Below, in pieces: positions 1 to 64,000 of a DNA stretch of 64,000 nt (the first letter of the stretch is position 1; each line of letters starts with the position of its first letter). The notes beneath the pieces are model-generated. The model worked only from the letters and a program-made list of their open reading frames with translations. It had not been told where the DNA came from and ran no database searches. This stretch comes from Vibrio sp. NTOU-M3 (GTDB taxonomy: Bacteria > Pseudomonadota > Gammaproteobacteria > Enterobacterales > Vibrionaceae), in NCBI RefSeq assembly GCF_040869035.1, contig NZ_CP162100.1, positions 1,550,001-1,614,000 on the forward strand, given 5' to 3'. Both the position numbers and the translations under genes were made by a program.

Positions 1-918
1 GACAAACGACGTTAGTGCCGCAGAACCGAGTAAACCCGCCGCAATTTTCTTGTTCTTTGTGTGCGCTTCTTGATACATCGCCAAACAAGCCGCAGGGAAG
101 GCAAACATATAGATAGCAAAGTTACCCGATAGATACGCACCGGCATTGCTGTAACCACCACCTTCAAATGAATGAACACCATCAGCAAACATGCGGAACC
201 ATATTGTATGTGCACCATTAACCACATCGCCGTTGGTTGCTGTGTATTCAAAGAAGGTATACCAGTATGGATTGTAGAAGATGTGGTGTAAGCCAACAGG
301 AATCAACGCACGCTCCATAAACCCATAGAAGAAGGTAGAAATGTACATGTTACCTTGGCTGAGTGTCGTTGAAGCTGCGGCAATACCTTCTTGAACATAA
401 CCCCAGAAGTATGGAACTAGCAAACCAAGGAAGAAAGCAGAGAATGCCGTCACAATCGGAACGAAGCGTTTACCAGCAAAGAAGCCCAGAAACTCAGGCA
501 ATTGAATGCTATAAAAACGGTTATACATGTATGCGCCAAGTAAGCCCATGATCATACCGCCTAGTGGTCCCATTTGCATGGAGTTGATCCCAAGCACTTT
601 TACATAAGCCTGTGAATTGGCGACCATTTCGTCCGTAATTCCGTAGCTTAAGCCTATGGTCATATGCATCACTAAGAAACCGGCAACCGCAGCAAGTGCA
701 GCGGTACCAGAATCTTTGGTTAAACCAACGGCAACACCAATACAGAAAAGTAGATGTAAGTTGTCAAATAGGACTTGCCCGGCCATTTGCATTAACGGCC
801 ATTGCAACTGAAAACCAAATGCGAGCAGCAAACCTGCTGCGGGCAGCATGGCGATGGGGAGCATCAAGGCCTTACCCAGCACCTGTGCTTTGGTCATGGT
901 ATTTTGTAGGAAACTCAT
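1..918 (-). CDS. PTS transporter EIIC, glucose/maltose/GlcNAc family (3' end outside window)
   Basis: Membrane sugar permease of the phosphotransferase system. The frame is open from an ATG at 918 to the window edge (306 codons), so the C-terminal part, and any fused EIIB, lies outside. The N-terminus (MSFLQNTMTKAQVLGKALML) and the following PIAMLPAAGLLL are typical of this family. LPEFLGFFAGKRFVPI (about residues 140-155) and RALIPVGLHHIFYNPYWY are family signatures of EIIC-Glc/NagE/MalX proteins. Hydrophobic segments alternate throughout. A GAGAG sequence lies about 7 bases before the ATG. Substrate cannot be told from this part: PtsG-like and NagE-like features are mixed. No PTS regulator is next to it inside the window. 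Confidence 0.85.
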   Translation of the reverse strand, partial: MSFLQNTMTKAQVLGKALMLPIAMLPAAGLLLAFGFQLQWPLMQMAGQVLFDNLHLLFCIGVAVGLTKDSGTAALAAVAGFLVMHMTIGLSYGITDEMVANSQAYVKVLGINSMQMGPLGGMIMGLLGAYMYNRFYSIQLPEFLGFFAGKRFVPIVTAFSAFFLGLLVPYFWGYVQEGIAAASTTLSQGNMYISTFFYGFMERALIPVGLHHIFYNPYWYTFFEYTATNGDVVNGAHTIWFRMFADGVHSFEGGGYSNAGAYLSGNFAIYMFAFPAACLAMYQEAHTKNKKIAAGLLGSAALTSFV

Positions 919-1215
919 AAGTTACTCTCATAAATTGTTAGGGTAAAAAGGGGCTCTTCCATGGGGGAGCAAAGAGTTAGCTGAGAGTTTAAGAGCCTTT
1001 ATTAAGTTGAAGGTTACAAATTCAATCAGGTTTGTAAGTGTTGCGCGAGAATGTAAGCGGGCTATTACAAATAGGGCGAAAATTAAGCAAGAAGCAACAT
1101 TTGGACTGGCTATAATATGCCTACCATTTATCGGCATATGCATATTTCTAATTATTCAACATGTAAATCAAACGATATGATTTAATTTACATTAAATATG
1201 CGATGTTAATTGATC
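919..1215. other. divergent intergenic region
   Basis: About 297 bases between the PTS gene (minus) and the lipoprotein gene (plus). It must carry both promoters. It is AT-rich towards 1140-1210. I could not assign a specific operator by eye; no clear CRP or NagC site was found. Confidence 0.5.
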
Positions 1216-1800
1216 ATGAAGAAATGGTTACACAGTACTATTGCTCTTTTATCCATTGTCGGTTGTGGTGAATCCCAATCCGCCTCCGAAGGGATTGCTC
1301 CTCTCCCGCCAAGAATAACGCCGGATTTAGCGTTAAAACTGGAACAGCAAGAGAATGTTCGTGATCAGTTTTCTTTATTATTAGAGTATTTTGAGCTCCA
1401 TTTTGATCGGAGTGATTTGCTGACGGGAGTCGATGAAAACGTAAATGGTATTCGAGATGACATTGAGGCTGTTTTGAATGCTTTGAACGTTTCTGAACCA
1501 GTTCGTAAAGCACTCAAGCAAGACGCACGATATCAGCAAGAAAACCTTTATCATGACTTCAGTAATTTCACTTATGCCAATGTTGATAAGGCGGCAGCCA
1601 TCGCCAATATGTACAACGAAGTCATTGCATGCAAAGTGTATGTAGGTATGTCGATTGACGATCGGGTTGCAACATCTAAGCACTTAGCTGACCTAACTTA
1701 TAACACGTTTGACCGTGCGATGGCTTACCTCGCATATGAGAGTTTACTTGATGGTGTTTTCACTAATGTATTGCCGCCAGAAGAGCAGTATTGTGACTAA
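1216..1800 (+). CDS. putative lipoprotein with a calcium-loop-like motif
   Basis: Product of 194 residues that I do not recognise. The start is taken at the ATG at 1216, giving MKKWLHSTIALLSIVGC; an in-frame TTG lies two codons upstream. A charged start, a hydrophobic stretch and SIVGC form a lipoprotein signal, so the mature protein would begin at Cys17. Residues around 74-84 read GVDENVNGIRDDIE, a D-x-N-x-N-G-x-x-D-D pattern like the Ca-binding loops of dockerin or EF-hand proteins. Two more cysteines sit near the C-terminus. It stands alone, divergent from the PTS gene. Function is unknown; an envelope location is inferred from the lipobox only. Confidence 0.65.
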   Translation: MKKWLHSTIALLSIVGCGESQSASEGIAPLPPRITPDLALKLEQQENVRDQFSLLLEYFELHFDRSDLLTGVDENVNGIRDDIEAVLNALNVSEPVRKALKQDARYQQENLYHDFSNFTYANVDKAAAIANMYNEVIACKVYVGMSIDDRVATSKHLADLTYNTFDRAMAYLAYESLLDGVFTNVLPPEEQYCD

Positions 1801-1921
1801 GTAATGGAGGAATTACCTTTACGTTAATGACTGGATTTTTATCGAATAAAAATTCATTTGAATGCATATCTCTTTGTTGATCTGATTGTGCCATTATAGA
1901 TTTGTCATGGTTTAATTTAAC

Positions 1922-1941
1922 TGGGACGAAAGCTCGCCCCA
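1922..1941 (-). terminator. probable terminator of the chorismate mutase gene
   Basis: On the minus strand TGGGGCGA and TCGTCCCA can pair (one G-U) around a GCTT loop, directly after the stop codon at 1950. The T tract after it is weak, so efficiency is uncertain. Confidence 0.45.
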
Positions 1942-1949
1942 ATTATTAG

Positions 1950-2480
1950 TTACTGAAGTTGAATTTGGGTGAGTGCGTTAAACAGGGCTTGTTTATCGGC
2001 TTGTGTTAAATAGGGAGAGCGAATTGTGGCAGAAAACTTGGCGTTATCCTGCGTAGTAAGCTTGCCGCCTTGTTTTAGAAAATCAGCCAATTCATGATTA
2101 ATTTGCTTACCTAGTTTGATAAGCTCGGGCCTCACTACCGTTTGTAAGTCACGTGGAGTACGGGTTTCTGGTGATGTCAGTAAATCTGCGCGGTAACGAT
2201 ACTGAATTGCTTTAGCCGCCGAGATTTGTGCTTGAAAAAAGCCGACAACACTTTGTTTATCCAACCCAACTTTTTCAGCAGCGATACTTGCATTTTCAAT
2301 CACCACTTCTTCACGCTTGATATCCTCAATCGCTTTACCATGATTTGCTTTAAACAAAGCGACATCCTCCATAAAACTTAAACGTTCGTTAATGGTGGAA
2401 AACAGTGCATCTGGTGTTGGAGCTGAATATGCGTTGAATGTTAGCAGGGTGAGTAGGGTGATGAATATTCGGTGGAGCAT
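1950..2480 (-). CDS. secreted gamma-class chorismate mutase
   Basis: AroQ-gamma type chorismate mutase, converting chorismate to prephenate, here probably in the periplasm. The start is placed at ATG 2480 (MLHRIFITLLTLLTF), preceded by AGGA at good spacing, rather than ten codons upstream. Residues 1-19 form a signal peptide ending in NAYSA. The helical AroQ core follows: INERLSFMEDVALFKANHGKAIEDIKREE (about residues 30-58), then FFQAQISAAKAIQYR (about 80-94), which carry the Lys, Arg and Gln positions of the fold. Length of 176 residues fits periplasmic gamma-class enzymes. It is monocistronic. The role of exported chorismate mutases is not well settled. Confidence 0.85.
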   Translation of the reverse strand: MLHRIFITLLTLLTFNAYSAPTPDALFSTINERLSFMEDVALFKANHGKAIEDIKREEVVIENASIAAEKVGLDKQSVVGFFQAQISAAKAIQYRYRADLLTSPETRTPRDLQTVVRPELIKLGKQINHELADFLKQGGKLTTQDNAKFSATIRSPYLTQADKQALFNALTQIQLQ

Positions 2481-2691
2481 GGTGTCCTCATAGAATTTTT
2501 GGTTACACAAGTCAGGATTACATCATGCTCAACTGGTTTCTTATATAAAACTTTGGTCTAGTACTTTCGATTGCTATGCTCACTGGGGAATATCGTTATT
2601 CTCTCCTATACTATTTACAAAATTAACATTTCGCATGTTGGCTAGTACAAAAAATAATTGCGCGCTATGTATCTAATTTAAGGGGAGTTCT

Positions 2692-3435
2692 ATGTTCCGG
2701 AGAATCTTACTCAGTGCCATGGTGTTTTTTGCGCTGCTTTTTACAAGTACAACACACGCCAATGAAAAGGTGGTTAATGTTGGATTTGTGGTGGGTATTC
2801 CACCGTTTGTGATTGGTGATTCCGGCATCCTTGTCGATATCGTTGGTGAAGCTTTAGGGCGATCAGGGTATGAAATATCTAACTATAAATTCCCAAGCAA
2901 GCAATTTGATCAAGATCCTTTAAATACCTTTAGTGAATTGGACATTTTTATTGGAACACCGTTAACTTTCCGAGTGGACTATTCCTACGGTAAGGTTTTC
3001 GAGTTTGATAATGTCGCTGTCTCTAAAGTAGCGAGTCAATTAAAGATCGACAATGTTTCTGATTTAAAAGGAAAATACATTGTTGGTTTCAACAATGCAA
3101 AGCAACATCTCAAAGAGCCTTTTACGACATTTTATAATCAAGAGTTATCGGACTGGGAAGGGTATAAAGAGATTGAAAATCAGCAAGCACAGTTCGATAT
3201 GTTGATGAAAGATAGAACTCAGGTAATTTTGTTAGATAGAAGTATGGCGTATTACTACGCACGCCGTGCTGGGGTAAAAAATATGGAAGGGCTTGTGTTC
3301 CATGAAATTTTTCCACTTAAAAACACCATTTATGTTGTTGGTCGTGATCAAAAATACATCCAATTGATCAAGCAAAATCTCGATGAAATGTGGCAAGACG
3401 GCACATTTACCATGTTGCTGGATAAATACCGCTAA
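2692..3435 (+). CDS. periplasmic substrate-binding protein, family 3-like, paired with a sensor kinase
   Basis: Product of 247 residues with a signal peptide (MFRRILLSAMVFFALLFTSTTHA) and a solute-binding protein fold of the amino-acid/SBP_bac_3 kind. FVVGIPPFVI and the two-lobe pattern are seen, as is the late DEMWQDGTFTMLLDKY segment typical of these proteins. A strong GGGGAG sits about 8 bases before the ATG. No ABC permease or ATPase is nearby. Instead a membrane histidine kinase starts 29 bases downstream on the same strand. The likely role is to sense a small ligand and present it to that kinase rather than to import it. The ligand is unknown. Confidence 0.75.
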   Translation: MFRRILLSAMVFFALLFTSTTHANEKVVNVGFVVGIPPFVIGDSGILVDIVGEALGRSGYEISNYKFPSKQFDQDPLNTFSELDIFIGTPLTFRVDYSYGKVFEFDNVAVSKVASQLKIDNVSDLKGKYIVGFNNAKQHLKEPFTTFYNQELSDWEGYKEIENQQAQFDMLMKDRTQVILLDRSMAYYYARRAGVKNMEGLVFHEIFPLKNTIYVVGRDQKYIQLIKQNLDEMWQDGTFTMLLDKYR

Positions 3436-3464
3436 ATCTGCCGTGATTTTGGGAAGTCAAAGAG

Positions 3465-5069
3465 ATGATGAGTTCTCAGTCGATCAATAGCCGGTTAACG
3501 ATCAGAATTGTTATGTTCAGTTCGTTTGTCACCATATTCATCACGGCGTTTCAGCTGTACTCAGATTATGTGGTGGCCAAAGAAAGCATTCAGGTCAGCC
3601 AGAAATATATTTTCACTTCTTATAAAGACGCACTAGAAACAAGTTTATGGGTGCTAAATAGTGACCTGATTGAATCTCAAATCAATGGCATTATTAGCAT
3701 CCCTGATATCAGTTATGTGCGTATTGAAAGTTCTAGTGGCGAGAACTGGGAATTGGGTGTTAAGCAAGAAGAGCATATCCTTCAACAATCATTATCATTA
3801 AAGCATGCATACATTGACCAAAAATACATCACTATTGGTAAGCTTATTGTTCAGTCCGATTTATGGTTGATTTACAACAACTTGATTGATAAAGCGTTGT
3901 TGATTTTATTGTCCAATGGGCTGAAAACCTTCATTGTTGCGGGCTTCATCATCTACTTGGTTAATTCGTTGGTGACACAGCCATTAAACGAAATGCGCAA
4001 GTACCTAAAAGAATTCCAGTTTCAACAAAATAACCCGCCGATGATCATCAAAAGAACGGCTGCAAATGATGATGAAATAGACTTCATGATCGCAACAGTC
4101 AACAGAATGTGTTTAGAGCTATCTTCATCTTATGCGATTGTTGTGGAGTCACAAAAGCAATTGGCGCGAGCCCTAGATGACAAACAGGTATTGCTAGAGC
4201 AAGAAACACGGTTTAAAGAAGACCTTGAGGTGATGGTCAAAGAACGAACCCAAAAGCTTGAAGACACGTTACTTGAGTTGAAAGCGACACAAGCCAGTAT
4301 GATTGAAAGTGAAAAAATGGCTTCGCTTGGGGCTTTGGTGACCGGCGTTGCTCATGAGATCAATACGCCACTTGGTATTTGCATTACATCGAGCTCATTT
4401 GTCTCTTCAGAAGTAGAACAGATCTTAAGAAACTATGAAGCTGGGGAATTACAGGAATCGACATTTACTGAATCAATGAGCAATATTTCTAAATCGGTTG
4501 AGTTGCTCGTTTCTAATTTACAAAAGTCAGCACTACTGGTTTCAAGTTTTAAACAAGTGGCGGTAGACCAAAGTGATCGCTCCATCAGCAAGTTTTTCAT
4601 AAAAGAGCACCTTGATAAGCTCATGCTTTCGCTGTCGCATGAGTTAAGTAAACATTATGCTGAAGTTGAAGTTAAGTGTGATGACAAGCTTGCGATTGAA
4701 AGTTACCCAAGTGCCTATATTCAGATTTTCACTAACATGGTGAGCAACAGCTTGAACCATGGCTTTGAAAATTGGGATAAAGAACGGCGTATATTAATCA
4801 ATATCTATAAGCACGATGCAGACTTAATCATTGACTATCGAGACACGGGTAAAGGGATCCCTGAAGATGTTAAGGGAAGAGTGTTTGAGCCGTTTGTCAC
4901 GACAAAGCGGGGGATTGGGGGGACAGGACTAGGCGCGAACATTATCTACAACACGGTATCCCAACTATTGCATGGAAAAATCGAGTGTTGTGATGAGAAT
5001 ACAGTTGGCGCTCGCTTTATTATTACGGTTCCATTAGACGTTGTCCCCTTAGCTGAAGCCAACGGGTAA
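3465..5069 (+). CDS. membrane sensor histidine kinase
   Basis: Product of about 534 residues. A first membrane helix lies at about 15-35, a periplasmic sensor region at about 36-145, a second helix at about 146-168, then a HAMP-like segment and a long coiled coil to about 285. The phospho-acceptor is in GVAHEINTPLG (His297). The N box is NMVSNSLNHG, the G1 box DTGKGIP and the G2 box GIGGTGLGANI. There is no receiver or HPt domain and no response regulator next door, so it is an orphan kinase. Two ATGs in tandem (3465, 3468) are both possible starts. The upstream binding-protein gene very likely supplies its sensor input. Confidence 0.85.
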   Translation: MMSSQSINSRLTIRIVMFSSFVTIFITAFQLYSDYVVAKESIQVSQKYIFTSYKDALETSLWVLNSDLIESQINGIISIPDISYVRIESSSGENWELGVKQEEHILQQSLSLKHAYIDQKYITIGKLIVQSDLWLIYNNLIDKALLILLSNGLKTFIVAGFIIYLVNSLVTQPLNEMRKYLKEFQFQQNNPPMIIKRTAANDDEIDFMIATVNRMCLELSSSYAIVVESQKQLARALDDKQVLLEQETRFKEDLEVMVKERTQKLEDTLLELKATQASMIESEKMASLGALVTGVAHEINTPLGICITSSSFVSSEVEQILRNYEAGELQESTFTESMSNISKSVELLVSNLQKSALLVSSFKQVAVDQSDRSISKFFIKEHLDKLMLSLSHELSKHYAEVEVKCDDKLAIESYPSAYIQIFTNMVSNSLNHGFENWDKERRILINIYKHDADLIIDYRDTGKGIPEDVKGRVFEPFVTTKRGIGGTGLGANIIYNTVSQLLHGKIECCDENTVGARFIITVPLDVVPLAEANG

Positions 5070-5073
5070 AAGA

Positions 5074-5757
5074 TCAGCTTTCGATGTTTTTTACTTCGTT
5101 GATTTCAGCAATTTGCTCGCCATTCCATATCATTTCGACGAGATGACCTTGAATGACATCTTGTACGGGTTTTGGTGTAAATAAAGCCCAGCACATACCA
5201 CCTTGATGACGAACAGACGGGTATTGCACCGCTTGAAAGCCATCTTTCTTTAGATCTTTTGCTAACTGTTGTGAGGCGCTGTAATGGTTGGGGTCTAAAA
5301 TACTTTTGTCACTAGGTTGAACCACATGCACTGGGTTAGAGCAATGAGTGACAACTAAGCTCCTGAACAAAAAACGGTCATAGGCAAGCCCTTCAACATT
5401 TGCCCAGTATTTTTGTTGATGGTGTTTTACTTCCTGAACCGCGGTTTGTTCGGTATCGGCGACATATAACGCACCAAAAAAGCCATCATTAAATCGTCCA
5501 CCGTTTGGATTGATATGGGTAAATGGACCCACCGCATAGCTTCTGCCACGTTCGCACTGGTAAGGAATGTCGTTAGGATCAATCAACGCAATATCGCCAA
5601 CTTCGTCTCGTAGCCTTGGGTTCGTTAAGGCTTGAATTGCGTAGAGTATTTCAAAGTCTTCTGGGTTAGCCACGGATTCAAATAAATCGATTGGTGGGTA
5701 TTTGGTATTCACCAATCGATGACTTGTCAGCGTACTTTTTTTATTTTTTAACCCCAC
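5074..5757 (-). CDS. RES-domain toxin of a RES/Xre toxin-antitoxin pair
   Basis: RES family protein of 227 residues. Characterised members of the family are toxins that degrade NAD+. The core includes YQCERGRSYAVGPFTHINP and GGRFNDGFFGALYVADTEQTAVQEVKHH (about residues 68-113), which contain the conserved Arg, Glu and Tyr positions of the fold. The start is a GTG at 5757, overlapping the end of the antitoxin gene by 10 bases, as expected for translational coupling. The 3' end lies 4 bases from the end of the convergent sensor kinase gene. NAD+ degradation is inferred from the family, not shown here. Confidence 0.85.
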   Translation of the reverse strand: MGLKNKKSTLTSHRLVNTKYPPIDLFESVANPEDFEILYAIQALTNPRLRDEVGDIALIDPNDIPYQCERGRSYAVGPFTHINPNGGRFNDGFFGALYVADTEQTAVQEVKHHQQKYWANVEGLAYDRFLFRSLVVTHCSNPVHVVQPSDKSILDPNHYSASQQLAKDLKKDGFQAVQYPSVRHQGGMCWALFTPKPVQDVIQGHLVEMIWNGEQIAEINEVKNIES

Positions 5758-6149
5758 AAACCACCTCGCAAAGCATCGATACGACGTGCTACTTCATAGA
5801 GATCAGCGAACTTGCCACTGGTAATAATTTCAAGCGGCGTTCTGCCTGCGAAAAAGTCGTTATGGTTCTTCATCGTCATAAAACCATCGACGTTGGCAGG
5901 GTTGCTGAACACAATTCGTAAGGCTTGTTGAATGTTCAAAATATAACTCACTCGCTCAAGCTGATCATCGCTAAGTTTTGTTGTTTCTGGGTTCGCCTTA
6001 AATTTATGGTAAGACGATTTAGATAACTTAAGAATATTTTGGCTTTGTTGTGCGCTACACCCCCAAGACGCAAGAATATTGTCCGCTGTTTTAAAGCCGA
6101 CCATTGCGACAGCTTTAGGGTTGTAACCGGTATCTTGTGCAAGGCTCAT
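5748..6149 (-). CDS. Xre/MbcA/ParS-type antitoxin of the RES pair
   Basis: Antitoxin of 133 residues. The N-terminal two thirds (about 20-75) have a helix-turn-helix-like pattern with ILASWGCSAQQSQNILKLSKSSYHKF. The C-terminal part has the toxin-binding domain, with FSNPANVDGFMTMKNHNDFFAGRTPLEII (about 84-112) and the L-Y-E-V-A-R-R-I-D-A-L-R-G-G-L-W-G tail usual in this family. It is the upstream gene of the pair, so the antitoxin is made first. It probably represses its own promoter. Confidence 0.88.
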   Translation of the reverse strand: MSLAQDTGYNPKAVAMVGFKTADNILASWGCSAQQSQNILKLSKSSYHKFKANPETTKLSDDQLERVSYILNIQQALRIVFSNPANVDGFMTMKNHNDFFAGRTPLEIITSGKFADLYEVARRIDALRGGLWG

Positions 6150-6178
6150 ATTTGAATCCTATTTGGGAGTTAATTGTT

Positions 6179-6207
6179 AATTTAGTCTATAATTGGACAT
6201 TTGTAAA
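6179..6207 (-). promoter_or_regulatory. candidate promoter of the RES/Xre operon
   Basis: On the minus strand TTTACA (6202-6207) and TAAATT (6179-6184) are 17 bases apart, a fair sigma-70 pair about 30 bases before the antitoxin ATG. Short AT-rich repeats around it could hold the antitoxin's operator. Confidence 0.4.
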
Positions 6208-6264
6208 TCATTAGGAATTATCTCCTCATAAAATTAACAAGCTTTCCTTTTGTCTAACTATTGT

Positions 6265-6307
6265 CTTACCATCAATTCTTACGGGAGCTGTACAGAATGA
6301 TGGTAAG
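6265..6307. repeat. imperfect inverted repeat upstream of the GNAT gene
   Basis: CTTACCATCAATTCT (6265-6279) and AGAATGATGGTAAG (6294-6307) pair with one bulged A. A second, overlapping pair, ATTCTTAC (6275-6282) with GTAAGAAT (6303-6310), is mutually exclusive with the first. It could be an operator or a leader hairpin. Confidence 0.5.
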
Positions 6308-6357
6308 AATCATCGGGTATGCTTACCAAGAATATAAAAGTGAATAGGAAAGGAATA

Positions 6358-6894
6358 ATGCGTTTTTTAATAGGCGATCTGCATGATGCAGAAGAAATTA
6401 AAACGTTATTTACTTCAACGTTTTCAGATTCTGAAGGCGAGGGTGAAGGTAAACTTATTGGTCAATTAGCGTTAGATTTGATAACAACAACAGCCAAAAG
6501 CGAATTGTTAGCGTGCATTGCGAAAGAAGAAGATAAAATTGTAGCGTCTATTTTATTTACGCAACTTGAATATGAAAATGGAGAGAAACCTTTCTTGATG
6601 GCTCCCGTTGCCGTTCTAACGGATTATCAAGGTAAAGGGGTAGGACAAAAATTAATCCAATTTGGTTTAACTCAGATGAAAGAAATGGGAGTTAAGCTGA
6701 TATTTACTTATGGTGATCCTAGTTTCTATTCTAAATCCGGCTTTCTTCCTGTCAGCGAAGAGGCATATCCAGCACCTTATAAGTTAGCTTATCCTCATGG
6801 ATGGCAAGCCAATTTACTTACTGATAATGCATTGGAATTGATTAAAGGCACTCCTTCTTGCGTAAAAGCTTTCCAAAATCCAGCTTTATGGTAG
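6358..6894 (+). CDS. GNAT family N-acetyltransferase
   Basis: Acetyl-CoA dependent acyltransferase of about 178 residues. The start at ATG 6358 (MRFLIGDLHDAEEIKTLF) is chosen because AAGGAAT lies just before it; an upstream in-frame ATG at 6319 has no such site. The acetyl-CoA binding motif is VAVLTDYQGKGVGQKLIQFGL (about residues 82-102), followed by a beta-strand and the FYSKSGF segment near the C-terminus. The arrangement resembles YhbS-like GNATs. Base composition is visibly more AT-rich than neighbouring genes, which may mean transfer. Substrate unknown. Confidence 0.85.
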   Translation: MRFLIGDLHDAEEIKTLFTSTFSDSEGEGEGKLIGQLALDLITTTAKSELLACIAKEEDKIVASILFTQLEYENGEKPFLMAPVAVLTDYQGKGVGQKLIQFGLTQMKEMGVKLIFTYGDPSFYSKSGFLPVSEEAYPAPYKLAYPHGWQANLLTDNALELIKGTPSCVKAFQNPALW

Positions 6895-6909
6895 TCGATT
6901 GAAAAAGAA

Positions 6910-6930
6910 AGCCCGCAGTAAATGCGGGCT
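6910..6930 (-). terminator. terminator of the DUF3360 gene
   Basis: AGCCCGCA (6910-6917) pairs perfectly with TGCGGGCT (6923-6930). On the minus strand it is followed by TTTCTTTTTC. It lies 10 bases after the stop codon at 6941. Confidence 0.8.
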
Positions 6931-6940
6931 CTGATGTTTA

Positions 6941-8395
6941 TTAAAGTAGCGCTGGGATACCCGGCAACTGACCAACCACAGCCAGTGCACCGACACATAC
7001 AATAACTGCGGCAAGTGGGATGCCCAATTTGTCAGTACGTGATAGAGCCGCACTGCGTTCGTTATTGCCAATAAGGCCTGTATTATCGAGTAGCATGGTG
7101 ATGGCCCACCCAAATACTGGGTTAACCAATGCACAAGCAAACATACAGATACCGGCACTTTGCGAGTTACGTGCATTACGGACCATTTGCATACCAGCTT
7201 CAAGTAGTGGTAAGAAAACACCGACGAGCAACGCAACACGTAAAACCGGTTCCCACATTGCTAAGTCCATAGGGTAGCCAAGTACTGCAGCGAAGATACA
7301 CAACACACCGGTTAATAATGCGCCGCCCGGAATAGGGCGTTTTGCGATGGCAGCAGGGATCATGTAAGTACCCCACGAAGAAGCAAGGTTACCCCCACCA
7401 AGTCCTGCACCAATGATCTGACGAACTGAACAAACAGTCATGGTGTCATCAACATCCATCAATGCACCTTTTGCACTTTTCGGGTAGTTCAGTTCTTGGA
7501 ATACACGGTGGCCTAAGAAGTCAGGTGACCACATTGCAACAGCTAAGATTGCGAACGGAATAACGGCAATGTAGTGTTCTAAGTCCGGCCATCCAAGTTG
7601 CCAGCCAGTGTCTTCACCCCACCAGTAGAATGGGCTCATATTTGGTAAGCCCGGTTCTGTCGTGAATTCGAACGGCACGCCCATCATGTAAGAAACGATA
7701 CCTGCGACAAGTGAGCAGAGCGGTATTGCTAGCCAGCGTTTCTCGATCTTTGCAAGGTACGCATAGATAACAATGGTCGCAGAGATAACAACAAAGGAGA
7801 CTGACTCCATCCCGGAAGCAACAGACCACGATTCAAACTTGCTCAACTGGCTAATCAGGCCCACGGCACCCAAGTAAATTAAAAGGCCGCCACGGACACC
7901 TTCACCTGTTAGCTTTACCAGTTTTGAACCGCCTTTCGTTGCGCTGAGAATGAGACCAAAAACACCAACCATGATTCCCAAGGCAAGTGGATGGCCACCA
8001 GCAGCGGCAACAAGAGGGATCAATGGGATCATAGGGCCGTGGGTACCGGCGAGGTTGGTGAGTGGGTTTAAGATTGCTGAGAAAAAGATAACAAAAAGCA
8101 GGCCAGCAATGAGCAACTCAAAACGTACGTTTTCCGCAACAAACTCAGGGGAAAGTCCAAATTGTGCTGCAAAGGCTGCGACCATGGCCGTGACCATAAC
8201 CACTTTACCAATGGTTGCGGCAATCGCAGGTACCCAGTCTTCTATTTCAATGCCGTAGTCACGTTTAGGTAAATGGATACTCCAACGCTTTAACTTTAAG
8301 ATTGATAATTCATGCTCTAAGTATTCTGATCGTGTTGAAAACTCGTTCGCCTTGCGGCGGCGAGCCTGGTAGTCCATTTCGTCAACTTGGTTCAT
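6941..8395 (-). CDS. DUF3360 family membrane permease
   Basis: Integral membrane protein of 484 residues with about 11-13 hydrophobic helices, related to the SulP/xanthine-uracil permease superfamily. The start is taken at ATG 8395 (MNQVDEMDYQARRRKANEF), preceded by GGAGT; the longer frame has no ribosome site. NLAGTHGPMIPLIPLVAAAGGHPLALGIM has the short half-helix pattern of this superfamily, and GAGLGGGNLASSWGTYMIP is another conserved segment. It is monocistronic with its own terminator. The substrate is not known; anion or nucleobase transport is a guess from fold. Confidence 0.75.
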   Translation of the reverse strand: MNQVDEMDYQARRRKANEFSTRSEYLEHELSILKLKRWSIHLPKRDYGIEIEDWVPAIAATIGKVVMVTAMVAAFAAQFGLSPEFVAENVRFELLIAGLLFVIFFSAILNPLTNLAGTHGPMIPLIPLVAAAGGHPLALGIMVGVFGLILSATKGGSKLVKLTGEGVRGGLLIYLGAVGLISQLSKFESWSVASGMESVSFVVISATIVIYAYLAKIEKRWLAIPLCSLVAGIVSYMMGVPFEFTTEPGLPNMSPFYWWGEDTGWQLGWPDLEHYIAVIPFAILAVAMWSPDFLGHRVFQELNYPKSAKGALMDVDDTMTVCSVRQIIGAGLGGGNLASSWGTYMIPAAIAKRPIPGGALLTGVLCIFAAVLGYPMDLAMWEPVLRVALLVGVFLPLLEAGMQMVRNARNSQSAGICMFACALVNPVFGWAITMLLDNTGLIGNNERSAALSRTDKLGIPLAAVIVCVGALAVVGQLPGIPALL

Positions 8396-8840
8396 TGTTA
8401 CTCCGTAATTATAATATGTACTGATGATATATTTATTATTACTGAAGTGAATAATGAACATTATTGATATGAATCAGTATTGAAAATTGACACGATTAAA
8501 AACTTTAATTAAGTCGATCTACCGCACATTTTTATTTAGATTCAATATGAAACACAGTTAAATGCATTTGTATGAATTATTTATTTGATTAGGAATAAAA
8601 TGATTTCTAAAGAATATTTACTCTATTTAAATATTATGTGAGGAACGAAAGAATAACTAAGTCTCTTTAACTTGTTGTTTTTATGAATAAAGTGCTCTTG
8701 CGTGTAGGCGGCTTAAATTTCGCTGTATATAGGGGGGGCGATTTAGTTATGTCAGGTCGATTAATAGAAGAACGCTGAATAACTTATAACGATATGTAAT
8801 TAGGTTTATGTGTGATTAATTTCATTTCTGAAATTTAAAA
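8396..8840. other. long non-coding stretch
   Basis: About 445 bases between the DUF3360 gene and the next terminator, both on the minus strand. It is AT-rich. I see no convincing ORF, RNA gene or repeat. It must hold the DUF3360 promoter. Confidence 0.5.
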
Positions 8841-8869
8841 AATAAGCCCACAATAATTGTGGGCTTATT
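8841..8869 (-). terminator. strong hairpin terminator of the secreted-protein gene
   Basis: Thirteen bases (8841-8853) pair perfectly with 8857-8869 around a three-base loop, with GGGC in the stem. On the minus strand a run of TTTTTT follows. Confidence 0.85.
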
Positions 8870-8879
8870 AAGGTGTAGA

Positions 8880-9854
8880 TTATTTTTTAAAGCTAAATGA
8901 GAAGAACTCACTCGTTCCGTCATCATTATCGCTTGCTAATACACCTTTTACTGAATGTGAGTCTTGTTTCTGAATAGCGATGGACTCAACTTTAGTGATA
9001 ACACGTTTGTTATCTTTCAGAAGCGGGATTAAATTATCAGTCAAATCAAGCGTTTTACTTGCATCTAGATCAACGAGTTTTACTTTACCCACAAAGCTGC
9101 CAAGAATTTCACCATCGTTATAAGCATCACCTGTTGCTTCGATAGAAGCGGTTAGCAGCAGACTGTCTGCTTCATCCCAATATTCAGCACCGGATAAGCC
9201 TGCTTCAAAGCCTTTTACGACAGGAAGCGTAACATGGTAAGCCTTGATGCCTTTCAGCTGGTCTGTTTGGCCTGCTAGATAAGCTTGAAAACCTTCCAAT
9301 GGAATGTCGAAAATTACATTTGAGCCACCGTTGCCGCGGTTAATGACAAAGGCAGAATCTTCAGAGGTTGCTAAACCTTCGATGTTGATCTCTTGATCGG
9401 CGTTATAGCCAGCCGCCGTACGTAAGTCTTTATAAAGTGCTTTTAAAGAGCGTTCGGTTCTAACCAGACCATCGTGGCTGATCACAAAAGCCCATTCACG
9501 TACATCTTCTTTGCTGCCTGAACCCAACATAACGAATGAATCGCGGCCGTTAACTTCGATATTATCTAACGCTTCGAAATCTGGTTTCACCTTTTTCACA
9601 ATACGACCATTGTCACGGACAGGGTAGTGCTTGATCATCTGCTTTTGCTTAATCTTGAAGTCATTATCAAGTTGGTATAGCCAAGGAGAATCATCACCAA
9701 CTGCAAAAATCTGATTGTCAGTGACAACAACACCAGAAGCAGAAGGCAAACCTTTGTTTAGAGTCGGTTGAGAAAAATCCAGTGTCGCTGCGTGGACAGC
9801 TGTTGAACAAGAAAGCACGGCTCCAACACAAAGTGCTAATACATTACGGTTCAT
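8880..9854 (-). CDS. secreted protein of unknown function, beta-propeller-like
   Basis: Product of 324 residues with a clear signal peptide (MNRNVLALCVGAVLSCSTAVHA). The rest is rich in short beta-strands with recurring patterns such as GVVVTDNQIFAVGDDSPWLYQLD, KPDFEALDNIEVNGRDSFVMLGSGS and INIEGLATSEDSAFVINRGNG. This resembles phytase-like or DUF6929-type propellers, but I cannot place it with certainty. The acidic residues in DFEALD and NIEGLA are in positions that bind Ca in related propellers. It is monocistronic, with an AAGGAAA ribosome site and a strong terminator. Confidence 0.6.
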   Translation of the reverse strand: MNRNVLALCVGAVLSCSTAVHAATLDFSQPTLNKGLPSASGVVVTDNQIFAVGDDSPWLYQLDNDFKIKQKQMIKHYPVRDNGRIVKKVKPDFEALDNIEVNGRDSFVMLGSGSKEDVREWAFVISHDGLVRTERSLKALYKDLRTAAGYNADQEINIEGLATSEDSAFVINRGNGGSNVIFDIPLEGFQAYLAGQTDQLKGIKAYHVTLPVVKGFEAGLSGAEYWDEADSLLLTASIEATGDAYNDGEILGSFVGKVKLVDLDASKTLDLTDNLIPLLKDNKRVITKVESIAIQKQDSHSVKGVLASDNDDGTSEFFSFSFKK

Positions 9855-10077
9855 TTAAATTTCCTTATATGTAATTAAATGCATTCGGAAATTAGCATGG
9901 TAGACGGTAACGGCAATAGAGATGTTTTACTAAATTTGAGCTGGATCGAAGAATAATGCTAACCGTTTTCATGAAAGTTTTATCCATGTTTACAAGAGGT
10001 TACTAGCATGAAAAATCAAATGAGATGGTTTATAGATATTTTTGTTTAGTACTGATTTATTAGTCAGTAGTGTAATT

Positions 10078-10093
10078 TGTAAATTCGATCACA
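10078..10093. promoter_or_regulatory. candidate CRP site upstream of the sugar-acid operon
   Basis: TGTAAATTCGATCACA matches TGTGA-N6-TCACA with one mismatch in the left arm. It lies about 60 bases before the GntR gene, where catabolite activation of a sugar-acid operon would be expected. Confidence 0.45.
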
Positions 10094-10119
10094 AAAAGTG
10101 GTTATTTTTTGTTCTAACA

Positions 10120-10128
10120 TGTAATACA
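10120..10128. promoter_or_regulatory. candidate GntR/FCD operator 1
   Basis: TGTAATACA, a perfect TGTA-A-TACA palindrome, fits the NGT-N3-ACN operator form of FadR/FCD-type regulators. It lies 25 bases before the regulator start, so it suggests autoregulation. Confidence 0.6.
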
Positions 10129-10153
10129 AGATGTAAGGAGATGAATACAACAA

Positions 10154-10870
10154 ATGACAAGCTCAAAATCAACGTTGGCTGTTAATAAAATTGTTTACGA
10201 CATATTAAAAGAGAATACGCCCGCAGGGATGAACCTTAAAGGGGAAAATGAACTGGCGCAAAGTCTTGGTGTATCAAGAACCTCGATACGAAGTGCATTA
10301 CAAACCATCGCCAGTAAGGGCCTTATTACAATAATGCCAAAAGTGGGTAGCGTGGCTAATACTCCAGATAAGTGGAATTGGCTTGATCATGATGTACTAA
10401 GGTGGGTATCTGAATATCGCGCTGCAGCGACATATATCCCATATTTGCTTGAAGTTCGTTTGATGGTTGAACCAAATGCGGCGGCATTAGCTGCCCTAAA
10501 GGCAACGGGCGAAAATCTGGCTGCACTCGAAAGAAGTTATAACCGAATGGCGACAGGGTTAGATGATAACGACCGAGAAAGAATTAATTCAGGAGATATT
10601 GATTTTCATAAGCAGCTGTTGTTTGCAACTCAAAACCCATTTCTCATATCGTTAGGGGATGCGCTCACAACAGCTATGAAAGTGTCGTTTGCTGAAACGT
10701 TGGAACAAAACGTCACGTTAAGCAAACCAGCCTTGCAGCAGCATTATCGTGTTATGGATGCAGTTAGGATGCGTAACCCTGAGCTAGCAAGAGAAACAAT
10801 GCGCGATATTGTTCTAGGAGCAATAGAGAAAACGGTTAAAAGCCAATCGGGTACAGAATTCATTAAATAA
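10154..10870 (+). CDS. GntR-family (FCD) regulator of the galactonate operon
   Basis: DNA-binding repressor of 238 residues. The N-terminal winged helix-turn-helix includes GENELAQSLGVSRTSIRSALQTIASKGLITIMPKVGS (about residues 30-66). The C-terminal FCD ligand domain includes LLEVRLMVEPNAAALAA and the metal-site positions in DIDFHKQLLFA. It resembles DgoR. The ribosome site AAGGAG is about 13 bases from the ATG, longer than usual. It is the first gene before dgoK. Palindromes in front of it and after it suggest it controls both itself and the operon, with a galactonate-like acid as inducer. Confidence 0.88.
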   Translation: MTSSKSTLAVNKIVYDILKENTPAGMNLKGENELAQSLGVSRTSIRSALQTIASKGLITIMPKVGSVANTPDKWNWLDHDVLRWVSEYRAAATYIPYLLEVRLMVEPNAAALAALKATGENLAALERSYNRMATGLDDNDRERINSGDIDFHKQLLFATQNPFLISLGDALTTAMKVSFAETLEQNVTLSKPALQQHYRVMDAVRMRNPELARETMRDIVLGAIEKTVKSQSGTEFIK

Positions 10871-10922
10871 TCACATGCAGGTATACCCATGATGTTGAGG
10901 TCACCTGCTATTTACACGAATT

Positions 10923-10937
10923 ACTTGTATTACAAGT
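10923..10937. promoter_or_regulatory. candidate GntR/FCD operator 2
   Basis: ACTTGTATTACAAGT is a perfect 15-base palindrome (7+1+7) and fits T-N-G-T-N3-A-C-N-A. It sits in the gap between the regulator gene and dgoK. Confidence 0.7.
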
Positions 10938-10946
10938 TTCTTATTT

Positions 10947-10957
10947 ATGTAATACAT
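10947..10957. promoter_or_regulatory. candidate GntR/FCD operator 3
   Basis: ATGTAATACAT, a perfect 11-base palindrome with the same TGTA-N-TACA core as the other two sites. Its centre is 22 bases from that of operator 2, about two helical turns. It ends 16 bases before the dgoK start. Confidence 0.65.
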
Positions 10958-10973
10958 CTCAAAGAGGTTAACA

Positions 10974-11864
10974 ATGAACTGGATCGCCGTGGATTGGGGC
11001 ACAACAAACTTCAGGGCATTTCTAATGACGTCGGAAGGGGACTGTCTTGACAGAATTAGCGCTGAAAAAGGGTTGCTTTCGATCACTCCAGAAGAATATC
11101 CCGATGTGTTTGAGCAGTTAACTAGCCATTGGACTGAAGAATATGGCCCGCTACCTGTACTGATGGCTGGCATGGTCGGCTCGCAACAAGGTTGGCGTGA
11201 GGTGCCTTATGTGTCTGTGCCTGTTGATGCGAAAAGCTTAGCGAAAGATATCGAACTGGTGGACCTAAAAAACGGCGGGACCGCAGGGATTGTATGCGGG
11301 GTGACATGTGTGAATAAATTTGGCATCGCTGATGTGATGCGAGGTGAAGAAGTACAACTTGTTGGCCTGCAAGACAAACTGAAAAGTGATTTTTTTGCTG
11401 TACTTTATGGAACCCATAGTAAGCATGCTCATTGTGTTAATGGAAGGCTAAGCCGCTTTTCGACCGTAATGACCGGAGAGTTGTACTCATTGTTAGTTGA
11501 ACACAGCATTTTGGGTAGAGCGTTACCGAAACAGCTTTTCGACAAAGAAGCATTTGTAACTGGTGTCACTACTGGGTATCAGCATCCGCTTAATCATATT
11601 CTATTTAGTGCGCGAACCTCGCGGTTGTTTCGCTCAATTGATGAAACCCATGTGGAGAGCTATCTATCCGGTTTATTGATTGGCCACGAGTTTTCTCAAA
11701 CAGAATCAGGTGAGAAAGCTTATCTTATCGGGTCAAAGCGACTCGCAACTCACTATTCCCTCGCACTGACGCATTTGGATCTCGAGCACGAAATTATCGA
11801 TGGTGACGAATGCTTTTTAGCAGGAATGACACATATTTTTCTACACGGTGACGTTAATGAATAA
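10974..11864 (+). CDS. dgoK: 2-dehydro-3-deoxygalactonokinase
   Basis: Cytoplasmic kinase of 296 residues that phosphorylates 2-keto-3-deoxy-D-galactonate with ATP. The family start MNWIAVDWGTTNFRAFLM gives the phosphate-binding loop of the actin-like fold. PVLMAGMVGSQQGWREVPYV (about 60-79) and VLYGTHSKHAHCVNGRLSRFSTVMTGELYSLL are further DgoK signatures. It is first in the operon after two operator palindromes. The dgoA start overlaps its end by 8 bases, so the two are probably translationally coupled. Confidence 0.93.
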   Translation: MNWIAVDWGTTNFRAFLMTSEGDCLDRISAEKGLLSITPEEYPDVFEQLTSHWTEEYGPLPVLMAGMVGSQQGWREVPYVSVPVDAKSLAKDIELVDLKNGGTAGIVCGVTCVNKFGIADVMRGEEVQLVGLQDKLKSDFFAVLYGTHSKHAHCVNGRLSRFSTVMTGELYSLLVEHSILGRALPKQLFDKEAFVTGVTTGYQHPLNHILFSARTSRLFRSIDETHVESYLSGLLIGHEFSQTESGEKAYLIGSKRLATHYSLALTHLDLEHEIIDGDECFLAGMTHIFLHGDVNE

Positions 11865-12498
11865 CAACAAACTGGAACAATGTAGTTGGTTTAAAGAGCT
11901 TCCTCTTATCGCCATCTTGAGGGGGGTTGAACCTGAAGAAGTGATCGCAGTAACGGAAGAGTTATTGGATGTTGGCTTTCGTTATATCGAAATTCCACTG
12001 AACTCACCGCAAGCACTTAAAAGCATAAGTCTCGTCGTTGACAAGTTTGGCGACCAAGCTGTGGTTGGTGCGGGGACGGTTACCAGCATTGAAAAACTGC
12101 TTCCTGTCATTGAAACAGGGGCGAAATTAATTGTTACGCCGAATATGAATCCTGATGTGATCAGAAAAGCGAGAGAACACGACTGCGTGATCTTTTCAGG
12201 AATTCAAACACCTACAGAAGCATTTACAGCGCTAGAGTGTGGCGCCTCAGCGCTCAAACTTTTCCCGGCAGAACTAATTCAGCCGAACGGCTTAAAGGCC
12301 ATTCGGTCTGTATTACCTCCTGAGGTAATTTGTTGTCCTACAGGTGGTATTGATGCAAATCCAGAGCAAATGCGTGCTTATGTTCAAGCGGGCGCAAATG
12401 GTTTTGGCTTAGGCTCTGGTTTATATAAGAAGGGGTTAAACCTCTCACAAATTAGAAAACGCGCACACGCGTACCGTGACAGTTGGATGTCTATATAA
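11857..12498 (+). CDS. dgoA: 2-dehydro-3-deoxy-6-phosphogalactonate aldolase
   Basis: KDPGal aldolase of 213 residues, a KDPG/KDPGal class I aldolase. It cleaves the DgoK product to pyruvate and glyceraldehyde 3-phosphate. The (beta/alpha)8 barrel shows LIAILRGVEPEEVI at the start and VVGAGTV in strand 3. GASALKLFPAELIQPNGLKA holds the Schiff-base Lys, and PTGGIDANPEQM the phosphate loop. The ATG at 11857 is preferred over a GTG three codons upstream. Overlap with dgoK supports coupled expression. Confidence 0.93.
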   Translation: MNNNKLEQCSWFKELPLIAILRGVEPEEVIAVTEELLDVGFRYIEIPLNSPQALKSISLVVDKFGDQAVVGAGTVTSIEKLLPVIETGAKLIVTPNMNPDVIRKAREHDCVIFSGIQTPTEAFTALECGASALKLFPAELIQPNGLKAIRSVLPPEVICCPTGGIDANPEQMRAYVQAGANGFGLGSGLYKKGLNLSQIRKRAHAYRDSWMSI

Positions 12499-12522
12499 CG
12501 TGAAACAAAAAAAGGTAAACCT

Positions 12523-13506
12523 ATGAAATTACATAAGATTGCTGCACTAATGAGCGTTCCTTTAATGGCTATGTCTATGCAAGTTCAAGCCAAAAATATG
12601 CGCATTGGTATCGGTGTTCCAGAGTCCCATTTTGAATACGCTGCGATGCAGAAATTTGAAAAACATCTGGAAGATAACACTGATATTGACGTGACTATTT
12701 ACCCAAGTAACCAGTTGGGAAATGACCAAGAAGCGCTTGAGCAGATCAAGTTCAATGCGGTGCAGATGAATCTCCCTTCTCCTGCTGTACTTGGCAATAT
12801 CGTAAAGGAATTCAACATTTTAACCTTACCGTTCATTTTCCCTACTGAAGATATTGCAAATCAAGTTGTCGATGGTGCTTGGGGTCAAGAGCTGTCTTCT
12901 AAATTGGCGAAAGCTGGGTATGTGGGTTTAGGTTATGGCAACTTTGGTTTTCGTCATGTAACTAATAACTCTCGCCCCATTGAAAAGCTAGCAGATTTTG
13001 ATGGTTTAAAACTTCGCACTATGCAGAACAAGGCGCACCTTGATGCGTTCCGTGCGTTAGGTGCAAACCCGACACCAATGGCATTCTCAGAGCTGTTTTC
13101 ATCATTGCAACAAGGCGTGGTGGACGGACAGGAAAACCCTTATACCAACATTTATTCACAACGCTTGTACGAGGTACAGAAATACGTTTCTGACACCGGA
13201 CACGTTTACTCATGGGTTGTCTTTGTTGTTGGTAAAAAGTTTTATGACGGGCTAACTGCAAAAGAACAAAAGACAATGCAAGAAGCTGCGCGAATGGCGA
13301 TAGAACACATGCGTGTGTCGGTCAAAGCACAAGATGAGAAATCGCTGCAAAGTATGATTGATGCGGGCTTAACTTACACACCACTGGCTCCAGAAGTGAA
13401 AGCAGAAATGCTACAAAAAGTCGCGCCTGTCGTTCAAAAGTATGCCGACAAAATTGATCCTGAACTCTATAAAAAGCTGACAGAAGAAGTCGCTAAACTC
13501 AACTAA
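12523..13506 (+). CDS. TRAP transporter substrate-binding protein (DctP family)
   Basis: Periplasmic binding protein of 327 residues for an organic acid, very likely a sugar acid given the operon. A signal peptide ends at MSMQVQA, about residue 23. Family features are YPSNQLGNDQEALEQIKFNAVQMNL, FDGLKLRTMQNKAHLDAFRALGANPTPMAFSELFSSLQQGVVDGQENPY and the Arg in KLRTMQ that normally binds the ligand carboxylate. It is the first TRAP gene. A hairpin after it probably lets more binding protein than membrane subunit be made. Confidence 0.92.
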   Translation: MKLHKIAALMSVPLMAMSMQVQAKNMRIGIGVPESHFEYAAMQKFEKHLEDNTDIDVTIYPSNQLGNDQEALEQIKFNAVQMNLPSPAVLGNIVKEFNILTLPFIFPTEDIANQVVDGAWGQELSSKLAKAGYVGLGYGNFGFRHVTNNSRPIEKLADFDGLKLRTMQNKAHLDAFRALGANPTPMAFSELFSSLQQGVVDGQENPYTNIYSQRLYEVQKYVSDTGHVYSWVVFVVGKKFYDGLTAKEQKTMQEAARMAIEHMRVSVKAQDEKSLQSMIDAGLTYTPLAPEVKAEMLQKVAPVVQKYADKIDPELYKKLTEEVAKLN

Positions 13507-13519
13507 ATACGGGATTGTT

Positions 13520-13544
13520 GGGCCGTGCAATGCGGCCCTGTTTT
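13520..13544 (+). terminator. attenuating hairpin between dctP and dctQ genes
   Basis: GGGCCG (13520-13525) pairs with CGGCCC (13533-13538), followed by TGTTTT. It lies inside the operon, so it is probably a partial terminator or an mRNA stabiliser that raises binding-protein output. Confidence 0.65.
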
Positions 13545-13561
13545 AAAAATGTGGTGTCTAT

Positions 13562-14107
13562 ATGGATGAGAACAACAAATCATTCTGGGACAATTTTGAG
13601 GAGTACATTAGTACCGTCCTTTTTATTGCCTTGATTGTTCTATGCTTTTTACAGATTTTATTTCGATTCGTTTTTAATTTTTCGCTGTCATGGACCGAAG
13701 AGCTCTCGCGTTATGTCTTTATTGCGCTGGTGTATTTTGCGGCGAGCCTCGCCATCATAAGAGGTGCCCATGTACGTGTGGAAGTGATTGATGGTTTCGT
13801 GAAGGGAACACGAAAAAAAATTCTCGATTCGTGTATCGACTTATCGTTCGCTGCTTTTATGGTGTGGATTGGTTATTACGGCTTAGAGATCTCCGTTGAT
13901 GCGCTAGCTATTGAGCAAACAACGCCAGCACTTGAATGGCAAGCTGGCTGGGTTTACGCCATCGTGCCCGTTACCTTTTACCTCATGGCCTTGCGGTTAC
14001 TCCAGCGCGTCTATCGTCGAGCAACTGGCAAATTAGAACATGAATATGCCTTAAATGAAGCGGAAGAAGCGCTAAATAAAATGAAGCAAGATAAGGAGAA
14101 CCGCTAA
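13562..14107 (+). CDS. TRAP transporter small membrane subunit (DctQ family)
   Basis: Small permease subunit of 181 residues with four hydrophobic helices. Family features are SWTEELSRYVFIALVYFAASLAIIRGAHVRVE (about 40-71) and the helix near ALEWQAGWVYAIVPVTFYLMALRLL. The C-terminus is a charged coiled segment. Its stop codon overlaps the start of the large subunit by one base, the usual TRAP layout. Confidence 0.92.
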   Translation: MDENNKSFWDNFEEYISTVLFIALIVLCFLQILFRFVFNFSLSWTEELSRYVFIALVYFAASLAIIRGAHVRVEVIDGFVKGTRKKILDSCIDLSFAAFMVWIGYYGLEISVDALAIEQTTPALEWQAGWVYAIVPVTFYLMALRLLQRVYRRATGKLEHEYALNEAEEALNKMKQDKENR

Positions 14108-15387
14108 TGGATATTTTCCTGATCTCTATGTTGGTATTTTGCTTGCTGCTGTTTATCGGCATGCCAATTGCCATCAGTATCGGTATGTGTACGGCGTTTG
14201 CACTGCTTTTGGCTGACATTCCAATGTCGTTTATTGCGCAAACAGCCTTCACATCGCTCGACTCATTTACTTACTTGGCGATTCCAATGTTCATCATGGC
14301 AGGGTTTGTGATGGAGCGGGGCGGACTTTCCGGTCGCATTGTTAACTTTGCAGCCAGCCTTATCGGCCGAACTTCTGGCGGCTTGGGTATTGTGACTGTT
14401 GTTGCTTGTATGTTTTTTGCCGCAATATCAGGTTCGTCACCTGCAACTGTTGCTGCCATTGGCTCCATGATGGTGCCGTCAATGATAGAAAAAGGTTACA
14501 ACCGTCATTTTGCTGGGGCGTTAACGGCCTCTGCTGGGTCATTAGGTATTTTGATCCCGCCATCAATTCCAATGATCATTTATGCGGTCACAGCAGAAAT
14601 TTCAATTGGTGATATGTTCTTAGCAGGCTTTATTCCCGGGGGCATGATTGGTTTAGGATTGATTGTCGCGGTTTACGTTATCGCTAAACGCCGAGGGTAT
14701 CGAGGGCAAGATGAAGCATTTTCATTCGCAAAAGTTAAAGAGACCTTTTTAGAAGCCAAGTGGGCGCTACTAACGCCAGTCATCATCTTAGGAGGGATTT
14801 ACTCCGGAGTGTTTACGGCCACGGAAGCCGCTTGTATCACCGTTATCTACACTTTGATTGTGAGCTTCTTTATTCATAAAGAGATGACTATTGCTGACTT
14901 AATACCTACGGTATCTAGAGCGGCTCTAACGACGGGATGCGTTATCATTATCTTGGGGTTTGCGACGGCATTTGCTCGGTATTTAACAATAAGTATGATA
15001 CCGCAAATGATTGGAGAGGCGATTCTTCAACTGACCGATAACCCAACCATCATCTTGTTGATCTTTGTTGCGCTGATCATGTTTACCGGTTTGTTTATCG
15101 AAACTGCAGCTCAAATCTTAATTTATACACCACTGTTTTTGCCTATTTTGGTCCAGCTTGGGATCAGTCCTTTCCATTTCGGCATTATTTTAATTGTCGG
15201 AACTGAGTTAGCGCTAATTACACCACCTGTTGGGGTCAATTTGTTTGTTGCAAAAGGGATTACCGGCTCTTCCATGGTCCAATTAACACGCGCCGTCGTT
15301 CCTTTCCTAATCAGCATGTTGTTGGTGCAAATTGCGCTCGTCTTTATGCCTGGTGTCATCACCTTCTTGCCTGAGTTATTTAAATAG
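14107..15387 (+). CDS. TRAP transporter large membrane subunit (DctM family)
   Basis: Permease of 426 residues with about 12 membrane helices, driving uptake by a sodium gradient in characterised relatives. MFIMAGFVMERGG, FFAAISGSSPATVAAIGSMMVPSMIEKGYNRHFAGALTASAGSLGILIPPSIPMIIYAV and GTELALITPPVGVNLFV are diagnostic DctM segments. It is coupled to the DctQ gene. Together with the binding protein it should bring galactonate or a close relative into the cell for DgoD. Confidence 0.93.
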   Translation: MDIFLISMLVFCLLLFIGMPIAISIGMCTAFALLLADIPMSFIAQTAFTSLDSFTYLAIPMFIMAGFVMERGGLSGRIVNFAASLIGRTSGGLGIVTVVACMFFAAISGSSPATVAAIGSMMVPSMIEKGYNRHFAGALTASAGSLGILIPPSIPMIIYAVTAEISIGDMFLAGFIPGGMIGLGLIVAVYVIAKRRGYRGQDEAFSFAKVKETFLEAKWALLTPVIILGGIYSGVFTATEAACITVIYTLIVSFFIHKEMTIADLIPTVSRAALTTGCVIIILGFATAFARYLTISMIPQMIGEAILQLTDNPTIILLIFVALIMFTGLFIETAAQILIYTPLFLPILVQLGISPFHFGIILIVGTELALITPPVGVNLFVAKGITGSSMVQLTRAVVPFLISMLLVQIALVFMPGVITFLPELFK

Positions 15388-15408
15388 AATTTTGTAAGGT
15401 TTCGATTT

Positions 15409-16566
15409 ATGAAAATTATTGGTTACGAAAAATTCATTGTGGCACCTCGCTGGGGATTTCTAAAAATAATGACCGATGAAGGTATTGTTGGGTGGGGTGA
15501 ACCTTGTCTCGAAGGGCGTACCCATACCGTTCATACCTGTGTTGATGAGCTTATGGAGTACCTGATTGGCAAAGATCCAAGAGATATCGAACTGCACTGG
15601 AACTATTTACACCGGTCTACTTTTTACCGAGGTGGTGCAGTAATGATGAGTGCATTGTCTGGAATTGATCAGGCGCTGTGGGACATTAAAGGCAAAGAGT
15701 TAGGCGTTCCTGTTTATCAGCTTCTTGGTGGTAAATGTCGCGACAAAATACAAACTTACTCGTGGATTGGTGGAGATAGGCCAGATGATGTTGTTCGAAT
15801 GGCAAAAGAGCGAAAAGCGCTTGGCTTCAATGCCATCAAAATGAATGGTACAGAAGAGCTCAACTATATCGACAATCACAGCAAAGTAGATGCTTTGCTG
15901 GAGCGGGTACAGAGTCTTAGAGACGCAATGGGTAAAGACTTTGGGATTGGTATCGACTTTCATGGTCGGGTGCATAAAGCCATGGCGAAAATCATGCTTA
16001 AAGAACTTGAGCCGATGCGACCAATGTTTGTTGAAGAACCCGTACTTTCAGAGCATTTCGACTGCATACATGAAATAGCCCAATACGGAGCGATCCCGAT
16101 TGCAACAGGGGAACGTTTGCATTCTCGTTGGGATTTTAAAGAGCTGTTGAACAAAGGTGGTGTCGATATCATTCAACCGGATATTTGCCATTGTGGTGGG
16201 ATCACAGAGCTAAAGAAAATTGCTGCCATGGCTGAAGCGTATGATGTTGCATTAGCGCCACATTGTCCGCTTGGCGCAATTGCCCTTGCATCGTCTGTTC
16301 ATATCGATACGAACTGTCAAAACGCCATTATTCAGGAGCAGAGCATCGGCATGCACTATAACAAGGGCAATGATGTGCTTGATTATGTAGAAAATAAGGA
16401 AGTTTTTGCATTTGAAGAGGGGTATTGCCTGAATATTGAAGGGCCGGGACTCGGTATCGATATCGATGAAGAGTTTATGCGAGAACAACATATCAAAGCG
16501 TTAGAGCAGCCAAAGTGGAGAAACCCACATTGGACGCACCCTGACGGCTCATTTGCGGAGTGGTAA
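15409..16566 (+). CDS. dgoD: D-galactonate dehydratase
   Basis: Enolase-superfamily enzyme of 385 residues that dehydrates D-galactonate to 2-keto-3-deoxygalactonate with Mg. Close in layout to E. coli DgoD (from memory about 382 residues): [15 protein letters not shown] near the N-terminus, [40 protein letters not shown] (metal Asp and catalytic His), [30 protein letters not shown] and [13 protein letters not shown]. The C-terminal [16 protein letters not shown] is also typical. The next gene starts two bases after its stop, so they form one transcript. Confidence 0.92.
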
Positions 16567-16568
16567 TT

Positions 16569-18266
16569 ATGGCAGATTGCGGCTCGTGTGGTTCGTGCGG
16601 GGGATGTGCGACACACCATAATAAAATCCTGAAAACAGACGACGGGGCGCTTAAGCGCGCGTTATATAAGTCGATGGGGCACAGTGATGAGGCGTTGAGA
16701 AAGCCTATTATCGCGGTGGTGAATAGCTACACCAATGCAACTGCGGGTCATGCCAATCTTGATGTGGTTGGTGCTGAAGTTATTCGTGGTATCGAAGAGG
16801 CGGGTGGCACCGCGATGACGTTTGGCACCATCGCACCATGCGATGGCATTGCTGAAGGGCACCTTGGTATGCGTTATATCTTGGCTGGTAGAGAAATTAT
16901 CGCAGCCTCTATTGAGATTATGGTTCGAGCGCATAACTTTGATGCCATGGTTTTGCTTGGGTCTTGCGACAAAATTGTACCGGGTATGTTAATGGCGGCA
17001 GCAAGGTTAGATATCCCAGCAATTTTAGTTAATGGCGGACCAATGTATCCAGCAGAATACAAAGGTAAACATTGGGATGGCAATATTGTCACTGAAGCTA
17101 TTGGTTGGAAAAAACAAGGGCAGATCGATGAAGATGAATTTCGCAAGATAGAAGATTTAGCCGAACCGACAATTGGCTCATGCACAATGTACGGTACTGC
17201 AAACACCATGTGTTGCTTATCAGAATCTTTAGGAATGACCCTGCCACAAACATCGACAATTCCGGCGATTCACCCCGAACGCTTGGAGGTTGGGCATCGA
17301 AGTGGCCAACGCATTGTTGAAATGGTTCATGAAGGATTGAATGCGCGTCAGATCATCAATCAAAAATCGATTCATAATGCTATTTGTACGTTGCTTGCAA
17401 CTGGTGGGTCTACGAATGCCATTATTCATCTGCAAGCGATTCATTATGAAGCAGGATTAGGGGAACTCGACTTAACGGTTTTTGATGAGATGAGTCGAAA
17501 AGTACCACTTGTTGCAGCGATCTATCCCGCTTCTGAGTATGACATGGTGGATTTTTATGAAGCAGGAGGCATTGCGGCGGTAGAAAAAGAGTTGCTGCCC
17601 TTATTACATGGTGATGCACTGACCGTTTCAGGATTAAAAGCACACTGTTTGGAGCAAGTGCCGCATTCCACGAACCGAAATTTGATTAAGTCGCTTAAAG
17701 AGCCTTTTATGCACCAAGCAGGTGTCGGGGTGTTACGTGGTAACTTGTCTTTGTTAGGTTCTGTTGCTAAACCAGCCGCGGTCCCTGAAAGCATGCATCA
17801 ATTTACTGGTGAGGCAGTAGTATTTGACTCAGAGCAAACGGCAATCGACGCCATCATTGCCAATGAGATTAAAGCGGGCTCGGTAGTGGTGATCCGTTAT
17901 GAAGGAACTACGGGTGGTCCTGGACTGCCAGAAATGTATAAACCGATGAAGCTTCTTGAGGGAATGGGGTTATCGGAGAGTTGTGCACTGATCACTGACG
18001 GGCGTTTTTCTGGGTCGAATCGTGGCTTGTTTGTTGGGCATATTTCTCCAGAAGCTTATGAAGGCGGCCTAATTGCACTGGTTGAAAATGGAGATTTGAT
18101 TTCGTTGGATCTAGACAAGAGAGAGATCAACCTATTGGTTGATGACGATGTGATCGAATTAAGGCGATCGCAATGGACGCCGCTCCATAAAACGGTGCCG
18201 TCCGGCTTCTTACAACTTTATCGTCAACGCGTGTCTTCCGCTGCAAAAGGAGCAATGTTGAAATGA
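16569..18266 (+). CDS. IlvD/Edd-family sugar-acid or dihydroxyacid dehydratase with a Cys-rich N-terminus
   Basis: Iron-sulfur dehydratase of 565 residues. Start at ATG 16569, with GGAG about 8 bases upstream. Core signatures: [100 protein letters not shown] and [22 protein letters not shown]. These include the cysteines that usually bind the cluster. The first 17 residues are [17 protein letters not shown], four cysteines spaced C-x2-C-x2-C-x2-C, which is not part of the normal fold. Operon context points to a sugar acid rather than valine precursors as substrate; which one is unknown. Confidence 0.85.
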
Positions 18267-19174
18267 CCCAAGCACACGAAATATTTGGTATCAACCCAAT
18301 AGTGGCAATGCCATTCGACAATGAAGGTAGGGTTGATCTCACAAGCTTCAAGCAATTAGTTACACATTTGCTTACGACGGGCTGTCACGGTATGACCTTA
18401 TTTGGTATCGCTAGTGAATTTTACAAGTTAAGCGATGCGGAAAAACATCAATTAGCTCAAGTGTTTTGTAACCTGACAGCAGATAGCTCGGTATACAGTT
18501 GTATTTCTGTGACCCAACATTCGACTACCTTAGCAGTACAGCAAGCTCGGCAATACCAAGAAATGGGCGCTGATTCTTTGATGCTATTGCCTCCATTTTT
18601 CCTCAATCCTAGCAATGAGCAAGTGATCCACCATATCCAGTCAGTATTGCAAGCTGTCGATATTCCCGTGTTGGTTCAATATGCACCCAACGAAACCGGA
18701 GTGCCAATTACTGCTGAACAAATGACTTTGATTACGGAAGGAAATGATAACGCCGTATTCAAAATTGAGTGTAACCCACCAGTGGATTACACGCGCGCTT
18801 TACTCTCATTTAAACCAGATGCCGTTGTGATGAACGGGTATGCAGGTTTGTACATGTTGGAGATGCTTAACAATGGCGGCAAGGGGGTAATGCCTGGTTG
18901 CTCATTTGTGGAAGTGTATTTGGCAATTTATGAGCATTGGGTTGTGGGAGATTTTGTTCGTGCCAAAGAGTTACACGACCAACTCATGCCTTACATTTCA
19001 AAATGGATGAGCCATTGTGAGTATATTATCGCTGTTGAAAAAGCGATATTGAAGCGAAGAGGGATAATTTTGAGTGATCACTGTCGTCATCCAGATTTTG
19101 CGCTAAGCAATGAAGATAGAGATGACATAGAACGATTCCTCGTTCAGTTTGATAACTATTTGACCAAAAGATAA
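18263..19174 (+). CDS. DHDPS-family aldolase (2-keto-3-deoxy sugar acid aldolase-like)
   Basis: Class I aldolase/lyase of 303 residues in the dihydrodipicolinate synthase family. The start overlaps the previous stop (ATGA), with AAAGGAG upstream. The Schiff-base Lys is in [11 protein letters not shown] (about 168-178) and the catalytic Tyr in [11 protein letters not shown]. It begins [17 protein letters not shown], as in this family. The N-terminal SGTTGE-type loop of true DapA is replaced by [15 protein letters not shown], as in sugar-acid aldolases and NanA relatives. It is the last gene of the operon and may give a non-phosphorylated route beside DgoK/DgoA. Substrate is inferred from context only. 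Confidence 0.8.
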
Positions 19175-19290
19175 GTCACATCGATATCCAAGTCAGCAGA
19201 CGGTAAATTCTCAAATTCGTGCAGTATTTGTTGATGACAAGTTGTTATCATGTGCGCACGTTGGCTTAAGCTAAAAATTTGCCGGGATAA

Positions 19291-19872
19291 ATGATGTACA
19301 AAGGTAAGATCACAGAGTGGAATGACGAACGAGGCTTTGGCTTTATTACTGCGTCAGACAGTAACCTCAAAGCATTCGTACACGCATCAGCGTTCAAGAA
19401 CACACACTGCAGACCACAACGAAACGATAAAGTTAGGTTTGATATAGAGCAAGATGAAGAAGGCAGAGTAAACGCGGTTAATGCATCAATGGTGGGCTTG
19501 GCGGGCATGCCATCTAAGCTGATTTTTGCTGCGATATTTTTACTGTGTGTTACGGCAACTGTTTTGCTCGACAAGAACAACATGTGGTTAGCTGGTGCAT
19601 ACTGGTTGATGAGTATTGTGACTTACATTTTGTTTGCGTTGGATAAGAAGGCCGCTAAGAAAGGCGAATGGCGCACGACAGAAAAGCGTTTGTTAGTGTC
19701 ATCATTTTTATGTGGTTGGCCGGGCGCGCTGTTTGCACAGCATATCACGCGACACAAAACCCAGAAACAACCATTTAAAGCCTTACTGTGGATTGGCATC
19801 ATTCTCAATGTCACAATTTATGCCTTGCTATTTACGCCATTTGGTCAATGGCTTGCAGCGAATTATCTGTGA
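19291..19872 (+). CDS. cold-shock domain plus DUF1294 membrane protein
   Basis: Product of 193 residues. The N-terminal cold-shock domain (about 1-67) has GKITEWNDERGFGFITASD with the RNP1-like GFGFI, then FVHASAF. The C-terminal DUF1294 part has three or four hydrophobic helices and YILFALDKKAAKKGEWRTTEKRLL and FLCGWPGALFAQ, conserved in the family. This fusion is common in gammaproteobacteria. The role is unclear; RNA binding at the membrane is an inference. Two tandem ATGs (19291, 19294) are possible starts. Confidence 0.88.
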   Translation: MMYKGKITEWNDERGFGFITASDSNLKAFVHASAFKNTHCRPQRNDKVRFDIEQDEEGRVNAVNASMVGLAGMPSKLIFAAIFLLCVTATVLLDKNNMWLAGAYWLMSIVTYILFALDKKAAKKGEWRTTEKRLLVSSFLCGWPGALFAQHITRHKTQKQPFKALLWIGIILNVTIYALLFTPFGQWLAANYL

Positions 19873-19876
19873 TAAT

Positions 19877-19901
19877 AACGGCGACCACTATGGTCGCCGT
19901 T
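19877..19901. terminator. bidirectional terminator between the cold-shock protein gene and sypR
   Basis: AACGGCGACC (19877-19886) pairs perfectly with GGTCGCCGTT (19892-19901) around a five-base loop; the plus strand continues GTTTT. The two genes converge here, so it can serve both. Confidence 0.85.
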
Positions 19902-19909
19902 GTTTTAAG

Positions 19910-20551
19910 TTAACGACCTCGACCATCTACCATAACAATCAGTGTTTTAGTGATTATCGCCAGATCCATCATGATCCAGCTTTTCAATGAACTTAGTGAC
20001 AACGCGTAGCTGTGGTCAAATCCCACCTTTCTTCGCACATCATCTATGCACGTATCATAACCTTGATTTACTTGAGCTAGCCCCGTGATTCCGGGCATTA
20101 CGCCATAGGTTCTGTCTGCAAAATAGGGGATGGCCGCTTCTAATTTATGGTAAAAACCAGGGCGTTCTGGACGTGGACCAATTAACGACATTTCTCCTTT
20201 TACGACGTTAATCAGTTGGGGAATCTCATCCAAACGCGTTTTACGTAAGAAACGGCCAACTGGGGTGATGCGAGGATCATTCTCTGTTGCCCAAACGGCA
20301 CCAGACCGAGACTCAGCATCCTGATACATGGTTCGGAACTTGATGATTTCAAAAAACATCATTTTTTCTGGAGTGGATTTCCCAACACGAAGCTGTTTAT
20401 AAAATACAGGGCCTGTTGAACTCGCTTTAATCGCAAAGGCGATGAACGGCAGCAATGGAGATAGGACCAATAAACCACAAATTGCACCGAATAAGTCAAA
20501 TAACCTTTTGGCAAGCCAGATTGATATTTGGGTTGATTTGTTTGCACTCAT
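19910..20551 (-). CDS. sypR: initiating undecaprenyl-phosphate sugar transferase, SypR-like
   Basis: Membrane phosphoglycosyl transferase of 213 residues that puts the first sugar phosphate on undecaprenyl phosphate. The start at 20551 (MSANKSTQISIW) has AAGGAG upstream. A single re-entrant hydrophobic helix lies at about 18-40. Catalytic motifs are FYKQLRVGK, FEIIKFRTM, TRLDEIPQLINVVKGEMSLIGPRPE and YGVMPGITGLAQV. It is the last gene of the syp cluster, 10 bases after sypQ, as in V. fischeri. Confidence 0.9.
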   Translation of the reverse strand: MSANKSTQISIWLAKRLFDLFGAICGLLVLSPLLPFIAFAIKASSTGPVFYKQLRVGKSTPEKMMFFEIIKFRTMYQDAESRSGAVWATENDPRITPVGRFLRKTRLDEIPQLINVVKGEMSLIGPRPERPGFYHKLEAAIPYFADRTYGVMPGITGLAQVNQGYDTCIDDVRRKVGFDHSYALSLSSLKSWIMMDLAIITKTLIVMVDGRGR

Positions 20552-20561
20552 CGTAAGCTCC

Positions 20562-21749
20562 TTAACGATTGACTCGTGACCATTTACCGGATTCAAATCC
20601 CATCAGATATCTCAATCCACCAATCAGATTGGCGTAATGACCTGCGATTAGATAGGCAACTAATTGGCATGCTTTGTAATTGAAAACTTGGGGGAATAAA
20701 AAACTGACTAACGCGGTAGCATAGATAATGATTTGCAGCATTAATGCAGCCATAAAGAGTGGTTGCTCCATTAGGGCTACCGAACAGAACAAGCAAGCCA
20801 GCATTAAATAAGGGGTCATAAGCCTTAACCCTTTACCTGAGAAAAATGCGAAGGCAACCCCTCGATATCTAGGCAAAAATAACTTAGCTAGATGTATTGC
20901 TTGTTGCATGTTGCCAGCAGAGATGCGTAAACGCCGCTTAAAATCATTATTTTGACTTGTGGTTTCCAGTTCTACTGCAGCCATTCGTGCGTCATATTCA
21001 GCGCGGTAACCTTGTTTTACGATTTCCATCGGTAAGACAAAGTCATCGTTAATGGTATTTTCTGCTAATGGTGTGAAAAGATGAGAACGAAGTAAATAGA
21101 ATGCGCCATGTGCGCCTAATGTTGAGCCGAGAGCAGCCTCATTTTGTTTGACTTGGCTTTGATAGTGCCAGTATTTTGCTTCGGTGGTTGTTTGGTCGCC
21201 AATAAAGCAATAATGGCCGTTTACCACACCCACTTTTTCATCATGGAAATGTTGCTCAGCGATCAAAAGGGCATCAATTGAGACCAGCGCAGAAACATCA
21301 CTCAGCGCGGTTATATCACTAGAAATTGTTAGCATTTGCGCATTAATGACTGCCACTTTCCCTCGGTTATGCTCAAACTCACGAACTTCGAAATGAGTAT
21401 CGCAGCAAATGGCTTCCTGAATCGTGTTTCTCGCGATTTCAGCCGTCTTATCACTGCATCCATCACACGCGATAATGATATCCAGTTTATTGCGGGGATA
21501 ATCAAGCGATGCAAGGTTACGGATTTTATCTGCAATCCAGCGCTCTTCATTGTATGCCGGTACTAAAATCGTGATGGAAGGGCGTGTGCGGTCAACCTTT
21601 CCACTGCGATAACCACGGCAGACATCATTGAATGTTTTATTCGGATGTCTGGACGAATACCAGCGTAGCAAAATGGGATAACCCACATGGTGGTAAATGA
21701 TAAGAGAACCACTCACTAAGCAGATAACAATCAATAGAATTTCCATCAT
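20562..21749 (-). CDS. sypQ: family 2 glycosyltransferase, SypQ-like
   Basis: Processive-type GT2 of about 395 residues. One membrane helix at the N-terminus (about 3-20) and three or four at the C-terminus (from about 300) frame the catalytic domain. The domain starts at SITILVPAYNEERWIADKI and includes IIACDGCSDKT, ALSDVSAL (DxD-like region), NDDFVLPMEIVKQGYRAEYD and RRLRISAGNMQQ. The start overlaps the sypP stop by 4 bases. It probably adds sugars to the lipid-linked repeat unit. Confidence 0.88.
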   Translation of the reverse strand: MMEILLIVICLVSGSLIIYHHVGYPILLRWYSSRHPNKTFNDVCRGYRSGKVDRTRPSITILVPAYNEERWIADKIRNLASLDYPRNKLDIIIACDGCSDKTAEIARNTIQEAICCDTHFEVREFEHNRGKVAVINAQMLTISSDITALSDVSALVSIDALLIAEQHFHDEKVGVVNGHYCFIGDQTTTEAKYWHYQSQVKQNEAALGSTLGAHGAFYLLRSHLFTPLAENTINDDFVLPMEIVKQGYRAEYDARMAAVELETTSQNNDFKRRLRISAGNMQQAIHLAKLFLPRYRGVAFAFFSGKGLRLMTPYLMLACLFCSVALMEQPLFMAALMLQIIIYATALVSFLFPQVFNYKACQLVAYLIAGHYANLIGGLRYLMGFESGKWSRVNR

Positions 21750-22852
21750 GCGGCATCCTCCGCTGCAATGGCTTCGTAAGCTTTGACCATTTGACGTATC
21801 TCATTGTTGTTTAGTACAAAATCGCGCGGTGACACGGTATGCACTTTTCCAATTGCTTCTTCCAAAATTGGAGCCATCAAAGAAGGGCTTCTAGGTGGGA
21901 TCAAAACACCAGTAAGAGGGCACAAGGTTTCTGAACTAGCACCGACATCGGTGACTGCTGAAGGAATCCCGCATGCTTGTGCTTCTAAAGGTGCAAGTGG
22001 AAAACCTTCGGAGCGCGAAGGGAGGCAAAATAGATCAAGAGAGTGGTAGAAACTGGGCATATCAGACACTAGGCCTAAAAAGCGTACCCGATTTGCAACA
22101 CCAAGTTGTTCAGTCAGGCGTATGAGATTGTCATACTCGCTACCCATACCTGCAATAACTAACATGATAGGTTGTGGCATGTTAGCAAGGGCTTTGATCA
22201 TGAGGTCATGCCCTTTAACTTTTTCTAACCGTCCGGCACAGCCAATAATTGGCCGAGAGAGCGGAAGGTTGTATCGTATCCGTGCTTCTTCGCGTAGACC
22301 TGGAATAAATTTTTTGCAGTCAATGCCATTTTTAATCGTGGTGAGTTTAGGGTATTGAAATTGTTCATTGAGAAGATTAAAGACTTGATAGGCATCGGCG
22401 ACTAATGTCGGTTTCGCTAACGCCAATGCCCATTTTTGCAGCCGAACATGTTTGGGGTTATTTAAGTGCCAGCAATCGTGCTCTGTGTGTATTCTGGTTT
22501 TTATGTCGGCAAATTTAGCCGCGATACCACCATAGACCAACGGACCAATATGGTGAGTGTGCACCACTTGAGGACGCAATTCGTTGAACATATTTTTTAA
22601 TTGAAAAAGCGTTGAAAGCTGAACACCCGGTTTCTTATTTAAGAAAATAAGCTGGTCCCGATATTGTTCTAATTTCGGCCAGTGCTTAATTGCTTCATTT
22701 TTTGTTCCTTCCAAACTGATGATCAGTGTATGTTCCGGGTGTGAAGAAAAATTGAGTAAGTCCAGTGCAAGGCTTTCGAGGCCTCCTGGCGCCATACGTT
22801 GAACAACGTGGATCGTAGTAGGATGTGGAGCAGAAGATGTCTCAATACGCAT
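21746..22852 (-). CDS. sypP: family 4 glycosyltransferase, SypP-like
   Basis: GT-B enzyme of 368 residues. HVVQRMAPGGLESLALDLL near the start and VHTHHIGPLVYGG are acceptor-side features. ENRF-type donor motifs follow: IGCAGRLEKVKGHDLMIKAL and the E-x7-E motif in EGFPLAPLEAQACGIPSAVTD. It is cytoplasmic and works on lipid-linked intermediates. It heads the sypPQR transcript and has its own sigma-54 promoter about 50 bases upstream, after the inserted ABC importer genes. Confidence 0.9.
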   Translation of the reverse strand: MRIETSSAPHPTTIHVVQRMAPGGLESLALDLLNFSSHPEHTLIISLEGTKNEAIKHWPKLEQYRDQLIFLNKKPGVQLSTLFQLKNMFNELRPQVVHTHHIGPLVYGGIAAKFADIKTRIHTEHDCWHLNNPKHVRLQKWALALAKPTLVADAYQVFNLLNEQFQYPKLTTIKNGIDCKKFIPGLREEARIRYNLPLSRPIIGCAGRLEKVKGHDLMIKALANMPQPIMLVIAGMGSEYDNLIRLTEQLGVANRVRFLGLVSDMPSFYHSLDLFCLPSRSEGFPLAPLEAQACGIPSAVTDVGASSETLCPLTGVLIPPRSPSLMAPILEEAIGKVHTVSPRDFVLNNNEIRQMVKAYEAIAAEDAA

Positions 22853-22903
22853 AATTTCATCCCTTTAATCAGTTGACGATAGCTGAGTGATGCTTTGGAC
22901 TAT

Positions 22904-22920
22904 TGCATGGGATGTGCCAA
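22904..22920 (-). promoter_or_regulatory. sigma-54 promoter of sypPQR
   Basis: On the minus strand TTGGCACATCCCATGCA has GG and GC exactly 10 bases apart, the -24/-12 form of sigma-54 promoters, with TGGCAC perfect. It ends about 52 bases before the sypP ATG. Confidence 0.8.
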
Positions 22921-22995
22921 TTTAAAATCTCAATAAAAACAAAAGGATAATAATAAGTTTTGGGTGAATCGTAATTTGAGAACGGATTTGAAAGA

Positions 22996-23006
22996 CAAAC
23001 TGAGAA
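22996..23006 (-). promoter_or_regulatory. candidate SypG enhancer site for sypP
   Basis: Minus-strand TTCTCAGTTTG fits TTCTCA-N3-TG. It lies about 75 bases upstream of the sigma-54 -24 element. A weaker TTCTCAAATTA is at 22973-22983. Confidence 0.55.
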
Positions 23007-23065
23007 ATGGGTAAGCTAGCAAGAGAAGGAACGCCCGTTCAAAGGCGTTTCAATGAGTGAAATTT

Positions 23066-24073
23066 TTAGTGCATTGGTTTTTTCCAAACAAGATACAAGA
23101 CGAATACGCCGCCCAATGCAGCGGTTACAATGCCAACAGGCAATTCTTGTGGTGCGAGAATAGTGCGGCTTGCAATGTCGCCAACTAACAGCATGACACC
23201 TCCCCATAATGCAACCAGTGGTAATGCGCGTTTATGTGTCATACCCGAAAAAGGTCTCACCAAATGGGGAACCATTAAGCCAATGAACCCAATCACACCG
23301 GTCAGTGCAACAATACAAGCCGTGCAAAATGCACAGCATACAAAAACCTCACTTCTTAAACGATGAATATTAATACCGAGTGATTGGGTAGTTTGTTCAC
23401 TAACTAATAGGGTATCCAACTCTCTGTAGCGTCTTAGACTAAGTATGATGATGCTTAGTAGTCCTATCGCAGCAAAGATCAGGTTCTCCCAACGGGCTAA
23501 ACCTAAGCCTCCCATAGTCCAAAACAAAATAGAACTCGCTGCCCGTTGATCGCCAGAATAGATTAAGAAACTCGTGATCGCACCGAATAGAAAGGATATT
23601 GCTAGTCCACACAGGACGAGGTTGTTGTTCCCGCGTCTTTTTTGAAGCGTAAACAAGGTGAGTACGGAACATGCTGATAAAATACCACCACAAAACGCCG
23701 CTATTGGTAACGACCAAACACCCAAAGCATCTCCCAAATGAGTGATAACTAAAACGGCGCCAACAGAAGCGCCTGACGATAAACCAAATAGAAATGGATC
23801 GGCGAGATCATTACGTGTCGTGGTTTGCAGTAATGCACCTACGGTTGCAAGCCCAGCTCCGGCAATGATAGCGAGCAGTGCTCTGGGGAGGCGTAGTTCA
23901 AGCAGTATGCGACTGGTCATGCTGGCATCTTCTTGGTTAAAGGAGCGTAAACCAGCAAAGACCTCATTTATTGAGATTGAAACTGCGCCACATTTTAAGC
24001 TGAATGCAAATGCAAAAAGTAGGGCACTTATCCCAAGCAACCATGCAAATTGGTATTTCGATAGCTTACTCAA
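23066..24073 (-). CDS. BtuC/FecCD-type ABC importer permease
   Basis: Membrane subunit of 335 residues with about ten hydrophobic helices. ELRLPRALLAIIAGAGLATVGALLQTTTRNDLADPFLFGLSSGASVGAV (about 58-106) and GFIGLMVPHLVRPFSGMTHKRALPLVALWGG are diagnostic of the iron-chelate/cobalamin importer family. It is the last gene of a three-gene unit with the binding protein and ATPase, 3 bases apart. The unit lies between sypO and sypP but has its own Zur-type control, so it is probably unrelated in function to polysaccharide. Confidence 0.9.
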   Translation of the reverse strand: MSKLSKYQFAWLLGISALLFAFAFSLKCGAVSISINEVFAGLRSFNQEDASMTSRILLELRLPRALLAIIAGAGLATVGALLQTTTRNDLADPFLFGLSSGASVGAVLVITHLGDALGVWSLPIAAFCGGILSACSVLTLFTLQKRRGNNNLVLCGLAISFLFGAITSFLIYSGDQRAASSILFWTMGGLGLARWENLIFAAIGLLSIIILSLRRYRELDTLLVSEQTTQSLGINIHRLRSEVFVCCAFCTACIVALTGVIGFIGLMVPHLVRPFSGMTHKRALPLVALWGGVMLLVGDIASRTILAPQELPVGIVTAALGGVFVLYLVWKKPMH

Positions 24074-24076
24074 GCG

Positions 24077-25048
24077 TTATTCTGCCTTTGCACTTACAGG
24101 GAAAAACGCTTTAGAAAGCGTTTCTATTGCATCGATATTGGCAGGCCCGGGCGTAAGCTGCTCATAACGTAGTTTTACGTAATGCTCTGATTTAACTGCC
24201 GTGGTGTGCTTCATCAACGGGTGTTGTTCCAAAAAGGTCTTAAGTGAATCAGCGCCATGTGCCGTTTGATAATCCAATAAAATAATCACATCTGGGTTCT
24301 GCTTTGCCACATGTTCCCATGATGTTCGACCCCAGCTTGTTTCCATATCACCAGTCACATTGATGCCACCTGCTTGACGGATCATGGCATTAGGCATGGC
24401 ATATTTGCCGGCGGTGAAGGGTTTATCTTCACCTGAATCAAATAAGAATACCTTTGGGGCCGGGCTATTCGATTGGCTGTGTTTCGCTTTAATCGCCTGA
24501 ATCCGCGCTTGCCATTCCTGCACTAATGCATTAGCTCTGTCTTGCTTGTCAAAGATCATCCCCAGCTTCTGAATGTCATCGTAAAGCAAAGCCATGCTCG
24601 CCCCATTTTTTAACTTATTAGTATGAATGCAGCTTTCGGAAAGTATCAACGTATCGATGCCATAAGGTTTTAAGCTTTGTGGTGTGACTTCACCACCGAC
24701 TTTCATTCCGTAATTCCAACCAGCAAAGAAGAAATCGGGTTTAGCAGCGATAAGGGTTTCGAGAGATGGGTATTTGGGCGAGAGTTCTGGAATGTCACCC
24801 AAGGTTTTCTTAAATGAAGGAGACATCTTATACCATCCAGAGATCCCACTAACCCCAATCATGTCTTGTTGAAGCTCTAGTGCAAATGCCATCTCCGTCA
24901 TATTGATGTCGTGAAAAACAGCACGTGAAGGACGCTTTTCAATGACCAACGGTGTACCGCAATTGTCGATAGTGATGGGATAAGTCGTACTGGCAGCATT
25001 TGCAGCTGAAAAGGGGATGATAAGGGAGAGCAATACAGTTTTTTTCAT
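24077..25048 (-). CDS. periplasmic metal/metal-chelate binding protein of the ABC importer
   Basis: Class III binding protein of 323 residues. A signal peptide (MKKTVLLSLIIPFSAANA) is followed by the family start TIDNCGTPLVIEKRPSRAVFHDINMTEMAFALELQQDMIGVSG. SLETLIAAKPDFFFAGWNYGM and the TLILSESCIHT segment resemble proteins annotated as iron-, cobalamin- or F420-0-type binding proteins. The ligand is unclear. The Zur box before the operon suggests zinc or a zinc chelate. Its ATG overlaps the end of the ATPase gene. Confidence 0.85.
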   Translation of the reverse strand: MKKTVLLSLIIPFSAANAASTTYPITIDNCGTPLVIEKRPSRAVFHDINMTEMAFALELQQDMIGVSGISGWYKMSPSFKKTLGDIPELSPKYPSLETLIAAKPDFFFAGWNYGMKVGGEVTPQSLKPYGIDTLILSESCIHTNKLKNGASMALLYDDIQKLGMIFDKQDRANALVQEWQARIQAIKAKHSQSNSPAPKVFLFDSGEDKPFTAGKYAMPNAMIRQAGGINVTGDMETSWGRTSWEHVAKQNPDVIILLDYQTAHGADSLKTFLEQHPLMKHTTAVKSEHYVKLRYEQLTPGPANIDAIETLSKAFFPVSAKAE

Positions 25049-25863
25049 TACAAGACTCCTATAGGTGAAAGATTCAGGTGAGAGGGTGCGGCTTCAAAAT
25101 GATGTACCGCTCTGGGTATCTGCGGATGATTAAGTGTGATGACTCGCAGCCCAAACGTCGGCGTGATGAATTGGTCATTCATCACTTGATGTGGTGGAGC
25201 AAAGGTGACCATAGATTGATTGGCCATCAATAGTACTTTGTCTGCAAATGGGGTCACTAAAGGCAAGTCATGCAAAACAACGATCGAAGAAACGCCTTTA
25301 CGCTTGATGAGTGCAAGCAACTCAAACCGCGCTAATGGATCCAGATGGTTGGTTGGCTCGTCAAGAAGCAGTAATTTAGGTTCCTGTGCAAACGCTCTCG
25401 CAATGTTTGCGCGTTGCAGTTCTCCGCCAGATAACACACCTACGCGTTGGTGACTTTTATGTGATAAACCGACATCATTAATCGCTTGTTTTACTGCTCG
25501 GTCATGCTCTTTGGGGCCACAGCAAAAAGTATGGGGGACACGGCCTAATGAAACGTATTCAAATACCGTCAGACGAGGATCAACATGTTCCTGCTGCGCA
25601 ACCAGAGCAATCATTTTGGCCTTTTGGCTTTGCGTCAGATCATCGGTTGGAATGCCATTAAGTTGTAGCTGACCTTGTACTGCGTGATATTCGCCAAGAA
25701 TGGTTTTTAGTAAGCTTGATTTACCACTGCCGTTAGGGCCAATGACGGCAATGCACTCGCCATGAGCCACAGTAAACGTCGTATTATTAATCGCTCTCCA
25801 TTTTAAGGGGCTATCAGCGCATAGTTGATGAGCCGATAAGATAGGGGGTAATGAAGTATCCAT
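25048..25863 (-). CDS. ABC importer ATPase (FepC/BtuD type)
   Basis: ATPase of 271 residues with Walker A GPNGSGKSS (about 42-50), Q-loop ALVAQQEHVDPR, signature LSGGELQRANIARAF, Walker B LLLLDEPTNHLDP and the switch His in VVLHDLP. It is first in the importer operon, directly after a Zur-type palindrome that ends the leader 17 bases before the ATG. Its product would power the FecCD-type permease. Confidence 0.92.
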   Translation of the reverse strand: MDTSLPPILSAHQLCADSPLKWRAINNTTFTVAHGECIAVIGPNGSGKSSLLKTILGEYHAVQGQLQLNGIPTDDLTQSQKAKMIALVAQQEHVDPRLTVFEYVSLGRVPHTFCCGPKEHDRAVKQAINDVGLSHKSHQRVGVLSGGELQRANIARAFAQEPKLLLLDEPTNHLDPLARFELLALIKRKGVSSIVVLHDLPLVTPFADKVLLMANQSMVTFAPPHQVMNDQFITPTFGLRVITLNHPQIPRAVHHFEAAPSHLNLSPIGVL

Positions 25864-25880
25864 TTTACGCTAGGTTGCAA

Positions 25881-25907
25881 TTGATATGTTATAACATAAC
25901 ATATCAA
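25881..25907. promoter_or_regulatory. Zur box in front of the ABC importer operon
   Basis: A perfect palindrome: TTGATATGTTA (25881-25891) and TAACATATCAA (25897-25907) around TAACA. The inner 23 bases agree with the gammaproteobacterial Zur consensus (GAAATGTTATA-N-TATAACATTTC) at about 19 of 22 positions. It would block the importer promoter when zinc is ample. Confidence 0.8.
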
Positions 25908-26045
25908 TCTTGTGTTTGTGTCAATAGTGTCTTAGTTGCGTAACCTGCTCTATGTTGAATTGTCGGAATCTGTAATAACAAACAAACCGTCGTAAAAGAT
26001 GAGTAGTGACTCGGTTAGCAAAGGCAGCCTTGTTTAATTACATGC

Positions 26046-27464
26046 TTAAACCTTGGGTATCACTGTAATTACGGGAACGCCCGTTATTTCTTCAAGCTGA
26101 TCTCGACGACGGACAGAGGTGTCGAACAATTCAGCTAAGGTGGCTAAACCAATTCCGAGTGCAATGCCGCCAACAAACCCAGCTAACACAAAAATGATGG
26201 CAGGTAGATTAGATGGAACACTGGGAGTGTAGGGGAGATCAATGATTTTGACCCGTTTGTTTTGCTCAAAAATACCAAGTGAGCCGGTCAATTGAGCCAT
26301 TTCATAGCGTTCAATTAATTCATCAAAGAGTTGGCGTTTGATCTGAACTTCGCGCTCTAAGCGAAAGAGTTGCTTTGCGTTATCACCGAAGCTTTTAGTC
26401 TGCGTTTCTAACTGCTCGATCATGCCACGCAAGCTCTTGGTTTCTTCACTTAAGGATTCATATTGGCCACGAACGGTTTGCAAACTATGCAGCTGAGTTA
26501 CCAGTAGTGGTTGGATCTCGCTGATGTTGCCAAGGTTGCTGCTGGCAATATCCCACAATTGATCTGTATTCATATTGGGCTGGGTTTGGCCGACTAAAAG
26601 GGCTCTTTCATCTTCAAGCCGAGTTAATTCTCTCTTTTTGGCTTGAACAGAACTATGTTGGTCTGTGTACTTAGCTTGTAGTAACGTCAGTTGGCTGCGT
26701 ATTTCAATGATTTGATCTTCAATACGACCGATCACGGGGTTTGTTCTGGATAGTTGTTGGTCTAATGAACCTAAACTTTTTTTAACCCCAGCTAGCTCTG
26801 CTTCTTTCTCGGCAAGACTTTGCTTTAATGCAGCGAGTCGAGTTAGTGTTTGTCCTTGCATTTCAGGAGTAACTGAAGCGTATTGGTTTTGGTATTCCGC
26901 CAATGCTGATTCGGCCAAATCCAATTCGTTTCTTCTTTTATCGATATGAAAGGAGAGGAAATCCCGCGAATCTTGAATTGATGAACGCTCAGGTGCTAAT
27001 AGCTGCTCAATAAAATGATTGCTAACAGATTCCAACAGTTCTTTCATTCCCTCAGGGTGGCGTGCTGAAAGTTGAATTTTTAGAAAGTCTTTTCCCAATT
27101 GGCTGATGGTTAAGTTTGACGAAATGTGATTGATCACCCGTTCAATTTCAGCTGGGGTCATGGTGTCGTTGATCAGTCCGCGCTCTTTAGCCACTGATTT
27201 CAACACATGGCGACTTTTAAGTAATGTACTTAAGGCATTTAAACGCTCTTTGAGCATGGTTGATACAGCTAAGTCTTCCAAAAACGGGTTCATTTTGGCC
27301 GTTTCTTGAATCAACATACTGGTGTGTGCGTGGTAGGTTGTCGGTACCAATTTACTGATAACAAAACCCATAACCGGAAGAATCAACACCGGTAACACAA
27401 TGAGATAGCGACGTCGCCACGCGCCACTCAACAAAATTACAATTCTGAATTTAAGTTCGTTCAT
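26046..27464 (-). CDS. sypO: chain-length determinant (Wzz/PCP) protein, SypO-like
   Basis: Inner-membrane polysaccharide co-polymerase of about 472 residues. Start at 27464 (MNELKFRIVILL), with GGAG upstream; its ATG overlaps the sypN stop. Membrane helices lie near the N-terminus (YLIVLPVLILPVMGFVI) and near the C-terminus (PAIIFVLAGFVGGIALGIGLATLAELFD), with a long coiled-coil periplasmic domain between. No tyrosine-kinase domain is fused. It should control the chain length of the Syp polymer together with SypC/SypD. Confidence 0.9.
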   Translation of the reverse strand: MNELKFRIVILLSGAWRRRYLIVLPVLILPVMGFVISKLVPTTYHAHTSMLIQETAKMNPFLEDLAVSTMLKERLNALSTLLKSRHVLKSVAKERGLINDTMTPAEIERVINHISSNLTISQLGKDFLKIQLSARHPEGMKELLESVSNHFIEQLLAPERSSIQDSRDFLSFHIDKRRNELDLAESALAEYQNQYASVTPEMQGQTLTRLAALKQSLAEKEAELAGVKKSLGSLDQQLSRTNPVIGRIEDQIIEIRSQLTLLQAKYTDQHSSVQAKKRELTRLEDERALLVGQTQPNMNTDQLWDIASSNLGNISEIQPLLVTQLHSLQTVRGQYESLSEETKSLRGMIEQLETQTKSFGDNAKQLFRLEREVQIKRQLFDELIERYEMAQLTGSLGIFEQNKRVKIIDLPYTPSVPSNLPAIIFVLAGFVGGIALGIGLATLAELFDTSVRRRDQLEEITGVPVITVIPKV

Positions 27465-28576
27465 AAAAGCTCCAACAACCAATTCACAAAGTGACTTCGA
27501 GACTCCCAGCTTGCATTAGAAACGATATTTTCCGGTAATTTGGGTTGAAGCTGGGCCGTAGTGAGCGTGGCACATAGGTCATTACTGTCAGAGATTAGAT
27601 TTACATACTGTTTGTAGGGCTGTAGAGCAGGAAAATCCGTTGTGATGATAGGGGTTCTCGCTGCGAGATATTCCATCAATTTTAATGGACTACAAGCACG
27701 AATTTGTGGGTTATCTTTAAACGGTAAAAGGCTGACGTCCCAATGTTGACTATAACAAGGCAGCTCGTGGTGAGGTTTAGGGCCAAGGTAGAAAACATTT
27801 TCACGTTTAGGAAGCTTGTTTTGGTTGAGTTCGCATGGACCGATAAAAACAAAATCCCAATCAGGGCGTCGAGTGCATACTTGCTCCAACATGTCGTAAT
27901 CCAGCCATTCCGATAAACTGCCATAAAAGCCTGCGACTGGTTTTCCTCGGTTGGGAAGATCACTGGCACGTGGTGCAGCGCAACTAAACAGGTCTAAGTC
28001 GACACCATGAGGTAAATGATGGGTCTTACAGGCTGGAAACTTACGACAGATTTTTTCACTGGCACCGAGGATCAAATCTGCTTGCGATGTTAATCGGTGT
28101 TCGTGTTGTGCAACTACATGGTGATCCACACCAGCGAGAGAGGAGAAATCATCACCACAGTAATAAACAACTGCAGATTCACCGAGATGCCCACACAAGT
28201 CAGCTGCTGTGGGGAGTGATATCCATAATAATGGAGCGTCTAATTGATATCGCTCCACCAAAGGTTTTAACTGACTAAGCATTAAGCTTTTCGCTAACTG
28301 GCGTGAAAATGTTGAAGCGGGCGCAGGGATGGTTTTTAAATTAACCACATGGATATCGCTCTTTTCAGCTACAGTACTGAGTTGATAGCCACCTTTTCCA
28401 AGGCCGCACAGTTTACTCATGGCGCGAGCAGCATCTTTCCAACATAGACGAGGCTGTCTTAATCCTATTGAGTTTACCCACAATACTTTTCGCTCTTTTG
28501 CTAAGTACTTAACGATATGTTGAGTACTCGATGGCAGTCCGCCAAAATCTTCTCCAAAAACAATTAAATCACGCAT
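27461..28576 (-). CDS. sypN: glycosyltransferase, SypN-like
   Basis: GT-B fold protein of 371 residues. MRDLIVFGEDFGGLPSSTQHIVKYLA is the acceptor-side start. VAGFYGSLSEWLDYDMLEQV, DWDFVFIGP and RACSPLKLMEYLAARTPIITTDFPALQPY are donor-side features, as in teichuronic-acid type transferases. It is cytoplasmic, placed between sypM and sypO as in V. fischeri; the sugar is unknown. Confidence 0.85.
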   Translation of the reverse strand: MRDLIVFGEDFGGLPSSTQHIVKYLAKERKVLWVNSIGLRQPRLCWKDAARAMSKLCGLGKGGYQLSTVAEKSDIHVVNLKTIPAPASTFSRQLAKSLMLSQLKPLVERYQLDAPLLWISLPTAADLCGHLGESAVVYYCGDDFSSLAGVDHHVVAQHEHRLTSQADLILGASEKICRKFPACKTHHLPHGVDLDLFSCAAPRASDLPNRGKPVAGFYGSLSEWLDYDMLEQVCTRRPDWDFVFIGPCELNQNKLPKRENVFYLGPKPHHELPCYSQHWDVSLLPFKDNPQIRACSPLKLMEYLAARTPIITTDFPALQPYKQYVNLISDSNDLCATLTTAQLQPKLPENIVSNASWESRSHFVNWLLELL

Positions 28577-28579
28577 GGC

Positions 28580-29323
28580 TTAGCCCTCCATATGACGTAT
28601 GTCGTAAGTGTTGCTATTGAGTTCTTTTAATACACGGGCGGGATTACCAGCCGCGATCACCATAGGAGGTAAGCTTTTAGTGACAACGCTGCCTGCTGCT
28701 ACCACTGTGCCATGACCGATGGTGACACCTTGACGAACGGTCACATTGGTACCCAGCCAGACATCACGCTCTAAAATGATGTCTCCGATATGTCCATCGT
28801 CATCTCCAATACCTTCAGCTCGAAGTTTGGGGTCTAGAGAATGGCCCGAATAGCCAAATAAGAAAGCACGGCCTCCGATACGAACGTTGTCGCCTAAGAT
28901 AACTTTGCCTGCCACTGCAATTGTGGTTTGCCAACCGATCCCGACATTGTCACCAATAATCAGCTCAGGTTGCGTGGCGGCAGTACGGCCACTAAAAGTG
29001 GTATGGCCTGAAATACGACACTGGCTACCCATATGAATCGCAAGAGGGCCGGAAATAAAAGGTAGGCCGCCATACAAATAGAGAGAATGTCCACAGGTGT
29101 TGAGTCTGCCTTTAAACGCGGGTGTATAGATAAGAACTCTAGTTAATCCACCGATTAAATTGTTAATCGTCTTTACTACGGCATACGCAAAGTGGTTATA
29201 GAACTTTGGCGTTGGGATATCGCACGCTCGGATGCGTTTTAACATCAAAAAGAGTCTGCGATAGGTTGGATTTGGGTTGTCTTTGAGCCAGATTTTTACG
29301 TGATTTAGTCTTGTTGCCAACAT
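28580..29323 (-). CDS. sypM: hexapeptide-repeat acyltransferase, SypM-like
   Basis: Left-handed beta-helix acetyltransferase of 247 residues. The start is taken at ATG 29323 (MLATRLNHVKIWL), with AGGTGA upstream, because a sigma-54 promoter lies in the stretch before it; the longer frame would run through that promoter. Hexapeptide repeats run from about 90 to 225, for example GPLAIHMGSQCRISGHTTFSG, ERDVWLGTNVTVRQGVTIGHGTVVAAGSVV and PPMVIAAGNPARV. It probably acetylates the polysaccharide or a precursor sugar. Confidence 0.87.
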   Translation of the reverse strand: MLATRLNHVKIWLKDNPNPTYRRLFLMLKRIRACDIPTPKFYNHFAYAVVKTINNLIGGLTRVLIYTPAFKGRLNTCGHSLYLYGGLPFISGPLAIHMGSQCRISGHTTFSGRTAATQPELIIGDNVGIGWQTTIAVAGKVILGDNVRIGGRAFLFGYSGHSLDPKLRAEGIGDDDGHIGDIILERDVWLGTNVTVRQGVTIGHGTVVAAGSVVTKSLPPMVIAAGNPARVLKELNSNTYDIRHMEG

Positions 29324-29361
29324 ACGATCACCTGAAAATTTTCTTATTGGTGAATAATGGG

Positions 29362-29379
29362 TTTCACATATTGTGCCAA
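29362..29379 (-). promoter_or_regulatory. sigma-54-like promoter of sypMNO (imperfect -12)
   Basis: On the minus strand TTGGCACAATATGTGA has a perfect TGGCAC -24 element, but GA instead of GC at -12, with correct 10-base spacing. It lies 38 bases before the chosen sypM start. Confidence 0.55.
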
Positions 29380-29397
29380 GAGATAAATCAATTAAAA

Positions 29398-30801
29398 TCA
29401 ACTGGTTACTGGTTTGTTTTCTTTTTGATATCGCTGATTCTCATTCTGAGATTCAATTTGAACGATGCGGGCAACGGCGACAGTCAGTGCGGCGAGGATA
29501 TAAATTGGCCAAGTAAAGCCTTGGGTTAAGAAAGTGCCTGAAACAATGGTGCCAATTAATCCGGCATAAACGGCGTAAGCGGTTGCTGCAACAAAAGGAG
29601 AAAGCTTAAGCGATGAATTTTGCAATGTTGAAATCGTATTGCGAGACGTTTTGATCAATGAAACGATCATCGCAACGAATACAAATAGCCCCAAGAATCC
29701 GGTTTCAGCCAATACACCGAACCAAGTGCTGTGTACCGCATGGTTTAACCCATCCCAATGGGTACTGTAATAGAAATAGTTGGAATAGAAGTTATTTAAC
29801 CCAACCCCAGTTAATGGGTTGTCTAATGCCATTCGATAGGCGGCTCCCCACGCATAAAGACGTCCCATCGCGGATTGATCGATACCGTCTTCAGCAGCCC
29901 CACCGGAAGCTCGATCAGATACGCCAGCCATGGCAAATAATGCTAAGCCTGCGATCACACCTAATGAGATTAAGAGGGCTTTTGATTTAATCCGTGTCAT
30001 GGTGAAAATGCCGAAGACAGAGAGGCAACCGAGCAACCCACCTCGACTTTGTGTAGCGATCACCGCAGCAACCAACATCAATGAAGCAATAACACCAAGT
30101 AATCGAATGAAAAAGCCCAAATCTTTTGAAAAAGCAAGACTGAGCGAAAACGCCAGTGGAAACATTAGCACCAGCGACAAGTCATTGGGATCACCAAGAA
30201 TGGAACCGAGCTGTCTGCCGATGGTGACGCGTGAACCTTCTACCAATCCAATGCCATTCGCAGAGTTAAACAAGGCAACGCCCGCGATTAAAACACCAGT
30301 CAATACGATCGATACTGACGCTTTACTTAAGTTTTTTTCACTGTTAACCAGCCAAACAATGGCAAGCGTCATCAACATGATCTTCCAATATGTGTTTTTA
30401 AAAGACTGAATTGCAAGGGCGGGGTTGGATGACAAAACCACACCAATCATCACCAATAACCAGAAAGCGGCAAGCCAACTGAGAGAGTGGTGCCAATAGA
30501 TTTGCAGTTTCCGGCTAATAAGAGCGTGCCACATTAATGCAGAGAGAGCGCCTAAAGAGAGTAGCAAAGGTATTTTTAGAGGAAAGAGTACAGGAATAGC
30601 TTCGTGAATTCGGAAAAATGAGAAAAGGACAAACAGCGTAACAAGCCAGAAGGTTTGGCTCAGTACGAATAATATGCCTAGTGGTGCCATACACAGCACA
30701 ACAGAAACGGCTGGATGAGGAACAAAGTACCACCCAGCAGAAATGAGCAAGCAAGTTGCGATAGCGAAGTAGATTGCAGGGGCTCTATCTTGGCTATTCA
30801 T
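29398..30801 (-). CDS. sypL: O-antigen ligase/polymerase-like protein, SypL-like
   Basis: Polytopic membrane protein of 467 residues with about 11-12 helices. The Wzy_C domain has ATQSRGGLLGCLSVFGI and, in the large periplasmic loop, GRLYAWGAAYRMALDNPLTGVGLNNFYSNY with the His-containing HSTWFGVLAETGFLGL just after it. The start is taken at ATG 30801, after the sypK stop; a TTG four codons upstream is less likely. It probably polymerises Syp repeat units. The 3' end carries a SypG-type site for sypM. Confidence 0.88.
   Translation of the reverse strand: MNSQDRAPAIYFAIATCLLISAGWYFVPHPAVSVVLCMAPLGILFVLSQTFWLVTLFVLFSFFRIHEAIPVLFPLKIPLLLSLGALSALMWHALISRKLQIYWHHSLSWLAAFWLLVMIGVVLSSNPALAIQSFKNTYWKIMLMTLAIVWLVNSEKNLSKASVSIVLTGVLIAGVALFNSANGIGLVEGSRVTIGRQLGSILGDPNDLSLVLMFPLAFSLSLAFSKDLGFFIRLLGVIASLMLVAAVIATQSRGGLLGCLSVFGIFTMTRIKSKALLISLGVIAGLALFAMAGVSDRASGGAAEDGIDQSAMGRLYAWGAAYRMALDNPLTGVGLNNFYSNYFYYSTHWDGLNHAVHSTWFGVLAETGFLGLFVFVAMIVSLIKTSRNTISTLQNSSLKLSPFVAATAYAVYAGLIGTIVSGTFLTQGFTWPIYILAALTVAVARIVQIESQNENQRYQKENKPVTS
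29438..29451. promoter_or_regulatory. candidate SypG enhancer site for sypM
   Basis: TTCTCATTCTGAGA, a near-palindrome matching TTCTCA-N3-TG in both directions, inside the 3' end of sypL. It is about 60 bases upstream of the sypM -24 element. Confidence 0.6.
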
Positions 30802-30805
30802 AGTG

Positions 30806-32239
30806 TTAGCCAAATAGACGCTTGACCGCGCTAAAAGCGTATTGGTTTAATGAAATGGTTGGCGTCAGCCTTAACCAATAGGCGGTTAATCCGATGATAG
30901 TGGGTGCGATGACAACGCCAATCAATGTATGTATGGGGCTTACAATCAAGTGTATTGCCCAAACCGCAACGAATGTAGTGATAAGTAAACTTAACGTGTG
31001 AATGTAATCATAAGGTAGCGTGATAAGTTGCTGAGACACATGCCAGCACAAATACAATCTAACCAGCTGTGCCATGCCTACACCGAACAATACTCCCCAG
31101 ATATGGAATGAGTGAAGCAGATAGATTAGAACCAATCCTATCGCCATGCTGATGATATTGATGATCAATAATAATCGCGTTTTGCGTGAGTATAAGATGC
31201 CAATGTTGGTTAGTTCTGCCAGCTCTTTACATAATGCGATTGTGATGGTGGCTGCCACTAACTCAGCTGCGCCCACGTAAATCTCAGGTAACACCATTAG
31301 GATGAACAGCTTACTGATCCAAGCCACACTGACTGCCAAAATGCAGAGGTAGACGAAACCATACTGGTTGATGCGTGTGGTTTCGGCTAATCCAACATTG
31401 TCTAGGTAGTGGAAACGCTTTGGCATCCACCACATTCCAAATGGTTGCATTAGGATGCACATCGCTAATGAGAATTTGGCTGCAATGGCATAGAGCCCTA
31501 AGGTTTCGATGTCTGATGAAAGTGCAATAAACCAACGTTCGGCACCATTAAGACTAAAGGCAACAATGCCAGACAGCATAATGGGCGTCGAATAAGCGAG
31601 ATATTTTTTCCATTGAATGTTGCTCGGCCATATCAACGTAAAGCCATTGATCTTATGTAGGATCACAAAGCGAACCAGAGCACTGAATACGCCAGTGGCA
31701 AAGATAAGAGTGACATCAGCAAACCAGAACAACACAGGTATAACCAATGCAATTTGCAATACCACAGTTGATACACTGATCTGAAAAAACAGTGTCGCTT
31801 TGTCTTTTAATCTGAGCCAACCAAGGCTGATTGCTAATGCACTTTCAATGGCAACGACGGTCAGTAAAAGAATAAGCTGGGTGGGTGATAAAAAAGGAAT
31901 GTATTGATATGCGTAGACAGCAACCAACGTCAGTATTGTCACGAATATCAGCGAAACGATGAGGCTGACACTGTAAATCTCGCTGACAATGGAAAACTGC
32001 TTGTTGTATTCTTTTTCTGCCCCTGCAAAACGATACAGGTTTTCATGCATTGCCATTCCAACCAGTAAGCATGCAAAAACACTAGTGCTGGCCAACAGTT
32101 CTAACTCACCTAGTTGAGCGGGTGTTAGATAATTCGCCATTAATGGCAGCATAAGCAGTGAAATGCCTTTTGTAATGAACAAGCTTACGGCATACACCGA
32201 CATATTCGTTAACGGCTGAAAGCGTTTGGGCAGTTTCAT
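30806..32239 (-). CDS. sypK: polysaccharide flippase (Wzx/MATE-like), SypK-like
   Basis: Lipid-linked oligosaccharide translocase of 477 residues with 12-14 predicted helices. It starts KLPKRFQPLTNMSVYAVSLFITKGISLLMLPLMANYLTPAQLGELELLAS, the Polysacc_synt start with the conserved T-P-x-x-x-G-x-x-E. Its start overlaps the sypJ stop (ATGA). It should flip Syp repeat units for SypL to polymerise. Confidence 0.88.
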   Translation of the reverse strand: MKLPKRFQPLTNMSVYAVSLFITKGISLLMLPLMANYLTPAQLGELELLASTSVFACLLVGMAMHENLYRFAGAEKEYNKQFSIVSEIYSVSLIVSLIFVTILTLVAVYAYQYIPFLSPTQLILLLTVVAIESALAISLGWLRLKDKATLFFQISVSTVVLQIALVIPVLFWFADVTLIFATGVFSALVRFVILHKINGFTLIWPSNIQWKKYLAYSTPIMLSGIVAFSLNGAERWFIALSSDIETLGLYAIAAKFSLAMCILMQPFGMWWMPKRFHYLDNVGLAETTRINQYGFVYLCILAVSVAWISKLFILMVLPEIYVGAAELVAATITIALCKELAELTNIGILYSRKTRLLLIINIISMAIGLVLIYLLHSFHIWGVLFGVGMAQLVRLYLCWHVSQQLITLPYDYIHTLSLLITTFVAVWAIHLIVSPIHTLIGVVIAPTIIGLTAYWLRLTPTISLNQYAFSAVKRLFG

Positions 32240-33447
32240 GCATCACCTTTATTGTGAGAACTTGCCATCAATGTGACGGTCTCTTTAGTGACGAGAGAAT
32301 CGATATTGTGTGCGATTTGTGAGTAGCACTGCTCTGAGCGATATTTTTGAGAAAACTCAATAGCATTTTTGCGTAACGTTAATCGTAAGTTTGCGTCACA
32401 TGCGGCAAGTAAAATAGCGTCACACAGTGCGTGCATATCACCAGCTTTGTATTTAATGCAATTCTTGTTATGTGTCAGAACTTGGTCCCAATAAGCACCG
32501 TCATCAGGGATCACTACAGCATGGCCAGCGGCAAGCGCTTCAAGAATAGATAACCCAAAAGGTTCATTAGTGCTGGTGGACACAAAAATGCTGCTTTGAG
32601 CTCGGATCTTGTCGAGATCGTTAGGCTGCTCGTACCAACTGACGCCTTTAAGATTAATCGGGGCATTACTGACGGGTAAGGAAATGTCTTTTGGACGAAT
32701 AAAGCAAACATTCGCTTCCAGATATTTTAACTTGCGCGTTTGTTTTACCGCCTCAAGGAAGGTATCAAGACCTTTCCATTTGAGTAGTGAAGCGCACCAA
32801 AATAAGACTGGCTCTTCAGTGACAGAAGGTGAGGGCCAGCGTTGTTCAGAGATGCCATTGTCAAAAGAGCTTGTGGTTGTACGGTCAAAAAATTGCTGGA
32901 TCTGACTTTGTACTGCGTTGGTTGAAGCCTCATGATGGCGATAATACCGTTGCAGTGCATTTTCCATGGTTGCACGCGCTGATTTAAGATAGAAAACCTG
33001 ATCAGCAACGAAAAGGCTATGTCCGATAGATCGTGACGCTCCAACAGGACCATGAATGAACTGAATAACCTTTAAATTGAACACTCGCTTTAGCAAGTAA
33101 AGTGGCATGTCGACACCTGGACCAGAAGCGCCAATGGCAAAATCAGTTTTTTGAATTAAGCCCAGTTGAATCAGCAGAGTTAAGGCTTGAAAACCCTGCT
33201 TTAACCAATAACCAAGTCCATGCTGTTTCTTTTTAAGGGACTTTATTTCGGGTAAACGTACTACCTTAAGAGAGTGTGTTACCGCAAGAGAACTATTTTG
33301 CCAAAAGGTTGGATCACTGGTAATGACAGTGAACTGACAGTGTTGGCTATCGCAAAGCGCCAGTGCATCTGAAGTGGCAATTTTGGATCCGCCAGTAAAA
33401 CTGATGGGGTCATAGATTAAGCCGTGTATAGTCTTCGAATTAATCAT
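32236..33447 (-). CDS. sypJ: family 4 glycosyltransferase, SypJ-like
   Basis: GT-B glycosyltransferase of 403 residues. FTGGSKIATSDALALCDSQHC at the start resembles other GT4 acceptor domains. VLFWCASLLKWKGLDTFLEAVKQT and the E-x7-E motif in STNEPFGLSILEALAAGHAVVIPDDG are donor-side features. A strong GGGAGGTGA lies before the ATG. It follows sypI by 14 bases. Confidence 0.88.
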   Translation of the reverse strand: MINSKTIHGLIYDPISFTGGSKIATSDALALCDSQHCQFTVITSDPTFWQNSSLAVTHSLKVVRLPEIKSLKKKQHGLGYWLKQGFQALTLLIQLGLIQKTDFAIGASGPGVDMPLYLLKRVFNLKVIQFIHGPVGASRSIGHSLFVADQVFYLKSARATMENALQRYYRHHEASTNAVQSQIQQFFDRTTTSSFDNGISEQRWPSPSVTEEPVLFWCASLLKWKGLDTFLEAVKQTRKLKYLEANVCFIRPKDISLPVSNAPINLKGVSWYEQPNDLDKIRAQSSIFVSTSTNEPFGLSILEALAAGHAVVIPDDGAYWDQVLTHNKNCIKYKAGDMHALCDAILLAACDANLRLTLRKNAIEFSQKYRSEQCYSQIAHNIDSLVTKETVTLMASSHNKGDA

Positions 33448-33461
33448 ACATCACCTCCCAT

Positions 33462-34691
33462 TTAGATTGACTCTTTTGACAACGCTGAATTCGGTAGCGA
33501 GGAGTGAATTTGTCGTGCCAAATAGGTTTTGAGAGGTCTTAGGCTTCGCCACACAGATAAACTACGCGCCCCATGTCCTGCGAGTAACTTGCAGTAAACG
33601 CTTTCAATGTTGCGAGCGTTCATCTCAATGGTGTAATGGTTCTGAATATGCGCTTTTGCTCTTACCCCCATAGCTCGAGCAGCACTGCGGTTTTTGACCA
33701 CGGCGCGCATGGCTTCAACCATTGGTTTGATACCTGTATTTTTGTATAGAATACCCGTGCGCATGTGTTCGATAATCTCCGGAATTCCACCTTGGTTGGG
33801 GGCGATAATAGGTAAGCCAGCTAGAGCGGCTTCCGTTACTACCAATCCAAATGCTTCTTCCCGCGCACCACTAATGAAACAGTCGCAGTTTTTAAGCCAA
33901 CCCAACACATGCTCTTGTTCACCAACAAAATGAACGTGTTGACCAAGGTGTAACGCTTCGGCTTGTTGTTCCAGCTTTTTCCTCAGCGGGCCATCACCGA
34001 TAATTAATAGATGTGCATGAGGGTATTCTAACGTGACGTGACGAAGTGCGGAGAGTAGGCGATCAATCCCTTTTCTATGGATTAGTGAACCGACGGTAGC
34101 AAATAAGTAACTGTTATTGCAGATATCCAATGTCCGTTTGGCCGGGACAGAGTCTTGATGTGCTAAACGCTGGATATCCAAGCCATTTCGAATCACAGAT
34201 AATCGTTCTAATGGATAACCATCTTCAATTAAATGGTCAGTGACGGCGTCACTTACTGCAATAATATGAGGAGATGAGTGTATTCCTAGTGTGATTCGAT
34301 CTCTGGTTGGATAATCGGAATGTAACTGGGTCACAAGGGGTATGGACATACTTTTTGCTGCTCTACACATCCATTGACAAGGCGCTGCACTGTTAACATG
34401 AACAAGATCGATGTCAGCGCGTTCAATGTAATCTTTCGCGTCACGGATTAATGAACGCCATCTCGAAAAATCGTAACGAGGCGCTTTCCAACCAAAGAGA
34501 ATGGGGAACTGCGATAACTCACTGTGAACACCTAGTTTTTTGATTTCAGCATGTAATGCAGGACTGTTAGTCCAAACGTAAGGTTGATACTGACGTTTAT
34601 CCAAAGTGGATACGAGATCGATGAGGCAACGCTCACTACCGCGGATCCAGTCGTCACCATAATGTACAAATAAGATGTGTTTTACGTTCAT
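33462..34691 (-). CDS. sypI: family 4 glycosyltransferase, SypI-like
   Basis: GT-B glycosyltransferase of 409 residues. It has HYGDDWIRGSERCLIDLVSTL near the start and LVHVNSAAPCQW. Donor motifs are FATVGSLIHRKGIDRLLSAL, LLIIGDGPLRKKLEQQA and ISGAREEAFGLVVTEAALAGLPIIA (E-x7-E). It is first in the sypIJKL transcript and has a good sigma-54 promoter 37 bases upstream. The sugar is unknown. Confidence 0.9.
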   Translation of the reverse strand: MNVKHILFVHYGDDWIRGSERCLIDLVSTLDKRQYQPYVWTNSPALHAEIKKLGVHSELSQFPILFGWKAPRYDFSRWRSLIRDAKDYIERADIDLVHVNSAAPCQWMCRAAKSMSIPLVTQLHSDYPTRDRITLGIHSSPHIIAVSDAVTDHLIEDGYPLERLSVIRNGLDIQRLAHQDSVPAKRTLDICNNSYLFATVGSLIHRKGIDRLLSALRHVTLEYPHAHLLIIGDGPLRKKLEQQAEALHLGQHVHFVGEQEHVLGWLKNCDCFISGAREEAFGLVVTEAALAGLPIIAPNQGGIPEIIEHMRTGILYKNTGIKPMVEAMRAVVKNRSAARAMGVRAKAHIQNHYTIEMNARNIESVYCKLLAGHGARSLSVWRSLRPLKTYLARQIHSSLPNSALSKESI

Positions 34692-34727
34692 TAGAGCATC
34701 CCTTATTGTTCGCCTGATCTAAGAGAT

Positions 34728-34743
34728 TGCAAAGTGAATGCCA
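34728..34743 (-). promoter_or_regulatory. sigma-54 promoter of sypIJKL
   Basis: On the minus strand TGGCATTCACTTTGCA has GG-N10-GC spacing and a perfect TTGCA -12 element. It is in the 116-base gap between sypH and sypI. Confidence 0.8.
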
Positions 34744-34807
34744 TAAATCGATTGATTTAAGTTGTTGTTTTTATTTGCTTTGTTTTTATGAATAGAACTC
34801 AGGTAGG

Positions 34808-35887
34808 TTAATTCTCATTTTGAGAATCAGAAAGCGTGTTAGCGAGGAAACCTGCTGATGCATGTTTACGATAGATATGAGTAAGTTGTGGAATAACGGC
34901 GTCGACAGTGTAGTTTTTTTGCCAGGTATGCAGTGCGCGAATTCTCATCATCTTCTTGCTCGAATCCGATAGCATAAACCAATGTTCAATGGCATTTCCT
35001 AATTCACGCCAATGGTCGACTAGGTAGCCATTAATGCGGTTTTCAAGAAGGGTGGGTAAATCACCCACTGAGGTTGCCATGACGATAATGCCGCGAGACA
35101 TGGCTTCAAGTGCAGCCATAGGAAGACCTTCGAAACGGGAACAGATAATGAGAACACTGATATTTGGCCATACTTGAGCCATATCAGATTGATGGCCATG
35201 AAACTCTAAATTGCTGGGTTTTCTTACGTGTAGTGAGGCTTCCATGGGGCCTTCACCGTAACAATGAAATTTGTGAGTGGGTGATGCTTTTGCGATATCA
35301 ATAAATCGATCTGGCGCTTTTTCGTGGCTCAAGCGACCAACAAATGCGATTTGCAGTCCATGGGTCAGCGTTGGGTTTGGGTTGGAAACAAAGTTATTAA
35401 GTCGAAGTGAATGGCAAGGAAGCTTGCTTTGTATTTGCGAGCTGACAGCGATAACTTCGTTGGAAATAAAAGCGGTGCTACGGTCAATTAGGTCATAAAG
35501 CCATACTCTGCCTTTAGGAGTTTCACCTGCGTGAAAAGTTGAGATTTGCGGGGTATGTGTTTTTAGGTGGATCAGCTTGCTTAATAAACTCGCTTTATAA
35601 CCGTGGGAGTGGATAAGGCTAGGTTGATACTTTTCTACTGCCTTTAATAAACTCAGCAAAGGTGGAAGCCCTGTAAACTCCTGATTAAGATACAAGTATG
35701 GGATTCCACCACGGTCTAGCTTTTCTTCTAATGGCGCGGGCGTTTCATAGCGCGCAATAAAAATGACTCTGACTGGATGGTTAAACTGTTTAAGCCCCAG
35801 AGATATTTCACAAACATGGGATTCAATGCCTCCCATGGTCAAGCTATCTATCAATAACCAAATTTCATTAGGCTGGATTGCTTTCAT
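34808..35887 (-). CDS. sypH: family 4 glycosyltransferase, SypH-like
   Basis: GT-B glycosyltransferase of 359 residues. The start at ATG 35887 (MKAIQPNEIWLLIDSLTMGG) overlaps the sypG end by 20 bases; the longer frame lies deeper inside sypG and is less likely. SLIHSHGYKASLLSKLIH, IAFVGRLSHEKAPDRFIDIA, FHCYGEGPMEASL and CSRFEGLPMAALEAMSRGIIVMAT (E-x7-E) are typical. Its last codons overlap a SypG-type palindrome that serves sypI. Confidence 0.88.
   Translation of the reverse strand: MKAIQPNEIWLLIDSLTMGGIESHVCEISLGLKQFNHPVRVIFIARYETPAPLEEKLDRGGIPYLYLNQEFTGLPPLLSLLKAVEKYQPSLIHSHGYKASLLSKLIHLKTHTPQISTFHAGETPKGRVWLYDLIDRSTAFISNEVIAVSSQIQSKLPCHSLRLNNFVSNPNPTLTHGLQIAFVGRLSHEKAPDRFIDIAKASPTHKFHCYGEGPMEASLHVRKPSNLEFHGHQSDMAQVWPNISVLIICSRFEGLPMAALEAMSRGIIVMATSVGDLPTLLENRINGYLVDHWRELGNAIEHWFMLSDSSKKMMRIRALHTWQKNYTVDAVIPQLTHIYRKHASAGFLANTLSDSQNEN
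34812..34826. promoter_or_regulatory. candidate SypG enhancer site for sypI
   Basis: TTCTCATTTTGAGAA, a near-perfect palindrome that fits TTCTCA-N3-TG on both strands. It lies about 70 bases upstream of the sypI -24 element, inside the 3' end of sypH. Confidence 0.7.
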
Positions 35888-37319
35888 CTTCTGCTTCCCA
35901 AGCCTGTTTTTTACGATAAACCGTTGAAGGGCTGAGTTCGAGTAAAACGGCGGCATTCAACACATTGCCATCACAATAATCAATCGCGCGTTGGATCGTC
36001 TCTCGTTCAATTTGCCACATTGGACGGATCGGTGCATTGCTCTTTTCTATAGAACTGACGGCTGGTTGCTCCGTCGGTTGAATAGGGGTTTGAACAACAA
36101 ATGTTGCAGCAGTATTGCTCGCTTGTGTTTTCGTTGCACTGCGCCCTTGGCGGTTAAGCATTTCCTCAGGTAGATGGGCTACTGAGAGCTTAGCTTCATC
36201 ATTTAAAACTACAATACTACGTATAATATTTTGCAATTGACGAACGTTACCGGGCCAATGGTAGCGTTTTAAGATCATGTCGGCATCTTTGCTGATGCTG
36301 CTGAATTTCTTGTTATCTTCTTTGGCGTATAACTTTAAGAAATGCGTTGCTAGGGTAGTGATGTCATTACCACGCTCGCGAAGTGGCGGCATATTGATGG
36401 GCACAACATGTACGCGGTAATAGAGATCTTCCCTAAAGCGTCCTTCTTCGACTTCGACAAGTGGCTCTCGGTTGGTGGCGCAAATAATGCGAACATCTAC
36501 TTTAAGCTCTTTTGTTCCGCCTAGTGGCATAAAAGTTCCAGTTTGCAAAAAACGGAGCAGCTTTTTCTGCATTTCCAGTTCCATTTCACAAAGCTCATCA
36601 AGAAACAATGTTCCTCCATTTGCAAGCGAAGCTGCGCCTTTGCGGTCAGTTGTTGCTCCAGTAAATGCCCCTTTAACATGACCAAAAATCTCGCTTTCCA
36701 TGAGATCTTTCGGGATAGCGCCACAGTTGATGGCGATGAATGGTTTGTCTTTTCTAGGGCTTTCTTGATGAATAGCTTCTGCACAAACCTCTTTACCTGT
36801 GCCACTTTCACCAACGATAAAGACACTCGCATTGGTTGGGGCGACAGAATCAATGATTTTATACACCCCTTGCATCGGAAGGCTTGCACCAATAAATCCG
36901 TGGAAGCGGCTACGGTCAAACTTGTTTTCAATGTCTTCAACCAAGTGTTCTAGCTGTGCTTGTTTAAGGTGAACATTAATAGATGTTTTTAAACGATCGG
37001 CTTGGATAGGTTTTTCAAGGAAATCCTTCGCACCATTTTGCAATAAGTTAACTGCAACATCGACAGAGCCGTGTGCTGTCGCGATGATGACAGCGGTTGG
37101 TACGTTATTTTCAACAATCCATTCGAGGATCTCTTCACCGGTCATATCGGGTAGTTTCAAATCCAAAATAACCAATTGAGGCAGGTTGCGTTTGATAAAG
37201 GCAATGGCCTCTTGACCCGTCTCAACATGAAACAGGTCAAAAGGTTCATCTTTTACATACTGTTTGTACAAGATGGCTAATGAAGTGGAGTCTTCTACTA
37301 ATAATACTTTGGCTCTCAT
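35868..37319 (-). CDS. sypG: sigma-54-dependent response regulator, SypG-like
   Basis: NtrC-type activator of 483 residues. The start at 37319 (MRAKVLLVEDS) has AAGGAAA upstream and leaves a 28-base gap to sypF. The receiver domain (1-120) has the phospho-acceptor Asp53 in LVILDLKLPD. The AAA+ domain has Walker A GESGTGKE, the GAFTGA loop that contacts sigma-54 and GGTLFLDEL. The C-terminal Fis-type helix-turn-helix is GNVLNAAVLLELSPSTVYRKKQ. It should activate the four sigma-54 promoters in this cluster after phosphorelay through SypF. Confidence 0.93.
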   Translation of the reverse strand: MRAKVLLVEDSTSLAILYKQYVKDEPFDLFHVETGQEAIAFIKRNLPQLVILDLKLPDMTGEEILEWIVENNVPTAVIIATAHGSVDVAVNLLQNGAKDFLEKPIQADRLKTSINVHLKQAQLEHLVEDIENKFDRSRFHGFIGASLPMQGVYKIIDSVAPTNASVFIVGESGTGKEVCAEAIHQESPRKDKPFIAINCGAIPKDLMESEIFGHVKGAFTGATTDRKGAASLANGGTLFLDELCEMELEMQKKLLRFLQTGTFMPLGGTKELKVDVRIICATNREPLVEVEEGRFREDLYYRVHVVPINMPPLRERGNDITTLATHFLKLYAKEDNKKFSSISKDADMILKRYHWPGNVRQLQNIIRSIVVLNDEAKLSVAHLPEEMLNRQGRSATKTQASNTAATFVVQTPIQPTEQPAVSSIEKSNAPIRPMWQIERETIQRAIDYCDGNVLNAAVLLELSPSTVYRKKQAWEAEDESNPA

Positions 37320-37347
37320 ACGTGTTTCCTTGTCATCTTGACATTGA

Positions 37348-39648
37348 CTAACGGTTTGAGTCTGGTGCCTCGACAAAACCTTGTTGTTTTCTTGCATCAA
37401 TGGCTTTGAGCGACGCGTTTGCAACGGTTAGCAGTTTATCTTTTAATTGGTAAGCGAGTTCTTCTTTCCCCTGAAGACACAATGCTTCCATTTCTCTTGC
37501 GACCTCCGACAGCTTTCTGTTTCCAAGTGCGAGAGCTGAGCTTCCTAATGTATGTACTTCAAATTCCAATTTGTCTTTATCGTGTTGGTCGACGGCGACA
37601 TTAATCGCAGCTAGCCGGCTTTCAGACTCTACAATGTAGTGTTCTATCAATTCAGGAATGACTTCAGCACAGGTGTCTTCGATCATTTGAACTAAAATAG
37701 TCTCGTCAACGAGGTCATCTCTATCCATATTCGAATTATTCTCACTAGCTACATCATTAGTATTATCCAAGAACTCAATCTTTGGTGACTCTGTTTCTAT
37801 ATGCATGTTGATGAGTTCTTCTTGTTTATTTAAGAATAGATCCATTTTTTCAAGAAGTTGTGATAATCGAACCGGTTTTGATAAATAATCGTTCATACCA
37901 GATGCGAGGAATTGTTCTTTATCACCTGTCAGGGCATGTGCTGTTAGTGCAATGATGGGAGTATTTGCAATTGAAGGGTCGTCAAGCTTGCGGATGGTTT
38001 GGCACGCTTCCATGCCATCCATCAAAGGCATAGAGATATCCATGAAAATTAGATCATATTGGTATTTCTGAACTTGTTCCACAGCTTCAACACCATTGCC
38101 AACGAGATCAATATCAACGCCAGCATTTTTGAACATGTTTTTGATCACTAATTGATTAGCTTTATTATCTTCTGCTACTAGAATGCGAGCCCCAATAAAG
38201 TCACCATGCGCTATTTTAGGGACAGATAACGTTAGACTTTGATCAGCGATTTCAAGACAAACTGTGAACGTGAATGTACTCCCCATATCAGGTTCACTGG
38301 TCACTTCCACACCACCATCCATCAGCTCACACAACCGTTTACAAATTGCGAGCCCAAGCCCAGAACCTTCTTGTGTTCGTGAGTAGCTTTGATCCACCAT
38401 GGTGAATTCATCAAAAAGATAATCCATCGCATTTCTGTTAATGCCAATACCGGTGTCAGAAATACTGCAAGAGATAAGGCAGTTATTTCCGTGGCTTTCA
38501 GCTGAGACTTTGACCGTAATACCGCCTTGTTGGGTGAACTTGAATGCATTTCCAATCAAATTGTTCAGTACTTGTTTCACTCGGTTTTCGTCACCGATAA
38601 CACCACTTGGCGTACTACCATCAACATAACAATGGAGGATAAGATCTCGTTGTTTTGCTATTGGGCCAAAGCTGTCTACCACGCTTTCGACACAATGGCG
38701 AAAATCGAAGGGTTTAGACTCTAAAAGTAGGGTGCTGGATTCCATGCGAGTAAAATCGAGGATGTCGTTAATCACCGACAATAAAAAGTTTCCAGACTCG
38801 GTTCCTGTTTTGATGAGCTGTTTTTGTTCTCGGTTTAATGGTGTTTCTTCGAGTAAATTCATGATGCCTAGCACGCCATTCATAGGTGTTCGTATTTCAT
38901 GAGACATCGACGCTAAGAAACGACTTTTAGCTAAACAGGCATCTTCAGCCTCTTGCCTAGCTTGCTTTAGTTCTTGATAACTTTTTGATAATTTGCCGGA
39001 CATTTCGTCAAACGCACGCGCAACGTCGCCGAGCTCATCTTTTGAGTCGTCTTTTAACTGATATCCGGGGCCGCGTTCACTGACTGTTTTCGCCGCTTTA
39101 GTTAAACGAATCAAGCTTTTAGTTAAGTATGAGCCGAGGAAAAGCGAAAAGATGGCGACCAAAAACACTTCAACGAACGCGATACTAACAATAGATTGCT
39201 TCGCTTGACTGAGCATTTGATTGATGGCCGACGTACCAAAGCCCATGTCGATATGACCATAGACGGTTCCATCACTGACAATGTCGACGCGCTTATCAAA
39301 TATTCCATCAGAAACAGCGTTAAGGTTATGGTCTTCTTCCATTTGTCTGGCGAGTAGGTCTTTATCTCCAGCGCACGCCATGTCTTTCCCTTGGCGAGTG
39401 ATCCGAACATACAATAAGTCTTCCAAACTCATAATTTCATTGACCATGTCATCCAGCGTTGCGAGGTCAGTAGAGAGCACCGCATCTTTGGTGGCATGAG
39501 CAAACATGTTTGCTGTGGTATTTGCACGTTGAATCAAGTGCTTTTCACTTGCGTCAGATAGAAAAGACATGGCACTGAAGACCAATAACATCAACAACAC
39601 AATCTCAATTGACGCAATACCTATGATGGTTTTTGCTCTGAATGACAT
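37348..39648 (-). CDS. sypF: hybrid sensor histidine kinase with receiver and HPt, SypF-like
   Basis: Inner-membrane hybrid kinase of 766 residues. Membrane helices are at about 8-30 and 152-176, with a periplasmic sensor domain between; HAMP follows at about 177-228. The phospho-acceptor His250 is in SMSHEIRTPMNG, and ATP-binding boxes are NLIGNAFKF, DTGIGI and GSGLGLAI. The receiver Asp537 is in IFMDISMP. The HPt domain at the C-terminus has His699 in EVHTLGSSALALG. It is co-transcribed with sypG and follows a PhnD-like periplasmic gene that may feed its sensor domain. Confidence 0.93.
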   Translation of the reverse strand: MSFRAKTIIGIASIEIVLLMLLVFSAMSFLSDASEKHLIQRANTTANMFAHATKDAVLSTDLATLDDMVNEIMSLEDLLYVRITRQGKDMACAGDKDLLARQMEEDHNLNAVSDGIFDKRVDIVSDGTVYGHIDMGFGTSAINQMLSQAKQSIVSIAFVEVFLVAIFSLFLGSYLTKSLIRLTKAAKTVSERGPGYQLKDDSKDELGDVARAFDEMSGKLSKSYQELKQARQEAEDACLAKSRFLASMSHEIRTPMNGVLGIMNLLEETPLNREQKQLIKTGTESGNFLLSVINDILDFTRMESSTLLLESKPFDFRHCVESVVDSFGPIAKQRDLILHCYVDGSTPSGVIGDENRVKQVLNNLIGNAFKFTQQGGITVKVSAESHGNNCLISCSISDTGIGINRNAMDYLFDEFTMVDQSYSRTQEGSGLGLAICKRLCELMDGGVEVTSEPDMGSTFTFTVCLEIADQSLTLSVPKIAHGDFIGARILVAEDNKANQLVIKNMFKNAGVDIDLVGNGVEAVEQVQKYQYDLIFMDISMPLMDGMEACQTIRKLDDPSIANTPIIALTAHALTGDKEQFLASGMNDYLSKPVRLSQLLEKMDLFLNKQEELINMHIETESPKIEFLDNTNDVASENNSNMDRDDLVDETILVQMIEDTCAEVIPELIEHYIVESESRLAAINVAVDQHDKDKLEFEVHTLGSSALALGNRKLSEVAREMEALCLQGKEELAYQLKDKLLTVANASLKAIDARKQQGFVEAPDSNR

Positions 39649-39680
39649 AACGACCTCCTAGACAAACAAGTGCCTACGTA

Positions 39681-40475
39681 TTAATTGAGTAAGTTGATAT
39701 TCAATGACCGCACGTCTTGCCAATCGCTATCTGTAGCAGACTCAAACCCTTTGATTTTTAACGTATCAAGGATTGCTTGGTTTTGTTTGGTATCAGCCAG
39801 CTCAGTCAGTGCCTGCTGAACGAGCATCAAAACATCGACGTCCATACGTGGATGAACCGCAATGGCATGCGGTGTATAACCTTCAGTCTGAAAAATAGGC
39901 TTAAGCTGCGAACGTGTTTCTTTATCTAGAGATTTGAATGTGCGGATCACGCCACCTCCTGCTGGGAAAAAGCCTCGCGCAACCGACAAATAAACAGAAT
40001 CATGCGAACTAACATAATTGGGTGTAAAATCGACACCGGCTTTGATGAGATGGTCCCGCGTTAAGATGGATGCGGCAAAGGCGGCCTGAGACGGAAAAGC
40101 AAGGGTAGAATCTTTCAGCTGTTCTAACGATGTTATTCCGCTGTCTTTTCGTACCACGATGATGCCATGAATCTGTTTATCTTTTGCTTTCGCAATTGCT
40201 TTGTAGCCCGGGCTACTACTGAATGTGGTGTAGTGATAGGGGTTCATATAGGCAATGTCGTAACTGCCTAAGCGAAGCTGCTCTTCAAACGTGGGGATGT
40301 CTTTTGCTGTCGAAAAGACAAACTGATGTCCCGTTGCGTTTGAAAGATAATCTGTGATTGGCGTCCATTGCTGTGCAAGGCGGGTAGCGGATTGTTGCGG
40401 AACAACACCAAAGGTAAATGTTTTCCCCATAACATGGGAAGTAAAAGCAATAAGTAATAAGAGAAGCCATTTCAT
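39681..40475 (-). CDS. PhnD-like periplasmic binding protein at the sypE position
   Basis: Periplasmic protein of 264 residues of the phosphate/phosphonate-binding (PhnD/SsuA/TauA) superfamily. A signal peptide (MKWLLLLLIAFTSHVMG) is followed by FTFGVVPQQSATRLAQQWTPITDYLSNATGHQF, typical of PhnD-like proteins, then LRLGSYDIAYMNPYHY. It has no ABC partners. It lies 11 bases after sypD and 32 bases before sypF, where V. fischeri has the response regulator sypE. The likely job is ligand sensing for SypF. The ligand is unknown. Confidence 0.8.
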   Translation of the reverse strand: MKWLLLLLIAFTSHVMGKTFTFGVVPQQSATRLAQQWTPITDYLSNATGHQFVFSTAKDIPTFEEQLRLGSYDIAYMNPYHYTTFSSSPGYKAIAKAKDKQIHGIIVVRKDSGITSLEQLKDSTLAFPSQAAFAASILTRDHLIKAGVDFTPNYVSSHDSVYLSVARGFFPAGGGVIRTFKSLDKETRSQLKPIFQTEGYTPHAIAVHPRMDVDVLMLVQQALTELADTKQNQAILDTLKIKGFESATDSDWQDVRSLNINLLN

Positions 40476-40486
40476 TGTGTGTTCTC

Positions 40487-41179
40487 CTAAGCGGATTGAG
40501 AGAGCATTTCGATTGCCGTTAAACGCCTTTCTATCGAAAGTCTAAGTTTCTGAGGAATTAACCGTAAACGACGTAATTCACGAATGATTTCTTGCGCAAG
40601 TGTCGGTTGGTCTTTGACATTTAATATGGTGCCAAGTAATGAAATTCGTTCCGATTGAAGAAGTTCGACCGCTTTAGTTAATTGCGAGGAGGTCGTTGTG
40701 CCACCACGAACAACCAAAATGGTTTTGTCACATGCACTCGCGACGCTTTGCGCTGGAATATTGCCACGGTTGATCTTGAGTATGGGGGAAGTATCGATAA
40801 TGACGCGATCAAATCGTGTTAACCATAATTGAACCGCTTTTTGTAAATTGTTGGGGTCTTTGTATGCCAGTTGTGTTGAGCGATCCGTCGGTATGGTTAA
40901 GCCGGTAAAAAGCTGATGTGTTTCTTTGTGTTCGACCCAATGTTCTTCTGTATCCCCAATCACCATGTCTAATTCTTCAAAAGCTGGGTGCAGCATATTG
41001 AGGTCAACAAGCAAAGTTTGATGACCAGCTAGTAAGTAACGTTCAGTCAATGCGGTTGCGATTGACGTGACCCCGTCACTGGCTGAGCATCCAGTGATGC
41101 ATACTGAACGACAGTGGTTCATTTCAGCGGCCAAATAAATTTGTTCTATCTCGGTGTGAGTTGCAGGAATCGGCATCAT
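40487..41179 (-). CDS. sypD: Wzc/CpsD-like ATPase without a Walker A lysine, SypD-like
   Basis: ParA/BY-kinase-like cytoplasmic protein of about 230 residues. SVCITGCSASDGVTSIATALTERYLLAGHQTLLVDLNMLHPAF is the region of Walker A and A-prime. The expected lysine of the GxGK(S/T) loop is Val here (GVTS), and A-prime reads LLVDLNM. DRVIIDTSPIL is the Walker B position. No tyrosine cluster is seen at the C-terminus. Its start overlaps the sypC stop (ATGA). It may work as a non-catalytic partner of SypO or use an atypical nucleotide loop. Confidence 0.85.
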   Translation of the reverse strand: MMPIPATHTEIEQIYLAAEMNHCRSVCITGCSASDGVTSIATALTERYLLAGHQTLLVDLNMLHPAFEELDMVIGDTEEHWVEHKETHQLFTGLTIPTDRSTQLAYKDPNNLQKAVQLWLTRFDRVIIDTSPILKINRGNIPAQSVASACDKTILVVRGGTTTSSQLTKAVELLQSERISLLGTILNVKDQPTLAQEIIRELRRLRLIPQKLRLSIERRLTAIEMLSQSA

Positions 41180-43269
41180 AACGCTCCTATAAGGACGATG
41201 GTTGTCGCTAGGCGAAGGATGTCTTGTAATCCGACACGTGCTTTCTCCATAAAGCTGTCATTTTGATCAGGGATGTAGATTGTGTCGCCAGCACGAAGCA
41301 CAGGCAGATGGTAAATATTGGCGGTCTTACTGAATTCAATCAGGTCAAAAGTGCGTGCCTGTCCTTGGCAACAAGACATATTTACGATCGAGATCTTTTC
41401 AAGATAGGCTCTATCGCTTGGTCCTCCGGCTTCTGCCAAAATATCGAGAATGGTCATGTTGTCGTTAAAAACATAGCGGCCAGGGTTATTGACGGCACCT
41501 AAAACACGAACCGTGGATTCTTTAGAGCGATCAAGCCAATTTTTATTTTTTTCAGGAATGTAAATGGTGTCGCCCATAGTGACATTCGGAAGTAAGTTTT
41601 CATCTCCGGTTTCAAAATACAGCGACAGGTTGAGCTTGCTTACTTGTGAGTACGTTTTATCACGGTGAGTAATGCGAATATTGTGTATATCTGCATCTTT
41701 TGTTGGCCCATCTGCTGCGGATAAAATATCAAGGAAGTGCATATCTTTGGTAAACCGATAACGCCCTGGGGCATTGACTTGACCAAAGACATAAATCGAT
41801 GCATCTGAGCTTTGGCGTACCCACTGAGATTTATTGTCACTGGGATCTTGTGGTAAATCATGAATGCGAACGATAGAACCCGCACTGATTTGAGGAAGTT
41901 CTAATGAAGGGGCGCCTTTGATAATAAAGTCGTCCAAATTAAATACGACCATTTTTCCAGTGTGAGTTACAACTTCAATTTTTGAGGTGTCAGCTCTGAG
42001 TGTTGGCCCACCAACGTGTGCGAGAAGATCGATCAGATCCATTTCATCCGACCATTCAATTCGCCCAGGACGAACCACTTCACCCATTACACTGACGGCG
42101 CGATCAGGCGATATTTTTAACCACGACTTCTCATTCATGTCTGTTTTTTCAGGAACAAAAATCGCGTCACCCGACTTTATTTGAGGGGGCTTGGTGCCGT
42201 TCAATCCTTCAGTGTAAGCAGTGAGATCAAATCGAATCACTTTACCATTGGCTTTTAGCACACGGATCTGGCGTGATTCCGCAAATCGTGTCGGTCCGCC
42301 GGCATTCGCGAGTATATCCATAAACGTTGCACCTTTGTTACCTTCGTAAGCTCCTGGATGTGCAACTTCCCCCATGATGTAGACGGTATTTGCCCCAGAT
42401 TTAATCTCTTCTTCTTGTTTGGGTACAAATACAGTGGTGCCCGGAGTGAGTGTGGGCAGTAAAGACTCATCACCGCTATCGAGATACTGTTTTAAGTTAA
42501 ATAGCTGTGGTGTGTTATCACTTATCACACGGATTTGTTCAACACTGGCATAGCGAGTGACACCTCCCGAGCGCATCAAAATATCAACGAGGTCAGTATT
42601 GTCCTTATAACTAAATGAGCCAGGTGCATTCACTTCACCAAACACTTTAATCGCTCGACGGTTGTCGGCGCTGTCGCCCGAATTGGCAAGCTTCGCAGCA
42701 TCAAATTGCTGCTCAATATTGCCAACCAAAGGGGAGGCAGGAACAAACAGAGTATCGAGTGATTGCAGCGTTGGCAGCATAGAGTCGTCACCGGAATCTA
42801 AAAATGCTTTGTAATTGAACCGCTGTTTTTGTCCGCCACGTTTTAAGAACATATTGTCTAACTGCGCACCTGAGCGCAGTCCGCCAGCTGCGTGCAACGC
42901 AGTTTGGATATCAGTCGATATTGGTAATGTGTATTCACCCGGTGCATTGACATAACCCTGTACGGAAATCAAAATTTGTTGTTGCGCGATAAACACATCG
43001 GCATTGGTGATGTCACGAAACACTTTACTTAATGCTTCTTTTACACTGGTTTCGAGCTGGTTCTCATCATAACCTGCAACGTATATTTGCCCAACTTCCG
43101 GCAGAGTAATACGGCCACGCTTGTCCACTTGAAACCCTTTATTTAGTGCTTCTTCTCCGGGCAAATTGACTTGCACCAAATCACCGACTTGTACTTTGGT
43201 TTCTTGGGCTTTTACTGTATTAACATAGCCAACAAAAAGGATGACCAGAATGAGGTTAATCCATTTCAT
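41176..43269 (-). CDS. sypC: outer-membrane polysaccharide export protein with six SLBB repeats, SypC-like
   Basis: Wza-family export protein of 697 residues. Start at 43269 (MKWINLILVILFVGYVNTVKA), with AGGAGG upstream. The signal peptide ends at KAQ without a lipobox Cys. The PES domain (about 24-105) begins VQVGDLVQVNLPGEEALNKGF. Six SLBB repeats follow, marked by VNAPGEY, VNAPGSF, AHPGAY, VRPGRI, VNAPGRY and VNNPGRY, each with a D-I-L-x-x-A-G-G-type motif. The C-terminal ARVGLQDILRLATTIVLIGAL fits the outer-membrane helix of Wza. It is much longer than E. coli Wza because of the extra repeats. Confidence 0.9.
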   Translation of the reverse strand: MKWINLILVILFVGYVNTVKAQETKVQVGDLVQVNLPGEEALNKGFQVDKRGRITLPEVGQIYVAGYDENQLETSVKEALSKVFRDITNADVFIAQQQILISVQGYVNAPGEYTLPISTDIQTALHAAGGLRSGAQLDNMFLKRGGQKQRFNYKAFLDSGDDSMLPTLQSLDTLFVPASPLVGNIEQQFDAAKLANSGDSADNRRAIKVFGEVNAPGSFSYKDNTDLVDILMRSGGVTRYASVEQIRVISDNTPQLFNLKQYLDSGDESLLPTLTPGTTVFVPKQEEEIKSGANTVYIMGEVAHPGAYEGNKGATFMDILANAGGPTRFAESRQIRVLKANGKVIRFDLTAYTEGLNGTKPPQIKSGDAIFVPEKTDMNEKSWLKISPDRAVSVMGEVVRPGRIEWSDEMDLIDLLAHVGGPTLRADTSKIEVVTHTGKMVVFNLDDFIIKGAPSLELPQISAGSIVRIHDLPQDPSDNKSQWVRQSSDASIYVFGQVNAPGRYRFTKDMHFLDILSAADGPTKDADIHNIRITHRDKTYSQVSKLNLSLYFETGDENLLPNVTMGDTIYIPEKNKNWLDRSKESTVRVLGAVNNPGRYVFNDNMTILDILAEAGGPSDRAYLEKISIVNMSCCQGQARTFDLIEFSKTANIYHLPVLRAGDTIYIPDQNDSFMEKARVGLQDILRLATTIVLIGAL

Positions 43270-44092
43270 AAAAGCCTCCTTGCGAATGGCTCGCTGAATT
43301 GTCTTGAGTAGATATGATTTCAATGCTGACTCGCCGATTGGTTAAGCGGGTAGCATCAGAATCCCCTTCGAATAGCGGTAGTGAGGCACCAAGTGATTGA
43401 GTCGTGATTCGGCTAGGTGATAAGCCAAAGATCGTAAGGTAGCGTTTAACTTGCTTAGCTCTTTCCATCGCTAATTGCTGGTTATACTCTTCACCACCAA
43501 TCGCATCGGCATGTCCAGTGACACTCAAATTCAATGTGGGATGCTCGCGAAGAATATGGGCTGATTGGGCAAGGTGTCCCATATATTTGGGATTAATTTC
43601 AGTGGAATTAAATGCAAATTGATTATCGACATTAAACAGATTAAACAACTGGTCGATAACGGCTAACTGCTGCGTTAACTGAAATTGGTTTGATGGCGGA
43701 GTGCAATTTGCTTGAGATGTTACATAGTCCAACTGTAACTCAAGTTGATTGAGGCGTTTTCTTTGAATAACCAGATCGTTCGCCGCATCTAGCAATAATC
43801 CACCTTCAAGTTCGCGTGCAATGCGATTTTGTTTTTCTATTGCCTGTACAACCGCTGCGGGGAAACACCATTTTGCCCCTTCACGAATTAATGACTCCAG
43901 ATGTAATTTTGCTAACTTCCAGTCAAACCGCAGACCGTGCTCCGGACCTAATGGTTCATCAGGCATCACAGGAGAGAAACTAGCGTCTGCATAATGTTCC
44001 GCCAAGCCACCGCGCCCTTGTGGTGCGTGGCTCGCACAACCTGCTAGGTAAAATGAGGCCGCAAGTAGGGCTATGTAGTATAGAGTTCGCAT
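43256..44092 (-). CDS. sypB: OmpA-family lipoprotein, SypB-like
   Basis: Envelope lipoprotein of 278 residues. Lipobox YLAGC ends the signal (MRTLYYIALLAASFYLAGC). The OmpA C-terminal peptidoglycan-binding domain (about 155-265) includes FAFNSTEINPKYMGHLAQSAHIL, SVTGHADAIGGEEYNQQLAMERAKQVKRYL and ATRLTNRRVSIEI. A helical linker lies before it. It overlaps the sypC start by 14 bases and follows sypA by 30 bases. It may anchor the export apparatus. Confidence 0.9.
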   Translation of the reverse strand: MRTLYYIALLAASFYLAGCASHAPQGRGGLAEHYADASFSPVMPDEPLGPEHGLRFDWKLAKLHLESLIREGAKWCFPAAVVQAIEKQNRIARELEGGLLLDAANDLVIQRKRLNQLELQLDYVTSQANCTPPSNQFQLTQQLAVIDQLFNLFNVDNQFAFNSTEINPKYMGHLAQSAHILREHPTLNLSVTGHADAIGGEEYNQQLAMERAKQVKRYLTIFGLSPSRITTQSLGASLPLFEGDSDATRLTNRRVSIEIISTQDNSASHSQGGFYEMD

Positions 44093-44122
44093 GCCAACTG
44101 TCCTTGTTAGTGATTGTTATTA

Positions 44123-44443
44123 TTAGTGTGTTCTGGAGTTCACTGGAATCGCTTGTCCGATCCGCAATAAGTTGATGATTTCTAAAGGCTGACCAGTCAC
44201 ATTTTCTAGTCGCATATTTCTTTCGCGTTCGATCAAGCGCTTGTAGAGATAAACAAGTGCGCCGACACCTGAAGAATCTAAAAACTCAACGTTGCTAAAG
44301 TCGATTTCAATTTCTTGATGGCAATCATTGGCAATGACATCGTCGATATGAGGTTGGGCATCACGGCTACCATCAGCGTCCAAATTTCCATTAATCATTA
44401 AAGTCAGGATGGTGGTGCTTGCTTCGATCTGTTTAAGTTCCAT
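44123..44443 (-). CDS. sypA: STAS-domain protein, SypA-like
   Basis: Cytoplasmic STAS protein of 106 residues like anti-sigma-factor antagonists. Start at ATG 44443 (MELKQIEASTTILTLMINGN), preceded by AGGAG; the longer frame is excluded because the sigma-54 promoter lies inside it. The phospho-acceptor region is VEFLDSSGVGALVYLYK (Ser57/58). In V. fischeri SypA is phosphorylated and dephosphorylated by SypE. No SypE is present here, so this form may be controlled by another Ser kinase or not at all. First gene of the cluster. Confidence 0.9.
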   Translation of the reverse strand: MELKQIEASTTILTLMINGNLDADGSRDAQPHIDDVIANDCHQEIEIDFSNVEFLDSSGVGALVYLYKRLIERERNMRLENVTGQPLEIINLLRIGQAIPVNSRTH

Positions 44444-44473
44444 AGCGCTTCTCCTTTTTGTTTTCTCAAGTAG

Positions 44474-44490
44474 TGCAGGAGCTGTGCCAA
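44474..44490 (-). promoter_or_regulatory. sigma-54 promoter of sypA
   Basis: On the minus strand TTGGCACAGCTCCTGCA has GG-N10-GC and a perfect TGGCAC. The expected start site is about 20 bases before the sypA ATG. Confidence 0.85.
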
Positions 44491-44537
44491 ATGAAAAGTG
44501 ACCGAATAACAAGTGCTTATATGTTCAGTTGTAAGGT

Positions 44538-44574
44538 TTCTCAATTTGAAAGGTGGTTATTCTCAAATTGAGAA
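44538..44574. promoter_or_regulatory. tandem SypG enhancer sites for sypA
   Basis: TTCTCAATTTGAA (44538-44550) and TTCTCAAATTGAGAA (44560-44574) both fit TTCTCA-N3-TG; the second is a palindrome. They are centred about 55-80 bases upstream of the sypA -24 element. The spacing between the two is 22 bases, about two turns of DNA. Confidence 0.75.
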
Positions 44575-44778
44575 TGAATCTGTGAACGTTAATAAGATTG
44601 ACTCATAAATTAGACGCAAAAATGAAGGCGAGTCTTAATCTTAATTGATTGAATTTTATTGCTATTGTTAATGAGATGGTGAGTGTTTAATCAATAAACT
44701 TATAAACAGGGTCTTGTATTATAACTTTCACTGTCACAGTATTTATGTCCTAGACCCGCACACAAGAATTATCTTTAT

Positions 44779-44791
44779 AGAATAATATTCT
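44779..44791. repeat. palindrome in the wecB leader
   Basis: AGAATAATATTCT, a perfect 13-base palindrome, ends 15 bases before the wecB ATG. It may be an operator or only AT-rich chance. Confidence 0.35.
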
Positions 44792-44806
44792 TTAAAAGGA
44801 AAGCTA

Positions 44807-45880
44807 ATGGCTAAAGATGTACTGATTGTTACTGGCACTCGTCCAGAAATTATTAAGATGGCGCCAGTTTATAAAGAGTTTAAAGCTCAAGGGTATTCCA
44901 TTGAATGGTGTCACACTGGTCAACATGACACGTTGGCAGAACAAACATTTGATGTATTTAGTATCACTCCTGACTATGTTTTTTCTCGACCTGAAGGGAA
45001 TGGTTTGACGAATTTGCTGGCTGGTTTGATGAAAAATATTGAATCTGTCATACAAGCCAAGAAGTTTGATTGTGTGTTGGTCCATGGAGATACAAGTTCT
45101 ACATTAGCAGGTGCGCTGACCGCTTTTTACAATCAAGTGCCTTTTATTGGTCATGTAGAAGCAGGGCTGCGTTCGGGCAATATGCAACATCCTTTCCCTG
45201 AAGAATCTAATCGTACCTTGGTCGCTCAAATAGCGAACTTGCACTTCGCGCCTACAAAAGTGGCACGAGATGCATTGTTGCATGAAGGGGTACCACACGA
45301 ACATATTTTGGTTACTGGAAATACCGCAGTTGATGCGCAGCAGTATTTACTTGATAGCGGAAAGATCATCAAACAAGAGACTAACACAGTACTTGTGACT
45401 GCTCATCGTCGCGAGAACTGGGCGTCGATCCCTACGATTTGCTCAGCAATTAAAGCGTTAAGTGCACAGAAACCGGAATTGGAATTTGTACTAGCCACAC
45501 ACCCGAATCCAGTGGTTAAAGAGGCCGTACTATCAAATGTCAAAGATTGTCAAGCGATCAAAGTAGTAGAGCCATTGGACTATATGGAGCTTCAACAAAC
45601 ACTGGCTCAAGCGAGGTTAGTATTGACCGATTCTGGCGGTATTCAGGAGGAAGCTCCAACCTTTGGAACCAAAGTGGTTGTTTTACGTGAAACGACAGAA
45701 CGGCCAGAAGCTGTGAATATGGGGCTATCTCAACTTGCGGGTGCGACGGATGTAAATCGAATTTTAAATTCAGCATTAGCGCTCTTGGATGAAGGGAATG
45801 ATCCTCAAGCCATAAACCCATATGGCGATGGTCAATCTTCAAGCCGAATCGTAGAGCAAATAAAGCTACTACTAAACTAA
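44807..45880 (+). CDS. wecB: UDP-N-acetylglucosamine 2-epimerase
   Basis: Cytoplasmic enzyme of 357 residues that converts UDP-GlcNAc to UDP-ManNAc. GTRPEIIKMAPV near the start, VHGDTSSTLAGALTAFYNQVPFIGHVEAGLRSGN, HPFPEESNR, LVTAHRRENW, TDSGGIQEEAP and LRETTERPEA are the family motifs, with the catalytic Asp, Glu and His. AGGAAAG precedes the ATG. It is divergent from sypA and upstream of nfrB/nfrA on the same strand. No wecC lies nearby, so UDP-ManNAc itself is probably the wanted product, for the NfrB-like transferase. Confidence 0.95.
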   Translation: MAKDVLIVTGTRPEIIKMAPVYKEFKAQGYSIEWCHTGQHDTLAEQTFDVFSITPDYVFSRPEGNGLTNLLAGLMKNIESVIQAKKFDCVLVHGDTSSTLAGALTAFYNQVPFIGHVEAGLRSGNMQHPFPEESNRTLVAQIANLHFAPTKVARDALLHEGVPHEHILVTGNTAVDAQQYLLDSGKIIKQETNTVLVTAHRRENWASIPTICSAIKALSAQKPELEFVLATHPNPVVKEAVLSNVKDCQAIKVVEPLDYMELQQTLAQARLVLTDSGGIQEEAPTFGTKVVVLRETTERPEAVNMGLSQLAGATDVNRILNSALALLDEGNDPQAINPYGDGQSSSRIVEQIKLLLN

Positions 45881-46273
45881 TGTTCTAATGAAATTGGTTT
45901 TTATCATGCTTGATGATGCAGTGTGAGCGGTTATGAATAATGCTGAGATATAGATTGAAATTATAATTTAATTCTAATTTGTGACATAAATACAAAATTA
46001 CTTGTAATTCTTGGGGGTATATCACAGAATGTGACGCTTCTTTAGAAGTGGCTAAACTTACGTTTCATGTAATTAGATCAACGATAGGGTGATTTAACCT
46101 GAGTTTACATGGAAATATGATTGAGTGAAGTAAGTTGACATACCGTTGGGTCAAAAAGATTCAACAGGATGTATTGAAGGCGTTGTCAATATGTAATCAC
46201 TCATACTTATAAGCAATGGATGCTTGGTTTTAGTGCTGTTGTTGGGTGATTAAACTAGACTAGCGGGCAATCA
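45881..46273. promoter_or_regulatory. long leader/regulatory region before nfrB
   Basis: About 393 bases without an ORF. Features: an inverted repeat TCACA-GAA-TGTGA at 46022-46034, a small CTTCT/AGAAG hairpin just after it, and sigma-70-like pieces TTGACA at 46136 and TTGTCA-N18-TTATAA near 46190. No sigma-54 site was found. Its length suggests control separate from wecB. Confidence 0.45.
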
Positions 46274-48481
46274 ATGAGCGTTTTCGATATATTTGTTGTT
46301 TACTTATTTGGCTTAAAGTATGTGCTGTTTGTCATCATGGTTGCATTAGCTATTTGCGGCCTTGATGACCTCATTATCGATATTTACTATTGGTGTAGAC
46401 GGTTTTGGCGAAGAAATACGGTTTATAAAAAATACGACCGTAAACAAGCGGCAGACCTATATGGTAAAACAGAGCAACCGTTAGCGATCATGGTTCCTGC
46501 TTGGCAAGAGCATGGTGTTATCGGCAAAATGGCTGAGCTGGCTGCTTCTCGTCTTGATTACGAAAACTATCAAGTCTTCGTCGGTACCTATCCAAATGAT
46601 CCTGAAACCCAAGCCGATGTAGAAAAAGTTTGTGCAAGGTATCCCAACGTCCATAAAGTGGTTTGCGCACGTCCAGGGCCAACGAGCAAAGCGGATTGTT
46701 TAAATAACATCATTGCTTCTATTATCGAGTTTGAGAAAAAAGCGAAGGTCGAATTTTCCGGCTTTATTCTCCACGACTCCGAAGATGTTCTTTCGTCAAT
46801 GGAGCTACGTTTATTCAACTACTTACTTCCTGCCAAAGATCTGATCCAACTTCCAGTTTATCCATATACCAGAAAATGGTATCAAATGACGCCAGCACAC
46901 TATGCTGACGAGTTTGCCGAGTTGCATGGTAAAGATGTTGTTGTACGTGAAGCGATAGCAGGTCAAGTTCCCAGCGCAGGCGTGGGTACCTGTTTCAGCC
47001 GCCGCGCCGTTTTGCGCCTTCTGGTTGAAGGTGATGGCCTTCCATTTGATGTGCAATCCTTGACAGAAGATTACGATATTGGTTTTCGCTTGAAACAATG
47101 GGGAATGAACGAAATATTCGTTCGTTTTCCTGTTATCGATAAAGAACAAATAACGCTGAAAGAGGAAGCGCTAGGTGTCTCTTTGCGTGAAGGTAGCGTG
47201 GTTTGCGTAAGAGAATATTTCCCAACAACATACTCAACAGCAGTAAGACAGAAAAGCCGCTGGATCATTGGTATCGTGTTTCAGGGAATGAAGAACCACA
47301 AGTGGACCAAAGACTGGAAAGTGAACTATTTCTTGTGGCGAGACCGTCGTGGACTTATTAATAACACGGTTGGCTTTATTGCAATGCTGTTGCTGATCCA
47401 ACTGGTTGCATTGTCTTTATATAGCTTGTTTGTGGAAGACAGCTATCGTTTTATGTCAATAATCTCAGAAGACCCAACAACTAAGGCTCTGTTAACGCTT
47501 AATTTTTTCTTGCTAATGAACCGACTGACGCAACGGTTTTATTTTGTCAGCCAATATTATGGTTACTTGGAAGGAGCGTTATCGATTCTTCGTCTCTTCT
47601 GGGGCAACATTATTAACTTTTCCGCTAACCTGCGTGCTCTTCGTCAAGTCATTCAACAAGGTGATCCTCGTCGGGTTGCATGGGATAAAACCACTCACGA
47701 CTTTCCTTCAGTATCCACAGAGGGACGAAAGAAACCATTGGGCCAAATTCTAGTGGAGAAGGGATGGATAGATGAAAAAACATTGAATGATGCTGTGATT
47801 AACTGTCCTAAATATTGGCTCCTTGGTATGCACTTAGTCACATCTGGACATATTACTAACGAGCAATTAAGCCGTGCGATAGCCAACCAATGTGATGCGG
47901 AATTTTTAGCAAGTGATCCGTTTTCATTGGATGGTCATACCGTTAGTCTTCTGCCAAAGAAACTGGCTTTGAAATATTCAGTGCTTCCTATTGCAATGGA
48001 AGGTGAAACACTGGTGTTAGGCAAAGAATCCGCGCTTAGCCCGGTGGCTCATGCAGCAATCAAAAGACGCATCAAATGCCCTGTAAAGTGGGTGATCACA
48101 ACCAACGGTGCGGTGACATTAGGTCTACGCTATTGGTATTTAGATCGAAAGCTGCTCAATCCCAAAATAGCATTGAAAGCGGAGTTTGAGCGTAATGTTT
48201 TTTCTCCTGAGCAGTGGGACAGATTATACGACCACTATTTTGCTAGCCAATCACAACTTGGTTCTTGTTTATTGTCAGCACGCTTAATTGAACCCGCTGT
48301 GTTGAATCAGGCTATTTTGGCATTTGAAACAGAGGATGACGTAAGTTTAGGGCAATTTCTGGTTGAAAGAGGATATGTAACTAGCGACGCCTTAGAACAA
48401 GCATTGATGTTACAAAAACAGCAACAAATGCCATTGGAACAACTTGTAGAAACATGCATCAAACAACCGGAATTGAATTAA
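46274..48481 (+). CDS. nfrB: NfrB-like inner-membrane glycosyltransferase with MshEN c-di-GMP-type motifs
   Basis: Membrane GT2 of 735 residues. A first helix is at about 7-30. The catalytic domain has AIMVPAWQEHGVIGKM (about 71-86), the acidic HDSED (167-171), LTED (263-266) and QKSRW (326-330). Helices lie at about 362-388 and 405-450. The C-terminus has T2SSE-N/MshEN segments: KPLGQILVEKGWIDEKTL with LLGMHLVTSGHITNEQL (about 487-531), and a second pair QLGSCLLSARLIEPAVL with SLGQFLVERGYVTSDAL. E. coli NfrB, from memory, is activated by c-di-GMP and builds a ManNAc glycan. The neighbouring wecB fits that. Confidence 0.88.
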   Translation: MSVFDIFVVYLFGLKYVLFVIMVALAICGLDDLIIDIYYWCRRFWRRNTVYKKYDRKQAADLYGKTEQPLAIMVPAWQEHGVIGKMAELAASRLDYENYQVFVGTYPNDPETQADVEKVCARYPNVHKVVCARPGPTSKADCLNNIIASIIEFEKKAKVEFSGFILHDSEDVLSSMELRLFNYLLPAKDLIQLPVYPYTRKWYQMTPAHYADEFAELHGKDVVVREAIAGQVPSAGVGTCFSRRAVLRLLVEGDGLPFDVQSLTEDYDIGFRLKQWGMNEIFVRFPVIDKEQITLKEEALGVSLREGSVVCVREYFPTTYSTAVRQKSRWIIGIVFQGMKNHKWTKDWKVNYFLWRDRRGLINNTVGFIAMLLLIQLVALSLYSLFVEDSYRFMSIISEDPTTKALLTLNFFLLMNRLTQRFYFVSQYYGYLEGALSILRLFWGNIINFSANLRALRQVIQQGDPRRVAWDKTTHDFPSVSTEGRKKPLGQILVEKGWIDEKTLNDAVINCPKYWLLGMHLVTSGHITNEQLSRAIANQCDAEFLASDPFSLDGHTVSLLPKKLALKYSVLPIAMEGETLVLGKESALSPVAHAAIKRRIKCPVKWVITTNGAVTLGLRYWYLDRKLLNPKIALKAEFERNVFSPEQWDRLYDHYFASQSQLGSCLLSARLIEPAVLNQAILAFETEDDVSLGQFLVERGYVTSDALEQALMLQKQQQMPLEQLVETCIKQPELN

Positions 48482-48482
48482 C

Positions 48483-51400
48483 ATGAACACACGAGCCAAA
48501 TATTTGCTTGCTCTGCTTATGATCCATCCGGTGATGGACGTTCATGCAGCGACACCGAATGATATTTATGCTGATTTATCCGACTTCCAACACTTTCGTG
48601 TCTACCCCTATGTCGATAAAGCGTTTGAGCGTGAGCAAAATAAACAATATCTCCAAGCATTAGATGAAATTGATCAGGCGATGGCCATTGTGCCTGATCA
48701 TGTTCCTTTCATTAAATACGCTTACACGCTGAGTTTGCTTGCGAACAAGCCCAATAGTGAACTTGAAGCACTGTTAAAACAGATCCCCGCGTCTGAACGT
48801 GGTGATCTTTTACTCGAACTTCGTCAAAAAGAATCTCAAGCTGGGGAACTGTATAGTCCTCATGAAGTGAGCATCCTGACCAAAGGAATGACTGAAAAAC
48901 AAATTAAACGTTGGTTTATGAATCACGTTTATACGATTGAACGTGTCAAAGGGAAAGGGGATGCATTGCAATGGAGTATCTCTCAGCCGATACGTTATAA
49001 ATCAATCGACGCTTTACGCTTCGAAGCTTACGCGTCATACGAGAGTAAGCAGTTCCCACAAGCGATTTCCATACTGGAAGGTTTTAGAGCGAAGCAGTTA
49101 GAGACAGAGCAAGATTTGCGCTTCTTATCTTATATGTACTTGGAGCTTGGCCAATACGGTAAGGCACTTGCTCTAACTAAAGACAAGCAAGGTGAAGCAC
49201 TCTATGAAGACGTTCAAACGGCTTACATTAGTCACTTAATCTATGAAAATAAGTTAGTTACTGCGAAGTCAGCCCTTGAAGAACTGGCCAAGCGTTCAGA
49301 ACTTAATTCAGAGCAACAACATACATTCGATTACCTCAATAGTTTTAATGCGCTTCAGCTAAGCAGATTAGAAAAAGAGCGAATGGTCATGAACGACTGC
49401 TTGAAAGAGGTGATCACGTTGGCTGATTCAGGTAAGCGCGAGCTGGCAGTCAAACAATTTTCCTCATGCAATCCTAATTTAAACTCATCGTCATGGTTAA
49501 TCATGGCTGAATCGTTAGGCGCATATCGAAATTTGCAAGCGGCTCGATTTAAAACACCGCGCCTTGAGAGTCAGCGTAGACAAATTCTAGCTAATCACTA
49601 TAAAGCAAAGGGTAATTGGCAAGGTGTGAGTGAACTGTTTGCCGAGCCTACGAACACTGCTCAAAGGCTTGAGCTTGCGAATGCCTATCGTCATCTAGGG
49701 GATGATTTTAATGCATCTAAGGCTTATTTTGATGTTTATCGTCATACAAAGAAAATCAAATACTTAGATCGTTCTACGTATCTGCTGCAACAAGCAATAG
49801 TTGATGAAGAGAAGCAAGCATCAGAATTGGCAGAGCAATTGAATGTTGGTATGCACAATACGCCACAACGTTTTTTTGCAAATAAACAGCTGCTCAACCG
49901 CGTAGCAGAGGCTGTATTGCAAAGGCCAGAGCTATTTCAACCGAACGACATTGCTCGACTCAATATGCATTTGGCTAAGAAAGCACAAATCAACGCTGCC
50001 ATTTGGCAACAAGCGGATGCATGTAACGTACTGGAAAAACACTTTGCGACTGACGCATTCAGCCGAAAAGCTGAAGCACATTGCTATGGAGAGAGTAGTC
50101 CATTAGTTGCGGCATCAATGTACGAACAGGCTGTAGCAGATCAGGAAAGCATATCAAATGCCGAGCACTTGCAACTGGCAACATGGTATGCACAAGGGCA
50201 GCAACACACTAAAGCACAATCTCATTGGCAAATGGCAGATAATTTAAGCAGTTACGACCACTACTTATATGCTGATTCTCTTTATCAATCGGGTCAGTAT
50301 CAAGAAGCCAATCAAGTATGGCAAGACGCAGGAATTAATTCTGATAACGCGCAATGGTGGCTATTGGGCGTTAAAATTGCTGAACAGTTAGATAATTCGG
50401 AACTTCTAAGTAACCGGTATCAACGTGCTTTGGCGCAGTCACAATCCGGTGAGATCGCGGCAGAAGTTGCAAACTATTACCTAGAAACTGAACCAACTCA
50501 GCTGCCAACTTATGTAAATGATGTTATTAAGAGTGATAACAGCGGCCATATCAGTGCTCAGTTGGGTTATCTATTATCACATTCTCATCCAACGCTGGCG
50601 GTACAACTTTTAGAAAAAGCCCATGAGTTTCCAGCTTATCGTGATGACGTGAATCTTATGAGTGAATACGCGCGTTTATCAGCAGATAATGGTCAGCGAG
50701 TTAAAGCGTTAACATTATATGAAGCCGGTATTGATGAACTTAACGCAAGACCCGAAACCGAAAAAGATATCGCGCAAAAACACTACCTGCAACGTGCTCA
50801 TCGAGATGTTGAGCAGGGGTGGCAGTTTGCTATTTCAGGTTGGGCTGGTGACAGTTCAGGAAGAGTCGCTCCTGGCTACACAGGTCAAACAGGTAACTAC
50901 TTTGTCATGGAAGAAGCAAAATATTATTTTGATCAACCATGGGTTCCAGGATTAGCTTTTTCTGCGACGGCGCTGCATAGCGGCTTGTTGGAGCAAGACC
51001 AGTCATGGTTTAACAGCCAAGTGGATATTGGTTTGCAGCTTCAACCAATCAAGAATTGGAGTTACTACCTTAAGGCTGGTGTTGTACAAGACGTATGGAA
51101 TGACAACCGTGATCTTGATACAAGGGGATATGTCCGCTTTAGCGCCGATGTTTTTTCTAAAGATGACTGGAGTAAAGCTTGGCAAGCTGATCGAGACATG
51201 TGGTTGTATCATGCAGCATATGTCGATGCGACTAAATATCTTGATGAAGAGAAAGACTACTTTCTCTTCGCCCGTTACAATCTCGGTGAGACTTTTAAAG
51301 TATCTGAAAATCACCGCCAGCGTGTCACCCCATATGGCTTTGGTCAATGGAGCTCGATTAAGAATACCGATTCACCGGATAAAGACAAACGGTTGGGATT

Positions 51401-51554
51401 AGGGGTCTCTTGGACTTGGGAATGGTTTAATAGTGCGTACGATGGGTACTCAGTCGTATCGGAAGTGGGGTTAGAGTGGCAACATATCAACGAAAGCAAT
51501 ACGTTAGAAGGGCATGGCGACTCCTATCTTCTTCGTTTCTCATCTTCATTTTAA
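48483..51554 (+). CDS. nfrA: NfrA-like outer-membrane TPR/porin protein
   Basis: Product of 1023 residues, one base after nfrB. A signal peptide (MNTRAKYLLALLMIHPVMDVHA) is followed by a long TPR-type helical region (about 30-770), with repeats such as QALDEIDQAMAIVPDHVPFIKYAYTLS and RKAEAHCYGESSPLVAASMYEQAV. The last 240 residues form the NfrA C-terminal domain, with alternating strands (RFSADVFSKDDW, YFLFARYNLGETF, YSVVSEVGLEWQHI) ending in Phe, as beta-barrels do. In E. coli NfrA is the N4 phage receptor. Here it is likely the outer-membrane exporter of the glycan. Confidence 0.9.
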   Translation: MNTRAKYLLALLMIHPVMDVHAATPNDIYADLSDFQHFRVYPYVDKAFEREQNKQYLQALDEIDQAMAIVPDHVPFIKYAYTLSLLANKPNSELEALLKQIPASERGDLLLELRQKESQAGELYSPHEVSILTKGMTEKQIKRWFMNHVYTIERVKGKGDALQWSISQPIRYKSIDALRFEAYASYESKQFPQAISILEGFRAKQLETEQDLRFLSYMYLELGQYGKALALTKDKQGEALYEDVQTAYISHLIYENKLVTAKSALEELAKRSELNSEQQHTFDYLNSFNALQLSRLEKERMVMNDCLKEVITLADSGKRELAVKQFSSCNPNLNSSSWLIMAESLGAYRNLQAARFKTPRLESQRRQILANHYKAKGNWQGVSELFAEPTNTAQRLELANAYRHLGDDFNASKAYFDVYRHTKKIKYLDRSTYLLQQAIVDEEKQASELAEQLNVGMHNTPQRFFANKQLLNRVAEAVLQRPELFQPNDIARLNMHLAKKAQINAAIWQQADACNVLEKHFATDAFSRKAEAHCYGESSPLVAASMYEQAVADQESISNAEHLQLATWYAQGQQHTKAQSHWQMADNLSSYDHYLYADSLYQSGQYQEANQVWQDAGINSDNAQWWLLGVKIAEQLDNSELLSNRYQRALAQSQSGEIAAEVANYYLETEPTQLPTYVNDVIKSDNSGHISAQLGYLLSHSHPTLAVQLLEKAHEFPAYRDDVNLMSEYARLSADNGQRVKALTLYEAGIDELNARPETEKDIAQKHYLQRAHRDVEQGWQFAISGWAGDSSGRVAPGYTGQTGNYFVMEEAKYYFDQPWVPGLAFSATALHSGLLEQDQSWFNSQVDIGLQLQPIKNWSYYLKAGVVQDVWNDNRDLDTRGYVRFSADVFSKDDWSKAWQADRDMWLYHAAYVDATKYLDEEKDYFLFARYNLGETFKVSENHRQRVTPYGFGQWSSIKNTDSPDKDKRLGLGVSWTWEWFNSAYDGYSVVSEVGLEWQHINESNTLEGHGDSYLLRFSSSF

Positions 51555-52387
51555 GTGGATGTAATCAGCACTCGGAAAGCCCTTCTGGGGCTTTCTACCA
51601 GCCTTTAAATCAAGATAAAACGCTAAAACAACAAGACTGGTTCTCTATCGCAAAAACAATGGAGCGCTACGAACTCAGTCAGGTTGTGGTCCAATGGACC
51701 CAATATGGCGATGAAACTTTCGGCGGTCCATCCGGTTGGTTAGCTCTAAATCTAGAAACATTGGTCGACAATGATATCCAGTTATGGCTTGGGCTATATT
51801 CCGACCCAAATTATTTTAAGCGGATCCACGCTAATGTTGAGCAGCAAAAGCAATACTTAACACGTTATTTTGAAGAATTAGAAAAGAGTTACCAACGTTG
51901 GAAGCCTTGGATTGAGCAGCATCAGCCTAAAATTAACGGCTTATACCTACCACTTGAACTGAGTGACTATGACTTTGTCACGCAGCAGCAACGTGACTTA
52001 ATTACTAATGTATTGGCGCAGCAAGTAAAAAAATACCCGATGCCTTTGATGGTCACGCTTTACCTTGCCGCCAATAACGACCCTGATGTCATTCGCAAGT
52101 GGACTAAAGAAATAAGGCAAGCAGGAATTACTCTATACGTTCAAGATGGTGCCGGAACGCAAAGCTTGAGTGGTGAGCAGCGACGCAATTACTTAAATTC
52201 ACTGTCATGCGAAACTGGGTTGGTTAGGGAAGTTTTTGTGCAAGAGCAGCAATCAAGTCAGTTTGTAGCCAAGAAGATGAATAAGCAGGCGTTTCTTAAA
52301 CTTGTTACCCAGCGAAGCTGTCACAGTAGTATACTGTTCTCCCTTCGGTATTTCCCCGATAACAATCCACTTAAGTTAGTCAAATAA
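51476..52387 (+). CDS. DUF4434-like lipoprotein nested at the nfrA end
   Basis: Product of 303 residues, start GTG 51476, which lies 79 bases inside nfrA. No ATG exists that would keep the signal peptide. The signal MATYQRKQYVRRAWRLLSSS plus FLIFILSGC gives a lipobox at SGC. The rest looks like a TIM-barrel glycosidase-like DUF4434 domain, with QVVVQWTQYGDETFGG and INGLYLPLELSDYDF. In E. coli ybcH follows nfrA; this gene is in the same place. A role in trimming or binding the glycan is inferred from context. Confidence 0.7.
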   Translation: MATYQRKQYVRRAWRLLSSSFLIFILSGCNQHSESPSGAFYQPLNQDKTLKQQDWFSIAKTMERYELSQVVVQWTQYGDETFGGPSGWLALNLETLVDNDIQLWLGLYSDPNYFKRIHANVEQQKQYLTRYFEELEKSYQRWKPWIEQHQPKINGLYLPLELSDYDFVTQQQRDLITNVLAQQVKKYPMPLMVTLYLAANNDPDVIRKWTKEIRQAGITLYVQDGAGTQSLSGEQRRNYLNSLSCETGLVREVFVQEQQSSQFVAKKMNKQAFLKLVTQRSCHSSILFSLRYFPDNNPLKLVK

Positions 52388-52397
52388 CGGAAACTCA

Positions 52398-53123
52398 ATG
52401 ACATCATTTTTTTCTTTTGAACAGCTGGTTCACGAAAGACGTTCTGTACGTAAATACGATTCCAATGCAGAGTTTAACCATGAGCACGTCGCACAAGCAC
52501 TTGAGCTAGCAACACTGAGCCCGAATAGCAGTAATATGCAGATGTGGGAGTTCCATCGAGTGATCAGTGAAGAGAAAAGAACAGCGTTGGCTGACATATG
52601 CATGGGACAAAATGCAGCGAAAACGGCAAATGAGCTCGTTGTATTTGTCGTGACGCCACATAACTGGAAGCAGCGCGCAAATTACAATGCATCCATTATC
52701 CGTAATGCTTTTACGGGACGAGAAGATGCAACAGCGAAACGTGCGCTGAAATACTATGAAAAGTTAATTCCTTTCGTATATAGAAATGATGCACTGGGCA
52801 TATTTGGTCGTATGCGACAACTGTTTTCCGCATGGGCTGGGCGCAAGAAACCCATGTTTCGTGAAGTGCGTAGACAAGATCTACGTGTATGCCTGCACAA
52901 GAGCGTTTCCCTAGCAGCGATGACATTTATGTACGCAATGCGCGAAAAAGGCTACGACACATGCCCGATGGAAGGGTTTGATTCGAAACGAGCTAAGAAG
53001 TTACTCGGGTTAAAGCGCAGTGATCAGATTTGCATGATCATTAGCTGCGGTGTTCGCGCTCAAGACGGTATTTACAGTGAGCGTCATCGAGTCGCTAATG
53101 ACAGCGTGATATTTCAGCACTAA
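52398..53123 (+). CDS. nitroreductase-family flavoprotein
   Basis: FMN-dependent oxidoreductase of 241 residues. It begins FFSFEQLVHERRSVRKYDSNAEF, the usual RxSxRxY FMN-phosphate motif, and has LATLSPNSSNMQMWEF and CPMEGFDSKRAKKLLGL. The substrate is unknown. It starts 10 bases after the DUF4434-like gene, so it may be read from the same transcript, although it is not known as part of Nfr systems. Confidence 0.88.
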   Translation: MTSFFSFEQLVHERRSVRKYDSNAEFNHEHVAQALELATLSPNSSNMQMWEFHRVISEEKRTALADICMGQNAAKTANELVVFVVTPHNWKQRANYNASIIRNAFTGREDATAKRALKYYEKLIPFVYRNDALGIFGRMRQLFSAWAGRKKPMFREVRRQDLRVCLHKSVSLAAMTFMYAMREKGYDTCPMEGFDSKRAKKLLGLKRSDQICMIISCGVRAQDGIYSERHRVANDSVIFQH

Positions 53124-53241
53124 TACCATGTTAAAGAAATCTGTGTACTTTAAGATTTAGGTCGAATTGGTTATGTCTAACTATTGAATCTGTCTTATTT
53201 GTGAACGTAATGTAATTGCAAGCCTATGAAATGGATTTTAT

Positions 53242-54093
53242 ATGCAGTTACGTCTTTCTCTTATCGCAGCCAGTATGATGGCTGCAAGTGTTACTCAAGC
53301 ACATTCACCTCACGATGATTTACTCCCTCCGTTTATTGCTAAAGCAAAAACGTATCAAGAGGGAGTGGCCGTCACCGAATATTGGAAAAGTGAAAAACTG
53401 GACGGTATTCGTGCAATATGGACGGGATCTCAACTCGTCACGCGCGGCGGTAAACCCATCATGGCACCAAAATGGTTTGTCGAACCCTTACCACAGCATC
53501 CCCTAGAAGGGGAGCTATGGGCTGGCCGCGGTAACTTTCACTTAGTGCAACAAACCGTACTAGATCAAAAACCGGTGGATGCTTCTTGGAAGAAAATTGA
53601 TTTCATGCTGTTTGATATGCCCGGCGCTGCGGGAGACTATCAAAAACGCTACTACAACTTGATCCACTTTGTGAGTAAAGCGGATTCTGACCATATCAAG
53701 TACATTGAACACACGCCGATCGTTTCAGAAAAAGAACTCTTTTCCCATTTAGATAGTGTTGATGGTGCAAAAGGAGAAGAGTTGATATTAAGAAAGATCA
53801 CGAGCCGATATCAAGCGGGGAGAAGTAGTGATCTATTAAAACTAAAGAAACATCAGGATGCGGAAGCGACGGTGATTGGGCATAAAGTCGGTATGGGTAA
53901 ATACAAAGGAATGATGGGGGCATTGTTAGTAAGGTTGGACTCTGGCCTTGAGTTTTACATTGGCAGTGGTTTTACTGATATTCAAAGGCAAAACCCACCA
54001 CCATTGGGGAGTACTATCACCTTTCGATACAATGGATACACTCAAAATGGCATACCAAAATTTGCTCGTTATCTACGAGAACGGCCGGAATAA
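53242..54093 (+). CDS. exported ATP-dependent DNA ligase
   Basis: Minimal ATP-dependent DNA ligase of 283 residues. A signal peptide (MQLRLSLIAASMMAASVTQA) sends it to the periplasm. The adenylation motif is SEKLDGIRAIW, with the nucleophilic Lys at about residue 51. LEGELWAGRG, DFMLFDMP, GEELILRKITSRYQAG and LLKLKKHQDAEATVIGH are motifs III, IIIa, IV and V. The OB-fold domain follows. From memory the V. cholerae homologue VC1542 is an active ligase. Why it is exported is unclear; a role with DNA uptake is a guess. Confidence 0.92.
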   Translation: MQLRLSLIAASMMAASVTQAHSPHDDLLPPFIAKAKTYQEGVAVTEYWKSEKLDGIRAIWTGSQLVTRGGKPIMAPKWFVEPLPQHPLEGELWAGRGNFHLVQQTVLDQKPVDASWKKIDFMLFDMPGAAGDYQKRYYNLIHFVSKADSDHIKYIEHTPIVSEKELFSHLDSVDGAKGEELILRKITSRYQAGRSSDLLKLKKHQDAEATVIGHKVGMGKYKGMMGALLVRLDSGLEFYIGSGFTDIQRQNPPPLGSTITFRYNGYTQNGIPKFARYLRERPE

Positions 54094-54168
54094 AGTCAGC
54101 TAACGCCCAACGATGCCGCCACAACGACTGTGTAGCTTTTCCCAGTAACGAGTATGGCGATGCATCGC

Positions 54169-55101
54169 TTACTGAAATGCTTTATGAGTATGAACCAAGG
54201 GGTATTGATAGTCGGGATGAAAGCCCTGCAGCATCATAATCATGGGGTTGATATCGTAATAGACGGCGTCAAGCCAAGCCAGATAAGGCTGAAGTTCCTT
54301 CATGTACGTATTGTGAAGGATGTTCTTGAGGTAGTTAAATTGCGTTTGGTCTCGATTCTTCCCACATTCAATGGCGTTATCATTGTTTTCTAATTGTGTG
54401 ACAATAGTATCAATCCAAGCGGTTGCTTGAACGAATGAATAAGTGAGATTTCCTATTAAGCGTTGCTTCTCCAGAACCTCTTGAATACCTACGACAGCTT
54501 GTAATTCGCTGGAGTTAAGAGGCTTTGCGACGCTGGTATGATGAGCCAATAACGTTTGAAATGCATGATCCAGCTCGCTATAGCTTTGTCGCGTTAACCA
54601 ATGTGCTCCGTTCAATTGTTTTGTCATTGCTTGGCTAGTAAAGGTCAAATTGATCAGGTGCAGTTTAAGTTGCGACCGTTTCGTTTGATAAATTTGCTTA
54701 AGTCTCTCCCTCAGTTCTTCAGATATTTCATCTTCTTCTAAACAAATTCTCAAACCGGTAATTAAGCGATTTTGGTAGTCAAAGTTTCGAAATTCATCTT
54801 GTACTTTTCCAAGCACTGAGTTTCGTTCTGCGATCAGATTAAACAGCCCACACTTTCGCAATTCATAACTTTCCAACAACCCAAGTGAGATCGGCTCAAT
54901 GGTTTGTCTTAGTTCGCTCGCTAGGGGCAACATGATGGGACTACTTTTAGGTAAGGGGGCTGCTGGGGCACCTTGAACTCGACTAATCCGTGTCAGGTAG
55001 TCTTCAAGTTGGTGAGCAGGTGTCTTGCCTAACCAATTACAACCAGTTAAAACAGTACAAATCAAAACAACTTTTAGGTACAAGTAATGCCTCTGCAACA
55101 T
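54169..55101 (-). CDS. DUF3080 family lipoprotein
   Basis: Product of 310 residues with lipobox LTGC (MLQRHYLYLKVVLICTVLTGC). It is mainly helical, with LPLASELRQTIEPISLGLLESYELRKCGLFNLIAERNS (about 55-92) conserved in this family. It has no known function. It converges with the DNA ligase gene. Confidence 0.8.
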   Translation of the reverse strand: MLQRHYLYLKVVLICTVLTGCNWLGKTPAHQLEDYLTRISRVQGAPAAPLPKSSPIMLPLASELRQTIEPISLGLLESYELRKCGLFNLIAERNSVLGKVQDEFRNFDYQNRLITGLRICLEEDEISEELRERLKQIYQTKRSQLKLHLINLTFTSQAMTKQLNGAHWLTRQSYSELDHAFQTLLAHHTSVAKPLNSSELQAVVGIQEVLEKQRLIGNLTYSFVQATAWIDTIVTQLENNDNAIECGKNRDQTQFNYLKNILHNTYMKELQPYLAWLDAVYYDINPMIMMLQGFHPDYQYPLVHTHKAFQ

Positions 55102-55131
55102 GTTCGGAATACTTAAAAGTATCGCATATAA

Positions 55132-55156
55132 AAAGGCCAGCAGTTTGCTGGCCTTT
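55132..55156 (-). terminator. terminator of norM
   Basis: AAAGGCCAGCA (55132-55142) pairs perfectly with TGCTGGCCTTT (55146-55156); a T-rich stretch follows on the minus strand. It is 9 bases past the norM stop. Confidence 0.85.
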
Positions 55157-55164
55157 CATCTTGG

Positions 55165-56538
55165 TTATTTTAAACTCGCTAGAGCAAGCTGAGCTTCATC
55201 GGGTTGACGATGCATCCATCTTAAACGTAAGCCAAGCATGATTGCGGCAGATGATAAACCAATAATAAAGCCATACCAGAAACCATGAGCACCCATCGGT
55301 TCAACAATCCAATCCGTCATACCGAGAATGTAGCCGCAAGGTAAACCTAAAATCCAATATGCAATGAAAGTACGATTAAAAATCGCGGACATATCTTTGT
55401 AGCCACGAAGCGCACCAGCGGCAACCACCTGAATCGCATCTGTACATTGATAGACTGCCGCTAGCAATAATAATTGCATCGCTAATTCAATCACGGCTCG
55501 GTTGTCTGTATACAAATAAGAAACTTGTTCACGGAAGAGAACAGTAAGCAGGGCGGTACATAGTGACATTGCTAATGCGACCATAAGAGCAACTCGAGAA
55601 GCCACTCTTGCACCATCAACATTGTTTTCTCCAAGACGATGGCCAACGCGGATACTTGCAGCCGCACCCACACTCATCGGTAACATAAACACCAAAGATG
55701 AGAAGTTGATAGCAACTTGGTGTGCTGCAACGACCAATGAACCAAGTGGTGCAACGAGAAGAGCGACGACTGCAAATAAGGTGACTTCGAAAAACAGAGC
55801 AGCAGCCACTGGGAAGCCAAGCTTAAACAGTTTGATTTGTGCTTTTAATTCGGGGCGATGGAACTGTCCAAAGACTTTGATATGTGCCAAGCGCTTTGAG
55901 GTGAGCACATAAAAGAGCAGCATAAAAAACATTAGCCAGTAAACAATTGCCGTAGCAACGCCACAACCCACACCACCCAAAGCAGGTGCGCCAAACTTGC
56001 CGTAAACAAAGATCCAGTTAAGTGGAATATTGATCATTAAACCGATGAACCCAATCACCATTGCCGGTTGGGTTAGTGACATACCGTCGGTGAAACTACG
56101 TAAGGTTTGAAACAATAAAAACGCAGGTACCGCAAACATCACTGCGTGCATATAACCAATGGTTTTTTCGGCCATCAGAACTTCTACATCCATTAAGCCA
56201 AGGATTGTTTTCGTTTGGAATAATACGGCAATGGTTGGTAAAGAAATCACCAATGCTAGTGCGGCACCTTGCTGAATTTGAAATGGAATTTTATGTTGTC
56301 GACCCGCGCCATTCAGCTGCGCAACAACAGGAACTAACGCCATTAATAGTCCAACACCAAATAAGATGGAAGGTAGCCAAATACTTGCGGCAATAGAAAC
56401 CGCAGCCATGTCAGTCGCACTAACACCACCGGCCATGACAGTATCTACAAACCCCATACCAGTTTGCGCCACCGATGCGATAAGTACCGGGGTGGCGAGT
56501 TTTATCAGCTGAGAAGCTTCTTTTTTATAACGATGCAC
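55165..56538 (-). CDS. norM: MATE multidrug/sodium antiporter NorM
   Basis: Sodium-driven multidrug efflux protein of 457 residues with 12 helices. The start is GTG at 56538 (VHRYKKEASQLIKLATPVLIA), with TGGAG upstream; the longer upstream frame lacks a ribosome site. IASVAQTGMGFVDTVMAGGVSATDMAAVSIAASIWLP near the start is the NorM signature, which contains the cation-site Asp; LRSFTDGMSLTQPAM and VAAHQVAINFSSLVFMLPMSVGAAASIRVG follow. It is divergent from the riboflavin synthase gene, the usual Vibrio arrangement. Confidence 0.95.
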   Translation of the reverse strand: MHRYKKEASQLIKLATPVLIASVAQTGMGFVDTVMAGGVSATDMAAVSIAASIWLPSILFGVGLLMALVPVVAQLNGAGRQHKIPFQIQQGAALALVISLPTIAVLFQTKTILGLMDVEVLMAEKTIGYMHAVMFAVPAFLLFQTLRSFTDGMSLTQPAMVIGFIGLMINIPLNWIFVYGKFGAPALGGVGCGVATAIVYWLMFFMLLFYVLTSKRLAHIKVFGQFHRPELKAQIKLFKLGFPVAAALFFEVTLFAVVALLVAPLGSLVVAAHQVAINFSSLVFMLPMSVGAAASIRVGHRLGENNVDGARVASRVALMVALAMSLCTALLTVLFREQVSYLYTDNRAVIELAMQLLLLAAVYQCTDAIQVVAAGALRGYKDMSAIFNRTFIAYWILGLPCGYILGMTDWIVEPMGAHGFWYGFIIGLSSAAIMLGLRLRWMHRQPDEAQLALASLK

Positions 56539-56672
56539 GTTGTACTCCAGAAAGTGAAGCGTAAAAGGATAGAAAACACAGGGTGAAAACGAAGTTTTAA
56601 CTAACTGATGTTGTCGCGCATGATAAAGAAATGTCACACTAAGTGCCATGACTTAATGATGGAAAAAATAGA

Positions 56673-57287
56673 ATGTTTACGGGAATAGTACAAGGCACCG
56701 CGGAATTGGTCGCAATCAATAAGAAAGAGCGCTTTCAAACGCATACTATCAGGCTCAATAACACCATGCGAAATGGATTAGAAATTGGGGCTTCAGTCGC
56801 TCACAATGGTTGCTGCTTAACCGTAACGCACATTGACGGAGACTTGGTAGACTTTGATCTAATGCAAGAAACGCTCAAGCTGACTAACCTTGGTGCTTTA
56901 CAGGTTGGAGAGCATATTAACATCGAGCGTGCGGCTAAGTTTGGTGACGAAATTGGCGGGCACAGCATGTCTGGCCATATTAGTTTAGTCTCGACTATTG
57001 TCGATGTGATTGATTCTCCGAATAACCGTACGATTTGGTTTGAAGTTCCTCAGGAAACCATCAAGTACGTGCTCGCCAAAGGGTATATCGGTTTAGATGG
57101 TTGCTCACTAACGATTGGAGAAGTAAAAGGTAACCGCTTCAACGTTCACTTGATTCCAGAAACATTGCAACGAACCTTATTTGGTAAACGTGCTATTGGT
57201 GATTTGATTAACGTTGAATTTGACCCTCAAACTCAAGCGATTGTAGATACTGTTGAGCGTGTATTGGCCGCAAGGCAACCAGAATGA
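56673..57287 (+). CDS. ribE: riboflavin synthase alpha subunit
   Basis: Riboflavin synthase of 204 residues, joining two lumazine molecules to give riboflavin. [13 protein letters not shown] at the N-terminus and two tandem barrels are seen: [14 protein letters not shown] in the first and [14 protein letters not shown] in the second. No FMN riboswitch is visible before it. It is a single gene next to norM. Confidence 0.95.
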
Positions 57288-57288
57288 A

Positions 57289-57313
57289 AAAGCGCGTCAC
57301 TAGGACGCGCTTT
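57289..57313. terminator. bidirectional terminator after ribE
   Basis: AAAGCGCGTC (57289-57298) pairs with GACGCGCTTT (57304-57313). It lies between two convergent genes and can serve both. Confidence 0.85.
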
Positions 57314-57333
57314 AATAACTGCAAACATGGACG

Positions 57334-57537
57334 TTAGAAGATTTGTTCATCATCTGCATCGATATAAAGTTCAATGGAATCCATCTGCTCATTGACCGTC
57401 ATATTAAGATGAATAGCGTTACAGCAAGCAGGGCAATCATCATAAAACTCTTGGCTACCGTTTGAGGCGTCGAGAGTGATCCCAATAGAATGTCCACAAT
57501 GTGGGCAAGTCACCATTTTCTCTGTGTAATTTCGCAT
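57334..57537 (-). CDS. CPXCG-motif cysteine-rich small protein
   Basis: Protein of 67 residues. Start at ATG 57537 (MRNYTEKMVTCPHCGHSIGI), with GGAG upstream; the longer frame is unlikely. It has two Cys pairs, CPHC (11-14) and CPAC, forming a zinc-ribbon-like fold, and an acidic tail (DSIELYIDADDEQIF). Function unknown. Confidence 0.85.
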   Translation of the reverse strand: MRNYTEKMVTCPHCGHSIGITLDASNGSQEFYDDCPACCNAIHLNMTVNEQMDSIELYIDADDEQIF

Positions 57538-57633
57538 ATCTCTCTCCTTACGTCCTTGATGAGATACTTCAATCATAAATTGCGAAGTTACTAATGGTTG
57601 TGAATTAAGTATAAAGTTTGACTGTAAACATAA

Positions 57634-57663
57634 AAAAACGGGCTTCTTATTAAGCCCGTTTTT
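57634..57663 (-). terminator. terminator of the fructosamine-kinase-like gene
   Basis: AAAAACGGGCTT (57634-57645) pairs with AAGCCCGTTTTT (57652-57663). On the minus strand T7 follows. It is about 65 bases after the stop of the kinase-like gene. Confidence 0.75.
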
Positions 57664-57726
57664 AATATGAAACAAAGTATAAACAAGATGAATAAAAAAC
57701 AAACACACTCTAACTTTTAAGACGTT

Positions 57727-58593
57727 TCAAATCGTCAAAATCTTATTCACTGCACGTTCTGCCATATCAAGATAATGCCCACCAAACAAATTGTAGTGGT
57801 TTAAGACATGGTAAAGATTATAAATGTCCTTTCTTTCTTCATAGCTCGAATCTAGTGGCAAGATACTTTGGTAGCCTTGGTAGAATTCAGGAAGAAAACC
57901 TTGAAATAGCTCAGTCATCGCAATATCACACTCTCTATCTCCCCAATAACTGGCTGGATCATAACAAATGGGGCCAAAAGCAGAACAAGCGACATTGCCA
58001 TTCCATAGATCGCCATGAAGCAGTGAAGGGCGGGGAGTGTGCGATTGTAAGCGATCTTGAACTAAGCGCGTGAAGTCGCTGATATCAACCAGCTCAATAC
58101 CTTTCTCTCGCATCAGTTGCAGTTGCCAGCCGATACGCTGCTCTGCAAAAAAGCGTGACCATTTCTTGTCCCACTTATTAGGTTGAAGTGTGGAACCGAG
58201 ATAGTTATCAAAGTCGAAACCATACTCTTTCTGCTCACCCCAAGCATGCAGGTTTGCCAACTGTTGACCAAATAAATAGCTTTGTTTTGGATCATCCATT
58301 GGCTTTGTTGGAAGGTAGTTGAGAATAAGAAATGAATGTTCTTTAGACTTGCCCACATGAACAAGTTCGGGAAGGGACACGGTTGAGCTTTTTCTTAACG
58401 CTTTAATGCACTCGGCTTCGGCTTCAAATCGTGAAATAAAGTCGCGCTCATTAATCTTGATAAAATAACGTTGCTCGCCATCACTGATCATATAGCAGTT
58501 GCTTATATCACCGCCATGTACCTTGACCTTCTCAGTAATATCGAATGAAAACATTAGTGTTTCTGAAAGCTGCTTAGAGATAGCTTGCCACAT
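57727..58593 (-). CDS. fructosamine kinase family protein
   Basis: Kinase-fold protein of 288 residues, of the fructosamine/ribulosamine-3-kinase type. It has GGDISNCYMISDGEQRYFIKIN (nucleotide Lys), FEAEAECIKAL, LHGDLWNGN (catalytic Asp), CYDPASYWGDRECDIAMTELF (metal Asp). In bacteria such proteins are thought to repair glycated amines. It matches E. coli YniA in layout. It is monocistronic. Confidence 0.88.
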   Translation of the reverse strand: MWQAISKQLSETLMFSFDITEKVKVHGGDISNCYMISDGEQRYFIKINERDFISRFEAEAECIKALRKSSTVSLPELVHVGKSKEHSFLILNYLPTKPMDDPKQSYLFGQQLANLHAWGEQKEYGFDFDNYLGSTLQPNKWDKKWSRFFAEQRIGWQLQLMREKGIELVDISDFTRLVQDRLQSHTPRPSLLHGDLWNGNVACSAFGPICYDPASYWGDRECDIAMTELFQGFLPEFYQGYQSILPLDSSYEERKDIYNLYHVLNHYNLFGGHYLDMAERAVNKILTI

Positions 58594-58930
58594 AGTTCAC
58601 CCTGTCACCGTAATCGACACAGTGTTTAGTGTAGGACAAGTATTTAGAGATTTCTGGAGTATAGTGCAAAGATTTCAAGTAATTGATGAAAAGTTGCTCG
58701 TGATTGAATAGGTCCGGCGTCAATTTTCTAAGAAAAAAGCATGAAGGTTGATCTTGCTTACCTCAAACGATTTGTTTAACTGATATATTGGACATTAAAT
58801 ACTCAAATTTGTGGCGAACAGGCGAAATTCACAACAACTCGTTTCGCTTTGCTTGTGAAAACTTCTTTATATGTCTTAGTATTAATGAAGACGTAATAAT
58901 AAAGAACCAGAATTTCGATGGAGAGGTACT
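58594..58930. other. intergenic region
   Basis: About 337 bases between divergent genes. It holds the two promoters, AT-rich sequence around 58780-58800 and 58860-58900, and no clear RNA or repeat that I can support. Confidence 0.5.
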
Positions 58931-59275
58931 GTGGTTGTAGAAACAGATGGCTATCTTGCACTTATTGAGCATTTAGCTTTCAATCTTGATGTGTTTGCAG
59001 CGGACGATAGCGACACAGGTAAAGAAAGTGTCGAAGACGTAGTTACGGATATGGTAGCCAGTAACATCATGGCGATTTTTGAACAGAATCCGGAACTGCA
59101 CTCCAGCGTGCGTTTTCAATTGCTGAAAGAAGCGGATTCTGTTGTTGAGGATTTGGGGGAAGTGCTAGCGGGCGTATGGGGTAAGCCCGCTACGAATGAA
59201 CAAATCGTTTTCTTAGATGAATATATCGCTTTAGTTAAAAATCTATTTGATACTGCAGTCGCGAAATACGATTAA
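58931..59275 (+). CDS. DUF3802 family protein
   Basis: Cytoplasmic, acidic, helical protein of 114 residues. Start GTG at 58931 (VVVETDGYLALIEHLAFNLDVF), with GGAGAGG 5 bases upstream. VEDVVTDMVASNIMAIFEQNPEL is a conserved block of this Vibrionaceae/Shewanella family. Function unknown. Its stop overlaps the convergent NlpC gene by 4 bases. Confidence 0.85.
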   Translation: MVVETDGYLALIEHLAFNLDVFAADDSDTGKESVEDVVTDMVASNIMAIFEQNPELHSSVRFQLLKEADSVVEDLGEVLAGVWGKPATNEQIVFLDEYIALVKNLFDTAVAKYD

Positions 59276-59814
59276 TCAGCGAGAGGCGGGTGCATCATAA
59301 CCCGCCTAAACTGCCAGAACTTTGAAGCCCAGTATGGGTTGTCCAACCTAGAAATTATCACTCCTTTCGATGTAGACACGTGCATAAACTGCTTATCGCC
59401 GAGATAAACTCCGACATGGCGATCTGTGCGTGATGTTCTGAAAAAAACCAAATCGCCACTTCTCACATTATCGTAATTTAGTTGTTTACCGACTTTCACT
59501 TGAGAGTAGGTCGTCCTTGGTAAAGACATGTTCATCGTTTCACGATAGGCTTGCTGAACGAACGCAGAGCAGTCAATGCCGCGTTTGTTTTCTCCCCCGA
59601 AGCGGTAAGGAACACCTTCCCAACCTTTAAAAAAGTGAAGAAAGCTACTGGTTATGCTTTGATCTTGGGGTAAAGGTGATCTTGCCTGCTGGAAATGAGC
59701 GAGCATTTCCTCAGGACTTTTCGTATTTGCCTGCTCATCTGAGCTAATACTGCTACAACCGGCAAGCGTGCCTAATAAAAAAAGGCAGGTAATTCTCAAT
59801 CTATTTTTCTTCAT
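59272..59814 (-). CDS. NlpC/P60 (C40) family lipoprotein
   Basis: Periplasmic peptidoglycan endopeptidase-like lipoprotein of 180 residues. Signal MKKNRLRITCLFLLGTLAGC with lipobox LAGC. Catalytic Cys in GIDCSAFVQQAYRE (about 85-98), His in DRHVGVYLGDKQFMHVST, and the third polar residue later. It is like E. coli NlpC/MepS. Confidence 0.9.
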   Translation of the reverse strand: MKKNRLRITCLFLLGTLAGCSSISSDEQANTKSPEEMLAHFQQARSPLPQDQSITSSFLHFFKGWEGVPYRFGGENKRGIDCSAFVQQAYRETMNMSLPRTTYSQVKVGKQLNYDNVRSGDLVFFRTSRTDRHVGVYLGDKQFMHVSTSKGVIISRLDNPYWASKFWQFRRVMMHPPLAD

Positions 59815-60051
59815 CTAACTGGCAGTCTGTGCTTATCAAGCTATTTAATTTTTATTTTCGAACCCAAGCTTTTATGACAAATAATAATTACTCAAGTAGT
59901 CGTTAACCATAATGTGATATTCGTATAGTGTCATGTGCCGAGCTCACGCTTTTAACTTCGTTTCCGTTTTGATACATAGTTTCTGATAGATGCGACAAAG
60001 ACCATAAAGATCAAATACATAAAATTTTAAATCTATTAATGATCTTCATGA

Positions 60052-60840
60052 TTATTGATTGCGAAACGGTTGAGTCAGCATTTTATCAAGCCATTGCTCG
60101 CGTGCCGTTTGAAAAAGAGGAATGCCGATTTTCACTTTCTCATGGCCTTCTTTTGGTTGAGCAATATAAGTACCAAGCCATCGGTCCCAAACTGATAAGA
60201 AAAAGCCAAAGTTCGAATGTGTCTCACGCGTAATGATAGAGTGGTGGATTCGATGCATATCAGGTGTTACGACTACCGTTCTCAATACTTTATCTACCTT
60301 AGCTGAAAGCTTCGCATTACTGTGATTAAACATCGCACTGCCGTTAAGCACAATTTCAAATATCACCACAGCGAGAGGGGAAATTCCAAGCGCAACCACC
60401 AAACCAATTTTGATCCACATCGAGATAAGGATTTCTATCGGATGAAAACGAGTCCCCGTTGTCACATCGATGTCTTGGTCTGCATGGTGCATGCGGTGGA
60501 GACGCCATAATATTGGAACCCGATGAAAAACAAGGTGTTGTAGATAAATAGCAAAGTCCAGTAAGACAACCGCCAACGCAACTTCAACCCACAGTGGAAG
60601 TGCCACATAGTTAAACAACCCGAGTTGATTTTGGCTGGCATTACTTGCCGCCTCGAACGCTAACAGTGGCATCAGCAACGTTAAACATAGAGAGTTTAAG
60701 CCGACAAGTCCCATGTTATTTAGCCAGCGATCCATTTTACTTTGTGTAAGTTGCTTTCTTGGGCAGCACCATTCCCAAATAGCACAAAGAAAAAATAGCG
60801 CGAGAAAAAAGCTTAACCTTATGAGTTCAGGGTTTTGCAT
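60052..60840 (-). CDS. sterol desaturase (fatty acid hydroxylase) family protein
   Basis: Membrane di-iron enzyme of 262 residues with about four helices. The His clusters HLVFH, HRMHH, HSNAKL preceded by FNH, and HRIHHS are those of the family. FHPIEILISMWIKI is another conserved segment. Its start lies 78 bases from that of the divergent DTW gene. The lipid substrate is unknown. Confidence 0.88.
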   Translation of the reverse strand: MQNPELIRLSFFLALFFLCAIWEWCCPRKQLTQSKMDRWLNNMGLVGLNSLCLTLLMPLLAFEAASNASQNQLGLFNYVALPLWVEVALAVVLLDFAIYLQHLVFHRVPILWRLHRMHHADQDIDVTTGTRFHPIEILISMWIKIGLVVALGISPLAVVIFEIVLNGSAMFNHSNAKLSAKVDKVLRTVVVTPDMHRIHHSIITRETHSNFGFFLSVWDRWLGTYIAQPKEGHEKVKIGIPLFQTAREQWLDKMLTQPFRNQ

Positions 60841-60918
60841 CTTTTAATACCGTTCGCTGTTGCAACTCTAGCCACTGTAAGTACAATCGCGTTCGTTTTC
60901 CAGCCATTAAGTAATGTT

Positions 60919-61659
60919 ATGAGAATCCACGCTTTCCACCATCTTTACCAACACCGTTTATCACTTTCAACCAAACCATTTAATGCACGAGGCTGCAAAG
61001 TTGAAAGGTGTGGTTACTGTCAGGTTTCATTAGAACATTGTTTATGCTCCGTTCAACCAGATATTGAAACCAGTGTGGCTGTTATGTTGATTGTTTCCGA
61101 GAACGAGGTTTTCAAACCGAGTAATACTGGCAGACTAATCGCCGATGTGGTGAAAGAGAGTTACGTTTATCAGTGGAGCCGTACTGAACCAAATGCAGAT
61201 ATGCTGAGCTTATTGACAAATGAGAATTACGCACCGATGCTGGTTTTTCCTGAAGATTACATAGATGACAAGCAAAGATTGCTGACTCACAACCCCATCA
61301 CGGTTGAGCAAGGGCGAAAACCTCTATTGATTTTATTGGATGGCAGTTGGCGAGAAGCAAGACGTATTTACAGAAAGTCAGCCTATTTGGCATCTCTACC
61401 GGTGATTTCGATCACGCCACAATCAATATCACAATACATGATGCGTAAGTCAGAAAACGAAAATCACTTATCTACCGCAGAAGTGGCTTCTTTGGTACTT
61501 AAACAAGTAGGAGAGGCTCATGCAGCTTCAACATTAGAACTGTGGTTTGAAACTTTTCGGGAAAGCTACTTACTGAGTAAAACTCGCATAAAACCTGACT
61601 TGACCAAACCAGCCCTAAATCGCTATCTCGCAGCAAGAGAAAACGCGAACTCCTTCTAA
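60919..61659 (+). CDS. DTW-domain protein (tRNA aminocarboxypropyl transferase-like)
   Basis: Protein of 246 residues related to TapT/YfiP, which adds a 3-amino-3-carboxypropyl group to a tRNA uridine. Start at ATG 60919 (MRIHAFHHLYQHRLSLSTKPF); a longer TTG-started frame would overlap the divergent gene. Zinc-site cysteines are in CKVERCGYCQVSLEHCLC. The DTW motif appears as LLDGSWREARRIYRKS. SENENHLSTAEVASLVL is also conserved. Confidence 0.85.
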   Translation: MRIHAFHHLYQHRLSLSTKPFNARGCKVERCGYCQVSLEHCLCSVQPDIETSVAVMLIVSENEVFKPSNTGRLIADVVKESYVYQWSRTEPNADMLSLLTNENYAPMLVFPEDYIDDKQRLLTHNPITVEQGRKPLLILLDGSWREARRIYRKSAYLASLPVISITPQSISQYMMRKSENENHLSTAEVASLVLKQVGEAHAASTLELWFETFRESYLLSKTRIKPDLTKPALNRYLAARENANSF

Positions 61660-61810
61660 CAATCAAGCAAAGATTGCTGGCGACTTAACCACTTAGCACT
61701 AAATACGAGATAAATCTGTGTTATGTCACGGATTGTAGACAGTTCAATATGGATAATGCCTACTAGATTAGGATTTGAAATTTATTGAATAATTTTCCGG
61801 GAGAGTAGGC

Positions 61811-62722
61811 ATGTATTACGGCTTTGATGTTGGTGGTACCAAAATTGAATTTGGTGCGTTTAACGAAAAACTGGAGCGTGTAGCGACAGAACGTGTACCA
61901 ACACCAACAGAAGACTATCCACAGCTGTTAGAAACAATCGCAGGACTGGTTGCTAAGTACGATCAAGAGTTTGGGTGTGAAGGCACAATTGGCCTTGGTC
62001 TACCAGGTATGGAAGATGCGGATGATGCGACAGTACTGACCGTAAACGTACCTGCAGCAAAAGGAAAGCCACTACGTGCAGACCTAGAAGCAAAAATTGG
62101 CCGTCGCGTTAAAATTGAAAATGACGCCAACTGCTTTGCTCTTTCTGAAGCGTGGGATGATGAGCTAAAAGACGAACAATCTGTCATGGGCCTGATTTTG
62201 GGTACTGGCTTTGGTGGCGGCTTGGTTTATGAAGGTAAAGTTTTCTCAGGTCGTAACAACGTTGCTGGTGAGCTTGGTCACATGCGTCTACCTATCGATG
62301 CGTGGTTCCATTTGGGCGAAAACGCGCCATTACTGGATTGTGGTTGTAGCAACAAAGGCTGTATTGATAATTACCTCTCAGGTCGTGGCTTTGAGTTGTT
62401 GTACGAGCATTACTACGGTGAAAAGAAGAAAGCGATTGATATCATCAAAGCTAATGCAGAAGGTGAAGCTAAAGCGGTTGAGCATGTCGAACGTTTCATG
62501 GAGTTGTTAGCCATTTGCTTTGCGAACATCTTCACTGCGAATGATCCACACGTTGTTGTGCTTGGTGGTGGTTTATCTAACTTCGAACTTATCTACGAAG
62601 AAATGCCAAAACGCATTCCAAAACATCTACTTTCTGTCGCGAAAGCACCGAAGATCGTTAAAGCAAAACACGGTGATTCTGGTGGTGTTCGTGGTGCTGC
62701 ATTCTTAAATATTAAAGACTAA
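61811..62722 (+). CDS. nagK: N-acetylglucosamine kinase
   Basis: ROK-family sugar kinase of 303 residues that makes GlcNAc-6-phosphate. [17 protein letters not shown] (phosphate loop), [29 protein letters not shown] (catalytic Asp in NDAN), GTGFGGGLV and the zinc motif [17 protein letters not shown] are seen. GGGAG precedes the ATG. It stands alone with a strong terminator. Confidence 0.95.
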
Positions 62723-62742
62723 GATTGCATCGTACCGACAAT

Positions 62743-62773
62743 AAAAAGGGCTTGCATTCAGCAAGCCCTTTTT
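62743..62773. terminator. bidirectional terminator after nagK
   Basis: Thirteen bases, 62743-62755, pair with 62761-62773 (AAAAAGGGCTTGC / GCAAGCCCTTTTT). Confidence 0.9.
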
Positions 62774-62787
62774 GCGTTTCTTAGCGT

Positions 62788-63048
62788 CTATTTTTTACCA
62801 ACGCCACGGTTTTCTTTTTGTTGTAACGTGATCTTACCGAAACCCAGTTTGTTGAAATGGTTGTCACGATAATTTCGAACCGCTTTTGTATCCGAAATGG
62901 CTTCGATCTGCTGTTCCATCTTTAGAAAATCACTAATATCGATGCCTTCTGCATCCGCAACGGCTTCGTGGATATTACGAAACTGTTGGTAAGAAAAAGT
63001 TAGGGTCTTCTCAACACCTTTGTAGGTATAAATAATCGTACGAGCCAT
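62788..63048 (-). CDS. DUF2960 family small protein
   Basis: Basic protein of 86 residues. Start at ATG 63048 (MARTIIYTYKGVEKTLTFSY) rather than three codons upstream. FRNIHEAVADAEGIDISDFLKMEQQIEAIS and NHFNKLGFGKITLQ are family blocks. Function unknown. Confidence 0.8.
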   Translation of the reverse strand: MARTIIYTYKGVEKTLTFSYQQFRNIHEAVADAEGIDISDFLKMEQQIEAISDTKAVRNYRDNHFNKLGFGKITLQQKENRGVGKK

Positions 63049-63068
63049 AATTCTCACTGTAATAAAAA

Positions 63069-63090
63069 GGCCAGCATTGAGGTGCTGGCC
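63069..63090 (-). terminator. terminator of moeA
   Basis: GGCCAGCA (63069-63076) pairs with TGCTGGCC (63083-63090); on the minus strand TTTTTATT follows. Confidence 0.85.
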
Positions 63091-63109
63091 ATGGTAATCC
63101 TCAATCGGG

Positions 63110-64000
63110 TTAGATTCTGCCTTGAAGTGGGATAATTGTCACGCTTTCGCCCACTTTTACTGTGTCGACTTCAGGAGATATTTCAATCAAGCAGTTCGCT
63201 TCACTCATCGAACGCAAGATGCCTGAACCTTGTTTACCCGTCGTTTTTACTGTTAATCGACCCATATTATCGAGTTGATAGATACCCCGGCTAAATTCGG
63301 TACGCCCCTGTCTTGAGCGTAGATTTTCTTCAGCAACGGCATTGACCTTTAACGGTTTCCAGTTTGTTTCACCTTGCATTTTTCGAAGTGCTGGTTCGAC
63401 AAAGTTAATAAAGGAAACCATAACTGCAACCGGATTGCCCGGTAGCCCAAAGAAAGGTTTACCATTGATCTGACCAAAGGCTAGGGGTCTTCCTGGGCGC
63501 ATATTGATACGCCAGAAATCAATTTGACCTAAGCGATCCAATGCAAGCTTAATGTAGTCAGCGTCACCCACAGAAACGCCGCCGGAAGTGATCACGACAT
63601 CAGCTTGAGTAGACGCATCCTCAAGCGCTTTCACCATCAATTCTTCATTATCTTCTAAGATACCAAAATCGAGGATCTCGCATCCTAGCTTTTCAAGTAA
63701 TCCAATAATGGTGAATCGGTTGGAGTCATAAATCGAATTCGGTTTTTGTTCACAACCAGGTGCTTGAACTTCATCTCCAGTCGAGAATACCGCTACTTTC
63801 AGTTGACGATAAACTTCAACGTCACCAAAACCAAGAGAAGCTAGCATCCCCATCTCTGGTGAGAAAAGGCGGCACCCAGAAGCAAAGACCGATTGGCCCA
63901 AAGCGAGATCTTCGCCAGCTTGGCGAACATTTTGACCTACTTTAATCGATGCCTCGCCAAAGGTGACAATGTCACCATCTTGCGAGGATTGCTCTCTCAT
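63110..64000 (-). CDS. moeA: molybdopterin molybdenumtransferase, C-terminal 296 residues (N-terminus outside window)
   Basis: The enzyme inserts molybdate into adenylylated molybdopterin. The seen part runs from the QNVRQAGEDLALGQSVFASG region through VAVFSTGDEVQAPG, NSIYDSNRFTIIGLLEKLGCEILDFG, VITSGGVSVGDADYIKLAL, INMRPGRPLAFGQINGKPFFGLPGNPVAVMVSF and the C-terminal domain. The Met at 64000 is internal; the gene continues beyond the edge. Confidence 0.95.
   Translation of the reverse strand: MREQSSQDGDIVTFGEASIKVGQNVRQAGEDLALGQSVFASGCRLFSPEMGMLASLGFGDVEVYRQLKVAVFSTGDEVQAPGCEQKPNSIYDSNRFTIIGLLEKLGCEILDFGILEDNEELMVKALEDASTQADVVITSGGVSVGDADYIKLALDRLGQIDFWRINMRPGRPLAFGQINGKPFFGLPGNPVAVMVSFINFVEPALRKMQGETNWKPLKVNAVAEENLRSRQGRTEFSRGIYQLDNMGRLTVKTTGKQGSGILRSMSEANCLIEISPEVDTVKVGESVTIIPLQGRI

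Follow-up and report, generated by a model that had tools for sequence, protein, structure and literature searches.

The closest described relatives of the locus treated here are the NGR system of E. coli and the wecB-linked nfr clusters of other bacteria. E. coli has an nfrBA-ybcH operon, and organisms without another wecB have one that is directly tied to nfrB (Junkermeier and Hengge, PMC8669469); in Achromobacter, too, Sellner et al. (PMC8669472) report a cluster of wecB with the two nfr genes, nfrA and nfrB. As the linkage of wecB to nfr is thus in print, this arrangement is no discovery. NGR is a receptor for several phage groups; even in E. coli, a ManNAc polymer made from UDP-ManNAc has been deduced from genetics (PMC8669472, PMC8669469).

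In the window, which is the whole stretch of 64,000 nucleotides of Vibrio sp. NTOU-M3 that was analysed, four forward-strand open reading frames (wecB, nfrB, nfrA and a DUF4434 lipoprotein gene) exactly fill positions 44807 to 52387:

44807..45880, forward strand: wecB, 357 amino acids, a non-hydrolysing UDP-GlcNAc 2-epimerase (TIGR00236, 366 bits, cut-off 210)
45881..46273, no strand: the gap between wecB and nfrB, 393 bp
46274..48481, forward strand: nfrB, 735 amino acids, a membrane GT2 synthase with a C-terminal MshEN region
48483..51554, forward strand: nfrA, 1023 amino acids, a periplasmic repeat protein with an outer-membrane barrel, the putative export pore
51476..52387, forward strand: the ybcH equivalent (DUF4434), 303 amino acids, a lipoprotein with a predicted TIM barrel

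This set of genes on one strand had been named in the original prediction, and the span of the frames as well as the matched families bear it out. NfrB is covered over nearly its whole length by NF008411 with 1081 bits, just under the cut-off of 1170, and passes NF012033 (625 bits, cut-off 537), Pfam MshEN (33.3 bits, cut-off 23.1) and NF053729 (71 bits, cut-off 38), with a match also to Pfam GT2. Residues 841-1005 of NfrA match Pfam NfrA_C (54 bits, cut-off 25), and with NF007302 the protein reaches 105 bits, far under the cut-off of 1223. The fourth protein scores 65 bits with Pfam DUF4434 (cut-off 30) and obtains 203 bits with NF007404 (cut-off 344), a model that bears the name PRK09936 and that we take to correspond to E. 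coli YbcH. Since NfrB, NfrA and YbcH stay under the NCBI equivalog cut-offs, exact functional equivalence is not given, but they are homologues in the same order, and it is very likely that the locus encodes an exopolysaccharide machine of the E. coli Nfr/NGR type. Recent import was considered on the basis of base composition and rejected, as the G+C content of the four genes (42.6-43.4%) matches that of the surroundings (42.6-44.0%). Rfam and tRNA searches of the whole window gave no matches.

In the reading that we prefer, with a probability of roughly 80%, this is a Vibrionaceae Nfr/NGR machine with its own supply by WecB, a c-di-GMP-gated NfrB, export through NfrA and trimming by YbcH. WecB would convert UDP-GlcNAc to UDP-ManNAc, and NfrB, as a GT2 synthase of the inner membrane, would polymerise UDP-ManNAc upon binding of c-di-GMP at its C-terminal region, where two MshEN_N-like units flanking an alpha/beta domain would serve as the sensor. 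The glycan chain would then pass along the periplasmic repeats of NfrA and leave through its outer-membrane barrel, and the lipoprotein YbcH would probably cut or trim it in the periplasm, as BcsZ and the hydrolase domain of PgaB do with cellulose and PNAG, respectively. What the sequence shows is the content and order of the genes, their families, the glycosyltransferase motifs, a single wecB in the genome, the second MshEN_N-like unit by homology, and for YbcH a predicted barrel with two conserved glutamates; all biochemistry of this scheme is what we infer.

It is likely that WecB mainly serves the Nfr machine. The genome has a single wecB. Among 227 Vibrio genomes, NfrB matches at E 1e-60 are found in 12, eight of them full-length (one, in G147, with an in-frame TAG) and four being shorter relatives, and WecB at 54-100% identity is present in exactly those eight genomes that have full-length NfrB. 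All remaining WecB rows in the 227 genomes have at most 45% identity, for which reason a stray O-antigen wecB was rejected. Three of the eight genomes (G055, G176, G179) have a distant WecB in addition and have still kept the private epimerase; in G147, the linkage of wecB to nfr is not visible because the nfr contig is cut. Of 79 NfrB loci, which were chosen by similarity to the NfrB of the window and not as a random sample, 43 have wecB on the strand of nfrB and upstream of it. When the loci are assigned to three groups from their record titles, this arrangement is found in 10 of 11 Vibrionaceae (it is not visible in one), in 3 of 29 Enterobacterales and in 30 of 39 others, the rest of the latter having wecB downstream on the other strand (4), having none (3) or not being visible (2). 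The initial view that the Nfr/NGR-type genes come with a UDP-ManNAc supplier of their own holds, with a WecB that scores over the TIGR00236 cut-off and adjoins nfrB.

Alternatively, the machine could be of the Nfr type and its chain not, or not only, ManNAc, with the adjacent wecB mainly feeding another glycan, for example via a WecG/TagA-family transferase. One gene of that family lies elsewhere in the genome (C1:3098752), and its product could be another user of a ManNAc-type donor; the genetic origin of the UDP-ManNAc assignment even in E. coli (PMC8669472, PMC8669469) and the gap of 393 bp, which would permit a separate regulation of wecB, point in the same direction. This alternative nevertheless appears unlikely, as this WecB sub-clade goes together with full-length NfrB in all 8 Vibrio genomes and is kept in the 3 that have the distant second WecB, and as a UDP-ManNAc dehydrogenase was searched for in the genome and not found. 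The sole nucleotide-sugar dehydrogenase over cut-off fits UDP-glucose dehydrogenase, with 728 bits, far better than UDP-ManNAc dehydrogenase, with 76 bits. The dedicated epimerase is of more general interest, as its joint occurrence with NfrB in Vibrio speaks for UDP-ManNAc as the substrate.

The spacing of wecB and nfrB is unusual. In 41 of the 43 linked loci, the two genes overlap or are at most 45 nt apart, the exceptions being L013 with 134 and L082 with 2463 (the lengths use mechanical start codons, and negative values are overestimates), and the gap of the window exceeds all but one of the 43. With such a gap, a single transcript for wecB and nfrB is no more than possible, as is a separate promoter for nfrBA-ybcH inside the gap. 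A promoter scan of positions 44400-46400 gave 6 promoter-like sites versus 6.0 expected, and a terminator scan of the same region 0 versus 1.2 expected. When the gap was compared with the consensus of sigma-54, SypG, FliA and CRP sites, nothing better than in shuffles, which preserve base content only, came up, and when it was folded as RNA, 6 of 100 shuffles did equally well (z -1.63). The gap sequence has no second copy in the genome, and the fetched loci contain no convincing match to it (best E 0.013).

On its other side, wecB stands back to back with a divergent syp-type biofilm cluster that reaches to about 19910 and encodes STAS and OmpA proteins, SLBB export, a kinase, a sigma-54 regulator, transferases, a flippase, Wzy, Wzz and a sugar transferase. 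Two neighbouring features on this side of wecB are:

44123..44512, reverse strand: sypA-like STAS gene, the first syp-type gene, outside the Nfr system; the start codon assigned mechanically probably lies too far upstream
44474..44490, reverse strand: sigma-54-like -24/-12 site that faces sypA, with 2 mismatches, a fit equalled by 1 of 200 shuffles

At 44538-44574, there are presumably SypG-like sites, judged by a SypG consensus. Towards wecB, there is no sigma-54-like site even when 4 mismatches are allowed, and a shared sigma-54/SypG control of wecB was rejected, because the sole site found faces sypA. In several Vibrio species, syp is a biofilm polysaccharide locus (PMC4517449). NfrB occurs in few Vibrio genomes. 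In the comparison for empty sites, 57 of 80 genomes of the genus had SypB and 19 of 80 the flanking nitroreductase; outside the genome itself, the closest pair of nitroreductase and SypB is 18 kb apart (G157), and the others are at least 57 kb apart or on different contigs. No match to SypA-SypD was found in 23 loci, 8 of which are Vibrionaceae loci with about 10 kb on both sides (L004-L008, L011-L013), and the window may therefore be alone in having this syp neighbourhood. Where the NGR system has a dedicated diguanylate cyclase such as DgcJ, the genome offers 52 GGDEF matches, none of them in the window, so the locus is without its own signal source. The system had been called self-contained at the outset, which does not extend to the source of c-di-GMP.

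NfrB has the glycosyltransferase motifs DxD, TED and QxxRW at residues 168, 264 and 326, which have been described as signatures of NfrB in E. coli (PMC8669469/PMC8669472), and they are followed by the MshEN region:

47735..47890, forward strand: MshEN_N unit 1, NfrB residues 488-539, two 24-residue motifs
47900..48145, forward strand: MshEN alpha/beta part, NfrB residues 543-624, from Pfam MshEN and the structure model
48254..48415, forward strand: MshEN_N-like unit 2, NfrB residues 661-714

The MshEN-like motifs start near residues 488, 516, 661 and 691. In a family alignment of the window NfrB and 77 NfrB frames of more than 650 amino acids from 76 of the 79 loci (the split copies of L010, L046 and L054 were dropped), the motif pattern is kept in 73, 73, 36 and 74 of 78 rows for motifs 1 to 4, and at 343 other alignment offsets in at most 1 of 78, so that the two pairs of motifs noticed at the outset can be regarded as established. 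A profile comparison relates unit 2 to unit 1 with a probability of 98.4% (E 9.8e-15) versus 2.7% (E 0.017) for the domain between the units, and a model built from unit 1 finds a match in the tail of 46 of 47 homologues versus 3 of 940 shuffles (alignments A1 and A2, 47 rows chosen from the 79 loci). A chance origin of the second pair was rejected by the offset control together with the profile comparison and shuffles. In the structure model, unit 2 forms a four-helix unit from tandem 24-residue motifs, which amounts to the helical portion, MshEN_N, with no alpha/beta part of its own. A fold match to MshE with c-di-GMP covers the first part of the model, and the unit 2 part of the model gave no fold match above ordinary levels. 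No description of a second MshEN unit in NfrB was found in the main texts of the open-access literature.

The odds are about even that unit 2 binds or relays c-di-GMP, and an equal chance has to be given to unit 2 being a structural relic without nucleotide binding, which would leave unit 1 as the sole c-di-GMP sensor. Unit 2 is present family-wide, and its first motif has Gly in just 32 of 78 rows and Ala in 41, one of its motifs being partly decayed in Enterobacterales; moreover, changes confined to unit 1 of E. coli NfrB abolish or reduce N4 infection (PMC8669469/PMC8669472), which likewise would fit a relic. However, the second motif is conserved to the same degree as unit 1, since 74 of 78 rows have 6 of its 7 key positions, the NfrB of the window has the motif Gly in both unit 2 motifs, and E. 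coli NfrB binds c-di-GMP with a Kd of 1 uM in a construct that contains both units (PMC8669469/PMC8669472). In the MshEN motif, an Arg at the start and a Gln at the end are ligand contacts (PMC5013675); unit 2 lacks the motif Arg and has the Gln in its second motif only, and unit 1 departs from the motif likewise. Strong c-di-GMP control of NfrB, as initially suggested, is something that we infer only. If unit 2 binds c-di-GMP, the published mutational work, which concerns unit 1 only, has covered half of the sensor. The shorter NfrB relatives in 4 of the 227 Vibrio genomes have 473-476 amino acids and end where the MshEN region would begin, and they offer a natural comparison for c-di-GMP-independent synthesis.

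The fourth gene had been labelled a lipoprotein gene, and this label stands, as there is a lipobox LSGC with Cys29; its equivalence to YbcH and the likely glycoside hydrolase fold had not been recognised. The lipobox is present in 6 of 8 Vibrionaceae rows of alignment A3 (39 rows chosen from the 79 loci), L005 and L013 being without it. The YbcH model is an eight-stranded TIM barrel with a pLDDT of 94.7. In clan-A glycoside hydrolases, the catalytic Glu residues end strands 4 and 7 of such a barrel, and two glutamates of YbcH lie at these places in the model:

51956..51958, forward strand: codon for E161 of YbcH, close to where strand 4 ends, conserved in 39 of 39 rows
52229..52231, forward strand: codon of YbcH E252, at the end of strand 7, conserved in 38 of 39 rows

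Among the fold matches listed for the model are GH164 beta-mannosidase, GH42, GH5 and the putative fucosidase BT_0435 (4h41), at 6-13% identity. The chances are about even that YbcH is an active glycoside hydrolase, in which case its task may be trimming of the glycan and not that of a scaffold. Somewhat less probable is that YbcH has a hydrolase-like barrel but no catalysis, and serves as a guide or scaffold that binds the glycan. Such a role would agree with the dispensability of YbcH for N4 infection in E. coli, where it has been called a putative periplasmic scaffold (PMC8669469/PMC8669472), as well as with the fact that no activity is known and that the YbcH profile has no match at E 1 or better among PDB sequences. 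It does not easily explain why E161 and E252 stay while the rows fall to 18-46% identity with the window protein, nor why, by the clan rule, they sit in the model where catalytic residues are expected. A hydrolase role for YbcH was not found described in the main texts of the open-access literature. If YbcH is an NGR-specific hydrolase, it could be used as a reagent for finding out what the glycan is, and a gene without a role would obtain one. Less likely than not is a combined proposal, in which complete Nfr operons would come with an enzyme that cuts their glycan. YbcH/DUF4434 would then be a new clan-A-type family of glycoside hydrolases that acts on the N4-receptor glycan and that, in much of the Vibrionaceae, is anchored as a lipoprotein; NfrB would respond to c-di-GMP in two steps, gated by a pair of MshEN units of which each has its glycines intact in Vibrionaceae and the second is partly decayed in Enterobacterales.

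Compared with known systems, the window has the same three genes in the same order as E. coli nfrBA-ybcH, the NGR system with wecB (nfrC), and the likeness extends to the glycosyltransferase motifs, the MshEN region, the NfrA barrel, the DUF4434 protein and the need for WecB (PMC8669469, PMC8669472), with 50-54% identity between the NfrB proteins. In E. coli, however, wecB belongs to the ECA operon (same sources), whereas it adjoins nfrB in the window, which differs also by the YbcH lipobox, both unit 2 glycines, the gap between wecB and nfrB, the syp neighbour and having no FliA-like site above shuffles. As in the window, wecB lies beside nfrB-nfrA in the clusters of Pseudomonas soli and Achromobacter xylosoxidans (PMC8669469, PMC8669472) and in the linked loci of Vibrio, Photobacterium, Aeromonas, Dyella and others among the 79; unlike in other wecB-linked clusters, no acetyltransferase, BcsB or GGDEF gene (the GGDEF tags of locus neighbourhoods being motif matches) is joined in the window, and the gap is wider. 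From the MshEN (GSPII) domains of MshE and PilF, those of NfrB differ by their fusion to a glycosyltransferase and by a unit 2 without its own alpha/beta part, and from clan-A glycoside hydrolases and BT_0435, YbcH differs by the low identity given above and by belonging to an exopolysaccharide operon. The wecB-linked Nfr cluster is thus already known, and what goes further than the published text consulted is unit 2 of NfrB, the predicted barrel of YbcH with its glutamates, and the 393-bp gap.

According to the computed start codons, nfrA and the following ybcH equivalent, the gene of a DUF4434 lipoprotein, overlap by 79 nt (window 51476-51554), and the same overlap is seen in several of the NfrB loci that were compared with the window locus (L004-L009, L011, L012 and L014), while L013 and most of the other compared loci are without an overlap of this type. 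Locus L014 of Photobacterium sp. GB-56 carries two full wecB-nfrB-nfrA-ybcH sets, arranged head to tail on a single contig (L014:1381-16055).

In four Vibrio genomes (L111-L114), the NfrB relatives have only 473-476 amino acids and stop where the C-terminal MshEN region would start; they are followed by an NfrA-like gene, and the WecB of these genomes is distant in sequence and encoded elsewhere. In putative Vibrio rumoiensis (L108 and L010), the nfrB reading frame contains a TAG codon, and the gene sits on a contig of 3.6 kb that does not carry wecB, which is why the nfr system may be decaying there.

Further genes that were noted lie downstream of the nfr genes and inside the syp-type polysaccharide cluster:

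53242-54093, +, ATP-dependent DNA ligase (NF006592, 355 bits)
23066-25863, -, FecCD-type permease, periplasmic binding protein and ABC ATPase, inside the syp-type cluster
39681-40475, -, phosphonate-type periplasmic binding protein, flanked by the genes of the SypD-like ATPase and of the hybrid kinase

The N-terminus of the ligase, as judged from its sequence, resembles a signal peptide. The permease, binding protein and ATPase genes are flanked by a Wzz-like gene and the last transferases. The phosphonate-type binding protein gene is found at roughly the position of sypE in the gene order of V. fischeri. The sypE gene is reported to be absent from V. vulnificus and V. parahaemolyticus (PMC4517449).
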